64,000 bases of DNA from Pseudanabaena sp. Chao 1811 (GTDB taxonomy: Bacteria; Cyanobacteriota; Cyanobacteriia; Pseudanabaenales; Pseudanabaenaceae). Below are positions 1 through 64,000 of the stretch, piece after piece. The notes beneath the pieces were generated by a model that was not told the DNA's origin, made no database searches, and saw nothing but the letters and a program-made list of their open reading frames with translations. The stretch is from contig NZ_CP101416.1 in NCBI RefSeq assembly GCF_027942295.1, positions 62,001-126,000 on the forward strand, given 5' to 3'. How positions within the stretch are numbered: position 1 is the stretch's first letter; each line of letters opens with the position of its first letter. Made by a program: the position numbers and the translations under genes.

Positions 1-431
1 AATGGTTGCAACATGCTGAGTCAACCCGTCGCCTAATTCAGGAAAATTACGCTGATACCAAGGGTGAAGAGTTGCTGGCAATTACAATGGCGGAGAATGT
101 CGTCACCCAGATTGAGAATCTGAAAACTTATCCTGTCATTCGCTCAAAGTTGCATCAAAACAAGATGGCAATTTATGGCTGGATCTATGACATTGAGACA
201 GGGGAAGTTCTTGCCTACAATCCTGAAACCGATGAGTTTGAAGTACCACAAACTCTGCTAGCCAATTCTGGTAGTGACAACAAGGGGCATTTTGTACATA
301 CCGATGCGCCCCCAATTCCATCGGCATATCAAAAGACTGCACCTCAAACACCAACCAATAACCCCGGTGATTTACCCTCATGGATGTCTCGCGAACAAGC
401 TGATCGCATCTATCGTGGTTCCGCCAGATAA
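1..431 (+). CDS. ccaA: Beta-carbonic anhydrase, C-terminal part (5' end outside window)
   Basis: Only about the last 142 codons are present; the frame is open to the left edge, and the first codons seen encode Trp-Leu-Gln-His-Ala-Glu. The segment with AENVVTQIENLKTYP and IYGWIYDIETGEVLAY is the conserved C-terminal part of plant-type beta-carbonic anhydrases, close in style to carboxysomal CcaA/IcfA. Such enzymes interconvert CO2 and bicarbonate, feeding CO2 to Rubisco inside the carboxysome. The zinc ligands lie upstream of the window and cannot be checked. A Pro/Thr-rich tail of about 50 residues follows the catalytic domain, as in cyanobacterial CcaA proteins with extensions that interact with carboxysome shell/matrix proteins (family knowledge). 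The gene ends in a strong hairpin and converges on an arsR-type gene. Confidence 0.85.
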   Translation, partial: WLQHAESTRRLIQENYADTKGEELLAITMAENVVTQIENLKTYPVIRSKLHQNKMAIYGWIYDIETGEVLAYNPETDEFEVPQTLLANSGSDNKGHFVHTDAPPIPSAYQKTAPQTPTNNPGDLPSWMSREQADRIYRGSAR

Positions 432-463
432 ATTAAAAGCAGTGCTAAGCACTGCTTTTAATT
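431..463. terminator. Bidirectional hairpin terminator
   Basis: Perfect 15-bp inverted repeat (arms 431-445 and 449-463, 3-nt loop) with A-rich left and T-rich right flanks. It lies between convergent genes and overlaps the stop codon of the ArsR gene, so it can serve both strands. Confidence 0.8.
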
Positions 464-769
464 TATGCCATTCAACACAGCATCTAACAAATTGGGAAAA
501 CGCGCATCTAAATCTTCGCGACGGAGGGAATTGTAATGCTGCGTTCCTTCTAAGCGCGTATACATAATTCCCATATCGCGCAACACTTTAAAGTGATGGG
601 ACTGCGTAGATTTACTCATTTCCAAACAGAATTCGCCGCAGGTAATCTCTTCCTGTGTTGCTAGCATTTTCACAATTTGGAGGCGCGTTGGATCGCTGAG
701 GGCATAGAGCACTCCAGTGAGAGAAATATTTTCGCGATCGGGATGTTGATATTGACGCATCACAGACAA
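458..769 (-). CDS. ArsR/SmtB-family transcriptional regulator
   Basis: A 103-residue winged-helix protein. The motif LSDPTRLQIVKML near residues 24-36 and the recognition helix SKSTQSHHFKVLRD are typical of ArsR-family repressors, which dimerise on palindromic operators and release on binding a metal or on thiol modification. Two cysteines (C44 and C48, in CGEFC) sit where the alpha-3 metal site (ELCVCD) of ArsR proteins lies, but the spacing differs from the classical C-V-C pair; they could be a metal or a redox/electrophile switch (inference). The gene is divergent from an old yellow enzyme gene, with a dyad in the intergenic region. ArsR-type control of old yellow enzymes is known, for example PyeR upstream of xenB in Pseudomonas. 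Confidence 0.88.
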   Translation of the reverse strand: MSVMRQYQHPDRENISLTGVLYALSDPTRLQIVKMLATQEEITCGEFCLEMSKSTQSHHFKVLRDMGIMYTRLEGTQHYNSLRREDLDARFPNLLDAVLNGIN

Positions 770-894
770 CTTTAAACAAATCTATCCATATCATTTTGAT
801 GACGAACTAAGCTTGGTGCAGTGCATCATGCTTAGTATCTCAAAAGAAATAAATTCTAGAAAGGATACCATTACATTATTGCATAAAGTTTTAT

Positions 895-914
895 TGTTCG
901 CTTATAATCGAACA
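895..914. promoter_or_regulatory. Putative ArsR-type operator between arsR-like gene and old yellow enzyme gene
   Basis: Dyad TGTTCG-N8-CGAACA (half sites 895-900 and 909-914), about 40 bp before the old yellow enzyme start and about 125 bp before the regulator start. The size and A+T-rich centre fit ArsR-family operators. A TATAAT-like stretch (903-908) lies inside the dyad, so binding would block a promoter. Assignment is by position and shape only. Confidence 0.55.
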
Positions 915-951
915 TTAGAAATCCAAACCTTCCTACATAACAATTAAACCC

Positions 952-2043
952 ATGAGCGCACCTCTTCTCTCTTCAGTTAAGCTAGGTCGTTATACATTGC
1001 CTAATCGGATCGTGATGGCTCCCTTAACGCGCAATCGGGCTGCTGCTGGTAACGTGCCAACAGCATTAAACGCATTACATTACGAACAGCGCGCTTCAGC
1101 AGGATTATTAATTACCGAAGCTACACAGGTTTGTCCCGAAGGCTTAGGCTATCCCAATACCCCTGGCATTCATTCTCCTGAGCAGGTTGCAGGTTGGAAA
1201 CTAGTCACAGATGCTGTCCATGCTAAGGGTGGCAAGATTTTCTTACAACTTTGGCACGTAGGCAGAATTTCCCATCCAGATTTACAGCCCGATGGCAAAT
1301 TGCCCGTTGCACCATCAGCGATCGCCCCAGAAGGTGAAGTTGCTACCTATACAGGGATGAAGCCCTATGTCACACCTCGCGCCTTGGAACTAGAGGAAAT
1401 TCCCCAAATAATCGAGCAATATCGGATTGGTGCAAAGAATGCTCTAGAAGCAGGATTTGATGGTGTAGAGATTCACAGTGCTAATGGCTATCTCCTCGAT
1501 CAATTCTTGCAAGACAACACCAATCATCGTACTGATATCTATGGCGGCTCAGTAGAGAATCGCGCTCGTCTATTATTGGAAGTCACTGAGGCAGTAGTAG
1601 ATGTATGGGGTAGCGATCGCGTCGGAGTGAGAATCTCTCCTAGTGGCACATTCAACAGTATGTATGATTCCAATCGTGCCGCGATCTTTGGCTATGCTGT
1701 GAAGGAACTAAATCGCTTTAATCTTGCCTATTTGCATTTGGTCGCGCCCAGAGTCGAAGGATTTGGCTCGGCTGAAGATCAACCCGATCTCGGTGCAGAT
1801 TTCTTCAGACCTATCTATAACGGCCCGATTATTACCGCAGGTGGTTATAGCTTTGAAACTGGTAATCAAGCGATCGCTTCAGGTTCGGCAGATCTCGTTG
1901 CCTTTGGTCGTCTCTACATCGCTAATCCCGATCTCGTAGAGCGTTTCGCTGCAAATGCACCTTTGAATAAGCCCGATCGCAACACCTTCTACGGTGGCGA
2001 TGAAAAAGGCTATACCGACTATCCCACTTGGCAAGCTGCCTAA
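952..2043 (+). CDS. Old yellow enzyme-family alkene reductase (FMN)
   Basis: A 363-residue TIM-barrel flavoprotein, full length for the family. The N-terminal PNRIVMAPLTRNRA binds FMN, and the conserved substrate His/Asn pair is in EIHSANGYLLDQFLQ (about residues 174-188). Old yellow enzymes reduce activated C=C bonds of enones, maleimides, nitro-compounds and other electrophiles with NAD(P)H. The cytosolic enzyme probably serves detoxification. It is divergent from an ArsR-type repressor with a dyad operator between them, suggesting induction by electrophiles or a metal/metalloid. The start at 952 is the first ATG of the conserved N-terminus. A short A-rich/T-rich hairpin directly after the stop (about 2043-2062) could terminate transcription. 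Confidence 0.92.
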   Translation: MSAPLLSSVKLGRYTLPNRIVMAPLTRNRAAAGNVPTALNALHYEQRASAGLLITEATQVCPEGLGYPNTPGIHSPEQVAGWKLVTDAVHAKGGKIFLQLWHVGRISHPDLQPDGKLPVAPSAIAPEGEVATYTGMKPYVTPRALELEEIPQIIEQYRIGAKNALEAGFDGVEIHSANGYLLDQFLQDNTNHRTDIYGGSVENRARLLLEVTEAVVDVWGSDRVGVRISPSGTFNSMYDSNRAAIFGYAVKELNRFNLAYLHLVAPRVEGFGSAEDQPDLGADFFRPIYNGPIITAGGYSFETGNQAIASGSADLVAFGRLYIANPDLVERFAANAPLNKPDRNTFYGGDEKGYTDYPTWQAA

Positions 2044-2062
2044 AAAAGCAGTGCTTTTTTTT

Positions 2063-2203
2063 GGCATTAATATACTTAGCACACCAAATCTTGCAAACCC
2101 CCTCTAACTCCCCCTTGAAAGGGGGAGAACTTAGACTTCCCCCCTTTCAAGGGGGGACTGAGGGGGGTAAAAATCTGTGCAGTGTGCCAAGTATATTAAC
2201 GCC
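2063..2203. repeat. Palindromic MITE-like element
   Basis: Terminal arms 2063-2084 and 2182-2203 are inverted repeats matching at 20 of 22 positions. Inside are complementary C-rich and G-rich blocks (cccccttgaaaggggg and its complement). The whole 141-bp unit can fold back on itself, codes for nothing convincing, and lies between convergent genes. It has the form of a miniature inverted-repeat element. Confidence 0.7.
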
Positions 2204-2210
2204 GAATTTT

Positions 2211-3440
2211 TTATGGATGAACCAACCATGCTCTTTGAATTGGATGCACGATCGCTTGCACTAATGGCGAAAGTCGAGCTATATCCTGCAAGCCCTGTTC
2301 CGTTTGAATGTTAATACCTTGGCGGTAAATGCTATAGCCCTTAGTCCGCGATACACGGATGCCACAATAGTATTTCGGATCGAGTCCCAGAGCTTGCAAT
2401 TTTGCATACCAAATATCCAGTTGTTCCTGTTGCTGAATATCATCGAGGTGTGAGATTTCAGTAGCGTGGAATAGATCGCGATCTAGAAAGCGGCGGCATA
2501 AATCCGCGAGAATCGCATCCTCACTATCGCGCCAGCGATGGATGTGATAGGCAAAAACAATATCATCGGAGGCAAGATATTCCTCACAGGTAAGAGTTTG
2601 CGGATCTTGGTTGAGCCAAGCGGTAATGGTGCGATCGGCAAATATTTGATTTGGAGAAAGATTTGCAGAAATTAAGGCTTTGGCTCTATGAAAAATCTTT
2701 TCTAAAACAAATCTGGCGGCTAAGTTTTTCGCATGGTTATAAACCTGTAAATACATAAAGTAGCGCACCGTTAAATAATGCTCGATCGCCACGATTCCCT
2801 TGCGACCAATCACTAAACTTTGAGAAATTGGATCAAATCTTAGTGCTAATAAAATGCGATCTAAATCTAACTGTCCATACTTTGCCCCCGTGAAATAACT
2901 ATCACGCTCTAAATAATCAAGGCGATCGCAATCAATTTGACTCGAAATTAATTGATAAATAAATGGGACTGGATATTTTTTCGTAAATACTTTTGCTAAA
3001 TCATCTATTAAATTCGGAGAGAACCTGTCGAGAACCTCGGCAATTTTGCCAAACCTAATTAATCGCAAAGTCCAGATTTCATGGTTACTCCCAAAAACCT
3101 CTTCAGAGGCATGACTATAAGCCCCATGTCCGAGATCGTGCAGCAGGGCAGCTACTAAAACCACAGTGCGATGGATTTCCAGATAAGGATATTTGATCAC
3201 GATCGCCTCAAAAGCACGACGAGTTAACGCCATGACTCCTAGGGAATGCGTAAACCTCGAACCCTCTGCCCCATGAAAGGTAAAGTAGGCAATATCTAAT
3301 TGATGAATGCGTCTTAAGCGTTGAAACTCAGGTGTATCAATTAGTTGAATTAATAACGCCTCAGTGCGATCGCTACCATTCAGAGTAATCGCTCCATGAA
3401 TTGGGTCATGATAAGTACGGGATTTGCCTGAGAGGATCAT
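2211..3440 (-). CDS. HD-domain phosphohydrolase (dNTPase/SAMHD1-like family)
   Basis: A 409-residue cytosolic HD-superfamily metal-dependent phosphohydrolase. The N-terminal HDPIHGAITL, then FTHSLGVM (H65), the doublet HDLGHGAYSH (H101/D102) and a later DRLDYLERD supply the H...HD...D metal ligands. The layout is that of the bacterial YdhJ/dGTPase-like group related to SAMHD1; the true substrate (dNTP or other nucleotide) is not predictable here. The gene starts 10 bp after proB ends on the same strand, so the two are probably co-transcribed, although no functional link is obvious. Confidence 0.87.
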   Translation of the reverse strand: MILSGKSRTYHDPIHGAITLNGSDRTEALLIQLIDTPEFQRLRRIHQLDIAYFTFHGAEGSRFTHSLGVMALTRRAFEAIVIKYPYLEIHRTVVLVAALLHDLGHGAYSHASEEVFGSNHEIWTLRLIRFGKIAEVLDRFSPNLIDDLAKVFTKKYPVPFIYQLISSQIDCDRLDYLERDSYFTGAKYGQLDLDRILLALRFDPISQSLVIGRKGIVAIEHYLTVRYFMYLQVYNHAKNLAARFVLEKIFHRAKALISANLSPNQIFADRTITAWLNQDPQTLTCEEYLASDDIVFAYHIHRWRDSEDAILADLCRRFLDRDLFHATEISHLDDIQQQEQLDIWYAKLQALGLDPKYYCGIRVSRTKGYSIYRQGINIQTEQGLQDIARLSPLVQAIVHPIQRAWLVHP

Positions 3441-3450
3441 GCAGTTAGTT

Positions 3451-4584
3451 TTAGAGACTAACTAAATTATCCCGATGAATTACGGTTTCTTCACCATCAA
3501 ATCCTAGTAATTTAGGAATATCTTCTGACTGCGAACCGAGAATACGCACAATATCATTACTGCTGTAATTAGAAATGCCCCTAGCAATTTCCTTACCATC
3601 GCGATCGCATAAACTCACCGATTCATTCACCTCAAATTTTCCTTCCACTTGGGTAATCCCCGCAGGCAAGAGCGATCGCCCTTTACTAATCACTGCATTG
3701 ACTGCGCCATCATCCAAAAACAGCTTACCGACGGGAACCATACCATAGGCAATCCAACGTTTACGGGCATTTACAGTTTTGGGTTGAGCAGCAAATTGTG
3801 TACCAAAGTTCTCTCCCTTGAGAATTGCCGCAATGCGATCGGGAAAAGCACCTCTAGTAATTACTGTGCGAACTCCCGCTGCCGATGCAATTCTCGCCGC
3901 ATCCAGTTTGGTTGTCATTCCGCCAGTTCCCCATTGTGTACCGCCCCCCTGTGCGCCCAAGGCTTGCTTCTCCCCGATCGCTTGACGGAGTCCCTGAAGC
4001 TGTTCATATTCCACAAACTCAATGGGCTGAGCATCGGGATTCTGGCGTGGATCATCGGAATAAAGGCGATCAACATCGGTTAAGAGAAATAACCAATCCG
4101 CTTCGATCAAACTAGCTACCAAAGCCGACAGCGTATCATTATCGCCAAATTTCAATTCATCGACAGCAACTGTATCATTCTCATTCACAATTGGCACAAC
4201 TCCTAGTTCCAGCAGCTCATGGAATGTCGCGTGAACATTCATATAATGCTGACGTTGAATCAGATTGCCACGAGTTAAGAGAACCTGTGCAACGGGTTGT
4301 TGCAACGAGCCAAAGAAGTCATCATAAATTCTAATTAAGCGTCCTTGCCCAACGGCAGCCACTGCTTGCTTTTTAGAGATTTTGCGAGGACGTTGTTTCA
4401 ATCCGAGTCTACCGCAGCCAATTCCCACTGCGCCCGACGATACCAAAACTACGCTATGCCCTTCTCGACGCAAATGAACGATCGCTTCTACTAACTTGGC
4501 GATCGTCGCTAGCTGAAGATCCCCTGATTCAGGATGACTGAGGCTAGATGTGCCAATTTTAATAACTATGATCTGCGGCTGCAT
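3451..4584 (-). CDS. proB: Glutamate 5-kinase
   Basis: A 377-residue protein with an N-terminal amino-acid kinase domain (VIKIGTSSL at the start, VSSGAVGIG, then [21 protein letters not shown]) and a C-terminal PUA domain from about residue 285. The length matches two-domain ProB. It phosphorylates L-glutamate to gamma-glutamyl phosphate, the first and feedback-controlled step of proline synthesis. The motif [13 protein letters not shown] is the conserved ATP-site segment. It is the first gene of a two-gene unit with the HD hydrolase. Confidence 0.95.
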
Positions 4585-4599
4585 TTGCTCTAAGGGTTG

Positions 4600-4630
4600 G
4601 TATAAAAAGTCACTAAGCGACTTTTTATAC
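4600..4630. terminator. Hairpin terminator of the cpdA-like gene
   Basis: Inverted repeat with 12-bp arms (4600-4611, 4619-4630) and A/T-rich arms, placed just after the phosphodiesterase stop on the minus strand and before proB. Confidence 0.7.
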
Positions 4631-4637
4631 TATCACT

Positions 4638-5462
4638 TTAATACCCAACTGCTGCCAGATCAGGCTGAAAGCTACCCACTTTGAGACGATGGACTTCAGT
4701 TTCCATTGTGCCGTTAGGATAAAGGCGCAAATGACGGAATCCAGGAGGTTGACTATCAATTTGGAACTTGGGATTTTGGGGCTGAAACTGAATACAAGTT
4801 GAAGGTGTGACTAAACAGCGTACTGAATTATGGGGAGTTTCATAGATTTCATCAAACTCTTGATGGGCATGACCATTCAGGACAACTTCTACTTGTGGAT
4901 GGCGATCGCAGATCGCCCAAAATTCATCTTGATTTTCTAGACAAATACCATCAATCCATTCTGAGCCAAGTGGTACAGCAGGATGATGAAAAGCAATTAA
5001 GGTAGGGCGATCGGGATAGGCATTCAGATTGTTTTCTAAATAGGATAATTCAGCACCTGAAAGATATCCGTGAACCGCGCCCTCAACTACGGAGCTAAGT
5101 AACAAAATTCTCCATTTACCAACATCAAGCGATCGGCTGAGATGAACATATTCGTTAGGTAAATATGTTTGCATAACAGGTAAGTCATCATGATTACCCG
5201 CTAAACAATAGGAGTGAATTCCAAAGTTATTAAGGGACTGGCTCAACCGCTCATAGGAAGCAATACTACCATCTTGAGTTAAGTCCCCTGTCAGCATGAG
5301 TAAATCAATCTGTGGCAAGGTTCTTTTTATTTTCATCAGAACTTCTTGAAAAGAGAATTCCGTTGGAATGCCCACCAAAGAGCGCTCAATATCTGCAAAT
5401 AGATGGATATCAGTTAATTGTGCAATGGAAACGAAACTACCGTAATTGATGATGCCTTTCAT
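4638..5462 (-). CDS. cpdA: CpdA/Icc-like calcineurin-type phosphodiesterase
   Basis: A 274-residue metallophosphoesterase. All metal motifs are visible in order: TDIHLFAD (D18/H20), LTGDLTQDG, LAGNHDD, FHHPAVP and NGHAHQEFD. This arrangement is that of class III cyclic-nucleotide phosphodiesterases (CpdA, 3',5'-cAMP hydrolysis), so it may lower cAMP, which cyanobacteria use in light and motility responses. Specificity for cAMP over other phosphoesters is an inference from family resemblance. The gene is monocistronic, with a hairpin downstream and a long repeat-rich stretch upstream. Confidence 0.82.
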   Translation of the reverse strand: MKGIINYGSFVSIAQLTDIHLFADIERSLVGIPTEFSFQEVLMKIKRTLPQIDLLMLTGDLTQDGSIASYERLSQSLNNFGIHSYCLAGNHDDLPVMQTYLPNEYVHLSRSLDVGKWRILLLSSVVEGAVHGYLSGAELSYLENNLNAYPDRPTLIAFHHPAVPLGSEWIDGICLENQDEFWAICDRHPQVEVVLNGHAHQEFDEIYETPHNSVRCLVTPSTCIQFQPQNPKFQIDSQPPGFRHLRLYPNGTMETEVHRLKVGSFQPDLAAVGY

Positions 5463-5732
5463 ACTACCTATGCCTGTATAAATAAGCTTTAAGTAGCAAC
5501 TATCTATTTCTATGATGTTTACTTTTCTTGTGCCGTAGAAAAGCAGTAACTATTCAGCCCATTGAATAGTTAGCTAGATGTTCACTCTATGATGATTTTG
5601 ATAAATATTTTGAGAAATATTGTCAAAAAGCTTATATCTATTTATTAACTTATGATAGCCGTAACCAAGACGATGTGATTTGCATCACAGCAGATCTATA
5701 CCGCCATCGCAAAATTGTTAAGAATCAGCATA
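5463..5732. other. Gene-free A+T-rich upstream region of cpdA-like gene
   Basis: No coding frame or RNA gene is recognisable. It must hold the promoter of the phosphodiesterase gene; I could not assign a specific site with confidence. Short repeats of ctatctatttc/tagttagctagatg type occur but form no clear element. Confidence 0.4.
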
Positions 5733-5849
5733 TATAGCAATGAAAGAGATAGCTAGGACAAATCAAAACCCAAATAAACAAAGACGGCGCGAAGCGCCGT
5801 CTTTGTTTATTTGGGTTTTATGTCCTAAGCAAAACTTTCACTGCTATAG
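5733..5849. repeat. Long palindromic intergenic element with 26-bp perfect stem
   Basis: The core has perfect 26-bp arms (5765-5790 and 5794-5819) around a GAA loop inside GGCGC-GAA-GCGCC. Further out, TAGGACA/TGTCCTA (5754-5760, 5821-5827) and outer ends differing by one base (tatagcaatgaaag against tatagcagtgaaag) extend the symmetry to about 117 bp. It is non-coding and resembles a folded-back MITE. Confidence 0.75.
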
Positions 5850-5935
5850 CAGTCCTAAATCATTTGTAGATTTTTAGGTTTGTGGAAGCGCACCCCTTCG
5901 GGGTGCGCTTCCACAAACCATTTAGGATTGCTATT
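5847..5935. repeat. Second palindromic element, adjacent to the first
   Basis: Outer arms TAGCAGTCCTAAAT (about 5850) and ATTTAGGATTGCTA (to 5935) match with one mismatch. The core is a strong GC-rich stem, GGAAGCGCACCCC-TTCG-GGGTGCGCTTCC, about 5882-5910. It shares the outer motif TATAGCAGT with the element immediately to the left, so the two are abutted members of related families. Confidence 0.7.
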
Positions 5936-5949
5936 TTTGATGGCGCTTA

Positions 5950-6041
5950 CTAAGTAGCTGAGCATAATCAAAAAACAGTCTAAAAACCTGTGGCGTAGGC
6001 TATGCGTGCACCACAGGTTTTTGATTATCCTTGACTACTTA
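5950..6041. repeat. Palindromic element (CTAAGTAG type), copy 1, overlapping the hemG 3' end
   Basis: Imperfect inverted ends: CTAAGTAGCTGAGCATAATC at the left and the complement of TTAAGTAGTCAAGGATAATC at the right. An inner stem of 12-bp perfect arms (5982-5993, 6011-6022) could act as the hemG terminator. The right end encodes the last codons and the stop of hemG. A second copy with the same ends lies at 31961-32057. Confidence 0.65.
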
Positions 6042-7473
6042 AAAAGGCATCAATTTTACTAGCTTCTTGTAGACCCCGTTTAATGCAATCACCAAGCGAA
6101 ACACCACCAATAAAATTCGCGCTGACATACAGACCCTGTGACTTTTGCAATTCAGCTTCTATCGTCGCTAGACGCTCTAAATGTCCAATCTCATACTGAG
6201 GAATTGCCTTGTCCCACACATGCACTGCGATCGCCTTGGGTTCGGCTTTCGTATCAGGACGCAAAATTGTTTTCTTGAGATCTTGATGCACCGCTTGAAC
6301 AATCTCAGCTTCTGAAAGTTTTGCCAGAGCAGGATCGAGTGTGCCACCAATAAAGTTAAGTAATAGTTGCCAACCTTCAGGGGCGCGTCCTGCAAACAAA
6401 CTCGATGACCAAATTGTACCAAGGGTTCTTACGCCTTGCGTGCGCGGAATAAGATTGCCAAATCCCTTCATGTCATAGGCAAATTCGCTTTTGGGATAGG
6501 CAAGTACGACACAGGCAACGGTCGGATAGAAAATATCGCTCAGAGCTTGGCTCGCCGCAGGTAAATAGTCCTGCAATAACTTAGCGCTGACATAGGCAGG
6601 AGTGGTCAGAACTACCGATCGCGAAGTGATGGTTTCTGCACCCGTAGGTGTATCAAACTGAGAAATATAGATTTCGCCTTGCTTTTCTAGCGATCGCAAA
6701 GTCCATTGTTGTTTGACAGCCGTACCTTGATCTCTAAGTTTGGTAGCGATCGCTTCGGGCAGCATTTTAATACCTTGGCGAAAAGAACCTAGTTCGCCAG
6801 CCTTCACCTTGGGAATATTGGGATCGTTCAGCTTTTGGGCTTTGCGTTCTTTTGCGGTCAGGATTGCCCCTGCGAGCAAACCACCATAGCCATTTTCTAG
6901 GCGGAAAATTTTAGAAAATGCAGCTCTAGCACTGAGTCGTTTAGGATCACCCGCATAGACTCCAGAGATAAAAGGTGCAACTAATCGCTCTACGGCTTGC
7001 TTACCGAGTAGGCGCGAAAAGAATTGATCAACGGATTCTTCGCCACTCATCGCAGGACGCGCAAAACCTAATGCACCTAGGGCTAGACGGATTTTGCCGC
7101 CCCAAGTCAAGATTTTGGAGGCGATCGCTGTGGGAGGACTCATCGGCAGCGCATTTAACTTGCCATTAAGAAATACAAATCGCGGTAATTTACCATCAGC
7201 AAGTACTAACTCATCCTTGAGACCCACCTGTACGGCTAGACGTAATAACTCTGGTGCTGGCTGAAAACTATTGGGTCCCTCTTCCCAGAGATAGCCTTCA
7301 TCATTACGATTACTGGTAATTGCACCACCCACACGATCCTGAGCTTCTGCCACTAATACATGGTAATTTTTGGCGATTGCTAATTCATGGGCGATCGCTA
7401 AACCAGAAATTCCTGCCCCAACGACAAGAACATCTAGAGGTTGATTGATATTGGTGGCAGAATTGGCGATCAT
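6025..7473 (-). CDS. hemG: Protoporphyrinogen IX oxidase, oxygen-dependent FAD type (HemG/HemY)
   Basis: A 482-residue flavoprotein. The N-terminal dinucleotide-binding motif VLVVGAGISGLAIAHELA, the following EAQDRVGGAITS and LWEEGPNSFQP are hallmarks of the plant-like protoporphyrinogen oxidase family; the C-terminal GVSLGDCIKRGLQEA completes the FAD site. It oxidises protoporphyrinogen IX to protoporphyrin IX, the last step common to heme and chlorophyll synthesis, probably at the membrane. Many cyanobacteria use the unrelated HemJ instead. The last residues (SSQG) and the stop are encoded by the end of a repeat element, so the native C-terminus may have been altered slightly. Confidence 0.93.
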   Translation of the reverse strand: MIANSATNINQPLDVLVVGAGISGLAIAHELAIAKNYHVLVAEAQDRVGGAITSNRNDEGYLWEEGPNSFQPAPELLRLAVQVGLKDELVLADGKLPRFVFLNGKLNALPMSPPTAIASKILTWGGKIRLALGALGFARPAMSGEESVDQFFSRLLGKQAVERLVAPFISGVYAGDPKRLSARAAFSKIFRLENGYGGLLAGAILTAKERKAQKLNDPNIPKVKAGELGSFRQGIKMLPEAIATKLRDQGTAVKQQWTLRSLEKQGEIYISQFDTPTGAETITSRSVVLTTPAYVSAKLLQDYLPAASQALSDIFYPTVACVVLAYPKSEFAYDMKGFGNLIPRTQGVRTLGTIWSSSLFAGRAPEGWQLLLNFIGGTLDPALAKLSEAEIVQAVHQDLKKTILRPDTKAEPKAIAVHVWDKAIPQYEIGHLERLATIEAELQKSQGLYVSANFIGGVSLGDCIKRGLQEASKIDAFLSSQG

Positions 7474-7543
7474 AACGGTTGAAGATTGAGTATCGTTTTG
7501 CTCTTCAGTCTAATACAAGAGGATGTTTCTAAATCTCTGGTGA

Positions 7544-8029
7544 TCACTGACTGAGGTAGTACTGATCATATAAATCATTCAAGTGGTAATGAATAAAAAC
7601 CTTAATATAATGAGGTTTACCATCATATTTGGCAGGAAAGTAGATCTGTTCAGGGTCTGGCAAAGCTTTAGATAAGTTCTCAAGCCGTCCTTCATAAATC
7701 TTATGGGGTTCTTGCTCTAAATAAAAAAGCGTACTGCCTACAGAAGATAGTTGCCAACCCTTTAAATGCTGTTTCCCTTCCATAGGAATGCCATTACGAA
7801 AATATTGGTAGACCTCTCCTGAAACCAACTTTTCACCATAATTAAGTTCACCATCTAAATGAAACCTTTCGTGAATAATTAGCGGTTTATCGCTAGAGTT
7901 AATGATAAACCAGCGAACATCATCCAACTTCTCATACTTTTGTATAGTGACTCCTTCGGGTAAAGAATCAACATCAATTGCAAGAGAGTACCCATATCTA
8001 GAAGGTGGCGGAATTGGGCGATCGCACAT
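7544..8029 (-). CDS. Conserved-looking hypothetical protein, 161 aa
   Basis: I do not recognise this soluble protein. It begins with a Pro-rich segment and has alternating hydrophobic strands (WFIINSSDKPLIIHE, GEVYQYFRNGIPMEG, KHYIKVF-like end), suggesting a small beta-rich fold. There are no Cys clusters, signal peptide or membrane segment. It starts 18 bp after the DUF2811 gene stop on the same strand, so both are likely co-transcribed. No good ribosome-binding site is seen before the chosen ATG. Confidence 0.6.
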   Translation of the reverse strand: MCDRPIPPPSRYGYSLAIDVDSLPEGVTIQKYEKLDDVRWFIINSSDKPLIIHERFHLDGELNYGEKLVSGEVYQYFRNGIPMEGKQHLKGWQLSSVGSTLFYLEQEPHKIYEGRLENLSKALPDPEQIYFPAKYDGKPHYIKVFIHYHLNDLYDQYYLSQ

Positions 8030-8047
8030 AGGTTTAAGCCATGCTTA

Positions 8048-8275
8048 CTAGAGTGAGTGCTGAAATAAAGCGTTGAGATACACTTTGGCGGTGCTGCGAT
8101 AGCTATGGGATGCACCACCAAGGCGATCGCTGCCACCATTTTGTAATAGGAACAAAGATAAAGCTGCGGCAAATACGCGATCCTGATCCCAATCGGGGTG
8201 GGACTCTAGATAATTCTTGAGGGTTTCGTGCAATTCTTCAGGAATTTCGGCAAGGATGCTGACGGTCGTACTCAT
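8048..8275 (-). CDS. DUF2811-family small protein
   Basis: A 75-residue protein with the motif SILAEIPEELHETLKNYLE and WDQDRVFAAALSLFLLQN, which I recognise as the DUF2811 family widespread in cyanobacteria. The family has no known function; the helical pattern with an N-terminal strand is reminiscent of small DNA-binding or antitoxin-like ribbon-helix-helix proteins (inference). The C-terminal YRSTAKVYLNALF is conserved. A cluster of DnaA boxes lies about 290-350 bp upstream of its start. Confidence 0.75.
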   Translation of the reverse strand: MSTTVSILAEIPEELHETLKNYLESHPDWDQDRVFAAALSLFLLQNGGSDRLGGASHSYRSTAKVYLNALFQHSL

Positions 8276-8560
8276 GCTGAAACCTCAACTTTTAAACAAG
8301 TTTTGTAGGAATGTCGCAACCATTTTCAGAGGTCGGGACTTAATTGTGCGTTCAACTAGCAGTTCTTGTCAACGTAACGAAAAGATTAATGTAAAGGATA
8401 AATACATGAACAGCACTTGACAGAATCAGCATTATCATTGTTTTTCTTTTACATATCTTCATAAACTATCAGCTTCGAAAAGTTTTCCCAAGTGTGACAC
8501 TCTCCTCATTAATGAATCCTTAACCAGTAAGGCTGAAGCATGTTGATTTCTAAAACAACC
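8276..8560. other. Gene-free stretch upstream of DUF2811 gene
   Basis: A+T-rich and without a supported gene. It should hold the DUF2811 promoter. One degenerate DnaA-like word, TTTTCCCAA (about 8482-8490), is present; otherwise I see nothing. Confidence 0.4.
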
Positions 8561-8623
8561 TGTGGAAAACTCCTATTAATCTGTGGAAAAAGTCCCAATA
8601 TCTGTGGAAAACTCTGTGGAAAA
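8561..8623 (-). other. Cluster of four DnaA boxes (TTTTCCACA)
   Basis: Four exact copies of TTTTCCACA, read on the minus strand, at 8561-8569, 8582-8590, 8603-8611 and 8615-8623. The first three are spaced exactly 21 bp and the last 12 bp; all share orientation and the longer word AGTTTTCCACAG is nearly kept. TTTTCCACA is the usual cyanobacterial DnaA box. The adjoining 8624-8690 is strongly A+T-rich. The block could be an origin, a DnaA-titration site or a DnaA-controlled promoter; the gene orientations around it do not single out an origin. Confidence 0.7.
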
Positions 8624-8686
8624 CTTTTGATTTACCAACTTTAAAATTATTTATTTTTAATATTTCTGACATCTCCACTAAAAAAT

Positions 8687-8711
8687 AAAAGAGGGGCTTT
8701 GCCCCTCTTTT
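8687..8711. terminator. Terminator of the NfeD-MlaD-MlaF unit
   Basis: 11-bp arms (8687-8697, 8701-8711) with AAAAGAGGGGC/GCCCCTCTTTT sequence and a TTT loop, directly after the NfeD stop codon on the minus strand. Confidence 0.85.
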
Positions 8712-8712
8712 A

Positions 8713-9144
8713 CTATTGCAGCCAATTTTCAGGAACAACGATTAGGGTTGTGCCTTGTCGTCTTAAAACAATTACTTTCTGCTGAGCGGCGATCGCAATT
8801 TTGGGATCATCACACCTTGCTTTCCACGAGACTCCCTCATGCTGTACTCTGCCTGTCTGTCCTGCGGGAATTTCGGTCAGCGTAATCCCTTCACTCGATT
8901 CCTTAAGCTGATGGGAATCTCTAGGAATAAAGCGGCGCGATAGCACTACCAATATTCCTGAAGTTAGCATCCAAGCTACTATTTGCAAGGCAGGAATGGG
9001 CAGGATCAGTGTGATCGCAGCCACCAAAATTGCCGCTAGTCCCATTGCACCCGCAATCAACAATGTCGGTAATGGTACTAATAACTCAATTACCCAAAGT
9101 GCGATACCAATAATTAGCCAAACTTGACTAGGTGTAAAGTTCAT
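8713..9144 (-). CDS. NfeD-like membrane protein
   Basis: A 143-residue protein with two to three hydrophobic helices in the first 70 residues (WLIIGIALWVIELLVPLP, GAMGLAAILVAAITLILP, IVAWMLTSGILVVLS) followed by a soluble OB-fold (about 85-143, with GQTGRVQHEGVSWKARC). This is the short NfeD architecture, in which the domain often supports a flotillin/SPFH protein or a membrane protease. Its start overlaps the MlaD-like stop by 4 bp, making a three-gene operon with MlaF and MlaD-like genes and pointing to envelope maintenance. Confidence 0.82.
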   Translation of the reverse strand: MNFTPSQVWLIIGIALWVIELLVPLPTLLIAGAMGLAAILVAAITLILPIPALQIVAWMLTSGILVVLSRRFIPRDSHQLKESSEGITLTEIPAGQTGRVQHEGVSWKARCDDPKIAIAAQQKVIVLRRQGTTLIVVPENWLQ

Positions 9145-10469
9145 TGATCACTTGAGCTAGCAGAATTAGAAGTTCCTGTAACTGAGTTTGTTGTCGATTT
9201 GCTAATGGTCGTACTTGGTGTAGGACTATTAATTTTTACTTTTTCGGCATCAAGAGACTTTTCACGTTTGGGTTGATCGTCCGTTGCAGGCTTAATCACC
9301 TTGTTCCGCGCAACTTCGACAGTAGTCGGTAATTTAGGGAGATCGCTAGCGGTTTCACTAGATTGCGATTTGTTTGCCGTGGGCAAATTATCCAAATTCG
9401 GTGCGGTGGAGAGCAATCCCCCCAAACCATTAATCAAATTGCGAATATTACTACGGAGTTTAGGATCGCCCGTTAGTTCATCGAGATCCGCCGTAATTTT
9501 CTTGGCATTAGCAAAGGTAGCTCGCGCCGAATCCAGTGTTTCCCGTAGGGAAGCAATCGTGGCGGGATCATTTAACTCCCCAGTCACCTTGCGCAGGTTT
9601 GCCGAAGTCTCAGCCGCATTTTCTGCGAGTTTCTGCAAATTTGCGATCAGTTTGCCATCGTTTAACAGGGGTTTGGCACTAGCTAGTAGCGATCGCGCTT
9701 CTCTCGATGTAGCCGCAATCCCATCTAAGGTTTGGGCAAGTTTCTCGCGATTGACCTCAATCAAATCTTGAGCGCTATTTGCCACATTGCCTACCTTCGT
9801 CGCTGCCCCACTAATCGCATCAGCCGTATCCCCAAACTTGGCAATCTGACTTTCAAATGTGCCGACTACCCGATTAGCAGAATCAGTTAATTTCTGGATG
9901 CTTTTTGCAGTCGCTTTGGCGGAGACTAAAGTGTCATTGAGATTATCAATCAAGCTCTGATCATTAATCTTGCGGAGAGTCACACTCATGTCTTTCAGCA
10001 AAACGGTAAAGCTCACACCCCTTGAGCCTTCAATTTGTCCACCTTGGCAAACAATTAAATCATTGTTGCAATCTTTGGCAAGAGGATTGAGATTAGGATC
10101 GATCGCTACCTTATCCTTAGGCGGAAAAATATCAATATTGGTATTGCCCAAAAAGCCACTTTGATTAGTTTCGGCAATTGATTGTTTGGGAATCAGTAGT
10201 TTTGGGTTTTCAATCCCCACCTGCACATCAACCCCCTCAGCTTGAGCCGTTAGCGCCGTAACTCGTCCTACTTCTACGCCACGAAACCTCACCACTGAGC
10301 CAGTATTCAACCCACTAGCATCAGGTAATTTAATCGTAAATGTAAACTTAGAACCATTTAGTTGCAGCCCGCGCAACCAGAGCAATGCGCCCCCAAAGGC
10401 AACTACTCCACCGATGATAAATAAGCCAAGCGCACCGTCGCGTAAAGTTTTTCGCTGCACGAGCCTCAT
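9141..10469 (-). CDS. MlaD-like MCE-domain lipid-transport protein
   Basis: A 442-residue protein with one N-terminal transmembrane anchor (GALGLFIIGGVVAFGGALLWL) and an MCE/MlaD domain (about 35-120, FTIKLPDASGLNTGSVVRFRGVEVGRV). A long helical region with apolipoprotein-like heptads follows (130-360), then a low-complexity Ser/Thr/Lys tail. MCE proteins form hexameric rings that carry lipids between membranes. The long coiled region resembles cyanobacterial and chloroplast TGD2/SmtA-type proteins. It overlaps the ATPase gene by 4 bp. A permease (MlaE) is not in this window. Confidence 0.88.
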   Translation of the reverse strand: MRLVQRKTLRDGALGLFIIGGVVAFGGALLWLRGLQLNGSKFTFTIKLPDASGLNTGSVVRFRGVEVGRVTALTAQAEGVDVQVGIENPKLLIPKQSIAETNQSGFLGNTNIDIFPPKDKVAIDPNLNPLAKDCNNDLIVCQGGQIEGSRGVSFTVLLKDMSVTLRKINDQSLIDNLNDTLVSAKATAKSIQKLTDSANRVVGTFESQIAKFGDTADAISGAATKVGNVANSAQDLIEVNREKLAQTLDGIAATSREARSLLASAKPLLNDGKLIANLQKLAENAAETSANLRKVTGELNDPATIASLRETLDSARATFANAKKITADLDELTGDPKLRSNIRNLINGLGGLLSTAPNLDNLPTANKSQSSETASDLPKLPTTVEVARNKVIKPATDDQPKREKSLDAEKVKINSPTPSTTISKSTTNSVTGTSNSASSSDQ

Positions 10470-11299
10470 ACCTCCTTTGTCAAAAGTTGAATTGGACCTT
10501 CAGTACTGCCACTAAAAAATTGCCTGACATACAGATTGTCTGTCGTATCAATTGTACTCACGTTTCCTGCATAGCGCACCGATCCGCGATACAAAACCAT
10601 CAAGCGATCAGCTGTACGACGGATCGTACTATCTTGATGTGTCACCACGATGTAACTATCACAAACCTGCTGCTCCCTCAGAGATCGCATCAAGTCTTCG
10701 ATAATCGTCGAAGCGACAGGATCAAGCCCTGCGGTCGGTTCATCATAGAGCAGTACTTTTTTCGCTTGATTCTTGGCAGTGGGATCATCCATAATCGCAC
10801 GGGCAAAACTCACCCGTTTTCGCATCCCTCCCGATAGTTGGCTCGGATAGCGATCGCTAATATTTTCTAGTCCCACCAAAGCTAATTTTTGTTCAACCAG
10901 TCGATAAATTTCATGGCGGGATAATCGCGAATGCTCAAACAGTGAAAAGCCGACATTTTCAGCAACTGTCAGCGAGTCAAATAACGCCGCATTCTGAAAT
11001 ACCATGCCAATATTGAGACCATAGCCGCCTTCTTGAATATCTTCTTCAGACTCAACAAGGTTGCCATTGATATAAACTTCGCCAGCATCGGCAGCCAGCA
11101 ATCCACAAATCACCCGCAAAATCGTTGATTTACCCGTACCAGAGGGACCAATAATGGCGATCGCTTCTCCAGAATGGACAGTTAGATCAACACCATTCAG
11201 TACAGCGTTCTCCCCAAAGGCTTTATGGATTCCACGCAGTTCTAGCAAAGGCGTAACCACATTGCTACTATTTTTGGTCAGAGATCTCACTGGCTCCAT
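10466..11299 (-). CDS. MlaF-like ABC transporter ATP-binding protein
   Basis: A 277-residue ATPase with Walker A (GPSGTGKST), signature LSGGMRKRVSFARAI and Walker B (VLLYDEPTAGLDP). The signature form LSGGMRKR is typical of MlaF/Ttg2A-type ATPases that power MCE lipid transport. It begins the operon MlaF-MlaD-NfeD, with 4-bp overlaps, so products should be made together. The chloroplast counterpart is TGD3. The permease must be encoded elsewhere. Confidence 0.9.
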   Translation of the reverse strand: MEPVRSLTKNSSNVVTPLLELRGIHKAFGENAVLNGVDLTVHSGEAIAIIGPSGTGKSTILRVICGLLAADAGEVYINGNLVESEEDIQEGGYGLNIGMVFQNAALFDSLTVAENVGFSLFEHSRLSRHEIYRLVEQKLALVGLENISDRYPSQLSGGMRKRVSFARAIMDDPTAKNQAKKVLLYDEPTAGLDPVASTIIEDLMRSLREQQVCDSYIVVTHQDSTIRRTADRLMVLYRGSVRYAGNVSTIDTTDNLYVRQFFSGSTEGPIQLLTKEV

Positions 11300-11377
11300 T
11301 GGTATTTATTTCTGCTTAAGAAACATAGCTCTACAAAAAACTAACATTTTTTCAGAAACATTTCCTAAAAAAGCCAA

Positions 11378-11408
11378 AAAGAAAAGGACGCTTTGCGTCC
11401 TTTTCTTT
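11378..11408. terminator. Terminator downstream of pstB
   Basis: Perfect 14-bp arms (11378-11391, 11395-11408; AAAGAAAAGGACGC and complement) with a TTT loop, between pstB and mlaF, both on the minus strand. It can end the pst operon transcript. Confidence 0.8.
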
Positions 11409-11488
11409 GTTTAAGCAAGACGACAATGTTTTTTAGCGCGGCTTTGCCGTAACACAAACCATTGTCTCCTTAATCAAATTGCAAAATT

Positions 11489-12304
11489 CTAACCAAATCT
11501 ACCGCTAATGTACTCTTCGGTAGCAACTTGCTTGGGACTACTAAAAATTATGGAAGTGCGATCCATTTCCACTAGCTTACCTGTGCGCTTACCATGTTCA
11601 TTAATTTCTGTGTTAAAGAACGCGGTCATATCTGCCGATCGCGATGCTTGCTGCATATTGTGAGTCACAATCACCAGCGTAAACTTTTGCTTGAGTTCCT
11701 GCATCAATTCTTCGATCCGCAAAGTGGAAATCGGGTCAAGCGCCGAACAAGGCTCATCCATCAAGATCACCTGTGGTTCCACAGCGATCGCTCTAGCAAT
11801 GCATAAACGTTGCTGCTGACCACCAGAAAGCGCTAAACCACTTTCCTTGAGCTTGTCCTTGACTTCATCCCAAATGGCGGCTGAGCGCAGTGACTTCTCA
11901 ACCAAGTCATCCATATCAGTTTTAGAACCCTTAAATCCATTGATTCTGGGACCAAAGGCAATATTTTCGTAAATTGATTTTGGGAAAGGATTAGGACGCT
12001 GAAACACCATCCCAATATGACGACGCACCGCAACGGGATCGATTTTAGGATCGTAAAGATTATGCCCATTAAAGGTAATTTTCCCTCTAACTTTTGCCCC
12101 TTCAATTAGATCGTTTAGACGATTAAAGCATCTCAGAATCGTACTTTTTCCACATCCTGAAGGTCCGATAAATGCTGTAATTTGATTTTTGAAAATATCT
12201 AAGTTAACACCTGCAACTGCGGGTGAGTTAGAGCTATAAAAAACGTTAACATCTTCAACTTTTAAAACTGACTGATTGTCGGAAACGCTGCTACTTAAGT
12301 TCAT
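11489..12304 (-). CDS. pstB: Phosphate ABC transporter ATP-binding protein
   Basis: A 271-residue ATPase with Walker [10 protein letters not shown], the Pst-specific [17 protein letters not shown]-loop, signature [15 protein letters not shown] and Walker [14 protein letters not shown]. It powers high-affinity phosphate uptake with PstA and PstC, taking substrate from PstS. It is the last gene of pstS-pstC-pstA-pstB. A hairpin separates it from pstA, so its mRNA level may differ from upstream genes. Confidence 0.96.
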
Positions 12305-12367
12305 TGTAAAAAACCAAATTCGTTAGATTTATCTCTCGTCCAATATTCTGGGTAATGCTTATTTTTG

Positions 12368-12400
12368 AGTTTGAAATTTGCCATAGGTAAATTTCAAACT
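12368..12400. promoter_or_regulatory. Intercistronic hairpin between pstA and pstB
   Basis: Perfect 12-bp arms (12368-12379, 12389-12400; AGTTTGAAATTT and complement) in the 114-bp pstA-pstB gap. There is no T-run of classic terminator form, so mRNA processing or partial attenuation is as likely as termination. Confidence 0.5.
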
Positions 12401-12418
12401 AATGCCCCATAATCTGAA

Positions 12419-13402
12419 TTACTTTGTTCGACTGCGTAGAAAGATCGCAACCAAATTCATACCTAAAACTAATAGCAAAAGCACGACGATACCTGCTGAA
12501 GCTAGTACCTGAAAGTCTGCCTTAGGATCACCAACCCATTCATAGATTTGGTAAGGCAGTACTGAAAAGAAGTTGTCGTTTGACCATAATGTATCGGTAA
12601 ATACATCCCCTATCTTACCACTGAATAAAGCCCCAAAATTGATGGGAGAAGCCTTAGGATCGAAGAGAACCGTACCTGCACCAAGCACAACTATCGGCGC
12701 AGTTTCACCAATCCCTCTAGAGGTAGAGATAATTACCGCCGTTAAAATTCCAGGTAATGCCGAAGGTAAAACATGATGGCGGATCGTTTGCCACTTAGTC
12801 GCACCAACTCCATAGGAGGCTTGTCTGATTGATTGGGGAACAGCACGGATTGCCTCTCTGGAAATCACAATTACTGGCGGTAAAATCAGTAAAGTAATTG
12901 TTAAAATCCCTGTCACTAAGACTGCCCTTCCACTGTACATGCCACGTACAAATAGCCCTAAGCCCAATAGTCCATAAATAATTGACGGAATACCAGCTAA
13001 GTTGTAAATATTTAGCTCAATGATCTCCGTAAACCAGTTTTTCTTAGCATACTCTTCTAAGTAAATGGCGGAGCAAACTCCCAAGGGAATTACTAAGAGC
13101 AGAACATAGAGCAACATCCAAATCGATCCGAGAATTGCCGCTCTATATCCAGATTCTAAAGGACGGCGCGATGGATATAGGTTAAATAGATCCCAGTTCA
13201 AGCGGCTAGAACCATCACTAACCACCTTGTAAAGCAGGAACGCCAAAACGATCAAGCCAAGGGATGTCGCAAAAATACAAAAAGCTGCAAATACTTTTCC
13301 CCATAGCTGTCTTGATGCTAGTTTTGGTTCAAATTTTGACTCGCTAGATTGTCCGTCGATCGCATTTTCTAATGGATCGAATGTATCGAACCCTTTACTC
13401 AT
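12419..13402 (-). CDS. pstA: Phosphate ABC transporter permease PstA
   Basis: A 327-residue inner-membrane protein with six hydrophobic helices and the ABC permease loop ([31 protein letters not shown] region, about residues 190-220). It forms the phosphate channel with PstC. Its start overlaps the pstC stop by 8 bp, indicating translational coupling. Confidence 0.95.
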
Positions 13403-14357
13403 AGGTTTCTTGGAAACGTTTGCTAATTTGCTTACTGATAATGTTGAGAAGAAGCGTGATCAAAAAGAGTGTCATACCCACAGCAAATAGGGCTTCGTAT
13501 TCAACGCTGCCCACCCGCGAATCACCTTTGGCAACCTGCGCGATATAGGCTGTCATCGTACCAACGGTTTGTCTCGGATCAAGGGTAAGAATCGGACGTT
13601 GTCCTGCGGCAATCGCCACAATCATTGTCTCACCGACAGCACGAGATATTCCTAAAATAATAGCGGCACAAATGCCAGACAATGCAGCTGGAAGCACGAC
13701 CTTAGTAGAAACTTCTTTTTTCGTGGAGCCAAGTCCATAGGCTGCTTCACGCAGAGAGCTTGGTACAGCAATCATTGCATCTGTACTGATTGAGGCGATC
13801 GTAGGGATAATCATTACCCCCATAATCAAGCCTGCGCTGAGAGCATTAAAGCCCTGCACCCCAGGTAGAATTTTGCTGAGTAGTGGGGTGATAAAGGTGA
13901 GCGCAAAGTATCCATATACAACAGTCGGTACACCTGCTAGCAGTTCAATAATTGGGCGGAGGAATTTACCTAAACTTGGTGAAGCATATTCTGATAGATA
14001 AATAGCCGTAGCAAGTCCTAAAGGTGTTGCTACCAACATCGCAATTAGCGCCACCATCAATGTGCCGTTAACAGTTGGCCATACACAAAAACTTTTTTCA
14101 GCAAATTGTGGTGTCCAGCTACAGCTATAGTTGCCATTCTCTAAAGTTTTACCAAATAAAAACTCACCAATACTCGCCTTACCAAAGAAACTAATGGTTT
14201 CAGAGGCAAGTACATAAACGATCGCAACTGTGGTCAGCACAGAAATGAAAGCGCAAAAAAGTAACACATAGCCGATCACACTTTCGCGGATATTGCGATC
14301 GCGGCGTTGATAGAGATCGAGTGAATCTGGTTCAAAATTATTCACGGGACTTGGCAT
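13395..14357 (-). CDS. pstC: Phosphate ABC transporter permease PstC
   Basis: A 320-residue membrane protein. The EAA loop is seen in [20 protein letters not shown] (around residues 205-225), and the cytosolic N-terminus is followed by a long first helix. A periplasmic loop contains paired Cys ([17 protein letters not shown]). It pairs with PstA. It follows pstS with a 77-bp gap containing a hairpin, as is common where the binding protein is made in excess. Confidence 0.95.
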
Positions 14358-14387
14358 TAAAATTTTCCAATCAAGTAAATCAAAAAA

Positions 14388-14422
14388 ATAAGCCCCCCAC
14401 CAATAACATGGGGAAGGCTTAT
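14388..14422. promoter_or_regulatory. Intercistronic hairpin between pstS and pstC
   Basis: Arms ATAAGCC (14388-14394) and GGCTTAT (14416-14422) with an inner CCCC/GGGG pairing. Position right after the pstS stop fits a 3'-stabilising or partially terminating structure that raises pstS mRNA over pstCAB. Confidence 0.55.
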
Positions 14423-14434
14423 CTCAAATTCCGA

Positions 14435-15526
14435 CTATTTCAAGTCTTTGGACATCAATTCAACAATAGGTACGCCTGTAGGAGCGCCCATAAAAGTTGT
14501 CCCCACAGTTTGAGACTTGAGACGCTCCTTAACTTTAGTAAGTGCATCACCAGGAAGAGGAACATAACCTACTTCCTTGACCAATTTTTCATCTTTAGCA
14601 AGATAGAAATCAACAAAAGCCTTAACTTCAGGACGTGCTAGAGATTTCTTGTTTACATAAATAAACAGAGGTCGAGATAAAGGAGAATATTTGCCAGTAT
14701 TAATGTTTTCAATACTAGGAGAAACACAGCCTTTGCCACCATCAACTTCAACCGCATTCAAAGACTTGGCATTTTCTTCAAAATAGGCTACACCAAAGAA
14801 GCCCATTGCACCTTTACCACCTTGAACACCCTTAACGATGATGTTGTCATCTTCGCTAGGTTGATAGTCTTTACGAATGACTTTCTCTTTTTTATTGATA
14901 GCTTCAGTGAAGTAGTCAAAAGTACCAGAGTCTGCACCAGCACCAAACAAAGCGAGAGGCTCGTTAGGGAAGTCAGGACGAACTTGATTCCAGCTTGTGA
15001 TTTTACCTTCTGACTCAGGACTCCAGATTGTTTTGAGTTCTGCGGTCGTCAAGCACTTTGCCCAAGTATTTTCTTTGTTAACAACTACAGTTAAACCATC
15101 AACTGCAACAGGTAATTCAATAAACTCAACACCTGCTTTTTTGCAATTTTCAGCTTCTTTTTCTTTGATTGGACGTGATGCATTTGAGATGTCAGTATCG
15201 CCAGCGCAGAACTTTTTAAAGCCGCCACCAGTACCACTTGTACCAACAGGAACTTTTACGCCAGGATTTGATTTTGCAAAGTCTTCAGCAACAGCCTTGC
15301 TGATTGGGGCAACTGTGCTAGAACCATCAACAGTGACGTTGCCAGATAGTTTAGATGTTTCGGCTGCGGGATCTTTTGCCGCCGTTGTTTGTGTCGCTGC
15401 GGGGCTAGATGCGGTCGCATTTGGTTTGGTGTCGTTGCCGCCGCTACAGGATGCTAGTGTTGTGGCTAATGTAACACCTGCTACAAACGTTAAAACACTA
15501 CGATTGATATTCTTTTTAGACATCAT
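14435..15526 (-). CDS. pstS: Phosphate-binding lipoprotein PstS
   Basis: A 363-residue secreted protein: signal peptide ending in the lipobox LASC, a low-complexity Thr/Ala/Pro linker, then the PBP-like fold with phosphate-contacting VDGSSTVAPI and GTSGTGGGFKKFC segments. The sequence belongs to the large cyanobacterial PstS group. It captures phosphate at the membrane for PstCAB. A Pho box with matching -10 lies upstream, so expression should rise under phosphate starvation through SphR/PhoB. Confidence 0.95.
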   Translation of the reverse strand: MMSKKNINRSVLTFVAGVTLATTLASCSGGNDTKPNATASSPAATQTTAAKDPAAETSKLSGNVTVDGSSTVAPISKAVAEDFAKSNPGVKVPVGTSGTGGGFKKFCAGDTDISNASRPIKEKEAENCKKAGVEFIELPVAVDGLTVVVNKENTWAKCLTTAELKTIWSPESEGKITSWNQVRPDFPNEPLALFGAGADSGTFDYFTEAINKKEKVIRKDYQPSEDDNIIVKGVQGGKGAMGFFGVAYFEENAKSLNAVEVDGGKGCVSPSIENINTGKYSPLSRPLFIYVNKKSLARPEVKAFVDFYLAKDEKLVKEVGYVPLPGDALTKVKERLKSQTVGTTFMGAPTGVPIVELMSKDLK

Positions 15527-15586
15527 AAAATCTGGTTGGGATTGAATCTGTTACGGTTGACTAAGCGTTTAAACTACACAAGATTG

Positions 15587-15641
15587 ATACTAAACTGCTT
15601 CCGCCAACCAAAGGTTAAGAACTGTTAAAGGTGCAGTTAAA
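15587..15641 (-). promoter_or_regulatory. pstS promoter with three-repeat Pho box
   Basis: On the minus strand three 8-bp repeats occur with 3-bp spacers: TTTAACTG (15634-15641), CTTTAACA (15623-15630) and CTTAACCT (15612-15619). This is the cyanobacterial SphR/PhoB box design (YTTAACCW repeated every 11 bp). A -10-like TAGTAT (15587-15592) lies 19 bp downstream, so the box takes the place of a -35 element. Confidence 0.82.
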
Positions 15642-15847
15642 TTTGGATTGCCAACAATATTTTGTGTCAAGACTTGCAAACTTTAAGTATATTTTCCTGC
15701 TTACCTAGGGATGCTTAGGAAAATAAGAAACCGTTTTTTGGGTGCATATAAGCCTGATCACGAAAAATCTGGTGCATTAACTTCATTACATTGCTGAATA
15801 CCTAAAGCCTTTCATGATCGCTTCACTATAGAAAAAGCTAAGTGTCT
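15642..15847. other. Gene-free stretch upstream of the Pho box
   Basis: No gene or clear structure seen; A+T-rich sequence between the pstS promoter and a dispersed repeat. Confidence 0.4.
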
Positions 15848-15974
15848 TAATACAACGTCAGTTCGACGAAGGCAGAAAATGGTAAAAATCGCTAAGCGAT
15901 TTTTACCATTTTCTGCCATTTGCACAGCGCTGCGCGCTGCGCAAATGGCGTTATCGAACTCACGTTAATACAAT
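15848..15974. repeat. Two-hairpin dispersed repeat, copy A
   Basis: Contains two palindromes: GGCAGAAAATGG...CCATTTTCTGCC (about 15871-15918) and CATTTGC...GCAAATG (about 15917-15947). The ends TTAATACAACGTCAGTTCGA and TCGAACTCACGTTAATACAA form imperfect inverted repeats. Reverse-complemented, the unit aligns along its length with copy B at 21059-21180. Confidence 0.75.
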
Positions 15975-16223
15975 TTGCCTGCTAAACTATTAAAACTTAA
16001 ATTTATCTAAGTTAAAGATCCAGTAGTAAATATCGAGTATGGGTTAAGCGATCGCAAAACCTCTCCTAAATTATTTTTACATTCTAATGGGGAATCTCTT
16101 TCTTGTTTATTACTATTCAGTCTAGAAGTAAATAATTTGTCATCTCTATTCCACGCAACATTAGTTCTTAATTAAACATAATTCTTTATTGATAGAAGGA
16201 ATTAATCATAAGGCTAGAAAACG
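15975..16223. other. Gene-free A+T-rich stretch
   Basis: No open frame, RNA or repeat that I can support. Confidence 0.4.
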
Positions 16224-16320
16224 ATATAGCGTATACCAATCTAGTGAAGTACAGGGTTATGTCCCTACCTTCGGCGAGGACATAACCCTCTGTACATCGC
16301 TTGCTTGAAAAGCGCTATAT
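16224..16320. repeat. Palindromic element with ATATAGCG ends
   Basis: Outer inverted ends ATATAGCG (16224-16231) and CGCTATAT (16313-16320). The core stem GTACAGGGTTATGTCC pairs with GGACATAACCCTCTGTAC (one bulge) around a loop containing CTTCGG. Non-coding. Confidence 0.65.
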
Positions 16321-16436
16321 AGGAACTTATCTCCACAGATAAATGTCAATAATTGAATAATTCATAGACAATATTTAAAGAATATTTGCTTGACTATTAT
16401 TATTTAGTGAAGCTTAAGACATAAGGAGCAGGACGC

Positions 16437-17492
16437 ATGTTGCCAAATCGACTCGGTTTAATGGCTGTGATGGTAAGTTTGACATTTCTAGGATGTGCTA
16501 ATCCCGATGCGACTAGTTCATCACCATCACCGATCGCGAGTACTACGACCACAAAAGCTGTTACTTCACCTACTGCTTCCACTTCAGAAGCACCCAAAGC
16601 AACTACTGAGCCTAAAAATGCGGCGGCAAAGGCGATCGCAGTAGGTGATATCAAAGAGCTTGACGATAATAGTACCTGTGGCAAGTCTAAAGTCACTTAT
16701 GCTTATGGTGAAACCTCTAATTATCGAGTTTACATTTGTGCGGATGCTAGCGCACCAGAGCGTCCTCGCTATTACATCAGTCGCAACAAAGATGGTAGCG
16801 GTGGTCTCAATATGGAAGCAATGAATTACAATCCCCAAAAATCTGGATCAATTGAATTTAAGAATGATGGATATTTGTATACGCTCGAAGCGCCAACCAC
16901 CCAAAATCCTGAGCCTGTTTTGCGGGTGACTTTCCCAAATGGCAAATTGAATGAAGAGCAGTTATTGAGATATCTTGCTCGAACTGGTAACTCCAATTCT
17001 AGTACTGCTAGTTCTACTGATCCACTCCTATATGTTCTGGACAATCGCGAAAGTCTAGGGGTTTGCAAGGATAATTTCCGTGCTGAGGATGGCAAGAGAG
17101 GCATGGGTTCTAAAGCTTTCCAGATCTCTGACAAGAAGTATCTAGTCCAGATTCAATGCTTTTTAGCGGCTTATCAGGGTGCGTTTGAATATGTACTTTG
17201 GATTGATGATGCTCCTAAACCCCGTGCAATTCCATTAGAGTTTGATAGTTTCCAAGAAGGAAAGAATGGCGAAAAGCCCAAACGGATTACCGATCGCTCG
17301 ATCGCTGGTGTGCCTAGAGTAAATGTGCGATCGCAGACTCTCACCAATTTCACTAAGTTCCGTGGTGTTGGTGACTGCGGCTCGTCGGCGATTTATAAAC
17401 TAGAAGGCGATCGCATGGTTTTACAGGAGTTTCGCGCAAAATATGAATGTGATGGGAAGTATGTACAGGATATGCCTGTGATTTATCCTTAA
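16437..17492 (+). CDS. Putative lipoprotein of unknown function, 351 aa
   Basis: The start is supported by AAGGAG at 16423-16428. A short signal peptide ends in the lipobox TFLGC (Cys about residue 19), followed by a Ser/Thr/Ala/Pro-rich linker to about residue 70. The exported body contains even-spaced cysteines (STCGKSKV, YICADAS, VCKDNF, IQCFL, GDCGSS, KYECDG), which fit disulfides. The second half (about 215-350) resembles a DUF1176-like pattern, with LWIDDAP and a terminal Cys pair, but I cannot confirm a family. It stands alone, ending in a strong shared terminator. Confidence 0.75.
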   Translation: MLPNRLGLMAVMVSLTFLGCANPDATSSSPSPIASTTTTKAVTSPTASTSEAPKATTEPKNAAAKAIAVGDIKELDDNSTCGKSKVTYAYGETSNYRVYICADASAPERPRYYISRNKDGSGGLNMEAMNYNPQKSGSIEFKNDGYLYTLEAPTTQNPEPVLRVTFPNGKLNEEQLLRYLARTGNSNSSTASSTDPLLYVLDNRESLGVCKDNFRAEDGKRGMGSKAFQISDKKYLVQIQCFLAAYQGAFEYVLWIDDAPKPRAIPLEFDSFQEGKNGEKPKRITDRSIAGVPRVNVRSQTLTNFTKFRGVGDCGSSAIYKLEGDRMVLQEFRAKYECDGKYVQDMPVIYP

Positions 17493-17498
17493 TTCTTA

Positions 17499-17539
17499 AA
17501 CCAAAAGAGTGGGGCGCAAATCGCCCCACTCTTTTGGTT
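17499..17539. terminator. Bidirectional terminator
   Basis: Perfect 18-bp arms (17499-17516, 17522-17539; AACCAAAAGAGTGGGGCG and complement) with a 5-nt loop between convergent genes. Confidence 0.9.
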
Positions 17540-17540
17540 A

Positions 17541-18452
17541 TTACTTTGCTACAAATAGAATATCTTCGCTAATTACTTTCAAGAGAGCGTCAAGCCAGAC
17601 AATCGATATCTGGCTAACTCGTCCAGATTCTAAGGTGACAAGCGAGAAATTCCGATAATATCCATCATTGGTTTGGACAATTCTGGGAGTCAACGCCGAA
17701 TTGAAAAAAATTGTCCCCATGTCGTTAGTAGCGATCACCTCACGTTTACGATTTTTATTTAGACGTAAATGATGGTGCATATGTCCAAAGGTGGCAAAGG
17801 GAACGGATTTACCCATTTGATAGGTTTTCGCGATTGCCTCCGCAAAATCAGGATCGCCATAGTCGCCGCCAATTGGTTTCCAATCCTTACCACAGATCGA
17901 ATATTCTTCTTTACCCAGTCCAGAGGGTCCATTATGACCTAAAAAGATCACGGTGTCATGCTTAGTATTGCTGACAGATTCCGTAATCCTTTGCGTCGAT
18001 TCTGCAAAGCTATGTACTTGATAGCGATCACGATAAAAATTTTCCTTCTTCCATTTAGAACTTCCCCAACTAAAGGGACGCGCACCAACTACCGAGAGAT
18101 CGAATTCAGGGAAATCAAGCCAACTGTAACCGACATGGAGTTTCCCTAAGATATCTAATTGCTGTTGAACGCGATCTTCTTTAGTTCGATCATAGGGACA
18201 TTGTTTCTTTTGAGAATTTTTACTATGAGGATCGGAGGCGCTATACCAAGCGTCATGATTTCCCAAAATAATTGCCTTGGGCAAGTCTAAATCCGCGATC
18301 GCCTGTACAACTTCTACGGACTCATTGCCAAAATCACCCACAAATAGAGTTAAGTCAACTTGCAATGTATGTAATGCTAAACGATCTTCGACGGATTGCC
18401 ACAGGTCATGAACATCGCCAACTATAGCTATTTTGATGGATGACTTGGGCAT
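17541..18452 (-). CDS. TIGR04168-family metallophosphoesterase
   Basis: A 303-residue calcineurin-like phosphoesterase. Metal motifs in order: GDVHDLW (D13/H15), FVGDFGNE, LGNHDAWY, FLGHNGPSGLG and FGHMHHHLR. The inserted GHNGPSGLG and SWGSSKWKKE segments match the family shared by cyanobacteria and plant chloroplasts (TIGR04168), whose substrate is not established. No signal peptide. Single gene, with a terminator shared with the opposing lipoprotein gene. Confidence 0.85.
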   Translation of the reverse strand: MPKSSIKIAIVGDVHDLWQSVEDRLALHTLQVDLTLFVGDFGNESVEVVQAIADLDLPKAIILGNHDAWYSASDPHSKNSQKKQCPYDRTKEDRVQQQLDILGKLHVGYSWLDFPEFDLSVVGARPFSWGSSKWKKENFYRDRYQVHSFAESTQRITESVSNTKHDTVIFLGHNGPSGLGKEEYSICGKDWKPIGGDYGDPDFAEAIAKTYQMGKSVPFATFGHMHHHLRLNKNRKREVIATNDMGTIFFNSALTPRIVQTNDGYYRNFSLVTLESGRVSQISIVWLDALLKVISEDILFVAK

Positions 18453-18587
18453 AATTTCAGAACAGGCTTTTCACCTTGATGCACCAAGTATACTAGACTT
18501 AAAATCCTAAAGAGTAATGATGGGCAGTAATAATCACCATCCATCATTAATCAAAAACTTTAATCCATTTTGGGAGTGCTACAAGCA

Positions 18588-19538
18588 ATGTCCGCTAGTA
18601 ATGGGAAGTTCACCGCAAGCATCAAAGATCGTTTCAATCAATTTTGGAATTGGCGCACGATCGCTCAATTGATTTTTTTAGTAGTTGGTATCACTTGCAG
18701 TATTTTGGCTTGGAATACCCTAGCTAGAAACATGCGAAGTTCAGGGCTGGCGATTAGTTTTGACTTTCTTGGTGATCCTGCTTCCTTTGACATTGCCGAT
18801 ACCCCTTTCCCATACCAAGCTTCCGACAGCTATACCCGTGCGTTACAGGTGGGCTTGATTAACTCGCTGAAAGCAATCTCCGTCAGCATTATCTCCGCAA
18901 CCATAGTTGGTATTACTGTAGGAATTTCTCGGCTCTCGACTAATTGGTTACTCAAACAAATTGCCCGTGTTTATGTGGAAATCCTCCGCAACACACCATT
19001 ATTGTTACAACTATTTTTCTGGTATTCGGCAATCTTTTTGTCGCTTCCCTCAACTAGCGATCGCATTTCCCTTGGTTTTGCCACCCTTGCTAAAGATGGA
19101 TTAACGATTGCAGCTCTAAAAATGACCATTAGCTCTGAGTTTTGCGCCCTTGTCTTAGGCTTGACCATGTTTTCTAGCGCCTTCATTGCCGAAATTGTCC
19201 GAGGGGGGATTCTCTCAGTCCCCAAGGGACAGACAGAAGCAGCCAAAGCACTGGGCTTAAGCAATTTCCAAACTATGCAAAAGATCGTCTTGCCGCAAGC
19301 ATTACGGGTGATTATTCCATCGCTAACTAGTCAATATGTAAACATTGCCAAAAACTCTAGTCTAGCGATCGCGATCGGTTATACCGACATCTATCGCATT
19401 GCCTCCACAACGATTAATCAAACGGGTAGACCCGTCAATGTCATTTTGATTATCATGGGAACCTACCTTGCGATGAGTCTGACTATTTCCGCCAGTATGA
19501 ACTTACTTAATCGTCAATTCCAAATTGTAGAAAGATAA
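18588..19538 (+). CDS. Amino-acid ABC transporter permease (HisM/AapQ type)
   Basis: About 316 residues. ATG at 18588 is preferred over an upstream TTG (18570) because GGGAG at 18572-18576 sits at a suitable distance. The permease domain begins after a first helix (about residues 25-45) and a 70-residue periplasmic insertion; the loop NTPLLLQLFFWY and the EAA motif EAAKALGLSNFQTMQKIVLPQ are typical of polar amino-acid permeases. The size and insertion resemble NatG of the Anabaena N-II neutral/acidic amino-acid system. No partner genes follow; the next gene is a cryptochrome. Confidence 0.87.
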   Translation: MSASNGKFTASIKDRFNQFWNWRTIAQLIFLVVGITCSILAWNTLARNMRSSGLAISFDFLGDPASFDIADTPFPYQASDSYTRALQVGLINSLKAISVSIISATIVGITVGISRLSTNWLLKQIARVYVEILRNTPLLLQLFFWYSAIFLSLPSTSDRISLGFATLAKDGLTIAALKMTISSEFCALVLGLTMFSSAFIAEIVRGGILSVPKGQTEAAKALGLSNFQTMQKIVLPQALRVIIPSLTSQYVNIAKNSSLAIAIGYTDIYRIASTTINQTGRPVNVILIIMGTYLAMSLTISASMNLLNRQFQIVER

Positions 19539-19548
19539 ATTTTAGTAG

Positions 19549-19571
19549 AACAAGGGGCTTCAGCCCTTGTT
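19549..19571. terminator. Hairpin after the amino-acid permease gene
   Basis: AACAAGGGGC...GCCCTTGTT stem in the 47-bp gap before the cryptochrome gene. It lacks a clear T-run, so termination may be partial. The same AACAAGGGGCTT word is used between nrtA and nrtB. Confidence 0.55.
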
Positions 19572-19585
19572 GCTGATAGGTAAGT

Positions 19586-21058
19586 ATGACTAATCAAAAT
19601 ATCTTAGTTTGGTTTCGCAATGACTTGCGATCGCATGATTGCGAAACTTTATGGCGAGCATCTCAATTCGCTCAGCAAACGGGAGCAACAGTATTTCCCA
19701 TTTATTGTTTTGATCCGCGTCACTTTGGCGAAACATCCTTTGGTTTTGCGAAAACAGGGACATTTCGCGCCAAGTTTTTAATTGAGTCTGTGGCTAATTT
19801 ACGGGAGAATTTGCGATCGCTTAATTCTGATCTTATTGTTCGTATTGGTAAGCCCGAAGATATTTTACCAAAATTAGCCCAGCAATGGGGAATTACTTCT
19901 ATCTATTACCATGCAGAAGTGACAACGGAAGAAAAATCCGTAGAAACGAATCTTCTGACTGCTTTAAATCCACAAGATATTGCAATAAAAAGCTTTTGGG
20001 GAAACACACTATTACATCCCAACGATTTACCCTTTGCGATCGCACAACTGCCTGAACTATTTACCCACTTTCGCAAACAAGTAGAAGTTGATTTTACAGT
20101 TCGGGATGTTTTCCCCACACCAACTCACCTCAGTCATCTACCTCATCACTTTGATGTTGGCGAAATTCCAACTCTATCGATATTAGGACTAGTAGAACCT
20201 GTCCCTTGCGATCGCTCAGTTTTAAAATTTTGTGGTGGCGAATCTGCTGCGATCAAACGTCTAGAGCATTACTTTTGGCAAAGCGATCGCCTACAGGTTT
20301 ACAAACAAACCCGCAATGGCATGTTGAATGCCGATGATTCGTCCAAATTTTCACCTTGGCTAGCTTTGGGCTGCATCAGTCCGCGCTATATCTATGCTCA
20401 AGTCAAGCAATATGAGAGCGATCGCCTTGCGAATGACTCAACTTATTGGCTGATTTTTGAACTTCTCTGGCGCGATTATTTTCGATTTGTAGCAGCGAAA
20501 CATGGAGACAAATTATTCTATCGCACAGGTCTACGCGGTATGAATATTCCTTGGAAACAAGACTGGAAGAGATTTGAACTATGGCAAACAGGACAGACAG
20601 GTTTTCCCTTAGTTGATGCGAATATGCGTGAACTTCAGGCTACTGGCTTTATGTCTAATCGGGGGCGTCAAAATGTAGCTAGCTTTCTTACCAAAAATCT
20701 AGGTATTGATTGGCGAATGGGGGCAGAATGGTTTGAATCACTTCTCATTGACTATGATCCTTGCAGCAATTGGGGAAATTGGAACTACACTTCAGGTATT
20801 GGCAATGATGCTAGAGGTTTCCGTTTCTTCAATATCAATAAGCAATCGCAGGACTATGATCCTCAGGGTGAATATGTGAGACATTGGCTACCAGAACTTG
20901 CAGCTCTACCAACTAGTAAAATCCATCAGCCTTGGCAACTACTAAAGGTTGAGCAAAAACGTTTTCATGTGCATCTCGGTGTTGATTATCCCCATCCCGT
21001 GGTCGATTTATTTGCCTCTGCAAAAGTCAATGAAGAAATTTATAACTCTGTCCGTTGA
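19586..21058 (+). CDS. DASH-type cryptochrome (photolyase family)
   Basis: A 490-residue FAD protein: N-terminal photolyase domain (LVWFRNDLRSHDCETLWRA), then FAD-binding domain with NGMLNADDSSKFSPWLALGC (about 245-265), WRDYFRF, and GFMSNRGRQNVASFL with NYTSGIGNDARGFRFFN. These last signatures separate CRY-DASH from CPD photolyases. DASH proteins repair CPD lesions in single-stranded DNA and may act as blue/UV-A receptors. The stop codon lies one base from a dispersed repeat. Confidence 0.93.
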   Translation: MTNQNILVWFRNDLRSHDCETLWRASQFAQQTGATVFPIYCFDPRHFGETSFGFAKTGTFRAKFLIESVANLRENLRSLNSDLIVRIGKPEDILPKLAQQWGITSIYYHAEVTTEEKSVETNLLTALNPQDIAIKSFWGNTLLHPNDLPFAIAQLPELFTHFRKQVEVDFTVRDVFPTPTHLSHLPHHFDVGEIPTLSILGLVEPVPCDRSVLKFCGGESAAIKRLEHYFWQSDRLQVYKQTRNGMLNADDSSKFSPWLALGCISPRYIYAQVKQYESDRLANDSTYWLIFELLWRDYFRFVAAKHGDKLFYRTGLRGMNIPWKQDWKRFELWQTGQTGFPLVDANMRELQATGFMSNRGRQNVASFLTKNLGIDWRMGAEWFESLLIDYDPCSNWGNWNYTSGIGNDARGFRFFNINKQSQDYDPQGEYVRHWLPELAALPTSKIHQPWQLLKVEQKRFHVHLGVDYPHPVVDLFASAKVNEEIYNSVR

Positions 21059-21180
21059 TTAACGTGAGTTCGATAACGCCCATTTGCGCGGCGCTTCGCG
21101 CCGCGCAAATGGCAGAAAATGGGAAGAATCGCTTAGCGATTCTTCCCATTTTCTGCCAGCTTAACCCGAAATGACGTTAT
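21059..21180. repeat. Two-hairpin dispersed repeat, copy B
   Basis: Starts with TTAACGTGAGTTCGATAACG and carries two palindromes: CATTTGCGCGGCGC-TTC-GCGCCGCGCAAATG (about 21080-21111) and GGCAGAAAATGG...CCATTTTCTGCC (about 21111-21157). It matches copy A (15848-15974) in the opposite orientation. It fills the whole gap between the cryptochrome and the V4R gene and could end both transcripts. Confidence 0.78.
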
Positions 21181-21876
21181 TTAATTGGCTGTTAATTTTT
21201 CCAAAATATCCGTCGTGCGTAATCCCTGCTTTACCCAAGGCTCCACCTGTTGGATCTTGCTGTTTACTCCCACAATGAAGCGTGTGTAATTGTCCTGCAT
21301 AGGAATAGAAGCATCTAGAGACTGCGTAGTACTTACCTCAGCTTGTTCTGACCAATCCGTAGCACAGGCACGAATATCCTTCCCTGCCCAGCGGGAAAAC
21401 CATGCAGCAATAAATCCTGCTTGGAGCTGATGCCAAGGCAAATTTCCTGACTGCAAGCCAATTTCACTACCTGTAGTTAATACCGAATTTTCGGTCGTAA
21501 CTACAATCAAGCCATGTTGGCGATGGCTAAAGTCTAAGGTCAAAGTTCCCATGCCGTGGACAGTCCACAGTTGACGCATCGTAGCCAAAAACTCCACAGC
21601 ATTAGTTGCCATAATCGTTGCGCCTTTATAGGACTCGATCTCACCACGAATGTGATCATAAAAAGATCCGCCCCAGCCAAAGCCAAAGGTATAGAGTGCC
21701 AAAGTTCCTGCCTGTCCTGCTTCAGACTGTAAAGCGCGATGGATACTTCGTAACAAAAAATCTGGTATCGCAATGAGGCGATCGCCTTGACGAGTAGACA
21801 GTAAACCCGTCGCAGGATCGGACTTAACATAAAAACGAGGCGAGAAATAATTTCCGGGAATTGAATTATTCGTCAT
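21181..21876 (-). CDS. V4R-domain protein of the photosystem II assembly operon (slr0144-like)
   Basis: 231 residues from ATG 21876, which overlaps the preceding stop as ATGA; an ATG 12 bp upstream (21888) is also possible. The N-terminal YFSPRFYVKSDPATGLL and the downstream globular part match the V4R (4-vinyl-reductase-like) proteins found in the cyanobacterial slr0144-slr0152 cluster. V4R domains bind small hydrophobic ligands. Mutants of the whole Synechocystis cluster have impaired photosystem II assembly (established). It is the last gene of the set here, overlapping the phycobilisome-like gene. Confidence 0.7.
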   Translation of the reverse strand: MTNNSIPGNYFSPRFYVKSDPATGLLSTRQGDRLIAIPDFLLRSIHRALQSEAGQAGTLALYTFGFGWGGSFYDHIRGEIESYKGATIMATNAVEFLATMRQLWTVHGMGTLTLDFSHRQHGLIVVTTENSVLTTGSEIGLQSGNLPWHQLQAGFIAAWFSRWAGKDIRACATDWSEQAEVSTTQSLDASIPMQDNYTRFIVGVNSKIQQVEPWVKQGLRTTDILEKLTAN

Positions 21877-22343
21877 TGGCTTAACCATTGGTGAGCGATC
21901 GCAATGTAGGGCAGTAGCAAATCTGCATTTTCTTTAGGCAGATTTTCCTGAACAGATTTTTGTAAAGAGCGATAAACAAAATCATTAACTCGTTGATTTT
22001 TCAAAGCGATCATGATGTTCTGCATCCAGTACAGCAAACGATCTTTGAGGAGTTCCTCATCCTGCAACAACATCGCGGTGGCACAATAGCGCAGTACCAA
22101 GGCCATATCCCGATTGCACTTGTTACCACCATCAAAAGTCACCTTTGCTGCCACATCAGGAGCGGTAACTTGGATCTGCTGCATCACCTGAGCGAGGATG
22201 GCATTTTCCTCTACTTGAATCAGATCGTAGGTTTTGCGTCGTAGTTGCCAAGAAGCGATCGCCTGATCCAAAGTTCGCAAATCCTCAGGTGCAATGTATG
22301 AGCCATCGGCGCGGTCTAAAACGTTTTCTAATAAAGTAAGCAT
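21873..22343 (-). CDS. Phycobilisome-like (globin-fold) protein of the photosystem II assembly operon
   Basis: A 156-residue helical protein resembling a phycobiliprotein subunit. The segment NKCNRDMALVLRYCATAM (around 75-92) matches the phycobiliprotein core C-x-R-D...LRY...YA; C76 aligns with the bilin-attaching Cys and R78/D79 with bilin contacts. It therefore could carry a bilin, unlike a mere structural relative (inference). It lies in the slr0144-slr0152-like gene order between a basic/acidic protein and a V4R protein. Confidence 0.72.
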   Translation of the reverse strand: MLTLLENVLDRADGSYIAPEDLRTLDQAIASWQLRRKTYDLIQVEENAILAQVMQQIQVTAPDVAAKVTFDGGNKCNRDMALVLRYCATAMLLQDEELLKDRLLYWMQNIMIALKNQRVNDFVYRSLQKSVQENLPKENADLLLPYIAIAHQWLSQ

Positions 22344-22477
22344 AATTATAAAATTATTGAGAAATTAACAATTAAATTAATATAGTGATTGTTTAGTTTT
22401 GAGTTTTATTTTGCGGTAACGAGCCATAAACAAAGCCTGTTGTTAGCATCGATAAAAATTCCTGACAAACTCTCAAC

Positions 22478-22855
22478 CTAAGCCTCAGGAAAGTTAATCA
22501 GTAAATCTTCTAGTAAAGTGAGATCCTCCTCCTTCACAGGCAAAATTTCCTCACTCTCCGCATTCCATTCAATTTTCTGAATAAACTCCCTTGTAGTCAA
22601 AAACTCCAAATCTTGCATATCTTCTAAACCCAACAAAAAAGGAGTTGGACGAGAAACAACGCTTACTTGCCTACTATTTAGATAAGATTGATCATACGTT
22701 TCGGCATCGTTGTTCTGCGATCGCCCCGACGGCTTAGGATGATTGCGATCGAGCGCGAACAGGTTTCTAAACAATCTCAGAATTGATCGCCCCAACCTGC
22801 CCAAACGTTGGAGCGCATTCTTAAAAAACTTACTGCTGCGATTACGCTTCCTCAC
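22478..22855 (-). CDS. Small basic-to-acidic protein of the photosystem II assembly operon
   Basis: About 125 residues if GTG 22855 is used; it lies one base after the V4R stop, with GGAGG 8 bp ahead. An ATG at 22894 would give 138 residues but overlap the upstream gene by 38 bp. The first 40 residues are very basic (RKRNRSSKFFKN, RSILRLFRNLF), the last 50 acidic (EWNAESEEILPVKEED). No known domain. The basic amphipathic start could bind membranes or RNA (inference). Position corresponds to the small unknown proteins of the slr0144-slr0152 cluster. Confidence 0.65.
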   Translation of the reverse strand: MRKRNRSSKFFKNALQRLGRLGRSILRLFRNLFALDRNHPKPSGRSQNNDAETYDQSYLNSRQVSVVSRPTPFLLGLEDMQDLEFLTTREFIQKIEWNAESEEILPVKEEDLTLLEDLLINFPEA

Positions 22856-22856
22856 C

Positions 22857-23588
22857 TCAAATACCTCCTGTCTCCATGGCTTGGCTGAGACCATTACTAT
22901 TGGAGATATCCTGATCTAGCAGTCTTTGCTCAATCTCTTGGGCAGTAGCACCAGAACTTAACCAAAACTCTGCTGCCTTAATACGAGTCTCAGACCCGAT
23001 CAAAAACCGACAGAAGTTATTGCCCATGGAATAGCATTGAATTTCGGTACTACTCAATCCACGATTTAGCATTACCGAAAAGAAACCCGCCAGTAGGCCT
23101 GCATAAAGAAAACATACGGGCTTACCAATATTCCCCATCGACTTAGCTACCGCAGAATCAAATAGATCGATAAAAATGAAACCTTCACGAATAGAGCTGA
23201 GATCGACATTCCACTTTCCCCAACCTTGAGAAGTTAATGGCCACCACCAAGTTTCTAAAGCAAATTTGAGACTTGATTTGTTAATACTGAGGTGATAATC
23301 CCTCTCGAACCAAATTTTAAAATCTTTAGCATCCTCAGTTCCCCAATCCTTACCAATTAAATACATCAACCAACCAGAAGCTTCCCCCACTTCATGCTCT
23401 AGCCCCTTAAGCAACGACACAATAAAATCATCACTTGCTAATACATATTTGTGGTGATTCCAGTCATGAATTTGTCCCCTAGATTGATCAAATTTAAAAA
23501 AAGTATGGCGACTAAAATGACAAACTTGAGATAAAGAAGTCAACGAAATAAGCGTTTCCCCGTTAGGTATAGTGTTTGATTTTGGCAT
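22857..23588 (-). CDS. V4R-domain protein of the photosystem II assembly operon (slr0147-like)
   Basis: A 243-residue protein. The C-terminal half has the V4R pattern: GKPVCFLYAGLLAGFFSVMLN, then IQCYSMGNNFCRFLIGS with the characteristic Cys-x6-Cys-x-F ending (about residues 180-215). Related in architecture to the other V4R protein 1 kb downstream; both probably bind a small ligand, possibly a tetrapyrrole given the photosystem context (inference). It follows a ferredoxin gene by 67 bp. Confidence 0.75.
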   Translation of the reverse strand: MPKSNTIPNGETLISLTSLSQVCHFSRHTFFKFDQSRGQIHDWNHHKYVLASDDFIVSLLKGLEHEVGEASGWLMYLIGKDWGTEDAKDFKIWFERDYHLSINKSSLKFALETWWWPLTSQGWGKWNVDLSSIREGFIFIDLFDSAVAKSMGNIGKPVCFLYAGLLAGFFSVMLNRGLSSTEIQCYSMGNNFCRFLIGSETRIKAAEFWLSSGATAQEIEQRLLDQDISNSNGLSQAMETGGI

Positions 23589-23655
23589 TGGAACTCCTTA
23601 CATTTGCGTAGATACGAATTGTGAATCCTGAAGTTTTGTCTAAACAGTGACTGCA

Positions 23656-24162
23656 TTACCTATTTAAAACTTTAGATTTCTCCGAAGGCAATAACATTTG
23701 GCTTAAATCAGCCGTAAAGGTGGAATCAATTTCAGTCATCTTTTCTAAAGCCGATCGCAAAATCAGCTTACCTTCCTCAACTAAAACCTCACCAGTCAAT
23801 GGATGGATTAAATTTTGTTGAGCGCGTTTCCCAATTAAGCTTTTTAATTCCCCAAGCGAGCCTATATACATTCCTTGAGGGACTTCGATCACCAGCCCAT
23901 CTTGCAAAACCCTTGCTTGACAAGCCAAACGCGAATTTTCCTTAGAGGTAGTGATAAAGCTCAGAGTTAATATTTCCTGTTCACTTTTGGGACTTAGAGC
24001 CTCTTTGCCTGATTGAACATATATATGACAGGTTGCACATCGCCCCTGACCACCACAGGCTTGAAGTACATTCATTTCTTGTTCCAGCAAAACACTAAGC
24101 AAAGTACTTTCGGTTGCGACCTCCACCTCTTGATTTAATGGTTGTAATTTTATTTGTTTCAC
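23656..24162 (-). CDS. 2Fe-2S ferredoxin-like protein (slr0148-like)
   Basis: 168 residues. The cluster motif is C-x5-C-x2-C (ACGGQGRCATCHIY, about residues 35-48) with the fourth Cys in RLACQARV, the adrenodoxin/chlorosome-type spacing. The C-terminal third carries IHPLTGEVLVEEG, a motif shared with the second ferredoxin of this region. Likely an electron carrier for photosystem II assembly. It starts 7 bp after the preceding gene, so both are co-transcribed. Confidence 0.83.
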   Translation of the reverse strand: MKQIKLQPLNQEVEVATESTLLSVLLEQEMNVLQACGGQGRCATCHIYVQSGKEALSPKSEQEILTLSFITTSKENSRLACQARVLQDGLVIEVPQGMYIGSLGELKSLIGKRAQQNLIHPLTGEVLVEEGKLILRSALEKMTEIDSTFTADLSQMLLPSEKSKVLNR

Positions 24163-24169
24163 TTAGATC

Positions 24170-25036
24170 TCATTCAACGGGGGAAATTAGCTTAGCAACA
24201 TCAACAGATATTGCCTTAGATTGCAATACCTGAGAGAAATCAATAATAACCCGTTCACATTCCTTTAAGAAAGCTCTGACCCATGTTTGGACATCCTGCA
24301 ATTGTTCAGGAGTCAAGGGAGCAATCTGCTCAGAAATAAACGGACAACTGACTTGACCTTGATAATCAACTTGCCAATATTCCAAAGAAGGATGCAGATT
24401 CACAAGACTTTCATGACTTTTTCGCCAATAGTTACCGATCGCTAAAGGTCCCAGATAGCCAGAACTATATTTAGTTAAACGGTTGAGGGCTACTAGCGTT
24501 GCTTCCCATGTCAAGGTGTCAGGATTGGTTTGGGCTACCAAGGGAAAAGCTTGATCAACAGGCTCTTTTTTAGCGTTAGAAGCATAGATAAGGGTTTTTA
24601 AGGCATTGTGAACTAAGGATTTCTGCAATAAGTGAACATTTTGAGGATGAATACTCACCACATCATGAACACCACGGGCGATCGCCCATTCCCGAAAAAA
24701 GTCACTAACAACTGACTGTTCAACTAGCAAAATTATCGGCAAATTTTGCCATTGCTTGAGACAGCGTCGGCATACCTCTAGCCAATTCAAATCTTCTAAT
24801 TTACCTAATAAAATTAGGTCAGAAGACTGTCTGGTGATCGTCTGCTCTAACTGTTGATAGTTAGAACATAGATCAGGAATCCAACGATTATCTTTTTTGA
24901 TTTCTTGAAGAAGTATCTGGGATACACTTGGTTGTGATTCAGCTAAAGCTAAGTGAATAAGCGGTTTTTTGGGATAAGGCTGATCAACTAATTCTTCAAA
25001 AAAAGAATCTGAGTTATTCATCTTTAACGTCTGCAT
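24170..25036 (-). CDS. Pseudo-receiver protein of the photosystem II assembly operon (slr0149-like position)
   Basis: 288 residues. Residues about 25-155 have a response-regulator fold pattern: acidic start (LALAESQPSVSQILLQEI), DLILLGKLEDLNW where the phospho-acceptor Asp would be (Gly is present), PIILLVEQS and a helical end. It therefore cannot be phosphorylated at the usual place. The C-terminal half (165-288) is unrecognised. It is the first gene of the six-gene run toward 21.2 kb, between the two ferredoxin genes. Confidence 0.65.
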   Translation of the reverse strand: MQTLKMNNSDSFFEELVDQPYPKKPLIHLALAESQPSVSQILLQEIKKDNRWIPDLCSNYQQLEQTITRQSSDLILLGKLEDLNWLEVCRRCLKQWQNLPIILLVEQSVVSDFFREWAIARGVHDVVSIHPQNVHLLQKSLVHNALKTLIYASNAKKEPVDQAFPLVAQTNPDTLTWEATLVALNRLTKYSSGYLGPLAIGNYWRKSHESLVNLHPSLEYWQVDYQGQVSCPFISEQIAPLTPEQLQDVQTWVRAFLKECERVIIDFSQVLQSKAISVDVAKLISPVE

Positions 25037-25373
25037 TTGCGGCTTTTATAATGTTTTATTAAATTTTGAATGATATTCTAGTGTTTGAATTTAGATTAGT
25101 TAAATGATTAATGTGATAAAAATAAAAAATAAAAAATTAGAATAGTTAATATTAAGAAATAGCCCCTCATCTGCAACACAGTTTCCTTCGGTTACAGCAA
25201 ATCAAAAAACCGACTTATCCTGAAATTCAGCAGAACAGTATGTAGTTAATTTACTAACGTTGAGAAATGCTATAGATAAAAGTTAATAGTAATCTTGTCA
25301 CAAATCTATAATCCGTTAAAAGATTGACTGCGAAAAGTTAAAAAAAATATGTAATTTTTAACACTAAGGATAA
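25037..25373. other. Gene-free A+T-rich region between the ferredoxin gene and the assembly operon
   Basis: No coding frame. It probably holds the promoter for the downstream six genes on the minus strand, since a terminator-like hairpin separates the ferredoxin gene. I could not place a specific -10. Confidence 0.45.
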
Positions 25374-25410
25374 TAAAGCTAAAGACTTGCTTTGTAAGCC
25401 TTTAGCTTTA
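25374..25410. terminator. Terminator after the ferredoxin gene
   Basis: 11-bp perfect arms TAAAGCTAAAG/CTTTAGCTTTA (25374-25384, 25400-25410), just downstream of the ferredoxin stop on the minus strand. Confidence 0.7.
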
Positions 25411-25419
25411 CGGATTAAA

Positions 25420-25860
25420 TCAGGAGTCACTCAGCAAACTTTCTAGAATTTCTTGGGTAATCAAAGCCCCTTCTTGGACTAGCAACTCTCCTGTAAGGGG
25501 ATGATGGATATTACGTGGGGCAAGTCGATTTTTTAATCTTGCAAAGATTTGCGCTAATTTTTTATCAGCTTTATTATCTAAATGAAAAACGACTCCATCT
25601 TCTATTACTGAAGCTTGGCAAGTGAGACGGTATAGAGAGATATCTTTGCGCGTGTTTTTCAGGGTTACTTGCTCTAAGGTTTTCATCGGACTCAGGCTAC
25701 TTGCCCCATCAAAAACCCTCAAGGCACAAGTACCACAGGTTCCTTGTCCACCACAGGTTGCGGCTAGTTCGACCTTGGCATGTTTGAGCGATCGCCACAA
25801 TCCATTTTTGGCAGAGACATTGATTGTGATTCCTAGAGGTTCGAGTTTAATGCGAGGCAT
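25420..25860 (-). CDS. 2Fe-2S ferredoxin-like protein (slr0150-like)
   Basis: 146 residues. The 2Fe-2S motif TCGGQGTCGTCALR (about residues 35-48) and a later RLTCQAS supply four Cys. The C-terminal IHHPLTGELLVQEG motif is shared with the other ferredoxin of this cluster, so the two are paralogues. It matches the position of slr0150 (annotated petF) in Synechocystis. Its own terminator and a 384-bp gap suggest it is transcribed separately here. The tetratricopeptide and kinase genes (slr0151/slr0152) do not precede it; a hybrid kinase gene diverges instead. Confidence 0.82.
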   Translation of the reverse strand: MPRIKLEPLGITINVSAKNGLWRSLKHAKVELAATCGGQGTCGTCALRVFDGASSLSPMKTLEQVTLKNTRKDISLYRLTCQASVIEDGVVFHLDNKADKKLAQIFARLKNRLAPRNIHHPLTGELLVQEGALITQEILESLLSDS

Positions 25861-25995
25861 AGAGCGTAGATTGGGCCGAAAAGGTTTTAAAAAAGTTATT
25901 AAAAAGTCAGGGCGCTAAATTCGGTCTGGATAATACGACCTTAGAATAGTAATCATATCCTAGGCTCCATGCGTAACTAGAAAGTTATTTTGTTT

Positions 25996-28900
25996 ATGAG
26001 CGATCACTTACTATTTCCAGATATTGCTCACAAAAAGCATAGGTTATCTCTGCGATGTATGCTGATTTGTCAGTTTGTGATCTTGATTGCAGGCATATCA
26101 GGGGTAATGGCATGGATCTCTTGGCGCAGTGAACAGGAAACGATCGCAAATTTAGTCGGACAGCTTCAAAATGAAATCAGCGATCGCATTGAGCAAAAAC
26201 TTACCTCTTATCTCGAAACTCCCCATCTAGTTAATAAAATTAATGCTGATGCAGTAAAGCAAGGCATTTTAAAAACTCAAGGTCGATCTAGTGAAATCTA
26301 TCTCTGGCAGCAAATTCAAAATTTTCCTACGGTTTGTTGGATTTATTATGGCGGCGAAAAGGCAGGCGAATTTTTGGGAATTACTCGATTAGAAAAGGAT
26401 CAGAACATATCTCAAAAATATCCAGATCCAGCGCGATCACTACAACTCGCAATTAATATCAATGGCTTCCAACGTTACTATTACAGTCTTGATCAACAAG
26501 GCAATCGTCTAAGCCTAAACGGAAAGCCCGAATTTTATGATGCGCGTCAACGCCCTTGGTATCAGGCTGCCTTAAAAACAAATAAACCAACTTGGAGTCA
26601 AATTTATCCAGACTCTACTTTATCTGATCATGTAATTACTGCGAGTTTGGCTGTTTATGATGCTAATGGTGAAAGGATAGGGATTTTAGGTGCTGATATC
26701 TCTTTGGAAAATATTAGTCAATTTTTAAGGGAATTACGCATAGGCAAGTCGGGTCAAGCTTTTATTATTGAGCCATCAGGGTTATTAGTGGCTAGCTCAA
26801 CTACGGAAAATCCCTATGCGATCGCTAACAATCCCACCAAGCCCCAAAGACTATCCTTTAAAAATAGTAATCAACCGATGATTCGGGCATCGGCTCAGCA
26901 TCTAGATCAACAGGTTGGAGATTTAACCAAGATCAAAACCGAACAGAACTTACAGTTTTGGGCTGACGGAAAACAGATATTTCTCAAGGTAATGCCCTAT
27001 CGAGATGAACGGGGGATTAATTGGCTCATCGCTGTAACCATGCCTGAGTCAGACTTTATGGAACAGATTAATGCCAAACGGCAAACAACAATTTTGATGA
27101 CTTGCATTGCTCTCGGCAGTGCGATCGCTTTAGGGATTTTTACAACTCAATATATTAATAAATCACTGCGGCGACTGACTCTAGCAAGCCAAGCCCTAGC
27201 AAATGGAGAATTAGATCGGGAAGTTCCCTCTACCAGAATCGAAGAACTAAATATCCTCTCCCAAGCTTTTAATCAAATGGCTTCTCGCCTCAGACAATCT
27301 TTTGCCGAGTTAGAGAGTATCAATGAGGGCTTAGAAGATCAAATTGAAGAACGGACATCAGCATTACGAGCATCGGAATCAAAGTTTAGAAGTTTAGTTG
27401 CCAATTTCTCAGGTATCGTTTATCGAAGTACCTACAATCAAGATGGGAAGATGGAGTTTTTGGGCGGTGCAGTCACAGAAATCACAGGCTATTCATCGAC
27501 AGATTTTATTAATAGTCAGACAAGAAGCTGGAAAAGTATTATCCATCCAGAAGATCAAGAAATGGTAGAGAGAATCATCAATGAAAGCTTGGTCTGTAGA
27601 GATTCCTATAGCTTAGAATTCCGAATTATTAATGCTCAAGGTAATATTCGCTGGTTATATGAAAAGGGACAGGGAGTATTTACTGAAGATGATCAATTAC
27701 TCTGGATCGATGGAGCAATTTTTGATATTAGCGATCGCAAACAAGTAGAAACAGAGCTATTAGAACGGGTACATCTATCAATTTTGATGGCAGAAATTGG
27801 TTCTGCATCCACTCAACTCCGTACATTAGAAGAAGTTCTGCAATCCTATGTAGAATCTCTATGGCGGCATATGAACATTGCTTTTGCCCAGATTTGGATC
27901 GTTAATGATCTTAGAAATGGTTTGGATCTATATGCCAATGCAGGACATTACAATCATACCGATAGCGATCGCCTGCGGAATTTGATTGCCAAGGATAAAA
28001 TTTGGGCAATTACACAGGGTAATTTTCAGCCATTGTTAACGGATCAAATCTTAACAGACTTATCGGCAGAGGATCGGGAATGGTTACAGAGCGAGAAGAT
28101 TGCCTCACTTGTTGGATATCCCATCATGCTGAGAGAGAAGGTGATTGGGGTCATGCTTTTGATTTCTGAGTCACATTTAGATACTGATATCCAATCTATT
28201 GATGCAGTTGCTAATGCGATCGCTTTAGGTATTGATCATAAACAGTCCGAGGAAAAGCTTAAAGTTACTAATGCGGAAATGCGCGCCTTATTTGCAGCTA
28301 TGGATGAGGTGATTTTAGTCCGCGATCGCTCAGGCAGAATTCTCAAGATCCCTGAAACACGCAAAAAACTAGGTTGGCTAACCCCTAGCCAAGTTCTTGG
28401 TAAACTTCCTTCAGAAATATTAACTCCCGAACTATCGGAGTTATTTGTCAGTACGATCCAACAGGTGTTAGAAACCCAGCAAACATTAAATATTGAATAT
28501 AACCTCACTGATACCGAGCAACCAATTTGGTGGAATGCGAGTATCTCTCCCATCGATCAAGAAACAGTAGTTTGGGTAGCCCGTGATATTAGCGATCGCA
28601 AACAAACCGAACAGCAACTCAAACAGGCAAAACAAACCGCCGAAGCTGCAAGTCAGGCAAAGGGACAATTTTTAGCAAGTATGAGTCATGAACTGCGAAC
28701 ACCCCTAAATGCGATTTTGGGTTTTGCGCAACTCATGGCTCGCGACACTTTACTCAAGGACACCCATCGCTCTTATCTCAAAATCATCCATAATAGCGGT
28801 GAGCATTTATTAGAACTAATTAATGATGTTTTAGATATGTCCAAAATTGAATCTGGACGGATCACCCTAAATATCACTAGTTTCGATCTACATCATCTGC

Positions 28901-30117
28901 TCGATACGCTCGAAAAAATGTTTCGACTCCGAGCAAACGATAAAGGATTGCAATTAATTTTCAAGCAAGCATCAACACTTCCGCAATGGATTAGTACCGA
29001 TGAAGGAAAGCTACGCCAGATCTTAATCAATCTATTAAGTAATGCTGTCAAATTTACCAATTTCGGATCTATCATTTTATCTGCCAATATAATCTATTCA
29101 TCAGAGACTCCAACGGAGAAAAATCTTGGATCGCAAATAGAGCCCCTAGCAGAAAATCCCCAAGATCAAATTATCTTGAGATTTACCATAGAAGATACTG
29201 GTGAAGGTATCCCCTCAACGCATTTAGAAAAAATATTTGAAGCCTTTGAGCAAAGTGATCTAGGAAGACAGGCTGGGGAAGGCACTGGTTTGGGTTTACC
29301 AATTAGTCGTAAGTTTGCCCAATTTATGGGTGGCAAGATCATTGTGAGCAGTAAATTGGGGCAAGGTAGCATTTTTCAGGTAGATCTGCCAGTGCATATA
29401 CCTAAGATTTCAGGTTCATCCAAACATTTAAGCGATCGCTATATTATTGGCTTAGCCCCCAACCAATCTGAATATCGCATTCTCGTAGTAGAAGACCGTT
29501 GGGAAAGTAGGCATCTGCTAGTCAAATTATTAGAATCTGTAGGTTTCCAAGTGCGAGAAGCAGAAAATGGGGCAGAAGCGATCGCCATTTGGGATGAATG
29601 GGAACCACACCTGATCTGGATGGATATGCGAATGCCAGTTATGGATGGCTACGAAGCTACCCGCCAAATTAAAGCCCATCTAAAAGGACAGGCAACTGTA
29701 ATTATCGCCTTGACTGCCAGCGCCTTGGAAGAAGAAAAAGCCATTATTCTATCGGCAGGTTGTGATGATTTTGTGCGGAAGCCTTTTCGCGAAGATGTAA
29801 TTTTAGACAAATTGACAGAATATTTGGGCGTATCTTACCTATACGAAACCGATACCGAGCATCACAATCGAGAAGTGGATAACCCTGATCTAGATACATT
29901 AGAAGATGATCTCAAGGTACTTTTATCGCACATGCCTGATAGTTGGATCGCCCAGTTACATGAAGCAGCAACTCTTGCTGACAATGACTTAATTGCTGAT
30001 TTAGTTAAGTCAGTACCTCCAGATAACAATTCTTTAATTCAGTCTTTAATCAGTCTTGTTGATAATTTTTGTTACAATCAAATCATTAAATTAACTCAAC
30101 AAGCCATCAAAGAATAA
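25996..30117 (+). CDS. Hybrid sensor histidine kinase (Cache-HAMP-PAS-GAF-PAS-HisKA-HATPase-REC)
   Basis: 1373 residues from ATG 25996 (a TTG 6 bp earlier is less likely). A transmembrane helix (about 23-45), an extracytoplasmic Cache-type sensor with ARQRPWYQAAL (about 45-360) and a second helix (about 367-390) are followed by HAMP, a PAS/PAC pair (about 460-585), GAF (about 605-745), PAS (about 760-875), HisKA with SHELRTPLNA (H898), HATPase with GTGLGLPISRKF (about 1097) and a receiver domain with WMDMRMPVMDG (D1210). The tail of about 90 residues could be a degenerate phosphotransfer domain. It is 64 bp upstream of a REC-GGDEF-EAL gene, so it may feed that regulator by phosphorelay. The sensed ligand is unknown, though such Cache domains often bind small organic molecules. 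Confidence 0.92.
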   Translation: MSDHLLFPDIAHKKHRLSLRCMLICQFVILIAGISGVMAWISWRSEQETIANLVGQLQNEISDRIEQKLTSYLETPHLVNKINADAVKQGILKTQGRSSEIYLWQQIQNFPTVCWIYYGGEKAGEFLGITRLEKDQNISQKYPDPARSLQLAININGFQRYYYSLDQQGNRLSLNGKPEFYDARQRPWYQAALKTNKPTWSQIYPDSTLSDHVITASLAVYDANGERIGILGADISLENISQFLRELRIGKSGQAFIIEPSGLLVASSTTENPYAIANNPTKPQRLSFKNSNQPMIRASAQHLDQQVGDLTKIKTEQNLQFWADGKQIFLKVMPYRDERGINWLIAVTMPESDFMEQINAKRQTTILMTCIALGSAIALGIFTTQYINKSLRRLTLASQALANGELDREVPSTRIEELNILSQAFNQMASRLRQSFAELESINEGLEDQIEERTSALRASESKFRSLVANFSGIVYRSTYNQDGKMEFLGGAVTEITGYSSTDFINSQTRSWKSIIHPEDQEMVERIINESLVCRDSYSLEFRIINAQGNIRWLYEKGQGVFTEDDQLLWIDGAIFDISDRKQVETELLERVHLSILMAEIGSASTQLRTLEEVLQSYVESLWRHMNIAFAQIWIVNDLRNGLDLYANAGHYNHTDSDRLRNLIAKDKIWAITQGNFQPLLTDQILTDLSAEDREWLQSEKIASLVGYPIMLREKVIGVMLLISESHLDTDIQSIDAVANAIALGIDHKQSEEKLKVTNAEMRALFAAMDEVILVRDRSGRILKIPETRKKLGWLTPSQVLGKLPSEILTPELSELFVSTIQQVLETQQTLNIEYNLTDTEQPIWWNASISPIDQETVVWVARDISDRKQTEQQLKQAKQTAEAASQAKGQFLASMSHELRTPLNAILGFAQLMARDTLLKDTHRSYLKIIHNSGEHLLELINDVLDMSKIESGRITLNITSFDLHHLLDTLEKMFRLRANDKGLQLIFKQASTLPQWISTDEGKLRQILINLLSNAVKFTNFGSIILSANIIYSSETPTEKNLGSQIEPLAENPQDQIILRFTIEDTGEGIPSTHLEKIFEAFEQSDLGRQAGEGTGLGLPISRKFAQFMGGKIIVSSKLGQGSIFQVDLPVHIPKISGSSKHLSDRYIIGLAPNQSEYRILVVEDRWESRHLLVKLLESVGFQVREAENGAEAIAIWDEWEPHLIWMDMRMPVMDGYEATRQIKAHLKGQATVIIALTASALEEEKAIILSAGCDDFVRKPFREDVILDKLTEYLGVSYLYETDTEHHNREVDNPDLDTLEDDLKVLLSHMPDSWIAQLHEAATLADNDLIADLVKSVPPDNNSLIQSLISLVDNFCYNQIIKLTQQAIKE

Positions 30118-30181
30118 ATGCAAATGTAGTAGCTAGTCATCTAAATCAGCTAACAAAAAACTTTATGGAAACAGCTAACTA

Positions 30182-31978
30182 ATGACTAGAGAATATAGCG
30201 GCGATATATTAATAGTCGATGATACACCTAATAACCTGCGTTTTTTATCGACAACTCTGACAGAACAGGGCTATAAGGTGCGTAGTGTCACGGATGGGTT
30301 GATGGCTTTGACCGTCGCCCAAGCCGCAAAGCCTGATTTGATCTTGCTGGACATCATGATGCCCAATATCGATGGCTATGAGGTTTGCCAACGCCTTAAA
30401 GCCAATGAAAAAACTAATGATATCCCTGTAATTTTTTTAAGCGCTTTAGATGAGGTGCTAGATAAGGTCAAAGCCTTTAGTGTGGGTGGGGTGGACTATA
30501 TCACTAAACCATTTCAGTTAGAAGAAGTCTTAGCACGTATCCAAACCCATTTAAGTTTGCGATATGCCCAAAAAGAAATCAGTCAGCTAAATTCTGAGCT
30601 TGAACAGCGCGTAAGACAGAGAACTGCTCAATTAGAAAAAGAAATTGCTGAGAGATTACAAGCCCAAGAACGTTTATTACATTTAGCGCTCCATGATGTA
30701 CTCACGGGACTACCAAATCGCACTTGGTTTATGAAGCGCCTAGAGCAGCTAATGCAACAGGTACGACAGCAAACGGGTTATCATTTTGCGGTTTTATTTT
30801 TAGATTGCGATCGCTTTCAGTCAGTAAACGACTCCCTTGGTCATCTTGTAGGTGATCAGCTATTAGTTTCGATCTCACGACGAATCGAGCTATGTTTACG
30901 TCCGGGAACCATGCTATGTCGTTTGGGGGGGGATGAATTTACCGTATTGCTGCAAGATATCAACAACTCCAATGATGCTGCTAAAGTTGCTCAAGATATT
31001 CTAAGTGAGCTAGCATCACCTTTTCAAATTGGGGATTATCAAATATTTACCAATGTCAGCATTGGGATTGTGATGGGTAATGACCTGTACAAACAACCCG
31101 AACATATTCTCCGTGATGCTGACACAGCCATGTATCGCGCTAAGGCAAATGGCAAGGCATGTTATCAATTGTTTGAGCAAACAATGCACTGCCATGCCCT
31201 AGATAGTTTTCAACTAGAATCTGATCTCAGACAGGCCTTAGAACGCAATGAATTTGTCGCTCACTATCAACCAATCATTAATTTAGGAACTGGCAAAATT
31301 GCTTCATTCGAGGCTTTAGCACGTTGGCATCATCCCGAAAAAGGAATGCTTTATCCTGATAAATTTATTCCGATCGCTGAAGAAATGGGACTAGTGATAG
31401 CGATCGATTTGTTCATTTTGCGTCAAGCTTGCCAACAATTGCGGAATTGGCAAAATGAGGGAATTGCGGATGCGTCTTTGAGCATTAGCGTGAATCTTTC
31501 CGTGAAACATTTCATGAGCTTCAATCTGCTAGAGAAAATTGATCTAATTCTCCAAGAAACAGGAATTGATGGACATTCTCTAATTTTAGAAATTACGGAA
31601 AGCGATATTATGGAAAATGCTGAATTTGCAGGCAAAATTATTGAGCAATTGCAAGTTCGGCATATTCAGTTAAGTATTGATGATTTTGGTACAGGTTATT
31701 CTTCCCTAAGTTATTTACATCGCTTGCCGATTGATCACCTCAAAATAGATCGCTCCTTTATCATGAGAATTGGTAAAAATGGCAAGAACACCGAAATTAT
31801 CAGAGCAATCATTGCTTTAGCCCAAAGTTTAGGCATGTGTACGATCGCTGAGGGGGTAGAAACGCAAGAGCAGTTAGAGCAGATTCAAGAATTAAGTTGC
31901 GAATTTGGTCAGGGATATTTATTTTCGCAACCTGTAGATGCCAAAATAGCGCGCAATTTACTAAGTAGCTCAGCATAG
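30182..31978 (+). CDS. Response regulator with GGDEF and EAL domains (c-di-GMP turnover)
   Basis: 598 residues. Receiver 1-125 with LLDIMMPNIDG (D57), a coiled linker (125-165), GGDEF domain with an intact RLGGDEF (247-253) and EAL domain with FEALARWHHPEKG (EAL at 377-379), NLSVKHF, LEITES and DDFGTGYSSLSYL. Both catalytic motifs look intact, so it may make and/or degrade c-di-GMP; the inhibitory RxxD before GGDEF is absent. Partner of the adjacent hybrid kinase by position. The last three codons (SSA and stop region) lie in a repeat element. Confidence 0.92.
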   Translation: MTREYSGDILIVDDTPNNLRFLSTTLTEQGYKVRSVTDGLMALTVAQAAKPDLILLDIMMPNIDGYEVCQRLKANEKTNDIPVIFLSALDEVLDKVKAFSVGGVDYITKPFQLEEVLARIQTHLSLRYAQKEISQLNSELEQRVRQRTAQLEKEIAERLQAQERLLHLALHDVLTGLPNRTWFMKRLEQLMQQVRQQTGYHFAVLFLDCDRFQSVNDSLGHLVGDQLLVSISRRIELCLRPGTMLCRLGGDEFTVLLQDINNSNDAAKVAQDILSELASPFQIGDYQIFTNVSIGIVMGNDLYKQPEHILRDADTAMYRAKANGKACYQLFEQTMHCHALDSFQLESDLRQALERNEFVAHYQPIINLGTGKIASFEALARWHHPEKGMLYPDKFIPIAEEMGLVIAIDLFILRQACQQLRNWQNEGIADASLSISVNLSVKHFMSFNLLEKIDLILQETGIDGHSLILEITESDIMENAEFAGKIIEQLQVRHIQLSIDDFGTGYSSLSYLHRLPIDHLKIDRSFIMRIGKNGKNTEIIRAIIALAQSLGMCTIAEGVETQEQLEQIQELSCEFGQGYLFSQPVDAKIARNLLSSSA

Positions 31979-32057
31979 TTATAAACTTTCTGTACTGATC
32001 ACTACGCGGGCGGTACAGAAATAGGGGTTTTAAGTTTACTTATACTTGACTACTTAG
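31961..32057. repeat. Palindromic element (CTAAGTAG type), copy 2, overlapping the GGDEF-EAL gene 3' end
   Basis: Left end CTAAGTAGCTCAGCATAG and right end, read in reverse, CTAAGTAGTCAAGTATAAG match the ends of the copy at 5950-6041. An inner CTGTAC/GTACAG stem (about 31989-32020) is present. The left end encodes the final residues and the stop of the upstream gene. Confidence 0.62.
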
Positions 32058-32081
32058 TGGGAGGTTTTGAAAGCACAGGTT

Positions 32082-33020
32082 CTAATTTTCTGGTTTGAGA
32101 TCCCGTTCCATTAACCCTTCCACCGCTTGCTGTAAGTTAATTTCACCCTTAAGTAGTCGAGCAACGTAGCGCGACACAGGCACACTGATTTTTTCACGAT
32201 CGCTGATTTCCATTAGTACATGAGCCGTATTTACACCCTCAGCCGTACCCTGCACATGGGCGATCGCCTCTTCTAGACTTCTGCCCTGCGCGATCGCATA
32301 GCCCACTTGATAATTGCGGCTGAGATTGCTACTACAGGTTGCTAGTAAATCCCCTAAACCTGATAAGCCCCAAAAGGTTTCAGGTTGCGCCCCAAAATAA
32401 ACACCGACTCGAATAATTTCAATCAGTGATCGCGTGATTAATGCCGATTTAGCATTAGTTCCCAGATTTAGACCATCACAAGCACCAACGGCGATCGCGA
32501 TTACATTTTTGAGTGTGCCACCTAATTCCACGCCAATCGGATCAGAATTGGTATAGACCCTGAAATTTCGCGATGCAAAAATCGTTTGAATAAACTGAGC
32601 CGCAGCTTCATCGGTACTCGCCACCACCGTTGCCGCAGGTTGTCCCGCCATAATTTCAGCCGATAGATTGGGACCCGATAAAACCACCAACGGATGATCG
32701 GGCAACAGCGATCGCCAAATTTGCGATGGGGTTTGTCTAGTAGTTGGCTCCAGACCTTTAGTAGCGCTGACGATCACCGCATGGGGCAGCAATTGTGCAG
32801 TTTGTAATTGCTCCGCGATCGCTCTGACCCCTTTCATCGATACTGCGGAAATAATTGCATCACTACTACTAGCCACCTCCGCTAGTGGTTGTGGACTTTG
32901 ACGCGACCAAATTTGGACATGATGACAATTTTTTTTGACCAGACTTGCTAGCGCTGATCCCCAAGCACCAGCACCAATAACCGTAATATTTCTTAAATCT
33001 GATTTCAAGTCTGATTTCAT
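32082..33020 (-). CDS. gpsA: NAD(P)-dependent glycerol-3-phosphate dehydrogenase
   Basis: 312 residues. Rossmann motif VIGAGAWGSALA near the N-terminus, the NLSAEIMAGQP segment, the LGGTLKNVIAIAVGACDGL catalytic lysine region (about 167-185) and GLSGLGDLLATCSSNLSRN are diagnostic of GpsA. It reduces dihydroxyacetone phosphate to sn-glycerol-3-phosphate for membrane lipids. Monocistronic. The DLKSDL repeat at the extreme N-terminus is a small direct duplication. Confidence 0.95.
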   Translation of the reverse strand: MKSDLKSDLRNITVIGAGAWGSALASLVKKNCHHVQIWSRQSPQPLAEVASSSDAIISAVSMKGVRAIAEQLQTAQLLPHAVIVSATKGLEPTTRQTPSQIWRSLLPDHPLVVLSGPNLSAEIMAGQPAATVVASTDEAAAQFIQTIFASRNFRVYTNSDPIGVELGGTLKNVIAIAVGACDGLNLGTNAKSALITRSLIEIIRVGVYFGAQPETFWGLSGLGDLLATCSSNLSRNYQVGYAIAQGRSLEEAIAHVQGTAEGVNTAHVLMEISDREKISVPVSRYVARLLKGEINLQQAVEGLMERDLKPEN

Positions 33021-33125
33021 GCTGTGAATAGTGTCCTTAAAAACAAGACGGGAAGCCAGATTCCCTATCGTGACGGTGATATAATAACCTGCAAAAGCCT
33101 CTCAATTTCTAAAAGCCTTGCTAGT

Positions 33126-33155
33126 TAGATATTGATCGTCTTTAATTATCAATAT
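33126..33155. other. Hairpin upstream of the bifunctional nuclease gene
   Basis: AGATATTGAT...ATCAATATCT inverted repeat between the divergent gpsA and nuclease genes. It may be an operator or part of a 5' leader; no assignment is possible. Confidence 0.35.
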
Positions 33156-33315
33156 CTAAACTAAGAAGGGACGCGCAGGAAAATAAGGAACCGAGCTTCT
33201 GTAGTGCGGCAAAAACGCAACACAGAAGATTAGATTCTTTATTAAATCGCAGAACCCTAAAGTTTTTGATTTATGAGGGGTACTTTCACTCATTTCTTGA
33301 GGAAGGCGGGCAATA

Positions 33316-33813
33316 ATGATCGAAATGAAGGTGGCTGGGATCGCTATTGATGCGGTCAGCCGTAATCCTATCGTTCTACTGCGAGATACTTTAGAACGGA
33401 GAGCATTGCCAATTTGGATCGGTGAAGCCGAAGCCAAGGCAATTATTGGCGCTTTAGATGGCAGACCGTTAGAGCGCCCTATGACCCATGATTTAATGCT
33501 GAATTTCTTAGACGCATGGGGGATCACCGTTGAGCGTGTCGTTGTCCATGCTCTTAAAAACAGCACTTTCTACGCAGTAATTACGGTTTCACAAGGAGAT
33601 ATAAAAAAAGAAATTGATGCCCGCCCTAGTGATGCAATCGCGATCGCAGTGCGTGCTAAATGTCCCATTTGGGTTATGGAGGAGGTAATTCTTGAAGCTT
33701 CAATCCCTGTGGATCAAGATGCCGACGAAGCAGAAAGAAAAGCATTCCGTGAGTTTTTATCCAAACTCACACCAGAGGAATTAGTCAAAAAAAGTGGGCT
33801 AGAAAGTAATTAA
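33316..33813 (+). CDS. Bifunctional nuclease family protein (DUF151/BFN)
   Basis: 165 residues. MKVAGIAIDAVSRNPIVLL, LPIWIGEAEAKAI and KKEIDARPSDAIAIAVRA are the conserved BFN segments; the last is the hallmark. Family members were reported to have RNase and DNase activity and occur in bacteria, archaea and plants. The acidic tail TPEELVKKSG is a helix. RBS GAGGAAGG at 33299-33306 fixes the start. Ends in a shared terminator. Confidence 0.93.
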   Translation: MIEMKVAGIAIDAVSRNPIVLLRDTLERRALPIWIGEAEAKAIIGALDGRPLERPMTHDLMLNFLDAWGITVERVVVHALKNSTFYAVITVSQGDIKKEIDARPSDAIAIAVRAKCPIWVMEEVILEASIPVDQDADEAERKAFREFLSKLTPEELVKKSGLESN

Positions 33814-33848
33814 CAAAGAAATGGGTGCTACGCACCCATTTCTTTGTT
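33812..33848. terminator. Bidirectional terminator
   Basis: Perfect 17-bp arms (33812-33828, 33832-33848; AACAAAGAAATGGGTGC and complement) with a TAC loop, overlapping the stop codons of both convergent genes. Confidence 0.9.
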
Positions 33849-35019
33849 AGGGGATTTCGTTGTTAGACATCGATTCTAAAAATCCACGCAGCTCTGTTTC
33901 ATTAGCTTCAACATTGTTTGGTTGGTTGATTCCAAAGAGCCTTTCCGCAACTTCCCCTTCCTTACCTAATACCTTGATTTGCTGATTGTTATAGCTCAGA
34001 CCAACAGCCGAAGCATTACCAGCACGAATCGAGATTTGGCGATCGCCTGACCAAGTCAACTTTTTGCCTTCATCAAGAACACCTTCAAACTCAGTCTTAC
34101 CATCCACAGTGATGCGTAGCCAAGACTGCCCCTTCATCAACAGCCCAATATTAACGGGCTTATTACCGACAAACTCAAACTTACTATTAGCAGCATTTTC
34201 TGAACTATTTTGGTTTGCACTATTTTGAAAGGCAAAATTATTTGTCCAAGATTTAGCGGCATTATTGAGACTAGAACTAACTTCCCCAAAAGTAGCTTCA
34301 GATGGTGATTTCTTGACCGAATTAAGCGAATTATTGGAGAGTGAATTATCAGTAGTCGTTGCGGCTGGCAAGACATTTGGCGTTGGTACTACAGCTTTAG
34401 ACATATTCACGGTAGTTGCCATTGCGGAAGAATCCGTAACCGACTGCCTTAATACCTCTAGTCCGCCAATTTTAGGTAATAGATTATCTTGTTCCGTTGG
34501 TTTGTTGGCTTTAGGAGAAACGATCTGGGCAGCACTACTTAAAATGGTTTGGCTGTCGTTAATTTTATTAGCCTCTGGCGCATTTAAAAATGTTGCTAAC
34601 AAGCTCACTGCGCCAGCAATCACACCAACATATAGCGCATACAAGTGTAGGGGACGTAGCTCCGCCGCAGCACTACCTGCCCATTTTTGCTCAGGCAGCA
34701 CCGAATTGAGAGGAAAATCTTCCGATAGATCGCCAACCCCTAGGGCATTGCCATATTTACGGATAAAACCACGTACATAAACAGGCTCAGGGAGGGACTC
34801 TATTTCCCCATCTTCGATCGCTCGCAGGTAGCGTTCAGAAATTAAGGTAGTTGCAGTTAGATGGGGAATCGATAGGTCTTTATCCTGCCGAATACGCTTG
34901 AATTGCGCTCCGATTTCTGCTAATTTCTCTGCTTGCTTGGAGGTTGTAATGTTCACAATACTCACGACATATATGAAGAGATTGGACTGACTGGCTTGTA
35001 AAATCTGACGCTGAGTCAC
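33847..35019 (-). CDS. RodZ-like protein (HTH plus transmembrane plus DUF4115)
   Basis: Up to 390 residues; the first ~22 residues do not look like the family, and a GTG start near 34953 (protein VNITTSKQ...) is plausible. The N-terminal HTH (AEIGAQFKRIRQDKDLSIPHL, RYLRAIEDGEIESLPEPVYVRGFIRKYG) is the RodZ/HTH_25 signature, followed by a single membrane helix (LYALYVGVIAGAVSLLATFL), a long Ser/Asn-rich linker and a C-terminal DUF4115 domain with SWLRITVDGKTEFEG. RodZ links MreB to cell-shape control; whether this protein does so is inferred. Confidence 0.88.
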   Translation of the reverse strand: MTQRQILQASQSNLFIYVVSIVNITTSKQAEKLAEIGAQFKRIRQDKDLSIPHLTATTLISERYLRAIEDGEIESLPEPVYVRGFIRKYGNALGVGDLSEDFPLNSVLPEQKWAGSAAAELRPLHLYALYVGVIAGAVSLLATFLNAPEANKINDSQTILSSAAQIVSPKANKPTEQDNLLPKIGGLEVLRQSVTDSSAMATTVNMSKAVVPTPNVLPAATTTDNSLSNNSLNSVKKSPSEATFGEVSSSLNNAAKSWTNNFAFQNSANQNSSENAANSKFEFVGNKPVNIGLLMKGQSWLRITVDGKTEFEGVLDEGKKLTWSGDRQISIRAGNASAVGLSYNNQQIKVLGKEGEVAERLFGINQPNNVEANETELRGFLESMSNNEIP

Positions 35020-35269
35020 ACCTTAATAGCCACAAGTTCTATATAGAGCGTTGTTTAGATTTGGAGTAAGTTGATTTGGATTTAGTTACTTACCCTCAAT
35101 CAATATAACATTTTGCAAAGATTTGAAAGCAAACTCTGAACATATAGGGGATAATCCCTAGATTTTGTCATTGCTCACTCAACTATCGAGATCCTCTAAA
35201 AATTACCAGAGAGTCCCCCCTTGCATTACTCTTATCTAATTTTAGTATCCTAAAGATCCTTTGCAATCA

Positions 35270-36004
35270 CTACAAATTTTTAATTTCTTGTTCGTTCAAT
35301 AACCGATAGTTACCAATTTTTAATGAAGCAACCGAAATTGTGGCGATCGCGACTCGATGTAATGCCAAAACAGGATGCCCTAATAGTTCAGCAACTTTTC
35401 TAATCTGACGGTTACGCCCTTCTGACAAAACTATCTGTAATTTTGTGCGCGGGTTTTGACGTGATTTTTGAGCTTTATTCTCTTCAACCTGTTGAATGCT
35501 GACAATCGCAGGTAAGGTGCGTTTACCTTCAAGGATGATCCCCTCTTGCCATTGCTTAAGAGTTTGTTGACTAGGAATATCTTTAACCCATACTTCATAG
35601 GTTTTGGCGACATGGTGACGAGGATGCATCAGATAGTTGGCAAATTCACCATCATTGGTCAAAATTAATGCGCCACTGCTGTTGTAGTCCAATCGTCCTA
35701 CGGGATAAACATGGCGATATTGAGCTGGCAATAGATCGAGAACTGTCCTGCGACCTTGGGGATCATCACAGGTACAGACTACGCCCGTTGGTTTGTTAAG
35801 TAATAGATATACAAATTCTGGGGCATTAGTTTGCAATAACTTCCCATCTACTTCAATGCGATCGCGATCGGGATCAGCTTTAGTCCCTAATTCCTTAACT
35901 TGTCTCCCATTTACCCAAACTCGACCTGACAGAATGATCTGTTCTGCGTCACGACGGGAGGCAATTCCATGTCGAGAGAGGATTTTTTGGAGGCGATCGA
36001 GCAT
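35270..36004 (-). CDS. RsuA/RluB-family 16S/23S rRNA pseudouridine synthase
   Basis: 244 residues from ATG 36004; an in-frame ATG at 36070 would add a hydrophobic leader unlike the family. N-terminal S4 RNA-binding domain (MLDRLQKILSRHGIASRRDAE, GRVWVNGRQV), then the catalytic domain with VYPVGRLDYNSSGALILTNDG (catalytic Asp in GRLD, about residue 104), and the end motif GRNRQIRKVAELLGHPVLALHRV. It isomerises one uridine in rRNA; RluB against RsuA specificity is not settled here. Confidence 0.9.
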   Translation of the reverse strand: MLDRLQKILSRHGIASRRDAEQIILSGRVWVNGRQVKELGTKADPDRDRIEVDGKLLQTNAPEFVYLLLNKPTGVVCTCDDPQGRRTVLDLLPAQYRHVYPVGRLDYNSSGALILTNDGEFANYLMHPRHHVAKTYEVWVKDIPSQQTLKQWQEGIILEGKRTLPAIVSIQQVEENKAQKSRQNPRTKLQIVLSEGRNRQIRKVAELLGHPVLALHRVAIATISVASLKIGNYRLLNEQEIKNL

Positions 36005-36128
36005 GAGCAGCAACAGGAAATAGAGAATGACGGGCTTAAGCACCTTGCTCTTTATATTTACACAATGCAAGCATCTATGCGTTTAATGCATGGCAGTATT
36101 GCAATTATTAAATAATAGTTAAAAATAT

Positions 36129-36170
36129 GTAGTTGTTTATACGTATTGGGATCGAAACGTTAAGTAGTGT
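36129..36170 (+). promoter_or_regulatory. NtcA-activated promoter of the nirA operon
   Basis: GTA-N8-TAC at 36129-36142, an exact NtcA consensus, followed after 22 nt by TAGTGT (36165-36170), which fits the -10 TAN3T. This is the class II NtcA promoter layout. TGCA repeats at about 36065, 36087 and 36100 lie upstream and could be NtcB (LysR-type) contacts, but their spacing does not match the published TGCA-N5-TGCA. The leader to the nirA ATG is about 130 nt. Confidence 0.85.
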
Positions 36171-36304
36171 AAACCCTATACAAAGTTTAAATAGCGCTTG
36201 AGAGTTAGATATTTGAGATTTTGCACATTTACATACACATCTATATAAATTGCGATCACCTCTATCTATTTATTCATCTCCAGCATGAGCCAAGGATAAA
36301 TAAC

Positions 36305-37987
36305 ATGGCAAACAAAATTGAAGACCTGAAAGCAGCCAAAGATGGTCTTGCCCTTAAAGCCGAAATCGATCGCTTCGCCGCAATAGGTTGGGAAGCGATC
36401 GACGACGACGACTTACAACATCGTTTAAAGTGGCTCGGCATCTTCTTTCGTAAGAGTACCCCCGGACGTTTCATGGTACGGATGCGAATTCCCAATGGTT
36501 TGCTCAATAGCGATCAGATGCGTGTTCTCGCCTCAGTAGTTGAGAAGTGTGGTGAGCATGGCGTTGCCGATATTACCACTCGCCAGAATATTCAAATGCG
36601 TGGCATTCTTATCGAAGATGTGCCTGAAATGTTCGCAAAGTTTCGTTCTGTTGGTTTGACTAGTGTGCAATCGGCGATCGATAACGTGCGAAATATCACA
36701 GGTTCACCCGTTGCAGGTATTGATGCCGATGAGCTTTACGATACTCGCGAATTAGCGATGCAAGTTCAGAATTTACTCACCAATAATGGCGAAGGAAACC
36801 CTGCTTTTACCAACTTACCTCGCAAATTTAATATTGCGATCGCAGGCTGTCGCGATAACTCTACCCATGCCGAAATCAATGATTTAGCCTTTGTACCTGC
36901 ATTTAGAGAAGTAGCTAAGACAAGCCCAGTCACGCCTAAGTCAGAAGGACAACGCCCAGAGTGGGATATTCCTTCAGGATTCTGGCATATCTATAATCAG
37001 ACTCAAGGTAATAGCTCATCAGAGAGTACTGATACAACTGAGACTCGATTTGGATTTAATGTACTTGTCGGCGGATTTTTCTCCGCGAAGCGGGTCGAGG
37101 CAGCAATTCCTCTTAATGTCTGGGTTCCGCCTGAAGATGTCGTTGCCCTCTGTGAAGCGTTACTAATTGTTTATCGCGATCATGGACTCCGCGAGAACCG
37201 TGCTAAATCGCGATTAATGTTTTTAATTGATGAATGGGGAATTGAAAAATTCCGTGCTGAAGTTGAGAAGCAACTCGGCAAACCATTGGCAACCGCCGCC
37301 GCCAAAGATGAAATTGTATGGGAAAAGCGCGATCACATTGGCGTTCATCCTCAAAAGCAAGCAGGATTGAATTATGTAGGGCTGCAAATCCCTGTGGGAC
37401 GGATGTATGCCCCTGATATGTATGAGTTTGCAAGACTTGCGGATACCTACGGTAATGGCGATATACGCCTTACGGTTGAGCAAAATTTACTGATTACCAA
37501 TGTCAGTGATCAGCAAGTACCTGCACTATTGCAAGAACCTCTACTTCAGAAATTCCCTGCTAATCCCGACAACCTCATGCGGGGCTTAGTTTCCTGCACT
37601 GGTAATCAATTCTGTCCTGTGGCGATCGTGGAAACCAAAAACCGTTCCCTCGCACTCACCAAACAACTGAGCGAAGATTACCATCTTCCTAAAGTTGTGC
37701 GGATTCATTGGAGTGGCTGCCCTAACTCTTGCGCCCAGCCACAGGTTGCCGATATTGGCTTTACAGGCTGCAAAACCCGCAAGAATGGCAAGGTTGTCGA
37801 TGGTGTTGACATTTATATGGGTGGCACAGTCGGCAAGGATGCCCATCTCGGCAAATGCGTCATGGAAAAAATCCCCTGTGAGGATTTGCGCGAAGTTGTC
37901 GGCAAGCTTTTAGTCGAACACTTTGGCGCTGTTCCAAAACAACAGGCGATCGCTGAACCTTCAGCCGAATTAGTCGCAATTGGCTAA
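36305..37987 (+). CDS. nirA: Ferredoxin-nitrite reductase
   Basis: 560 residues from ATG 36305; an upstream in-frame ATG (36221) would add an unlikely leader. Two sulfite/nitrite reductase ferredoxin-like half domains flank two siroheme/4Fe-4S domains; the cluster cysteines are in SCTGNQFCP and SGCPNSCAQP (about 430-480). TRQNIQMRGI is the siroheme-contact segment. It reduces nitrite to ammonium with six electrons from ferredoxin. First gene of the nitrate assimilation operon. Confidence 0.97.
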   Translation: MANKIEDLKAAKDGLALKAEIDRFAAIGWEAIDDDDLQHRLKWLGIFFRKSTPGRFMVRMRIPNGLLNSDQMRVLASVVEKCGEHGVADITTRQNIQMRGILIEDVPEMFAKFRSVGLTSVQSAIDNVRNITGSPVAGIDADELYDTRELAMQVQNLLTNNGEGNPAFTNLPRKFNIAIAGCRDNSTHAEINDLAFVPAFREVAKTSPVTPKSEGQRPEWDIPSGFWHIYNQTQGNSSSESTDTTETRFGFNVLVGGFFSAKRVEAAIPLNVWVPPEDVVALCEALLIVYRDHGLRENRAKSRLMFLIDEWGIEKFRAEVEKQLGKPLATAAAKDEIVWEKRDHIGVHPQKQAGLNYVGLQIPVGRMYAPDMYEFARLADTYGNGDIRLTVEQNLLITNVSDQQVPALLQEPLLQKFPANPDNLMRGLVSCTGNQFCPVAIVETKNRSLALTKQLSEDYHLPKVVRIHWSGCPNSCAQPQVADIGFTGCKTRKNGKVVDGVDIYMGGTVGKDAHLGKCVMEKIPCEDLREVVGKLLVEHFGAVPKQQAIAEPSAELVAIG

Positions 37988-38039
37988 AAATCCTCAAAAT
38001 TAGATTCTCAAACCTCAATCAGTTATTACAAGGAAATTC

Positions 38040-39374
38040 ATGAGTACATTCTCTCGTCGCAAGTTTTTAACCACCGCAGGACTTTCTACTGTTAGCGCGA
38101 TCGCTTTAAATGCCTGTACAGGCGGCGGCGAAGCACCAAAAACTGATACCAAGACTACCACTGCCGCCAGCAAGTCCCCTGAAGCAAAAGTTAGTGCTGC
38201 TGATGCCCCTGAAGTCACTAAAGCAAAGCTTGGTTTTATCGCTCTCACCGATGCAGCTCCTTTGATTGTTGCTAAGGAGAAAGGTCTATTTGCGAAATAT
38301 GGCATGAAGGATGTCGAAGTTCTCAAACAGGCTTCTTGGGGAACCACTCGCGACAACATTGCCCTTGGATCTGATGCTGGTGGTATTGATGGCGCACATA
38401 TTTTGTCGCCTATTCCCTATTTACTGAATGAAGGCAAGATTACTAACGGCAAAAAAGTCCCCATGTATGTCTTGGCAAGACTAAATACCAATGGACAAGC
38501 AATCTCTATTGCCAATGACTTTAAAGAACTCAAAATTGCGCTCAAGAGTGATTCTCTCAAAGATAGTTTTGCCAAGATTAAGTCTAGTGGTAAAGAAATC
38601 AAGTGTGCTGTCACTTTCCCCGGGGGAACCCATGATTTGTGGATGCGCTATTGGCTAGCGGCAAATGGAGTCGATCCGAATACCGATGTCAATACCATCG
38701 TCGTTCCCCCACCACAGATGGTTGCCAATATGAAGGCTGGTAACATGCAAGCATTCTGTGTGGGCGAACCTTGGAATGCTCGTTTGGTTGCCCAAAATTC
38801 TGGCTACAGTGCCTTAATCACTGGCGAACTATGGAAAGATCATCCTGAAAAAGCCTTCTCTATGCGTGCCGATTGGGTTGATAAGAATCCTAAAGCTACT
38901 AAGGCTCTGCTCGCAGCAGTTCTCGAAGCTCAAGTTTGGTGTGAACAAGCTGAAAATAAAGAAGAGATGTGTAAAATCATCGGTGCTGATAAGTGGCTGA
39001 AGGTTCCACCTGCCGAAATTTTAGGAAGACTGCAAGGTAAGGTTGACTACGGCGATGGTAGAACTCTAGACAATCCCGATCTTGCGATGAAGTTCTGGAA
39101 AGATGCAGCTTCCTATCCATTCAAGAGTCACGATCTTTGGTTTGTAACTGAAGATATGCGTTGGGGCTATTTTGATGCTGACACCGATGCGAAGAAGTTG
39201 GTAGATAAGGTCAATCGTGAGGATCTCTGGAAAGAAGCTGCGAAGATGATTGGCAAAGAAGCTGATATTCCTAAGAGTACTTCTCGCGGCATCGAAACTT
39301 TCTTTGATGGAGTCAAGTTTGATCCAGAAAATCCCAGCGAATACCTCAAAGGATTGAAGATTAAAAAGGCTTAA
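38040..39374 (+). CDS. nrtA: Nitrate/nitrite-binding lipoprotein
   Basis: 444 residues. Tat-like RRKFL and a lipobox ending in LNAC (Cys about 22), a Lys/Thr/Ala linker, then the NrtA/CmpA solute-binding fold with [43 protein letters not shown] and FCVGEPWNARLV. It binds nitrate or nitrite at the outer face of the cytoplasmic membrane. Next to nirA and nrtB, it is nrtA rather than the bicarbonate protein cmpA. Confidence 0.94.
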   Translation: MSTFSRRKFLTTAGLSTVSAIALNACTGGGEAPKTDTKTTTAASKSPEAKVSAADAPEVTKAKLGFIALTDAAPLIVAKEKGLFAKYGMKDVEVLKQASWGTTRDNIALGSDAGGIDGAHILSPIPYLLNEGKITNGKKVPMYVLARLNTNGQAISIANDFKELKIALKSDSLKDSFAKIKSSGKEIKCAVTFPGGTHDLWMRYWLAANGVDPNTDVNTIVVPPPQMVANMKAGNMQAFCVGEPWNARLVAQNSGYSALITGELWKDHPEKAFSMRADWVDKNPKATKALLAAVLEAQVWCEQAENKEEMCKIIGADKWLKVPPAEILGRLQGKVDYGDGRTLDNPDLAMKFWKDAASYPFKSHDLWFVTEDMRWGYFDADTDAKKLVDKVNREDLWKEAAKMIGKEADIPKSTSRGIETFFDGVKFDPENPSEYLKGLKIKKA

Positions 39375-39398
39375 TTATTAACTGAATCTAATTCTCGA

Positions 39399-39420
39399 AC
39401 AAGGGGCTTAAGCCCCTTGT
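39399..39420. promoter_or_regulatory. Intercistronic hairpin nrtA-nrtB
   Basis: Perfect 11-bp arms ACAAGGGGCTT/AAGCCCCTTGT in the 83-bp gap. No T-run follows. It probably stabilises the nrtA part of the message, whose product is needed in excess. Confidence 0.6.
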
Positions 39421-39457
39421 CATCATCTTTTCTAAAGCAAATACGGAGATATAAAAA

Positions 39458-40387
39458 ATGGCGGCAGGAAGCTTAAAGTCACGATTTTCAGTTAATAACA
39501 TAGGCGAATGGTTTCAGAAACAGGCCCGTTTTATCATTCCGCCTGTGATAGCTTTGTTCTTTATTTTGGGAACATGGCAAATACTCTGTTCAGGTAAAAC
39601 CCCTCCTTTACCACCTCCAAGCAAAGTCTGGCAAGAGACTCAAGAATATATTTGGAATCCCTTCTTCGATCGCGATTATTTTGATGTTAGTGCTGCGGAC
39701 AAAACCGATAGTCCTGCCCGTCAAGCCCTCAAGGAAAAACTCACCATCGAAAAAGGCTTAGGCGTAAAAACAATGGTCAGTTTACGTCGTGTGGCGATCG
39801 GCTATACCGCTTCCGCGATTATTGGCATTTCCTTCGGTATTGCGATCGGTACAAATGTATTTCTCTATCGTGCCTTTGACCCCATCTTCCAAGTTTTGCG
39901 GACAATCCCTCCCCTTGCATGGCTACCGATCGCCATGTCCGCCTTCCAAGGTGTCAACGAATCACTGAAATCTATTGGTCTAGACGTTACCGAAGCCGCC
40001 GCATTATTCGTGATTTTCGTCACTTCGATCTGGCCGATCTTAATGAATACCGCAGTTGGCGTACAACAGGTTCCCCAAGACTATCGCAACGTGTCGCGAG
40101 TCTTGCGCCTAAGTAAGTTTGACTACTTCATCACGATTCTGATGCCCTCGGCAGCTCCCTATATTTTCACAGGTTTACGGATTGCCGTTGGTCTGTCGTG
40201 GCTAGCGATCGTGGCAGCGGAAATGTTGACTGGTGGTGTCGGCATTGGCTTCTTTATCTGGGATAGCTACAACAGCCAAAAGAGTAGCGAACTGATTTTA
40301 GCTCTGGTTTACATCGGTTTAGTAGGCTTCCTACTCGATAAAGTCGTTTATTACGTCAGCAAACTAGTTGCTCAGTCAGATGCTTAG
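39458..40387 (+). CDS. nrtB: Nitrate ABC transporter permease
   Basis: 309 residues with six helices. The N-terminal first helix (IIPPVIALFFILGTWQILC) is followed by a 75-residue insertion and the core permease; EAA-type loop VGVQQVPQDYRNVSRVLRLSKFDYFITILMP region is present. Forms the nitrate channel with NrtC/NrtD. ORF is preceded by GGAG (39444). Confidence 0.95.
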   Translation: MAAGSLKSRFSVNNIGEWFQKQARFIIPPVIALFFILGTWQILCSGKTPPLPPPSKVWQETQEYIWNPFFDRDYFDVSAADKTDSPARQALKEKLTIEKGLGVKTMVSLRRVAIGYTASAIIGISFGIAIGTNVFLYRAFDPIFQVLRTIPPLAWLPIAMSAFQGVNESLKSIGLDVTEAAALFVIFVTSIWPILMNTAVGVQQVPQDYRNVSRVLRLSKFDYFITILMPSAAPYIFTGLRIAVGLSWLAIVAAEMLTGGVGIGFFIWDSYNSQKSSELILALVYIGLVGFLLDKVVYYVSKLVAQSDA

Positions 40388-40459
40388 TTTTTTAGCCGTT
40401 AGCTGTTAGCTTAAAAGGCAAATTTTCAAAGTGAATTATGTTTTTAGTAATACACATCC

Positions 40460-40502
40460 AAGCTAAAAGCTAAAAGCTAATTGCTAAAAGCTAAAAGCTA
40501 AT
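40460..40502. repeat. Short tandem repeats between nrtB and nrtD
   Basis: Six-fold repetition of a 7-bp unit (agctaaa with small changes) across 40460-40502. Upstream, ttagccgttagctgttagctta (about 40390-40411) is partly complementary, so the gap can fold. Simple-sequence expansion is the likely origin. Confidence 0.6.
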
Positions 40503-40541
40503 CACCCTACCTCACTTAACTCTTTCCCTTAACCTTCTCCT

Positions 40542-41378
40542 ATGCAGACTCTTGATCTTACAGATAATAATCAGCAAATAAATAGAGATCCATTTCTAGT
40601 CATGGATGGAGTTTCTAAGGTCTATCCCACACCTAGAGGTCCTTATACTGTTCTCGAAGATGTTAATTTGACAGTCTATGAAGGCGAGTTTATCTGTGTC
40701 ATCGGTCACTCTGGCTGTGGTAAATCGACACTTTTAAACATGGTGGCTGGTTTTAATAAACCAACCTCAGGCGAAATCTGTTTGCGATCCAAACCAATCG
40801 TTCGTCCCGGTCCCGATCGCATGGTGGTGTTCCAAAACTACTCGCTCCTACCTTGGATGACCGCCTTTGAGAATGTCTATCTAGCAGTTAAGCAGGTTTA
40901 TAAAGAGAAATCTAAGGAAGAAAAAATCAAAATTGCTAAGGATATGCTCGAATTAGTCGGCTTGAGCGAAGCAATGCACAAAAAACCAAAGGAACTTTCT
41001 GGTGGTATGCGTCAGAGGGTATCAATCGCCCGTGCGTTATCCATTCGTCCTGAAGTATTGATCCTTGATGAACCCTTTGGTGCGTTAGACGTAATGACCC
41101 GCGAAGAATTGCAGGAAGAACTATTAGCAATTTGGCGCAAAAATCGGGTTACAGCACTGATGATCACCCATGAAATTGATGAAGCACTCTTCCTCGCCGA
41201 TCGCATTGTGATGATGAGCAATGGACCTGCCGCCCATATTGCTGAAATCATCGATGTACCATTTGCGCGTCCTCGCGATCGCAAAGCGATCGCCGATGAT
41301 CCTCGCTACTACAGCCTTCGCAACTACATCCTTGAATTTCTCTATAGTCGCTTTGCCTTAGCTGATGAGGCTGATTAA
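40542..41378 (+). CDS. nrtD: Nitrate ABC transporter ATP-binding protein (short subunit)
   Basis: 278 residues. Walker [11 protein letters not shown]-loop MVVFQNYSLLPWM, signature LSGGMRQRVSIARAL and Walker [13 protein letters not shown]. It lacks a C-terminal solute-binding-like domain, as NrtD does. Placed before the long ATPase NrtC, whereas the usual cyanobacterial order is nrtC-nrtD. Confidence 0.9.
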   Translation: MQTLDLTDNNQQINRDPFLVMDGVSKVYPTPRGPYTVLEDVNLTVYEGEFICVIGHSGCGKSTLLNMVAGFNKPTSGEICLRSKPIVRPGPDRMVVFQNYSLLPWMTAFENVYLAVKQVYKEKSKEEKIKIAKDMLELVGLSEAMHKKPKELSGGMRQRVSIARALSIRPEVLILDEPFGALDVMTREELQEELLAIWRKNRVTALMITHEIDEALFLADRIVMMSNGPAAHIAEIIDVPFARPRDRKAIADDPRYYSLRNYILEFLYSRFALADEAD

Positions 41379-41491
41379 TTACGAATTACGAATTACAAAT
41401 TAAGAAATTCCTAGATATCACTTTCTAATTCGTAAGTCGTAATTTGTAAATACTAGATCCTAAATTCGTAATTCTAAATTCGTAATTGATT
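41379..41491. repeat. A+T-rich tandem/inverted repeats between nrtD and nrtC
   Basis: Repeated words attacgaattacgaattac and aaattcgtaattctaaattcgtaatt face each other, so the 113-bp gap is largely self-complementary. The type is common between cyanobacterial genes; its effect here is unknown. Confidence 0.6.
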
Positions 41492-43513
41492 ATGTCCAAA
41501 TTCCTAGAAATCGATCACGTTAGTCGTGTTTTTAAAACCAACAAAGGGCAACCCTATGTTGCGGTCAAAGATGTTTACTTTGAGATGAAGGAAGGTGAAT
41601 TTGTCTCAATCATTGGACATTCAGGTTGCGGTAAATCAACAGTTCTAAATATCCTTTCGGGGTTAGATCGTGCTAGTGCAGGTGGTATTGTCCTAGAAGG
41701 GCGTGAAGTACGTGAACCAGGACCCGATCGCATGTTGGTATTCCAAAACCATTCACTGTTGCCTTGGTTAACGGTACGTCAGAATATTGGCTTGGCGGTA
41801 AATCGGGTGCTAAGGGATTTACCTAAAGAGGAACGCCGCCGCATTATTCAAGAAAATATTGACTTAGTGGGCTTGAGTCATGCTGCGGATAAGTACCCTA
41901 GAGAAATTTCGGGTGGGATGAAGCAAAGGGTAGGTATTGCGCGCGCATTATCGATTAAGCCGAAAATCTTGCTATTAGATGAACCTTTTGGCGCATTGGA
42001 TGCCTTAACTAGAGGTCGATTACAAGAAAAATTAATGCAGATTTGCGATGAGCATAAAATCTCGGCAGTAATGATTACCCATGATGTTGATGAAGCTTTA
42101 CTTCTGAGCGATCGCATTGTGATGATGACTAATGGTCCCGAAGCGAAAATTGGTCAAGTCCTCACCGTTGATCTGCCCCATCCCCGCAAAAAACTAGAAG
42201 CTGTCAATCATCCCAACTATTACCGTCTCAGAGGCGAAGTTGTTAGCTTCCTCGATCGCCAGAAACAAATCAAAATTGAACGGGCTAAGAACAAGAGCAA
42301 TGCGGCGATCAGTCTTGGCAATATCGAGAAAACAAATCTCACCATTGGCTACATTCCCCTCACCGACTGCGCTCCCTTTGCGATCGCCCAAGAGAAAGGA
42401 CTATTTGCCAAATATGGTTTAGATGTCACTCTTTCTAAAGAAAATAGCTGGAATGATCTTGCGGAAGGAATTCGTGAAGGTCGCCTCGACGCAGCCCAAA
42501 TGGTAACGGGAATGCCTCTCGCAATTACTCTGGGTATGGGTAATCAAATCCCTGTGCCAGTCGTGACATCCTTAACCATGAGTCGGAATGGTAATGCCAT
42601 TACTCTCAGCAAGAGACTCCAAAACGAAGGGGTACATGATCTTGCTTCTTTAAAAGCTTACATTGATAAATTTCAAGATGAGGCCTATAACCCTGCAATG
42701 GGCATGGTACATCACGCATCCATGCACAATCTATTGCTAAGGCATTGGTTAGCTAGTGGAGGCATGGAACCAGATACAGATGTGGATGTAATCGTGATTC
42801 CACCACCGCAGATGGTTTCTAACCTGATGGCAAACAATATCATTGGTTACTGCGTCGGCGAACCTTGGAACGTGCGGGCAGTGAATGATAACGTTGGCTT
42901 TGTCGTGGCAACTGACCTCGATATATGGCGTGGACATCCCGAAAAAGTACTAGGACTTCGCAAGGATTGGGCGGAGCAATATCCTAATACCCATCTTGCT
43001 GTAGTCAAGGCTTTACTAGAAGCATCTCAGTTCTGTGAACCCTTAGAAAATCGTGATGAAGTAGTACTGACGTTATCACAACCACAGTATCTCAATCTTG
43101 ATCCGACCTATATCCGCCCTGGATTTGCAGGGCCTTATCGGGTCAGTACGATGGCAGCAAAGTATGATCAGGACTTCTGCCAGTTTGGTATGGGCAATAT
43201 GCCTTCTCGCAAAGAGCATCTCTGGGTATTAACACAAATGGCGCGTTGGGGCTTAGTCAGTTTCCCTGAGAACTATGCGGAAGTAATCTATAACTTGCTA
43301 GCAACCAATGTCTATCAACAGGCTGCCAAGGAATTAGAAATAGAGATCGCTGATGAGGATCGCTCACCAATTGCTTTAGCCGATGGCTCTGTATTTGATC
43401 CCAATGATCCGATCACAGCATTGCAATCCATGCCATATTCACGATTTACTGAAGCTAGCTACTTTGATCCCGTTAAAGGTTTCGCCACCAAAAAAGTAGC
43501 TGTTCGTCAATAG
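41492..43513 (+). CDS. nrtC: Nitrate ABC transporter ATP-binding protein with NrtA-like C-terminal domain
   Basis: 673 residues from ATG 41492 (a TTG 6 bp earlier is an alternative). The N-terminal ATPase ([47 protein letters not shown]) ends near residue 260. From about 285 to the end lies a binding-protein-like domain ([33 protein letters not shown]). This fusion is unique to NrtC/CmpC and senses ammonium or nitrate to regulate transport (established for NrtC). Confidence 0.94.
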
Positions 43514-43526
43514 CTCAACATCATCT

Positions 43527-45698
43527 ATGTCTGCAACTACTCCTTCTAATGCCAATGCCACACCACAAATCGCCAAAACCCTCTGTCCCTATTGTGGTGT
43601 CGGCTGCGGTTTAGAAGTCGTGGAGACGGGCAAAGAACCAACGCTAAAATTTCCCGATCGCTTTAAAGTTCGAGGCGATCGCAGTCATCCTTCTAGTCAA
43701 GGTATGGTCTGCGTCAAGGGTGCAACGATCGCCGAGTCTATCCAAAAGGATCGACTGCTGCACCCAATGATGCGAGATCGCCTTGATCAAGAATTTCGCC
43801 AAGTCAGTTGGGATGAAGCTCTTGAAGCGATTACTAATCAGATTCAGCAAGTGCTGGCAACCAAAGGCGCAGATGCTCTCTGTATGTATGGTTCAGGACA
43901 ATTCCAGACTGAAGACTATTACATTGCCCAGAAATTATTTAAAGGCTGTTTAGGAACTAATAATTTTGATGCCAACTCCAGACTCTGTATGTCTTCCGCA
44001 GTTTCGGGCTATGTCAAAAGTTTTGGTTCCGATGGACCTCCTTGCTGCTACGAAGATTTGGATTTAACGGATTGTTTATTTGCGATCGGCACAAATACCG
44101 CCGAATGCCATCCAATTATCTTCAATCGCTTTCGTCGCCATCATAAAAAAAATCCCCATGTCAAGCTAATTGTCGTTGATCCTCGTCGTACTCAAACCGC
44201 CGAAGTCGCCGACCTACATCTAGCGATTCAACCAGGAACAGATATCGATTTATTAAATGGCATCGCTCATTTGCTATTACTTTGGGATAAATGCGATCGC
44301 CAATTTATCGAAAATCACACCACAGGTTTTGCGGAATTCGCAGAAATCACTCAACTCTATACTCCCGAATTTGTCTCGCGTCGCTGTGGGATTAGCATCG
44401 AAGATTTAGAACTTGCCGCTAAATATTGGGCAGAATCGCAACGAGTTCTCTCCATTTGGTCAATGGGTGTCAATCAATCTACTCAAGGTACTGCTAAAGT
44501 CCAATGTATTATCAATCTGCATTTATTAACTGCTCAGATTGGGAAAGAAGGTGCAGGTCCCTTTTCACTAACGGGTCAACCCAATGCGATGGGGGGAAGA
44601 GAGGCAGGTGGTTTAGCCCATTTACTCCCCGGTTATCGCTCCGTTGTTAACCCTGACCATCGTGCCGAACTCGAATCATTTTGGAACTTGCCATCTGGAC
44701 ATATTTCGCCTCAAGTTGGACGCACAGCATGGGATATGATTCGTGGTTTAGAAGCTAATGAAGTAGATTTCCTCTGGATTGCGGCGACAAATCCTGCTGT
44801 CAGCTTTCCTGATCTCGTGCGAACCAAAGCGGCTTTAAGGCGATCGCCTTTCACCGTCTACCAAGATGCCTATTACCCCACAGAAACCTCCGCCTTTGCC
44901 CATATTCTCCTCCCTGCCACACAATGGAGCGAAAAGACTGGCACGATGACTAATTCCGAACGCTGTATCACCCTCTGTCAAGCTTTTCAGCCCCCCCTCG
45001 GTGAGTCCCGTGCAGATTGGGAAATATTTGCGGAAGTCGGACGGAGATTAGGTTTTGCAGATAAATTTCCATTCCAAAATTCTGCCGAGGTCTATGCAGA
45101 ATTCACACAGATTACTCGCGATCGCCCCTGCGATATCACAGGGCTTAGTCATGCCAAGCTCTCTGAACTTGGCGTAATCCAATGGCCGAATCCTGACCAT
45201 GCAACTGAACTGGATCGCAAGCATAACAAGCGTCTCTATACCGATCATCAATTTCATACTAGCGATCGCAGAGCTAGATTTGGTAGCTATCATTCTCAAG
45301 GTGTCTTTGAAGTTCCCGATGAGCAATATCCATTCATTCTCACCACTGGGAGACTATACGGGCATTGGCATACGCAAACCCGCACAGGACGCATCGATAA
45401 GATTCGGCAAATGTATCCCAATCCCTTTATCGAAATTCATCCAAAAGATGCTGCAAAATTCGGTATTAATAATGGCGATCTCGTAGAAGTTAAATCGCGT
45501 CGTGGTTCTTCTAAATTTCCTGCACTGGTGACAGAAGCGATCGCACGAGGTGTATTATTCGTCCCGATGCACTGGGGAACGCTCTGGGCAGATAATGCTG
45601 AAGCCAATGCCCTCACCCATCCCGAAGCCTGTCCCGACTCTAAGCAGCCAGAATTAAAGGCTTGTGCGGTAGCGATCGCTTTAGCTAGTGTGGATTAA
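43527..45698 (+). CDS. narB: Ferredoxin-dependent nitrate reductase
   Basis: 723 residues. N-terminal 4Fe-4S motif [12 protein letters not shown] with the fourth Cys in GMVCVKG, then molybdopterin domains ([55 protein letters not shown]). The family length is about 710-740. It reduces nitrate to nitrite with ferredoxin; it ends the operon. The last 22 bp of the coding region before its end (45652-45673) have a near copy at 50173-50194, on the far side of the defence island. Confidence 0.96.
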
Positions 45699-45752
45699 TC
45701 CTAGTTGATCATAATGCAGATTTTATTGGTTAAATCTAGCTTGGCTAAAAAA

Positions 45753-45780
45753 TTGTGTTAACCTTATGGGTGAATAATAT
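45753..45780 (+). promoter_or_regulatory. Possible promoter of the higB-cap15 unit
   Basis: TTGTGT (45753-45758) and TAATAT (45775-45780), 16 bp apart, sit before the higB start at 45799. TTAA inverted words around 45757-45786 (gttaacc ... attaac) could be an operator for the downstream HTH protein. A second TATAAT overlaps the higB start codon. Low confidence. Confidence 0.35.
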
Positions 45781-45798
45781 TAACTAAGTCCTGTTATA

Positions 45799-46134
45799 AT
45801 GGACATTGTATTCAAAAATAAAAAAATCGATAAGTTGTGCAATAACCAAAAACTTTTAGTCAAAGAATTTGGTGCAGATAGAGCTAAACGCATTCGCCGC
45901 CGACTTGATGATCTTCGAGCCGTTGCGGTGCTAGAAGATATGCGAAGCTTTCCAGGGCGTTGTCATGAGTTACTTTATGACCGTTCGGGGCAATTGTCGC
46001 TCGATCTCGATCATCCTTATCGACTTATCTTTGAGCCATTTCACGATCCATTACCTCAAAAGCCTGATGGTGGAATTGACTGGACGAAGATTACCTCGGT
46101 AACAATTATTGGAATAGAGGACACCCATGATTAG
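45799..46134 (+). CDS. higB: HigB-like (RelE/ParE superfamily) toxin
   Basis: 111 residues. The pattern MDIVFKNKKIDKLCNN, GADRAKRIRRRLDDLRA, SFPGRCHELLYDRSGQLSLDLDHPYRLIFEP and a terminal TSVTIIGIEDTH fits plasmid-maintenance killer (HigB) proteins, ribosome-dependent mRNA interferases of the RelE fold. Basic residues R50-R60 and an R in the YRLIFEP strand fit the active site region. The stop overlaps the next gene by 8 bp, a coupled toxin-antitoxin layout (toxin first, as in higBA). Confidence 0.85.
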   Translation: MDIVFKNKKIDKLCNNQKLLVKEFGADRAKRIRRRLDDLRAVAVLEDMRSFPGRCHELLYDRSGQLSLDLDHPYRLIFEPFHDPLPQKPDGGIDWTKITSVTIIGIEDTHD

Positions 46135-47242
46135 CACAGTTAAAAATCCCAAAAATCAATATTTACCAGATTATGTTTCTCCTCCTGGTGAAACTTTAAT
46201 GGAACTATTAGAAGATCGTGGTATGACTCAGACCGACCTAGCTGATCGTACTGGTAGACCAAAGAAGACAATCAATGAAATTATTAATGGTAAGGCGGCG
46301 ATTACCCATGATACAGCTTTGCAGCTAGAGAGGGTCTTAGGTATACCTGCTAGTTTTTGGAACAGTCGAGAGCAGCACTATCGTGAGTTCTTGGCACGTC
46401 AGCAAGAGCAGGAACATTTACAACAACAGATTGCTTGGCTTGATCGCGTTCCTGTCAATGAAATGGTAAAACTCAGTTGGATCGAAAAACGAAAAGAGAA
46501 GGTTGAGCAGTTACAGATTGTCTTGAATTTTTTTGGTGTGGTTTCCCCTGAGCAGTGGGATACCTATTGGAGTTCGCGATCGCTTGCTTTTCGTAAGTCT
46601 GTCAAGTTCGAGGATAATCGAGTTGCCACAAATGCTTGGTTGAGAAAGGGTGAACTTGATGCTCAAAAGATTGAATGCGCTCCTTATCATACGGAAAAGT
46701 TTAAGCAGGCATTACAGGAAATCCGTAGCTTGACGGTGCAGCACCCCAAAGAAGTAATTGCTCAGGTGAAGCAGTTATGCGCCTCGGCTGGTGTGGCAAT
46801 CGCTTTAGTCCCATCACTGAAAGGTGTGAGGGCTAGTGGTGTGACTCGTTGGCTAACACCCAGTAAGGCGATGATTCAACTCAGTTTGCGCTACAAACGG
46901 GATGATCGCTTTTGGTTTACGTTCTTTCATGAGGCGGGTCATGTGCTTCAGGAGAAGAAGCGCGATGTTTTTATTGAAACGGATGAGAAGCAGGATTATG
47001 ACCCGAACGATCCAATGGAGCAGGATGCTGATAAGTTTGCCGCAAATTTTCTAATCCCAAAGCAGGATTTACAAAGGTTTCTGAATGAGAATACATTTGA
47101 CGATCAGGCGATCGCTAAGTTTGCCTCAGAGATTGGTATTGCTGCTGGGATTGTTGTTGGTCGGTTGCACCATGAAGATTGCTTGTCCTATAAGCGAGGC
47201 AATAATTTGCGGCGAAAGATTGACTGGGATGATTTTCAGTAA
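46127..47242 (+). CDS. higA: HigA-type HTH protein fused to an ImmA/IrrE-like metallopeptidase
   Basis: 371 residues. N-terminal Xre-type HTH (MTQTDLADRTGRPKKTINEIINGKAAI, about 34-60), as in HigA antitoxins, then a linker helix and an ImmA/IrrE (DUF955/M78) peptidase with HEAGH at residues 268-272 and a following ED/DE pattern. HTH-peptidase fusions of this kind cleave or derepress in response to stress (IrrE/ImmA knowledge). Downstream by 15 bp is a CD-NTase gene, so besides neutralising HigB this protein may regulate the CBASS genes, similar in principle to CapH (HTH) and CapP (peptidase) but in one chain (inference). Confidence 0.85.
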   Translation: MISTVKNPKNQYLPDYVSPPGETLMELLEDRGMTQTDLADRTGRPKKTINEIINGKAAITHDTALQLERVLGIPASFWNSREQHYREFLARQQEQEHLQQQIAWLDRVPVNEMVKLSWIEKRKEKVEQLQIVLNFFGVVSPEQWDTYWSSRSLAFRKSVKFEDNRVATNAWLRKGELDAQKIECAPYHTEKFKQALQEIRSLTVQHPKEVIAQVKQLCASAGVAIALVPSLKGVRASGVTRWLTPSKAMIQLSLRYKRDDRFWFTFFHEAGHVLQEKKRDVFIETDEKQDYDPNDPMEQDADKFAANFLIPKQDLQRFLNENTFDDQAIAKFASEIGIAAGIVVGRLHHEDCLSYKRGNNLRRKIDWDDFQ

Positions 47243-47257
47243 AGGAGGCATGAAAAC

Positions 47258-48166
47258 ATGGGTATTCCAGAAGCACAACTAGAAATATGGGCAAAATATC
47301 AACAACCTCAAGCCGCAGTAAATACGCATGAGTCTATTAGACTTGCACTAAACAGCAAAAACTCACCACTCAAACTTAGAGAACTCTCGCAAGGTAATCA
47401 CTTTGAGATTTACTTGCAAGGATCTTACAAAAATAGTACAAACATTCGTGCTGATAGTGACGTTGATGTTGTTGTGCAACTAAATACAACTTTCTGTAGT
47501 AATAAATCAGAATTACCCCCACTAGATCGGATAATTTACAGCAGTACATTTAGTGATGCCACATACTCATGGAACGATTTTCGGAATGATATACTAAACG
47601 CCTTGCAATCTTATTACAGTATTTCTAATGTGGTTTCAGGCAATAAGTCGATTAAGCTTGTTAAAGGCAGTAATCGTCTTGCTGCTGACATAGTTCCATG
47701 TATTCAGTATCGAAACTATAGGCAATTTAAAAGTAGTAGTGAGGCTTTCATCGAAGGGATGACGCTGTATACACAAAACGAGTGGCGAAAGGTTATTAAT
47801 TATCCCAAACATCACTATCAAAATGGAATAAACAAACATACCGCAACCAACAAATGTTTCAAACCAATGGTTCGGATCTTCAAAAATGCCAGAAATATTC
47901 TTAAAAATGCAAGAATTATTTCCGATAACTGCGCCCCTTCTTATTTTATTGAATGTCTACTCTATAATGTTCCTGATAAGTGTTTTAGGGCAAGTTATCA
48001 GGAAAACTATCTTGCAATTCTTACTTATCTATTTGAGTACTCGATCAATTCATTTGTATGTCAAAACAGACAGATTTATCTATTTGGTAATACACCTGAG
48101 CAGTGGTCAACACAAAATGCTTTTCTTTTAATGAAAGGCTATCTGGAATTATGGAAGGCATGGTAA
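47258..48166 (+). CDS. CD-NTase, CBASS cyclic-oligonucleotide synthase
   Basis: 302 residues. Nucleotidyltransferase motif GS(Y)-x7-D-x-D: GSYKNSTNI at 55-63, D66/D68/D70 in ADSDVDVVV, and a third carboxylate in AADIVP (D144). This GSx-DxD-D arrangement is that of cGAS/DncV-like nucleotidyltransferases, which make cyclic di- or trinucleotides after phage infection. The C-terminal half is helical. A strong RBS AAAGGAGG at 47241-47248 overlaps the preceding stop. The next gene is a Cap15-like effector fragment. No HIP1 site is seen within the gene, unlike most of the window. Confidence 0.85.
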   Translation: MGIPEAQLEIWAKYQQPQAAVNTHESIRLALNSKNSPLKLRELSQGNHFEIYLQGSYKNSTNIRADSDVDVVVQLNTTFCSNKSELPPLDRIIYSSTFSDATYSWNDFRNDILNALQSYYSISNVVSGNKSIKLVKGSNRLAADIVPCIQYRNYRQFKSSSEAFIEGMTLYTQNEWRKVINYPKHHYQNGINKHTATNKCFKPMVRIFKNARNILKNARIISDNCAPSYFIECLLYNVPDKCFRASYQENYLAILTYLFEYSINSFVCQNRQIYLFGNTPEQWSTQNAFLLMKGYLELWKAW

Positions 48167-48167
48167 T

Positions 48168-48352
48168 ATGCACGCATATGCGACGGATGCAAAGGATAGA
48201 GAATCAATTCCCTTATGGTTAGCAGCATTTGCTGTTGCTGCTGCATTGGCTCTTAGTTCTGTTCTAAAACTCCTAAAATGGGAAGTTCCTTGGTGGGTGG
48301 ATGCCCCATCTGTGATGGGATTTTATGGTTTTTTCTATTATTTTTTCGATAA
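48168..48352 (+). pseudogene. cap15: Cap15-like CBASS effector, 5' fragment (two transmembrane helices)
   Basis: The 5' 61 codons of an interrupted gene, starting one base after the CD-NTase stop. They encode two hydrophobic helices (WLAAFAVAAALALSSVLKLL and VMGFYGFFYYFF), the N-terminal membrane anchor of Cap15 (SMODS-associated two-TM, beta-strand-rich effector). The insertion sequence at 48353 puts a premature stop at 48354-48356, so only a 62-residue membrane peptide can be made. Joining 48352 to 49614 restores a continuous frame. Confidence 0.8.
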
Positions 48353-49609
48353 CTGAGATCTTGCAGCATTCGTGAAAGAGTCAAGTGGGAATGGGTTTGA
48401 GAATAATTTCAAAGCCATGACGAGCAGCAATATCGGCACTAATTTGAAGATACCTGAGAAGTTTCAACCAAAGGACAGAAGGGAATAAAACAGAAAGGGT
48501 TAAATCACAGGTAGCTTTCCAGTCCAAGATGGGAGGAAACGACCATTGATCAATCCAATGAGCCAAAAGATAAGAAAGCAGAGAGAGGATAAGCCAACGA
48601 TAAACGCCAAGTTTTGTAGATTGCCCAAAACAATGCAAACCAAAGCGATGTTTGATGGTTTTGAAGAATCCCTCAATCGCCCAACGCTTACGACCTAACA
48701 TCACCAGATAAGCGCCAGAATAAGGATGAGAAGAGACCACAAAGCGTAACTCCCGTTTACTATCGGCTCTTTTGAGCCAGAACCAAGAGATCGTCAAAGG
48801 CGTACTTAGCCCTTCCAGTAAAATTAGTTGTCCACGTTTGCCATGGGGATAAAGTTGTTTGACGGTACGTCCATCTTGAAGTTTACGATTGTTGCGGACA
48901 CCGACAACGATGCGCCAAGACTTGGCGCGGACAGCATTGAAAAACTTCACCGTACTAAACTCAGTATCAGCAAGGACAATCACAGTCTTGCCTTGGGTTA
49001 GTTGCTTGGGTACTGTCCCCAATAACTTACAAGCTAAGTCAGAGGGACTGGAGTATCCTTTGCCGCGCCATACTCTAAAACTCCATGGTACGCGCCACTC
49101 TCCATAGACCAGATACAGTACAACCAGATGTAGTCCTCGCTTTCCGTTGAGGATTCTCACCCATGGGTCTGGTTCGTTTGGGGTGGGATTGCTCAAATGT
49201 AAAAACTTGCCGCTTTTTTCTAAGGTGGTCAGGTCTATCAGTATCTTTAATGGCACTCTCTTCGATGGGCGATGCTTGGCGATTTGCCCCAAAATTGACA
49301 GCCTTGTTGCTCGAATTAGTCCTCTTGTTGACCAGTTATAGTGATTGAGAAATCGGCTTAATGCACTCGCTGATTTTACCTGTGTATGTTCTGGATAGGG
49401 ATGCCCTTGCGCTTCCAGAAATAGCCCTAATATTGCATTCAGACTTGCTTTTTGATACACACTTGGCATCAGACAAATTAGGCTATACACTAAACCTTGG
49501 GCGTGCTTAACGATGCTTTCCATAATCGTTATTTAATTTACTACTACGCCCTTTTTTTCACATCTTTACTCTCTTTGCAACCCCTTTCCAGAATGGTGCA
49601 AGTTCTCAG
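48353..49609. mobile_element. IS4/IS701-like insertion sequence, 1257 bp
   Basis: Ends are inverted repeats: left CTGAGATCTTGCAGCATTC (48353-) and right, read in reverse, CTGAGAACTTGCACCATTC (to 49609), with 2 mismatches in 19 and continued weaker similarity. The element is flanked by an ATAA duplication (48349-48352, 49610-49613). It carries one transposase gene on the minus strand and interrupts a cap15-like gene. A 4-bp duplication fits IS701-type members more than classical IS4. Confidence 0.9.
48381..49523 (-). CDS. DDE transposase, IS4/IS701-like
   Basis: 380 residues. Catalytic carboxylates fit D97 (ILIDLTTLE), D186 (VLADTEFST) and E284 in KRWAIEGFFKTIKH, the Y/R-x2-W-x2-E-x6-K type signature (K288). 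The reading frame is intact and fills most of the element, so the IS may still be mobile. It is transcribed against the CBASS genes. Confidence 0.9.
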   Translation of the reverse strand: MESIVKHAQGLVYSLICLMPSVYQKASLNAILGLFLEAQGHPYPEHTQVKSASALSRFLNHYNWSTRGLIRATRLSILGQIAKHRPSKRVPLKILIDLTTLEKSGKFLHLSNPTPNEPDPWVRILNGKRGLHLVVLYLVYGEWRVPWSFRVWRGKGYSSPSDLACKLLGTVPKQLTQGKTVIVLADTEFSTVKFFNAVRAKSWRIVVGVRNNRKLQDGRTVKQLYPHGKRGQLILLEGLSTPLTISWFWLKRADSKRELRFVVSSHPYSGAYLVMLGRKRWAIEGFFKTIKHRFGLHCFGQSTKLGVYRWLILSLLSYLLAHWIDQWSFPPILDWKATCDLTLSVLFPSVLWLKLLRYLQISADIAARHGFEIILKPIPT

Positions 49610-49613
49610 ATAA

Positions 49614-50073
49614 CTTTATCTGGTCATATCAATTAGGAAAATTTTCCTTTTCGAGTATTCCAAACTTAAAGGGAACTTGGGTAGGTGTAATTCATTCTTC
49701 TTATAATGATACTGATTATGATGGAATTGTCTTATATGTTCATCAAACATGGTCAAGTGTCAGTGTGCAGTTACAGACAATGACTTCTAGCTCACGTTCA
49801 ACAATGGCATCCATCAATACTCTAGATTCCTCCGAATCAACTTTAAAGTATGAGTACATGAACGAACCAACTGCAAGAAGCTTGCAAACTATGTCAATTC
49901 ATCGAGGAACTGCCAATATGAGACTTTCCCCTGATGGACTTTCTTTGGAAGGAGACTATTTCACAGGAAGAGGGCGACAAACTTTTGGAGATATGAGATT
50001 TAAATTGATGTCTCGTGATCGAATCACTAGAGATAAAGCTTTAGAAAAATATAGCAAATCGGTTACACCATAA
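49614..50073 (+). pseudogene. cap15: Cap15-like CBASS effector, 3' fragment (beta-barrel)
   Basis: Continues the interrupted frame from codon 62 (first codon split as AA+C) with no stop until 50071-50073. It encodes an eight-strand-like beta domain: SIPNLKGTWVGVIHSS, IVLYVHQTWSSVSVQL, STLKYEYMNEP, HRGTANMRLSPDGLSLEGDYFTGRGRQ. This matches the cyclophilin/lipocalin-like barrel of Cap15, which binds a cyclic dinucleotide and makes the protein oligomerise to damage the inner membrane. An isolated GTG-start frame (49765-50073) exists but would give only a partial barrel. Reconstructed full length is 214 residues. Confidence 0.8.
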
Positions 50074-50172
50074 CTAAAGGACATAGCATAGATTTAATCT
50101 TTCAGTTAACTATGAGTATAATTTGGCTTGCTAAGCGATCGCACTGTATTAGCAATAAAAGGCTATCGCTAG

Positions 50173-50194
50173 ATTTAAAGGCTTGTGTGGTAGC
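50173..50194 (+). repeat. Short copy of the narB 3' coding end
   Basis: 22-bp word identical at 20 positions to narB 45652-45673 and in the same reading phase (encodes LKACVVA against narB LKACAVA). It lies just after the cap15-like gene, so the defence island (about 45.7-50.2 kb) is bounded by a narB end and a narB-like remnant. The remaining gap 50074-50285 holds no other supported feature, although a stretch before kptA (about 50192-50294) reads as an open peptide. Confidence 0.45.
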
Positions 50195-50285
50195 TTTACA
50201 ATCCATCCATCTGATAAGGAATTTAGGGATACAGGCTTAAAAGTTGTATCAAAATCAGGTTTTTATGCTGTCGTGATAACGAAAC

Positions 50286-50837
50286 CTATTTGCTAACTAT
50301 TTGTAAATACTCAGGTGGAACGTGATCGACTAACCACACTTGATTAGCGGAACAATAGAAAATAGATCCTGCCTTGTACATCGCCGCCGCATCAACCTCA
50401 AATACCACAGGCTTACCATGTCTCTGCCCCACCATTTTCGCAGTTAGCAAATCCATCGATAAATGGACATGATGACGCGACATTTTCTGTAAACCGAAAC
50501 GTCTAATTGCTTCTACATTCTTTTCCGCAGTTCCGTGATACAGCACATCAGGGGGCAGCATTGGCTCCAGTTGCAAATCCACTTCCACACTATGCCCTTG
50601 GTTAGCCCGAATCAAAGTTCCCGTTGGATCAAAGGAAAAACGTTGCTTAGCATTAGTCACGACAACTTCCTCTAATTCCTCATGACTGATGACGAAGTTG
50701 TGCTTAGCACTAGCCGCTAGCAAATCATCGACCTTCACCCAACCACCAACATCGAGACTCAAACCAATTTTTGCTGGCTCATGGCGCAGATATTTACTGA
50801 GAAACTTGCTAATTGAGGTATTCCGTGACTTGTCCAT
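50286..50837 (-). CDS. kptA: RNA 2'-phosphotransferase (KptA/Tpt1)
   Basis: 183 residues. SKFLSKYLRHEPAKIGL (with the R-H pair) at the N-terminus, GWVKVDDLL, RFSFDP, IRANQGHSV, YHGTAEKNVEAI, and HVHLSMDLLTAKMVGQRHG are Tpt1 motifs. It removes an internal RNA 2'-phosphate using NAD+, giving ADP-ribose 1''-2'' cyclic phosphate. Bacteria have no fungal-type tRNA splicing, so the natural substrate is uncertain. Stands alone, divergent from larE. Confidence 0.93.
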   Translation of the reverse strand: MDKSRNTSISKFLSKYLRHEPAKIGLSLDVGGWVKVDDLLAASAKHNFVISHEELEEVVVTNAKQRFSFDPTGTLIRANQGHSVEVDLQLEPMLPPDVLYHGTAEKNVEAIRRFGLQKMSRHHVHLSMDLLTAKMVGQRHGKPVVFEVDAAAMYKAGSIFYCSANQVWLVDHVPPEYLQIVSK

Positions 50838-50923
50838 GATTTCTCGTCAAATAACAACGATTCCAAATAAAGATGCCAAAGGGCAGATGCCACAATATTA
50901 AACAATAAGTATCCAGAGTTTTT

Positions 50924-51757
50924 ATGTTAAATGCCACCCTATCCGACAAGCTCGATCGCTTACGTCACATTTTTAATGAAGCCACCGAAGTCCTTGTTGC
51001 TTACTCTGGCGGCATCGACAGTACCCTTGTTGCCAAAGTTGCCTTTGATGTTTTAGGCGATCGAGCCTTAGCGATTACCGCTAACTCACCGTCATTATTA
51101 CCTGCTGACCTCGCCGCCGCCACCGTCCAAGCCGAATTTATTGGCATCAGCCATCAAATCGTCCAAACCGATGAGATGAATAATCCTAATTACACCTCTA
51201 ATCCAATTAATCGTTGTTATTTTTGCAAAAGCGAACTCCATGACACACTCAAACCCCTCGCCAAAACGATGGGCTATGGCTATGTCGTCGATGGCTTAAA
51301 TGCTGATGATTTGCAGGATTATCGTCCGGGGATTCAGGCAGCAAAGGAACGCGGCGTGCGATCGCCTCTTGCCGAAGTAGGCATTAGCAAAATAGAAGTA
51401 CGCATGTTATCGCAATATTTAGGAATGCCTTGGTGGGACAAGCCTTCACAGCCATGCCTAAGTTCGCGATTCCCCTATGGTGAAGAGATTACAATTGAGA
51501 AATTACGGCGTGTGGGCAATGCCGAACAGTATTTGCGCGATCAGGGCTGGAAAGGCGACATTAGAGTGCGCTCAATGGGAGATACCGCCAAAATCGAAGT
51601 CCCTAGCGATCGCCTCAGTGAACTTATCAACACTATAGATATGTCCAAGCTCACCAAAGCCTTTCGAGCATATGGCTTTACCTCGATTACCTTGGATTTA
51701 GAGGGTTTCCGCAGTGGCAAACTCAATGATGCGATCGCTGAAATGACAAAGAAGTAG
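50924..51757 (+). CDS. larE: LarE-like ATP-dependent sacrificial sulfur transferase
   Basis: 277 residues. PP-loop VLVAYSGGIDSTLVAKVA (about residues 25-42), NRCYFCKSELHDTL with the sulfur-donor Cys region (C86/C89 area), and LAEVGISKIEVR. LarE converts the carboxylates of a pyridinium dinucleotide to thiocarboxylates for the nickel-pincer cofactor of lactate racemase. larB/larC are not in the window, so the role here could be a related sulfur transfer. Confidence 0.9.
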   Translation: MLNATLSDKLDRLRHIFNEATEVLVAYSGGIDSTLVAKVAFDVLGDRALAITANSPSLLPADLAAATVQAEFIGISHQIVQTDEMNNPNYTSNPINRCYFCKSELHDTLKPLAKTMGYGYVVDGLNADDLQDYRPGIQAAKERGVRSPLAEVGISKIEVRMLSQYLGMPWWDKPSQPCLSSRFPYGEEITIEKLRRVGNAEQYLRDQGWKGDIRVRSMGDTAKIEVPSDRLSELINTIDMSKLTKAFRAYGFTSITLDLEGFRSGKLNDAIAEMTKK

Positions 51758-51797
51758 CAACATCTAAATACTAATCCCCTAAAGTGTGATGGGTAGT

Positions 51798-51854
51798 CCT
51801 AAATAGGTAAGGGATGGGCGGCGCTTCGCGCCACCCATCCCTTACCTATTTAGG
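51798..51854. repeat. Palindromic hairpin element after larE
   Basis: Perfect 21-bp arms (51798-51818, 51834-51854; CCTAAATAGGTAAGGGATGGG and complement) around an inner GGCGC-TTC-GCGCC. It starts with AGTCCTAAAT, the word at the outer end of the 5847-5935 element, so it belongs to the same type. May terminate larE. Confidence 0.75.
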
Positions 51855-52704
51855 TGGTGAAAGTTCAGGGAATTAAAACCCAGTCCCAGCAAGCCTTTAA
51901 GTTCAAGAAGCTGTATAGATATTTCTGGAATTGTGATAACAACTAGAGACATCACAGAGCCAAACTTCTGGATATTGGATCTATTTTCAGTGAATCAGAT
52001 CACAATATTTTTGTTAAGTTAGGCGATTTTTTTAAGATCTATGATTAGAAATCCTTATACTTTAACTGTAAATGTTTTGCTTAGCTTTTTAGTTGTTGCC
52101 CCACAGTTCTAGATTTTTCTCGTCAAAAAATCTAGATTTAGCTGATTGCGAACATATTCAGCAAATTAATTCTAAATGGCTTCTATAAATTCAATTTTTG
52201 TATCTATCCTAAGGTTGATCTATTACTATTTCTGACATTTTATTTCCAAGATCATGTCTTCATCGGGCTTGTATAGACTCAAAAGTTAGTTGATCCCCTT
52301 AACAAACCTAATATTTTCTTGTATATTGCCCTCCTATGCATATAAAAAATTTTTGAGCGCAAAAACACCTATACCCAAAGGCATACTTTTATGGGGATCT
52401 TTTTGTGATTATTGGCACAAAGTTCCATTTTTATAAAGAATTCTAATGAGAAAGAAGCAAAATTTTGATTTTTATTGAGAAAGAAGAGCTTAAAAGCTTG
52501 ACTGACAAGGGTTTGAGCCGCAAACTATTGTCATTTTAAATAACCATGTTAATCTGAACGACAAGAACAAAAACGTTAGTACTTTGTTCCCAAATTGCAA
52601 AAACATTTTTCTGAATTAAGCTTGTCAGTAAGTCGCATACAAGCTTATTCAAGAAAGTATCCACTTGTAATTTCAGTCGTTTATCTTCATATTCTGCTTT
52701 ACCT
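51855..52704. other. 850-bp A+T-rich region upstream of rlpA
   Basis: No gene seen. It includes a hairpin with 11-bp arms (TCTAGATTTTT at 52107-52117 and its complement at 52125-52135) and runs of A/T. A long 5' leader for rlpA is possible. I looked for a c-di-AMP (ydaO) riboswitch because such RNAs precede cell-wall lytic genes, and saw no match. Confidence 0.4.
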
Positions 52705-53841
52705 ATGCTTAATTGGAACTGGAGCTATACTCTCTCTACCTCAGTCGTAGCTCTTGCTATCATCTCAAGTCTCGCTAGCCATGGCGCACAGGCACAAACA
52801 GGAACTCAATCAGAAGTCAAAGCTACTGATACATCTACCTCCTTGCCACAATCTAATACTCTCAAAATCGGGGAAACCAGATCGCAATCGTTAACCAGAA
52901 CTCAAAATGAGGCGATCGCCAAAATATATACGCACAAATTGAATGGCAAAAATGCCGCAACCGTATATGTTCGAGGCATTCCTGTAGTTACTTATATTGA
53001 ATCTGAGAATCCATCTAATTCAGAGTCATCAAAACCATCCATAGATCAGACTGACGAATCAAACTTATCTAAGAACAAAAGCGAAGTTAAGGGCGAAACC
53101 AAAAAGAATGCTGAGTTAATTAAGTTGCCATCTAATGAGTTTCAGAACTCTAAGACTGAGTCTAGTAATTCTACTAAATCAGTAAAGTCAACAAACGATA
53201 ACCCTGAGTATCTCCTCACCTCTCCTAACCCCATCGAGCGTGCCACTGCCGCCGCTGCTATGATTAACCAACTTAATCGCGATGGGTTAGATGCAAGTCA
53301 GATTATTCCCGCTTGGAAAAATGGTGATTATGTAATCAAGTTTGGCGATCGCGCTACTTTGAAATTTGATCAACAAGCCCTTTTCCCTGATTCTCAACAA
53401 AACAAGTCTGAAGATGTTTTGGAATCAGCCAATTTACTGCGACGCTTGCTTGGTGGCGCAACCCCTGTTTCCGAAGTTGTCAATGCTCCTAAATCTGGAG
53501 TTGCGACAAGATCTGTTTTCAGCCAGACCATAAACAATCGTATCGTGGGAGTCATGTCTGGCATGGCTTCTTGGTATGGACCTGGATTTGATGGCAACTA
53601 CAGTGCTAGTGGCGAATTGTTTAATGCTAGTGATCTAACTGCTGCCCATCCTAGTTTGCCTTTTGGCACTTTGGTGCGGGTTGTGAATATGGATAATGGT
53701 CAGTCGGTTGTGGTACGCATCAATGATCGTGGGCCCTATGCCCATGGTCGCGTAATTGATGTTTCTACTGCTGCCGCCAATATGATTGGCTTAATTTCTT
53801 CTGGCGTTGCACCAGTGAGACTCGAAGTTCTCTCTAGATAA
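52705..53841 (+). CDS. rlpA: RlpA-like lytic transglycosylase domain protein
   Basis: 378 residues. Signal peptide (about 1-31, ending in AQA), a long low-complexity Ser/Asn/Lys region, and a C-terminal RlpA double-psi beta-barrel (about 285-378): GMASWYGPGFDGNYSASGE, LTAAHPSLPFGTLVRVVN, RINDRGPYAHGRVIDVS. RlpA cuts stem-less peptidoglycan glycans at septa; SPOR is lacking here. Catalytic Asp/His residues in the barrel (DRG, AHP) are kept. Confidence 0.9.
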   Translation: MLNWNWSYTLSTSVVALAIISSLASHGAQAQTGTQSEVKATDTSTSLPQSNTLKIGETRSQSLTRTQNEAIAKIYTHKLNGKNAATVYVRGIPVVTYIESENPSNSESSKPSIDQTDESNLSKNKSEVKGETKKNAELIKLPSNEFQNSKTESSNSTKSVKSTNDNPEYLLTSPNPIERATAAAAMINQLNRDGLDASQIIPAWKNGDYVIKFGDRATLKFDQQALFPDSQQNKSEDVLESANLLRRLLGGATPVSEVVNAPKSGVATRSVFSQTINNRIVGVMSGMASWYGPGFDGNYSASGELFNASDLTAAHPSLPFGTLVRVVNMDNGQSVVVRINDRGPYAHGRVIDVSTAAANMIGLISSGVAPVRLEVLSR

Positions 53842-53946
53842 AAATCTTAAATTGTGAAACCCTAAGCTAATCAACTGCATTGCTTAATTTTCACGGTTTA
53901 CTAAAAGCATTCCAATCCATACAGCCTATTTAGGGTTTGTGTAATA

Positions 53947-53997
53947 CAGATAAATTTTGAAAAAGCTTGCGAAGCAAGCTTTTTCAAAATTTATCTG
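53947..53997. repeat. Long perfect hairpin downstream of rlpA
   Basis: 24-bp perfect arms (53947-53970, 53974-53997) with a GAA loop in GCTTGC-GAA-GCAAGC. Same GC-x-GAA-x-GC loop design as the element at 5733. May also terminate rlpA. Confidence 0.75.
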
Positions 53998-54109
53998 AGT
54001 TTCGAGAAAGCGCAAAGCGCTGTAAATTAAAAATCACATGTAAAAAGCTATAGTCACTTCCTACAGGAGGCGGCTATGCTTTTTATGGTGGTTTCATTGA
54101 GGTGAGTAC

Positions 54110-55684
54110 TTGACACAGATATTTAGTACGATCGCTTCTCTGCGCGATTATTTACATGCTCAGAAATCAAAACAATTGCTGGGGCAAGTTACCATAGGAC
54201 TTGTACCAACAATGGGTGCTTTACATATTGGGCATTTGAGCCTGATTGATCGCGCTCGCACAGAAAATGCTTGTGTGGTTGTCAGCATTTTTGTAAATCC
54301 TCTCCAATTTGGCGTAGGTGAGGATTTTGAGAGATATCCAAGAACCTTAGACCAAGACTTACAAATCTGCGAAACCGCAGGAGTTGATGCAATTTTTGCG
54401 CCCAATGCTGTTGAAATGGGCGTAAACAATACCCAAGTGACTCAGGTAATCCCACCATTAGGAATGACCGATATTCTCTGTGGGCGATCGCGCATTGGAC
54501 ATTTTCAAGGTGTAGCCACCATCGTGACTAAGCTCTTAAATGTTGTTCAACCCGATCGAGCTTACTTTGGCAACAAAGATGGTCAGCAACTTGCCATTAT
54601 TCGGCAACTGGTCAATGATTTAAATATACCTGTGGAAGTGATTGGCTGCCCAACGGTGCGTGAACCTAGTGGATTAGCCTATAGCTCTCGCAATCAATAT
54701 TTATCAGCAAACGATCGCATTTTGGCGGCACATATTTATCAAAGTTTGCAACAAGCCAAACAGCAGTTTTTCCTATGCCATGAAATTTGTTCCGCATCAC
54801 AAATCCTTGAAGTTGCCCATAATTATTTAGCCAAGCTACCTGAGATCAACCTAGAGTATATTGAATTAGTCGATGCTAAGACCTTGCAACCATGCAGTCA
54901 AATTACGTCTGAAGCAGAGTTAATGCTAGCGATCGCCGCTCGAATTGGAAATACACGCTTAATCGATAACATTTTGCTGAGCCACACAATCACCCCTCGA
55001 AAGCCGATCATTGCGATCGATGGTCCCGCAGGTGCGGGCAAATCTACGGTTACCAAACAAGTTGCCAACAAACTAGGTTTATTATTTTTAGACACGGGCG
55101 CAATGTATCGCAGTGTCACCCTAGCAGTATTACGTGAAGGCATTGACTTACGTGATCACGACAAAATTCAAGACATCGCCGCCAAATCAAAGATTCAACT
55201 ATTTGCCAATCCGATCGCAGGGCAACCAATGCAGGTACTCCTCAATGGCGAAGATATCACTACCGAGATTCGCACCCCCGAAGTCACCGCTAATGTGTCT
55301 ACCATCGCAGCTCAAGCCCCTGTGCGTGAAATTTTAGTCAAGCAACAGCAGCTCATTGGACAGTCTGGTGGGGTGGTAATGGAAGGTCGGGATATCGGAA
55401 CCCATGTATTTCCCGATGCGGAAGTCAAGATATTTTTGACAGCCTCAGCCAAGGAACGTGCTAAACGTCGTCACGCTGATTTAATTGCCCAAGGTCAGGT
55501 TGCCCCCGATCTCGCGACTCTTGAGCAGGAAATTGCCGAACGCGATCGCAAAGACTCCACCCGTGATTCATCTCCGCTAGTTCAAGCCGAGGATGCAACT
55601 TTAGTTGACACAGATGGTCTAACCATAGAAGAAGTGGTCGCCGCTATTGTAAATTTGTATGAAGCCAAGGTGCAAAATCTATGA
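54110..55684 (+). CDS. panC-cmk: Bifunctional pantothenate synthetase/cytidylate kinase
   Basis: 524 residues from TTG 54110, with RBS GAGGTGAG at 54099-54106. PanC domain 1-280 (GLVPTMGALHIGHLSLIDRA, FVNPLQFGVGEDFERYPR, KDGQQLAIIRQLV) and Cmk domain 295-524 with P-loop AIDGPAGAGKSTVTK. PanC joins pantoate and beta-alanine; Cmk phosphorylates CMP/dCMP. The fusion is a cyanobacterial hallmark. The end overlaps lptA by 4 bp. Confidence 0.95.
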   Translation: MTQIFSTIASLRDYLHAQKSKQLLGQVTIGLVPTMGALHIGHLSLIDRARTENACVVVSIFVNPLQFGVGEDFERYPRTLDQDLQICETAGVDAIFAPNAVEMGVNNTQVTQVIPPLGMTDILCGRSRIGHFQGVATIVTKLLNVVQPDRAYFGNKDGQQLAIIRQLVNDLNIPVEVIGCPTVREPSGLAYSSRNQYLSANDRILAAHIYQSLQQAKQQFFLCHEICSASQILEVAHNYLAKLPEINLEYIELVDAKTLQPCSQITSEAELMLAIAARIGNTRLIDNILLSHTITPRKPIIAIDGPAGAGKSTVTKQVANKLGLLFLDTGAMYRSVTLAVLREGIDLRDHDKIQDIAAKSKIQLFANPIAGQPMQVLLNGEDITTEIRTPEVTANVSTIAAQAPVREILVKQQQLIGQSGGVVMEGRDIGTHVFPDAEVKIFLTASAKERAKRRHADLIAQGQVAPDLATLEQEIAERDRKDSTRDSSPLVQAEDATLVDTDGLTIEEVVAAIVNLYEAKVQNL

Positions 55685-56274
55685 AGACATCAATCACTTC
55701 ACTTTTTCAAGGGAAAGAAAAATTTCAAGGGAAAAAAGAAAAAGGAAAAACTAAGCGAACATTAGCAATTAGTAAGTTATTCCTAATTGTGTTGCCGCTT
55801 TTGGCGATCGCCACTAGCTCGTTGCCACCAACACAAGCCCAGTCGGTGAATACAGCACTCACTATCCGTGCCGATGTCCAAGAGGCTAACTCGATTACTG
55901 GCGTAGTCACAGCAACAGGCAATGTAAAAATGAGTTATCCTGCCCGACAGATCGATGCGATCGCCGAGCAAGCACAGTATTTTTCTAAGGAACAGCGCGT
56001 AGTTTTGACGGGCAATGTGATTGTCACGCAGGAAGGAGTCAATAGCATCAAAGCTCAAACCATTACCTATCTTGTCAGCGAAGGTAAATTTGTCGCTTCT
56101 CCCCCCAATAATCAGCAGGTAGAAACCATTTATGTTGTCCCAGATCGTGACGCAACCAGTACGCCTGCAACTTCTGCCTCCCCTGTCACCCAAATCAAAC
56201 CTGCCTTTAAAAAGCAACAAGTCAGCCCACCAACTCTAGAAAATACGTCTGAGAAGTTACCAGCAAAACCATAA
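55681..56274 (+). CDS. lptA: LptA/OstA-like lipopolysaccharide transport protein
   Basis: 197 residues. A basic N-terminus and a signal-peptide-like helix (FLIVLPLLAIATSSLPPTQAQ), then the OstA-type beta-jellyroll repeats (TALTIRADVQEANSITGVVTATGNV, ARQIDAIAEQAQYF, VVLTGNVIVTQEGVNSI) and a Pro/Thr-rich tail. It bridges LPS across the periplasm. Next to lptB and lptF, as expected. ATGA overlap with panC-cmk. Confidence 0.85.
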   Translation: MKTSITSLFQGKEKFQGKKEKGKTKRTLAISKLFLIVLPLLAIATSSLPPTQAQSVNTALTIRADVQEANSITGVVTATGNVKMSYPARQIDAIAEQAQYFSKEQRVVLTGNVIVTQEGVNSIKAQTITYLVSEGKFVASPPNNQQVETIYVVPDRDATSTPATSASPVTQIKPAFKKQQVSPPTLENTSEKLPAKP

Positions 56275-56395
56275 ATGGTAAGACTTAAAGTTACAAGAAA
56301 GTTACAAGAATTTGATGATTCCCATAATTCAGTAATACTGAGGGGTGCGAATCTCCAACATCACTTCCAAAACATATGAGTAATGACATTGAGTA

Positions 56396-57124
56396 ATGCA
56401 AATCACCCTTGACAACGTTAGTAAAAACTACAACGGTAGGCAAGTTGTTCAGCAAGTAAGCCTTACCGTCAAACAGGGAGAAATCGTTGGACTGCTGGGA
56501 CCGAATGGTGCTGGCAAGACCACCTCGTTTTATATGGCGACAGGACTGGTACAACCTGATAGTGGCAGTGTATGGCTTGACCAGCGAGACATTACTCGCT
56601 TACCGATTCATCAAAGAGCTAGGCTAGGGATGGCATATCTGGCACAGGAAGCAACGATTTTTCGGCAGCTCTCGGTGCGAGACAATATCCTCTTAGTAAT
56701 GCAGCAATCCCATGTACCAAAATCAAAACGCCCACACCGTCTACGCACTTTATTAGAAGAGTTTCGCTTGACCAAGATTGCAGATACAATGGGAATCCAA
56801 GTGTCTGGGGGAGAACGTCGCCGCACAGAAATTGCTAGGGCTTTGGCTGTTGGCGAAGAGGGACCAAAATTTATTTTGCTGGATGAGCCTTTTGCGGGGA
56901 TTGACCCGATCGCTGTTAGCGAAATTCAGACCATTATTAGCAATTTGCGCGATCGCAATATGGGGGTTTTGATCACCGACCATAATGTTCGCGAAACACT
57001 GACAATTACGGATCGGGCTTATATCATGCGTGATGGTGAAGTATTTGCCGATGGTTCTAGCCGAGAATTAGCTAACGATCCCGATGTTCGCAAATACTAT
57101 CTTGGCGAAAAATTTCATTTTTAA
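56396..57124 (+). CDS. lptB: LPS export ABC transporter ATPase
   Basis: 242 residues. Walker A GPNGAGKTTSFYMATG, PIHQRARLGMAYLAQE (Q-loop), signature VSGGERRRTEIARAL, Walker B FILLDEPFAGIDP, H-loop DHNVRETL. The family motif YLPQE-like (YLAQEATIFRQL) and length match LptB. Powers LPS extraction with LptF/LptG. Confidence 0.95.
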   Translation: MQITLDNVSKNYNGRQVVQQVSLTVKQGEIVGLLGPNGAGKTTSFYMATGLVQPDSGSVWLDQRDITRLPIHQRARLGMAYLAQEATIFRQLSVRDNILLVMQQSHVPKSKRPHRLRTLLEEFRLTKIADTMGIQVSGGERRRTEIARALAVGEEGPKFILLDEPFAGIDPIAVSEIQTIISNLRDRNMGVLITDHNVRETLTITDRAYIMRDGEVFADGSSRELANDPDVRKYYLGEKFHF

Positions 57125-57207
57125 TGATATTTTTCCATCCTCCATAGGGATGAAAAAATAAAATCGACCCAAAAACCTGTAATCTCGAATAGAGTCATAA
57201 TTCAGAA

Positions 57208-58395
57208 ATGGCAACCTTACAAACGACGCAGCCGAGGAAAAAAGTTACAAACGTGTCGCAGGGATGGCTACCGAAACTATCGATCATGGATCGTTACCTA
57301 TTCACCCAGATGTTAACCCCATTTTTATTCGGGGTGGGGGCATTTTCCTCGGTGATTTTAGCGATCGGATCACTATTTGAACTAATCCGCCTGATCACAG
57401 ATTCGGGACTAAGTATTTGGACAGCCTTCCAGATTTTTGGATACCAAGTCCCCGGATTCATGGTGTATTCGTTTCCAATGTCAATGTTACTCGCAACATT
57501 GCTCTCCTATAGCCGTATGTCTGGAGATGGCGAGACTACGGCTTTACGTAGCTGTGGAGTTAGTACCTATCGCCTAGTCTTACCTGCGTTGGTGCTAAGC
57601 CTATTTGTTACAGGAATGACCTATGTGTTTAATGAAGCGATCGTCCCTGCGGCAAACTGGCAGTCACGAAGTACCTTAAGAGCTGCCCTCAACCAAGAAA
57701 ATCTTCAGTTTAAAAAGCAAGATATTATCTATCAACAATATGGGGAAGTGCCGCAAGAAGATGGCACAACTAGGCAGGGCTTAGTTCGTAGTTTTTATGC
57801 CCGTAACTTTGATGGCAAGGAAATGCGCGGGTTAACGGTTTTAGATTTTTCGCAAGGACAACTTCAGCAAATTTTATCTGCGGAGTCCGCAGTTTGGCTG
57901 CCCGATCAAAATGTCTGGAAATTTAGTAAAGGCACAACCTATCTAGTCGGAGCAGATGGCAACTATCGCAGTATTCTCCGCTTTGATGATCAAAACCTTA
58001 AACTTCCTCGCGCTCCCCTAGATTTAGCCCAAGAGCAACGCAGTACCGAAGAAATGAATATTAGCGATATTCGTCGCAATATTGAGTTGCTACAACAATC
58101 TGGCAATACCAAAGAGATCCGTAAGCTAGAGGTCAGACTGGAGCAAAAGTATGCACTGCCCTTTATCTGTGTCGTATTTGCGATCGTTGGGGCATCTTTG
58201 GGAATGCGCCCCCAACGTACTGGGGCAGCCCTTGGTTTTGGCTTGAGTGTGTTAATTATTTTTGGCTATTACTTACTGCTGTTTATCTGTGGCGCACTCG
58301 GACAAGTTGAGGTTCTCTCACCCCTCGCCGCCGCATGGATGCCAAATCTAATTGGCATGACGGCTGGATTTATTATTCTTGCTCGTGTCACATAA
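57208..58395 (+). CDS. LptF/LptG-family permease
   Basis: 395 residues with six helices in two sets of three around a large periplasmic jellyroll (about residues 130-290). MDRYLFTQMLTPFLFGVGAFSSVIL and MLLATLLSYSRMSGDGETTALRSCG are typical. One permease gene lies next to lptB; the partner is not in this window, or this one works as a homodimer, as often in cyanobacteria. Confidence 0.92.
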   Translation: MATLQTTQPRKKVTNVSQGWLPKLSIMDRYLFTQMLTPFLFGVGAFSSVILAIGSLFELIRLITDSGLSIWTAFQIFGYQVPGFMVYSFPMSMLLATLLSYSRMSGDGETTALRSCGVSTYRLVLPALVLSLFVTGMTYVFNEAIVPAANWQSRSTLRAALNQENLQFKKQDIIYQQYGEVPQEDGTTRQGLVRSFYARNFDGKEMRGLTVLDFSQGQLQQILSAESAVWLPDQNVWKFSKGTTYLVGADGNYRSILRFDDQNLKLPRAPLDLAQEQRSTEEMNISDIRRNIELLQQSGNTKEIRKLEVRLEQKYALPFICVVFAIVGASLGMRPQRTGAALGFGLSVLIIFGYYLLLFICGALGQVEVLSPLAAAWMPNLIGMTAGFIILARVT

Positions 58396-58396
58396 T

Positions 58397-58425
58397 TTAG
58401 AAAATAAGCTTTGCTTATTTTCTAA
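58397..58425. terminator. Bidirectional terminator
   Basis: Perfect 13-bp arms (58397-58409, 58413-58425) around TTT, TTAGAAAATAAGC and complement, between convergent genes; overlaps the Uma2 stop. Confidence 0.85.
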
Positions 58426-59003
58426 TCTTCAGGCTTTTCCTCAAATTGAATTTGTCGATATATATCGCTTACTGCTATTTCGACATTGACCGATTTAAGG
58501 AATAGCCGATCACCTATTCCATACTCAAAAAACACCCATTGCCCCTGATCATTACGCTGAAACACTTCCACAATTGGCTGTTCGACTTGCACTAAAACAT
58601 ACTCTTGCAAAGTCTCGAAACTGCGATATTGCGAAAACTTAAAGCCGCGATCAAATCCTTCGGTCGAAGGTGAGATAACTTCGATAATTAGACAAGGAAA
58701 ACTAACTACTTGGGCATCGTAGCGATCGCGTTCATCGCAAGTAACCACAACATCAGGATAAAAATATTTGTGTCTTGGCTGTACCTGCACCTTAACATCA
58801 GCAATGTAAACTTCGCAGGAGCGATCAGCTAGTGCATTATCTAAGATTTTAGAAAAATTGAGTGAGACTCGATTATGGTTACGGCTACCGCCAGCCATAG
58901 CGATAACTTCACCATCACAAAATTCATGGCGCATTTCTTGGGTTGATTCCCAAGCGAGATATTCTTCATAGGTCATCAATAGGCGATCAGATAAATCAGC
59001 CAT
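58422..59003 (-). CDS. Uma2-family (DUF820) PD-(D/E)XK endonuclease-like protein
   Basis: 193 residues. MTYEEYLAWE, RHEFCDGEVIAMAGGSRNHN, the active-site pattern YPDVVVTC...PCLIIEVISPSTEGFDRG and YRSFETLQEYVLVQ are diagnostic of the Uma2/DUF820 family, extremely expanded in cyanobacteria. The fold is nuclease-like; functions are mostly unknown and many copies are mobile. The catalytic D and E are kept. Confidence 0.93.
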   Translation of the reverse strand: MADLSDRLLMTYEEYLAWESTQEMRHEFCDGEVIAMAGGSRNHNRVSLNFSKILDNALADRSCEVYIADVKVQVQPRHKYFYPDVVVTCDERDRYDAQVVSFPCLIIEVISPSTEGFDRGFKFSQYRSFETLQEYVLVQVEQPIVEVFQRNDQGQWVFFEYGIGDRLFLKSVNVEIAVSDIYRQIQFEEKPED

Positions 59004-59036
59004 ACTGCAAAGAGTTTATACAAATAATTTAAACTT

Positions 59037-59074
59037 GTTAGGATAAACGGCGCTTTGCACCGCCTATCCTAACA
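59037..59074. repeat. Imperfect hairpin upstream of the Uma2 gene
   Basis: GTTAGGATA...TATCCTAAC stem with GGCG/CGCC inside (59037-59074); located between two minus-strand genes. Confidence 0.5.
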
Positions 59075-59095
59075 ACTAGATCAATTTACAAAAAC

Positions 59096-59123
59096 AAAAA
59101 AGCAGCACGAAATACTGCTTTTT
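59096..59123. terminator. Terminator after the 211-aa hypothetical gene
   Basis: AAAAAGCAG/CTGCTTTTT stem with A/T-rich flanks, directly past the stop of the minus-strand gene at 59130. Confidence 0.65.
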
Positions 59124-59129
59124 TTGAGG

Positions 59130-59765
59130 TTATTTTTTCTTGGTGGATTTGCTTACGGGTACTTCCACGATCGCATTGTCAACTTCTGTCACAGACTCAC
59201 TAGTAACTTCCGTGTCATCAGCTTCATTAGCATTAGTCTCACTTTCTACAGGTGCAGCAACTTCAGTCACAACTTCGGGAGCTTTAGCTTCGGAGTTGGG
59301 AGACTTGAGCGCTTCATCGAGGACTTGACGGGCATTCTCAGCTTGCGATCGCGCATCGAGAAACTTCATATTAAGCTGAGCAAAGTTTTTGAGGGTTTTA
59401 AAACCTTCCTTAATGCTATTGATTTGTTCCTCAGAGACAATTTCATCGCTAAACAAAATGTCAATTTGCGATCGCACCTGCATCGCATCAGAGCGCAATT
59501 CTTGAACCTTGATTTTGAGGGTTGCAAGATTATTGAGGATTTGTACAGCTTGGGTAATGGGATCTTCACGATCTTCAGACATGGAAAGTTCTCTCACTTC
59601 GATAAATTGGTCGGGACTAAAGCCATCGGCAAGATCGGTATCGAGTTTGCCTGAGTCCATTAATTCAATCAGTTCTGCCATTGCCTTGTCGCGTGCTTTT
59701 GGCGAATCTTTGCCAGCAACCGTCAAGACAACTTCAGGACTCTGGGCAAGCGTATAGCGCACCAT
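59130..59765 (-). CDS. Cyanobacterial hypothetical protein, 211 aa
   Basis: Starts best at ATG 59765 (MVRYTLAQSPEVVLTV); an ATG 27 bp earlier is less typical. The N-terminal 60 residues look globular (AMAELIELMDSGKLDTDL, DQFIEVRELS), 80-150 are helical with heptads (likely coiled coil), and the last 60 are acidic Glu/Thr/Val-rich with a KSTKKK end. No known domain. Possibly a scaffold or small adaptor (inference only). Confidence 0.65.
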   Translation of the reverse strand: MVRYTLAQSPEVVLTVAGKDSPKARDKAMAELIELMDSGKLDTDLADGFSPDQFIEVRELSMSEDREDPITQAVQILNNLATLKIKVQELRSDAMQVRSQIDILFSDEIVSEEQINSIKEGFKTLKNFAQLNMKFLDARSQAENARQVLDEALKSPNSEAKAPEVVTEVAAPVESETNANEADDTEVTSESVTEVDNAIVEVPVSKSTKKK

Positions 59766-59999
59766 ATTTTTTAACTTAAAGTCGATTTGCAAACAAAATA
59801 CGATCTTAACTTGTTTTTACAGTCAAAACTCGCATAGACAAGCCTTACGGCAAAAACAAAATCCGATCTAAAGTTACGCTTTGTGTCTCATGCGATCGCG
59901 AAATCAAGTTAGTTAAAATCCATTGTCTAGGTTAGGTATCAACTATCTGACCTTATCTAGAAAATGCTGGAATACTATCGAGGATAGTCGTTTGCAAAC

Positions 60000-62675
60000 A
60001 TGGATTCTACCCTCTTAGATCAAATTCGCCACCTATGCCGCGATCGCGCTGCCTATGAACGACTCAAAGCAATTTTGGTGCAGCAGGAACGTGTTCATCA
60101 ACTGAGCTGGGAAGAACGATACAAAAAGCTCATGTCCGTGCCAGATACGGAAACGGAGACCGCCAATGCTTTTAGCAATATTATTGCTAGAGAAAAAGCA
60201 CTCGCCCAACTTGCCGATGCCATTCAGCGATCGCCCTCCTTAGAGCTAGTTTTACAGGTAGCTGTCCAAGTCGCACAGAAACTCCTCCAAGTTGATCGAG
60301 TCGCCATTTTTCGCCGTTATCCCGATGGGCGTGGTGAGTTTGTTACTGATGCGATCGCCTCAGGGATGGTATCTATTGCAGATATGCCCGAAAGACAACT
60401 TCTATTAGCGCGGCATATGATTGATTCTATGCAAACGGAACAATCTCCCCAGATCGTTGACAGTATCCGTAGTTCGAGCTTATCTTCGCATATCATCACA
60501 TTGCTTGAACAGATTGGCATATCCTCCTATACCGCAAACAAAATTTATGCAGGACATGACGCATGGGGGACATTAGTTGCTTTTCATGGCACTGCTTATC
60601 ATGTTTGGTCAGAAAGCGATCGCACTTCTCTCTCCCTAGTTGCGGCTCAGATTGGGATTGCCATCTCTTTAGCCAATCTACGGCAACAGTCTCAAGCCTT
60701 AGCCGAAGATCTGGAAACTCTAAAAGTTGAACTAGATGGTTTACAAAAAACAGTTGCCGAAATTATCGAGAGTGAAACTCAACCGCTAATTGCTGAAGCG
60801 CCAAGTTCTTTAATCTCAAATATAGATGAACCGCTCGTCACGATGTTCTCCCAAGATGTAACGACAGAAGAGCTTGAGAATAACAGTGATGATTTAGAGG
60901 AGGATGATCAGAAAGATTTAGAAGAAGATCATTTTGAGCCTATTAGCCCATTAGAACATCTAGTAGATCAAGATTTGGACGAAGAGATTGGTGAATCAGA
61001 AGCAGATATCGAAGACGTAGAAGACATTGTTGATGAAGATGAGATTGTCGATTCTGAATATATTGCAATATCTCAGAATGGTCTGCCACGCTTATTTTTG
61101 ATTCAGGATATCAAGCCATCATCAAATGAGGACTCTGGAGAACCTGAAGATATTGAAGATATTGAACCAGAAGAAGAAACTGCAAATACAGATGAGCAAG
61201 CAACGCTCATTTCTCATCCAGTTGAAGCAGAAGAGTTAACTAGAGATGAAGAATGCTTGGAGACTGTTCAAGAGAATACTACTGATACTGAAGAGACTCA
61301 AATAGCTGAAAGTGCATCAGAGTTCAGAAGAATTGAGACTGGAGAGGTAATTGTTCATGAGATCAAAGAAATCAATGAACCTGAAGAGGTAATTGTTAAC
61401 GAGGCTAAAGAAATCAATGAATCTGAAGAGACTATTGAAACAGAAAATATATCTAAATCTGAGACAGAGGAGTCTCAATGCGAAGAGATAATTGTTAACG
61501 AGGCTGAAACCACAGATGAGCCTGAAAAGCAACCTGAAGAGGAGATAACTGTTGTTAAATCTGAAGAAGTAAGTGAGAAGGAATCTGAAGTTTTAGAAAC
61601 CTTTGAGATCAAGAGTCTTGACGCAGAGAAAATAGTTGAGCCAGAAATTCTAAATTTACCATCTCCTGCCAATGTTGAAATAGATTCCAATCAACAAGAA
61701 GCGATCGACCCAGAGCCATTGGAACCAATCACTAACGAATCACAACTAGTTGCAGAAGTCTCAGACCTAGAACCATTGGCTCTAGAAGCTCTAGTCGCAC
61801 CAAGAGCCTTGGATGTAGAAAGTAAGGTAGATGACTCTGAGCAGGAGGCGATCGCAACAGAGCCATGCGAGACAAGCAGTAGTAAAGATCAGACTGAGTC
61901 AGATGCAAATTCTGAGATTGCAGCAACATCAGATGGATTAGCCCAACCTGAGCAGGAACCGATCGCCTCAGAAATTGAATTGGAATCTGAAGATGTTGCA
62001 GTAGATATTGCAGAAACTATAGAAACCAAAACTTCCTTATCTACGGAACTAGAAGCGACCGAATCTCCTGCGATAGAGTCAACAGAAAATATTGAGGAAG
62101 AATCGATTGCAGACAATATTGCCGAAAATAATACAGAACACGGAAATGAATCAACATCTGAGGTAGAAATTAGCACTCTAGCAATAGGACAGGAGAAGGA
62201 AGAAATAAAAGATGTAGATGAGAGACCAGAAGAGTTAGCTCCATCAGATCAAGAGAAACTTTCTCAAGCGGATTTAGAAACCTCAAGACCTGATATTTAC
62301 GACGAAGAGCGCGACCCTGCCATAGAACCGCAATTTATGGAAACGATTTTAGCGATCGCAGGTAATGACAGTAAGGGCATCAATTTCTTGTTAAATGTAA
62401 TTGATAGCTATTTAGAAGAAACTCCAAAGCTGGTGCAAGCCATTGACAAGGCAATCGCCCTCAATGATCATCCACGCCTATTGCAAATATTGAATACATT
62501 GCGCTCAAGTAGTGACTATATCGGTGCATTGCCCCTATCCTATCAATGTCGCCAGCTTGAATCGGCGGTGAGAGCTAATTATGTGGTGTTGATTTATGCT
62601 TGCCTATCACAGGTAGCGATCGAAGCTCAAAGGGCTACTGAAGCATTAAGAATCGAGCGATCGCGCTATGTTTAG
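60000..62675 (+). CDS. GAF-domain protein with long acidic linker and degenerate Hpt domain
   Basis: 891 residues. GAF domain about 45-235 (with VQVAQKLLQVDRVAIFRRYPDG), a short coiled coil (235-262), an acidic low-complexity stretch of about 500 residues (265-775) rich in Glu/Asp with EE/ID repeats, and a C-terminal four-helix Hpt-like domain (780-891). The place of the phosphorylated histidine (A-H-x-L-K-G-S) reads LNTLRSSSDYIGA: Asn832 replaces His, so it cannot accept a phosphate there. It is followed 85 bp later by a Ser/Thr kinase gene. Role unknown. Confidence 0.8.
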   Translation: MDSTLLDQIRHLCRDRAAYERLKAILVQQERVHQLSWEERYKKLMSVPDTETETANAFSNIIAREKALAQLADAIQRSPSLELVLQVAVQVAQKLLQVDRVAIFRRYPDGRGEFVTDAIASGMVSIADMPERQLLLARHMIDSMQTEQSPQIVDSIRSSSLSSHIITLLEQIGISSYTANKIYAGHDAWGTLVAFHGTAYHVWSESDRTSLSLVAAQIGIAISLANLRQQSQALAEDLETLKVELDGLQKTVAEIIESETQPLIAEAPSSLISNIDEPLVTMFSQDVTTEELENNSDDLEEDDQKDLEEDHFEPISPLEHLVDQDLDEEIGESEADIEDVEDIVDEDEIVDSEYIAISQNGLPRLFLIQDIKPSSNEDSGEPEDIEDIEPEEETANTDEQATLISHPVEAEELTRDEECLETVQENTTDTEETQIAESASEFRRIETGEVIVHEIKEINEPEEVIVNEAKEINESEETIETENISKSETEESQCEEIIVNEAETTDEPEKQPEEEITVVKSEEVSEKESEVLETFEIKSLDAEKIVEPEILNLPSPANVEIDSNQQEAIDPEPLEPITNESQLVAEVSDLEPLALEALVAPRALDVESKVDDSEQEAIATEPCETSSSKDQTESDANSEIAATSDGLAQPEQEPIASEIELESEDVAVDIAETIETKTSLSTELEATESPAIESTENIEEESIADNIAENNTEHGNESTSEVEISTLAIGQEKEEIKDVDERPEELAPSDQEKLSQADLETSRPDIYDEERDPAIEPQFMETILAIAGNDSKGINFLLNVIDSYLEETPKLVQAIDKAIALNDHPRLLQILNTLRSSSDYIGALPLSYQCRQLESAVRANYVVLIYACLSQVAIEAQRATEALRIERSRYV

Positions 62676-62759
62676 GCATAGACATTATCAATCAAATATA
62701 GCTCTGGTGCTTTAGGGCAAAGCATTGTAAGGTTGCATTGTGGACTCATACAAAACTGC

Positions 62760-64000
62760 ATGATTGATACTGTAATTAGTCAGCGATATCAAATCATCCA
62801 AAACCTTGGCAGTGGAGGGTTTGGACAAACATTTTTAGCTAAAGACCTGCAACTACCCGATCATCCCAAATGTGTAGTCAAACGCTTAAAACCTGCAACT
62901 AGCGATGCCAATATCTTGCAAATTGCGAGTCGTCTTTTTGAGTCAGAAGCGCGAATTCTACACAAGTTAGGCAGTCATGATCGCATTCCGCGATTGCTGG
63001 CTCATTTTGAAGAAGCCCATGAATTTTATCTAGTCCAAGAGTTAATTGATGGCTATGAACTGACCAATGAATTAATCGCCACAGAACGCTCGGAAGATGG
63101 TTATCCTGTGGGGCGAATGAATGAAGCACAGGCGATCGCTTTTTTATTAGATGTACTAGAAATTTTAGTTTTTGTACATCAACAGGGAGCTATTCATCGT
63201 GATATTAAACCTGCGAATTTAATGCGGCGGCGATCCGATGGCAAATTAGTTCTGATTGATTTTGGGGCAGTCAAACAAGTGGAGACGGCAACGGTGATCG
63301 CTTCGACGGTGGCGATTGGCACTGATGGCTATATGCCCAACGAGCAAGCGATCGGCAAGCCCCGCCCCTGTAGCGATCTCTATGCCGTAGGAGTAATCGC
63401 GATCCAAGGTTTGACAGGAGTTCCCCCCAGTTTATTGTCAGAAGACATGGAGACAGGTGAACTGGCATGGCGACAATCTCCCCCCTATGCAGCGACAAAA
63501 TATCGCACCCAGATTAGTGATGAGTTGGCGAGAGTAATCACCAAACTCGTAAAATATGACTTTCGCGATCGCTACCAGTCTGCTGCCGAAGCATTAGCAG
63601 ATATCCAAAATTTGTATATACCAATCGCACCAACCATTCTATCTAAACCTATTCAAATCAGTACTTCAACAAATACTCAAGATTTAACGGCGATCGCGAG
63701 GTTGAGCGATGAGGTGAAACCAACCGTTGCCCCCAGAGATCATCTGCCATCCAAGCCCAAAAATTGGCTAGTAATTGGGGCGATCGCCTTAGTATCAGGA
63801 ATTATGGCTACGGGTGCAGTTATCTTCTTCCGTCCATCACCTACCCCAAAAAGTGAAGTCAATATCAGTGCTATTTCCCCTAGTCCCCAATATTTGTTTT
63901 TGTCAGAACGGGAGATTGCCGATCAGGATTTGATCAATAAGAGTGCATTTGAGCTAGACATCATGCGTAATGAAGTGTTTGCGAGGTATGGTCGTCGCTT
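62760..64000 (+). CDS. Ser/Thr protein kinase with C-terminal YARHG-type domain (3' end outside window)
   Basis: At least 413 residues; the frame is open to the right edge. Kinase domain 1-275: GSGGFGQTFLA, VVKRL (catalytic Lys), AIHRDIKPANLM, LIDFGAVK (DFG), activation segment GTDGYMPNEQ. A linker leads to a membrane helix (WLVIGAIALVSGIMATGAVIFF, about 342-363) and an outer segment ending in FLSEREIADQDLINKS...ELDIMRNEVFARYGRRF, the start of a YARHG domain. This is a membrane-spanning Hanks-type kinase, as is common in cyanobacteria. What the outer domain senses is unknown. Confidence 0.9.
   Translation, partial: MIDTVISQRYQIIQNLGSGGFGQTFLAKDLQLPDHPKCVVKRLKPATSDANILQIASRLFESEARILHKLGSHDRIPRLLAHFEEAHEFYLVQELIDGYELTNELIATERSEDGYPVGRMNEAQAIAFLLDVLEILVFVHQQGAIHRDIKPANLMRRRSDGKLVLIDFGAVKQVETATVIASTVAIGTDGYMPNEQAIGKPRPCSDLYAVGVIAIQGLTGVPPSLLSEDMETGELAWRQSPPYAATKYRTQISDELARVITKLVKYDFRDRYQSAAEALADIQNLYIPIAPTILSKPIQISTSTNTQDLTAIARLSDEVKPTVAPRDHLPSKPKNWLVIGAIALVSGIMATGAVIFFRPSPTPKSEVNISAISPSPQYLFLSEREIADQDLINKSAFELDIMRNEVFARYGRR

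Follow-up and report, generated by a model that had tools for sequence, protein, structure and literature searches.

Four DnaA boxes stand close together upstream of a small gene in the cyanobacterium Pseudanabaena sp. Chao 1811, which raises the question of what DnaA might do there. For cyanobacteria that have retained dnaA yet replicate without it, the function of DnaA is described as something that "remains unclear" (Ohbayashi et al. 2020, PMC7198777). The original prediction, made from the window (the whole 64,000-nucleotide stretch analyzed here), offered three functions for the boxes: an origin, a DnaA titration or reactivation site, or a DnaA-controlled promoter of the DUF2811 gene. We present here genome comparisons that make the last of these the likely answer, namely, that the boxes are an ancient regulatory array responsive to DnaA, through which DnaA would control the DUF2811 gene. 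The host genome is a single contig of 4.73 Mb, and the nearest named DUF2811 matches are from Pseudanabaena.

Results and Discussion

The array consists of four exact copies of TTTTCCACA within window positions 8561 to 8623, all on the minus strand and separated by 12, 21, and 21 bp in the 5′-to-3′ direction. The gene-distal box 1 (8615 to 8623) has the same register in Pseudanabaena relatives, and alignment supports box 2 (8603 to 8611) 12 bp from it, box 3 (8582 to 8590) 21 bp from box 2, and the gene-proximal box 4 (8561 to 8569) 21 bp from box 3. On the gene-distal side the array adjoins a flank of 82.1% A+T (8624 to 8690), which confirms the predicted arrangement of four exact same-orientation boxes beside an A+T-rich block. 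Beyond this flank are a perfect inverted repeat with a T run (8687 to 8711), the probable terminator of an NfeD-like gene, and that gene itself (8713 to 9144, minus strand; profile match to PF01957). On the other side is the gene to which we assign the array, a DUF2811 gene of 75 amino acids (8048 to 8275, minus strand; PF10929, E 1.3e-27). The array is intergenic, between two genes that share the minus strand, as predicted. An Rfam scan of the entire window at the gathering threshold gave no match, and the intergenic region is therefore not explained by a known RNA family. Beside DUF2811, a 161-amino-acid open reading frame (window positions 7544 to 8029) has no Pfam match.

Single boxes are unremarkable, with 19 matches in the window at up to 1 mismatch versus 24.6 expected; the unusual feature is their clustering. 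Genome-wide, TTWTCCACA is found at 126 places versus 60 for a reversed-word control, and among the 100 of these 126 places that were listed, the only cluster elsewhere that is equally large is one of 11 boxes beside dnaN. Box pairs with 21-bp spacing and up to 2 mismatches occur at 4 places (7 matches) in the whole 4.73 Mb. A pair at 1654812 (L003), where the surrounding sequence looks coding, was set aside.

The cluster beside dnaN bears on the proposed origin. The array is located at 0.0706 Mb, dnaN at 1.748 Mb, and dnaA at 3.066 Mb. The 11 TTWTCCACA boxes adjoining dnaN (1748807 to 1749310) are 1.68 Mb from the array and represent the usual cyanobacterial oriC arrangement; four of them display the same 21-bp phase (1749228 to 1749299). 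GC skew was sampled in 20 stretches. On the arm between 1.89 and 3.80 Mb, 8 of the 9 stretches have positive skew, and 7 of the remaining 11 are negative; the skew is weak, but an origin at dnaN accounts for it better than an origin at 0.07 Mb would. The array resembles this oriC-like cluster in its box word and, in this genome, in its 21-bp phase, and differs from a cyanobacterial oriC in having no adjoining dnaN or dnaA, 4 boxes rather than 11, a single orientation, and no clear GC-skew switch in the window profile. We therefore rejected it as the main origin, in agreement with the earlier argument that same-strand flanking genes speak against one. One of the sampled stretches (L077; G000:C1:1891840-1911839) has 32% GC and a strongly positive skew and is perhaps an island; the other 19 have 40 to 44% GC.

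It is barely credible that the array is instead a second DnaA-dependent origin that uses the A+T-rich flank as an unwinding element. The boxes and their 82% A+T flank would suit such a role, and some of the other lineages have AT-rich motifs on the gene-distal side: AATTCTTAT precedes the boxes at 74 of 163 loci (an uncontrolled count; e.g., L177, L176, and L174), and TTATYTT does so at 56 of 163 versus 3 in a control stretch. Several initiation places are also described for some cyanobacteria in PMC7198777, but the multiple-origin strains of that study initiate without DnaA. Together with the dnaN cluster and the skew, the persistence of an AT-rich motif in one dnaA-less genome (G148) and partly in another (G382), neither of which has any box left, argues against a second origin.

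Conservation was assessed with a sample of 100 DUF2811 loci; the 86 genomes that supplied them are all dnaA-positive and represent 31 families. The exact word TTTTCCACA in gene sense lies between positions −700 and −150 at 86 of the 100 loci. In the same loci, the antisense word is found at 14, five control words at 0 to 3, and the next two 550-bp stretches further upstream give 1 and 0; 200 shuffles yielded a mean of 0.3 and a maximum of 3. At least one TTWTCCACA is present upstream of DUF2811 in 80 of the 86 genomes (28 of 31 families) and two or more in only 42, with none in G350, G262, G109, G030, G036, and G081; these exact-word searches undercount degenerate boxes. The family of G081 (f29) becomes the 29th with an array through genera g113 (4/4) and g127 (G275).

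Other samples gave similar results. The best 80 of 236 named loci, which are the closest ones and are skewed toward Pseudanabaena and its neighbors, contain a sense TTWTCCACA within 800 bp upstream in 76 cases and an additional antisense box at one locus; for two of the four loci without one, fewer than 300 bp upstream were available. Pooling the 100 loci, these 80, and the window gives 181 loci, among which species may overlap between the constituent sets, and 165 of them have a TTWTCCACA box. An additional check of 18 placed loci, with L299 and L301 left out as short contigs, found a sense TTWTCCACA at 13; the misses were four loci of genus g45 and one of two copies in G345. Genus g45 (G081, G204, G212, and G227) has both dnaA and DUF2811 and contains no TTWTCCACA, only TTTTCCCCA (4/4), a word that would point either to drift once dependence on DnaA was lost or to a change in the specificity of DnaA. 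By pattern search, a 21-bp box pair lies a short way upstream of DUF2811 in 20 of 23 genomes of the window's genus, its own included (not in G008, G009, and G014), and other families have it in 7 of 15 genomes. The original prediction had called for a comparison of the boxes and their 21-bp phase in relatives; the boxes prove to be conserved, and a chance origin of the array is untenable for this reason. Small genomes of family f2 (G046, G264, G278, and G375) have 3 to 5 DUF2811 matches each, and boxes are found upstream of some of the copies examined and at others not.

The geometry is conserved as well. Successive TTWTCCACA spacings in the 181 loci (n = 172) are 21 bp in 106 cases, 12 bp in 22, 22 bp in 18, 33 bp in 7, and 11 bp in 6, with 13 others dispersed. 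Ahead of the first box stand weaker NNTCCMCA words, most commonly at 33, 22, 21, 32, 44, 43, 11, and 54 bp. Such near-whole-turn spacings would be expected for a DnaA filament along one face of the DNA, and TTTTCCACA is the published cyanobacterial DnaA box (PMC4674748, with in vitro work on Cyanothece DnaA). The predicted binding of DnaA to the array is strongly supported by these conserved boxes in helical phase and by their decay where dnaA has been lost, described below.

The array stays with the DUF2811 gene, as judged from its varied upstream neighbors and its scattered distance from dnaA. The nearest open frame upstream, defined mechanically from stop to stop rather than by gene curation, was compared at 40 loci; the frames form 30 unrelated groups, with 23 frames on the strand of the gene and 17 on the opposite strand. 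Expressed as a fraction of the contig, the distance between DUF2811 and dnaA in 31 genomes spans 0.01 to 0.50, a distribution indistinguishable from uniform (KS p 0.26); one copy was counted per multi-copy genome, on the contig carrying both genes, and the length of G027 is rounded. Plasmid copies of DUF2811 were examined in 8 of 13 records, and 6 of the 8 have TTWTCCACA upstream: five contain the exact box and one TTATCCACA, while two are without any. Plasmid genes with boxes of their own include L284, L286, L287, L288, and L290 (Acaryochloris, Aulosira, and Nostoc). A contig from a viral collection (L282; IMGVR_UViG_3300037420_002493) carries a divergent DUF2811 (45% identity) and has no boxes within 900 bp upstream of it.

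These data also bear on the proposed titration or reactivation function, in which the array would mainly be a DnaA control site of the datA/DARS type, acting by titration or as a nucleotide switch, with DUF2811 as a permanent neighbor. Escherichia coli datA, DARS1, and DARS2 are likewise non-origin DnaA-box clusters in noncoding DNA, with 3 to 6 boxes (PMC4585315). The several strong boxes outside oriC in fixed geometry are what such a site would have, as is the rank of the four-box array as the largest besides oriC (among 100 of the 126 places listed), and there are additional footprints between the array and the promoter. An exact inverted box is also found 44 to 46 bp past the last sense box at 14 of 100 loci from five families (including L204, L206, L207, L218, L230, L234, and L237), and degenerate ones (TGGGGATTT) take that place in many other loci and families, a count made without a control. 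Within E. coli, a single species, datA and DARS each keep a conserved distance to oriC (PMC4585315). The position of the array relative to dnaA, in contrast, is scattered across families in the 31 genomes; the array is tied to one gene, which it accompanies through changes of neighbors and onto plasmids, and a mere neighbor would not be lost with dnaA, as DUF2811 is. Titration or reactivation is compatible with the array but alone leaves unexplained both its attachment to DUF2811 and the co-loss of DUF2811 and dnaA, and we consider it unlikely to be the main function. A DnaA-controlled DUF2811 promoter is the best supported of the three functions, on the evidence of conservation, gene linkage, and co-loss.

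The co-loss was determined in 387 genomes, 367 of which have a DUF2811 match. dnaA is absent from 22, and 16 of these are also without DUF2811, as are only 4 of the 365 genomes with a dnaA match (Fisher test, 4e-20, with phylogeny ignored and no control gene family). Up to 9 or up to 16 candidates per genome were scored in this search; scoring of every candidate in G142, G148, and G154 left the result unchanged. Two of the 16 co-losses depend on G397 and G399, which were assigned as dnaA-less by elimination. Of the four dnaA-positive genomes without DUF2811, three are assemblies split into 90 to 460 contigs; in G393, the remaining one, dnaA is matched at only E 1e-4. In a smaller set of 146 genomes, 3 are without dnaA, two of them also without DUF2811. 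The two genes are mostly far apart on the contig. DUF2811 is still matched in six dnaA-less genomes, with in-frame stops in 2 and an intact frame in 4.

The co-losses are distributed over family f34 (8 genomes, 4 genera), family f40 (1 genome), family f31 (2 genomes each in genera g78 and g81), and family f32 (3 genomes in genus g131). In genus g78, DUF2811 is present in all 8 genomes whose dnaA match is strong and missing from the two dnaA-less genomes and from G393, with its weak dnaA match; genus g131 has one genome with both genes and three with neither. Since other species of g78 and g131 keep both genes, separate, recent losses are indicated there. The 16 co-loss genomes measure 2.9 to 5.8 Mb, 13 of them 3.8 to 5.8 Mb, and genomes of 1.6 Mb keep dnaA together with two DUF2811 copies; genome reduction by itself therefore does not account for the loss.

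The boxes themselves decay where dnaA is gone. No sense box remains in dnaA-less G148, G382, G352, and G279 (one antisense box in G279), and one remains in dnaA-less G299 and G339; in G299, the site 21 bp from the remaining box reads TTTTCCAAA. dnaA-positive members of g127 and g82 that were examined have 2 boxes (G275 and G360) or 3 boxes (G261 and G380). The upstream AT-rich motif GCAATTCTTA / AATTCTTA survives in G148 and partly in G382, and its retention indicates that the loss of boxes is not a loss of the whole region. In these genomes, retention of the boxes tracks the presence of dnaA, with g45 as the counter-case. The states seen (dnaA gone, array eroded, and gene intact or broken) suggest that dnaA was lost first.

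Sites of another DNA-binding protein, with the correlation to dnaA arising from a shared ecology (symbiosis, high ploidy, or genome reduction), would offer a different account of these losses. dnaA loss is known in symbionts and polyploids (PMC7198777), and the loss counts are uncorrected for phylogeny and come without a control gene. Against this account, most co-loss genomes are unreduced while the 1.6-Mb genomes keep both genes, the sequence is identical to the cyanobacterial DnaA box in the literature (PMC4674748), and dnaA-less genomes with a DUF2811 match have at most one sense box; we regard it as very improbable. Because the boxes stand upstream of DUF2811 in nearly all cyanobacterial groups examined and, like the gene, tend to decay where DnaA is lost, DUF2811 is likely to be an important target or partner of DnaA in addition to oriC.

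A promoter-like sequence lies between the array and the gene. A putative −35 element, TTGACA (8367 to 8372, minus strand), forms an invariant block in a 13-sequence alignment, in which a putative −10 element, CACAAT (8343 to 8348, minus strand), follows at 18 bp. CRTTGACA is found within 250 bp of the gene at 107 of 179 loci, a count made without a control. Two footprints on the minus strand are located between the array and this promoter: CCTTACTGGTTAAGG (8518 to 8532), conserved in Pseudanabaena (alignment A4), and CTTGGGAAAACTTTT (8478 to 8492), also from alignment, which overlaps a plus-strand DnaA-like word with 2 mismatches at 8483 to 8491. Some 190 bp separate the array from the putative −35 element, a long distance for a simple activator, so that looping, oligomer spreading, or a nearer or other promoter would be needed.

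In the mechanism we propose, DnaA would bind same-direction boxes about 1 to 2 helical turns apart (11 to 12, 21 to 22, and 33 bp), stronger and weaker ones together, and would probably assemble there into a cooperative filament along one DNA face. Acting on a sigma-70-like promoter some 190 bp downstream, it may then set DUF2811 transcription, by activation or repression, and the DUF2811 protein of about 75 residues would serve a DnaA-dependent process.

The protein matches the DUF2811 profile (PF10929) at 96.3 bits versus a cutoff of 26.6. Searches of Pfam, NCBIfam, and PDB returned no match pointing to a function; the profile has no significant match to another Pfam family or in PDB (best E 0.66). 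AlphaFold models built from 39 and from 64 sequences both show, at low confidence, three helices and no strand (pLDDT 55 and 56). A ribbon-helix-helix fold, in which a strand precedes two helices, was suspected from sequence but gained no support from the profile searches, with no RHH family among the Pfam matches. The word DUF2811 was not found in the open-license full-text literature searched, and among the matches listed there, no title concerns a cyanobacterial DnaA target gene.

The sda gene of Bacillus subtilis, whose product is a small protein, likewise has a DnaA-box cluster outside oriC and upstream of it. DnaA is the transcription factor that activates sda, where there are several DnaA boxes (PMC4447404, PMC8203912), and by analogy the logic of a DnaA-DUF2811 circuit may be comparable. 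In contrast to sda, the array is one-directional with a 21-bp phase, lies about 190 bp from the putative promoter, occurs phylum-wide, and belongs to an unrelated protein whose gene is co-lost with dnaA.

DUF2811 seems useful mainly where DnaA works and is therefore likely to be either an output of DnaA or its feedback partner. More tentatively, DUF2811 may be a cyanobacterial partner that exists only for DnaA, controlled by it through a filament array and either feeding back on it or coupling initiation to light and growth; possibly this circuit, not replication, is what keeps dnaA in cyanobacteria where it is dispensable for replication. Partners of DnaA elsewhere are Hda, SeqA, YabA, and SirA, whose place DUF2811 would fill. 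The array provides a concrete, phylum-wide candidate target of DnaA and a gene that vanishes with dnaA in several separate groups, and the question of what DnaA does becomes directly testable in strains in which dnaA can be deleted. If the proposed control is real, it would be the first functional assignment for the uncharacterized family DUF2811.

A site resembling HLR1, the RpaB site with the consensus given in PMC11633204, was considered as part of this proposal and dropped; the match in the window (8448 to 8463) has two mismatches. Within 400 bp upstream of DUF2811, HLR1-like sites are found exactly at 11 of 179 loci versus 2 for a scrambled pattern, and with up to 1 mismatch at 50 of 179 versus 16, mostly on the minus strand. 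Such a site could link the DUF2811 gene to light. Examples are L121, L152, L160, L201, and L237, and the site is also visible in an alignment of 24 loci.
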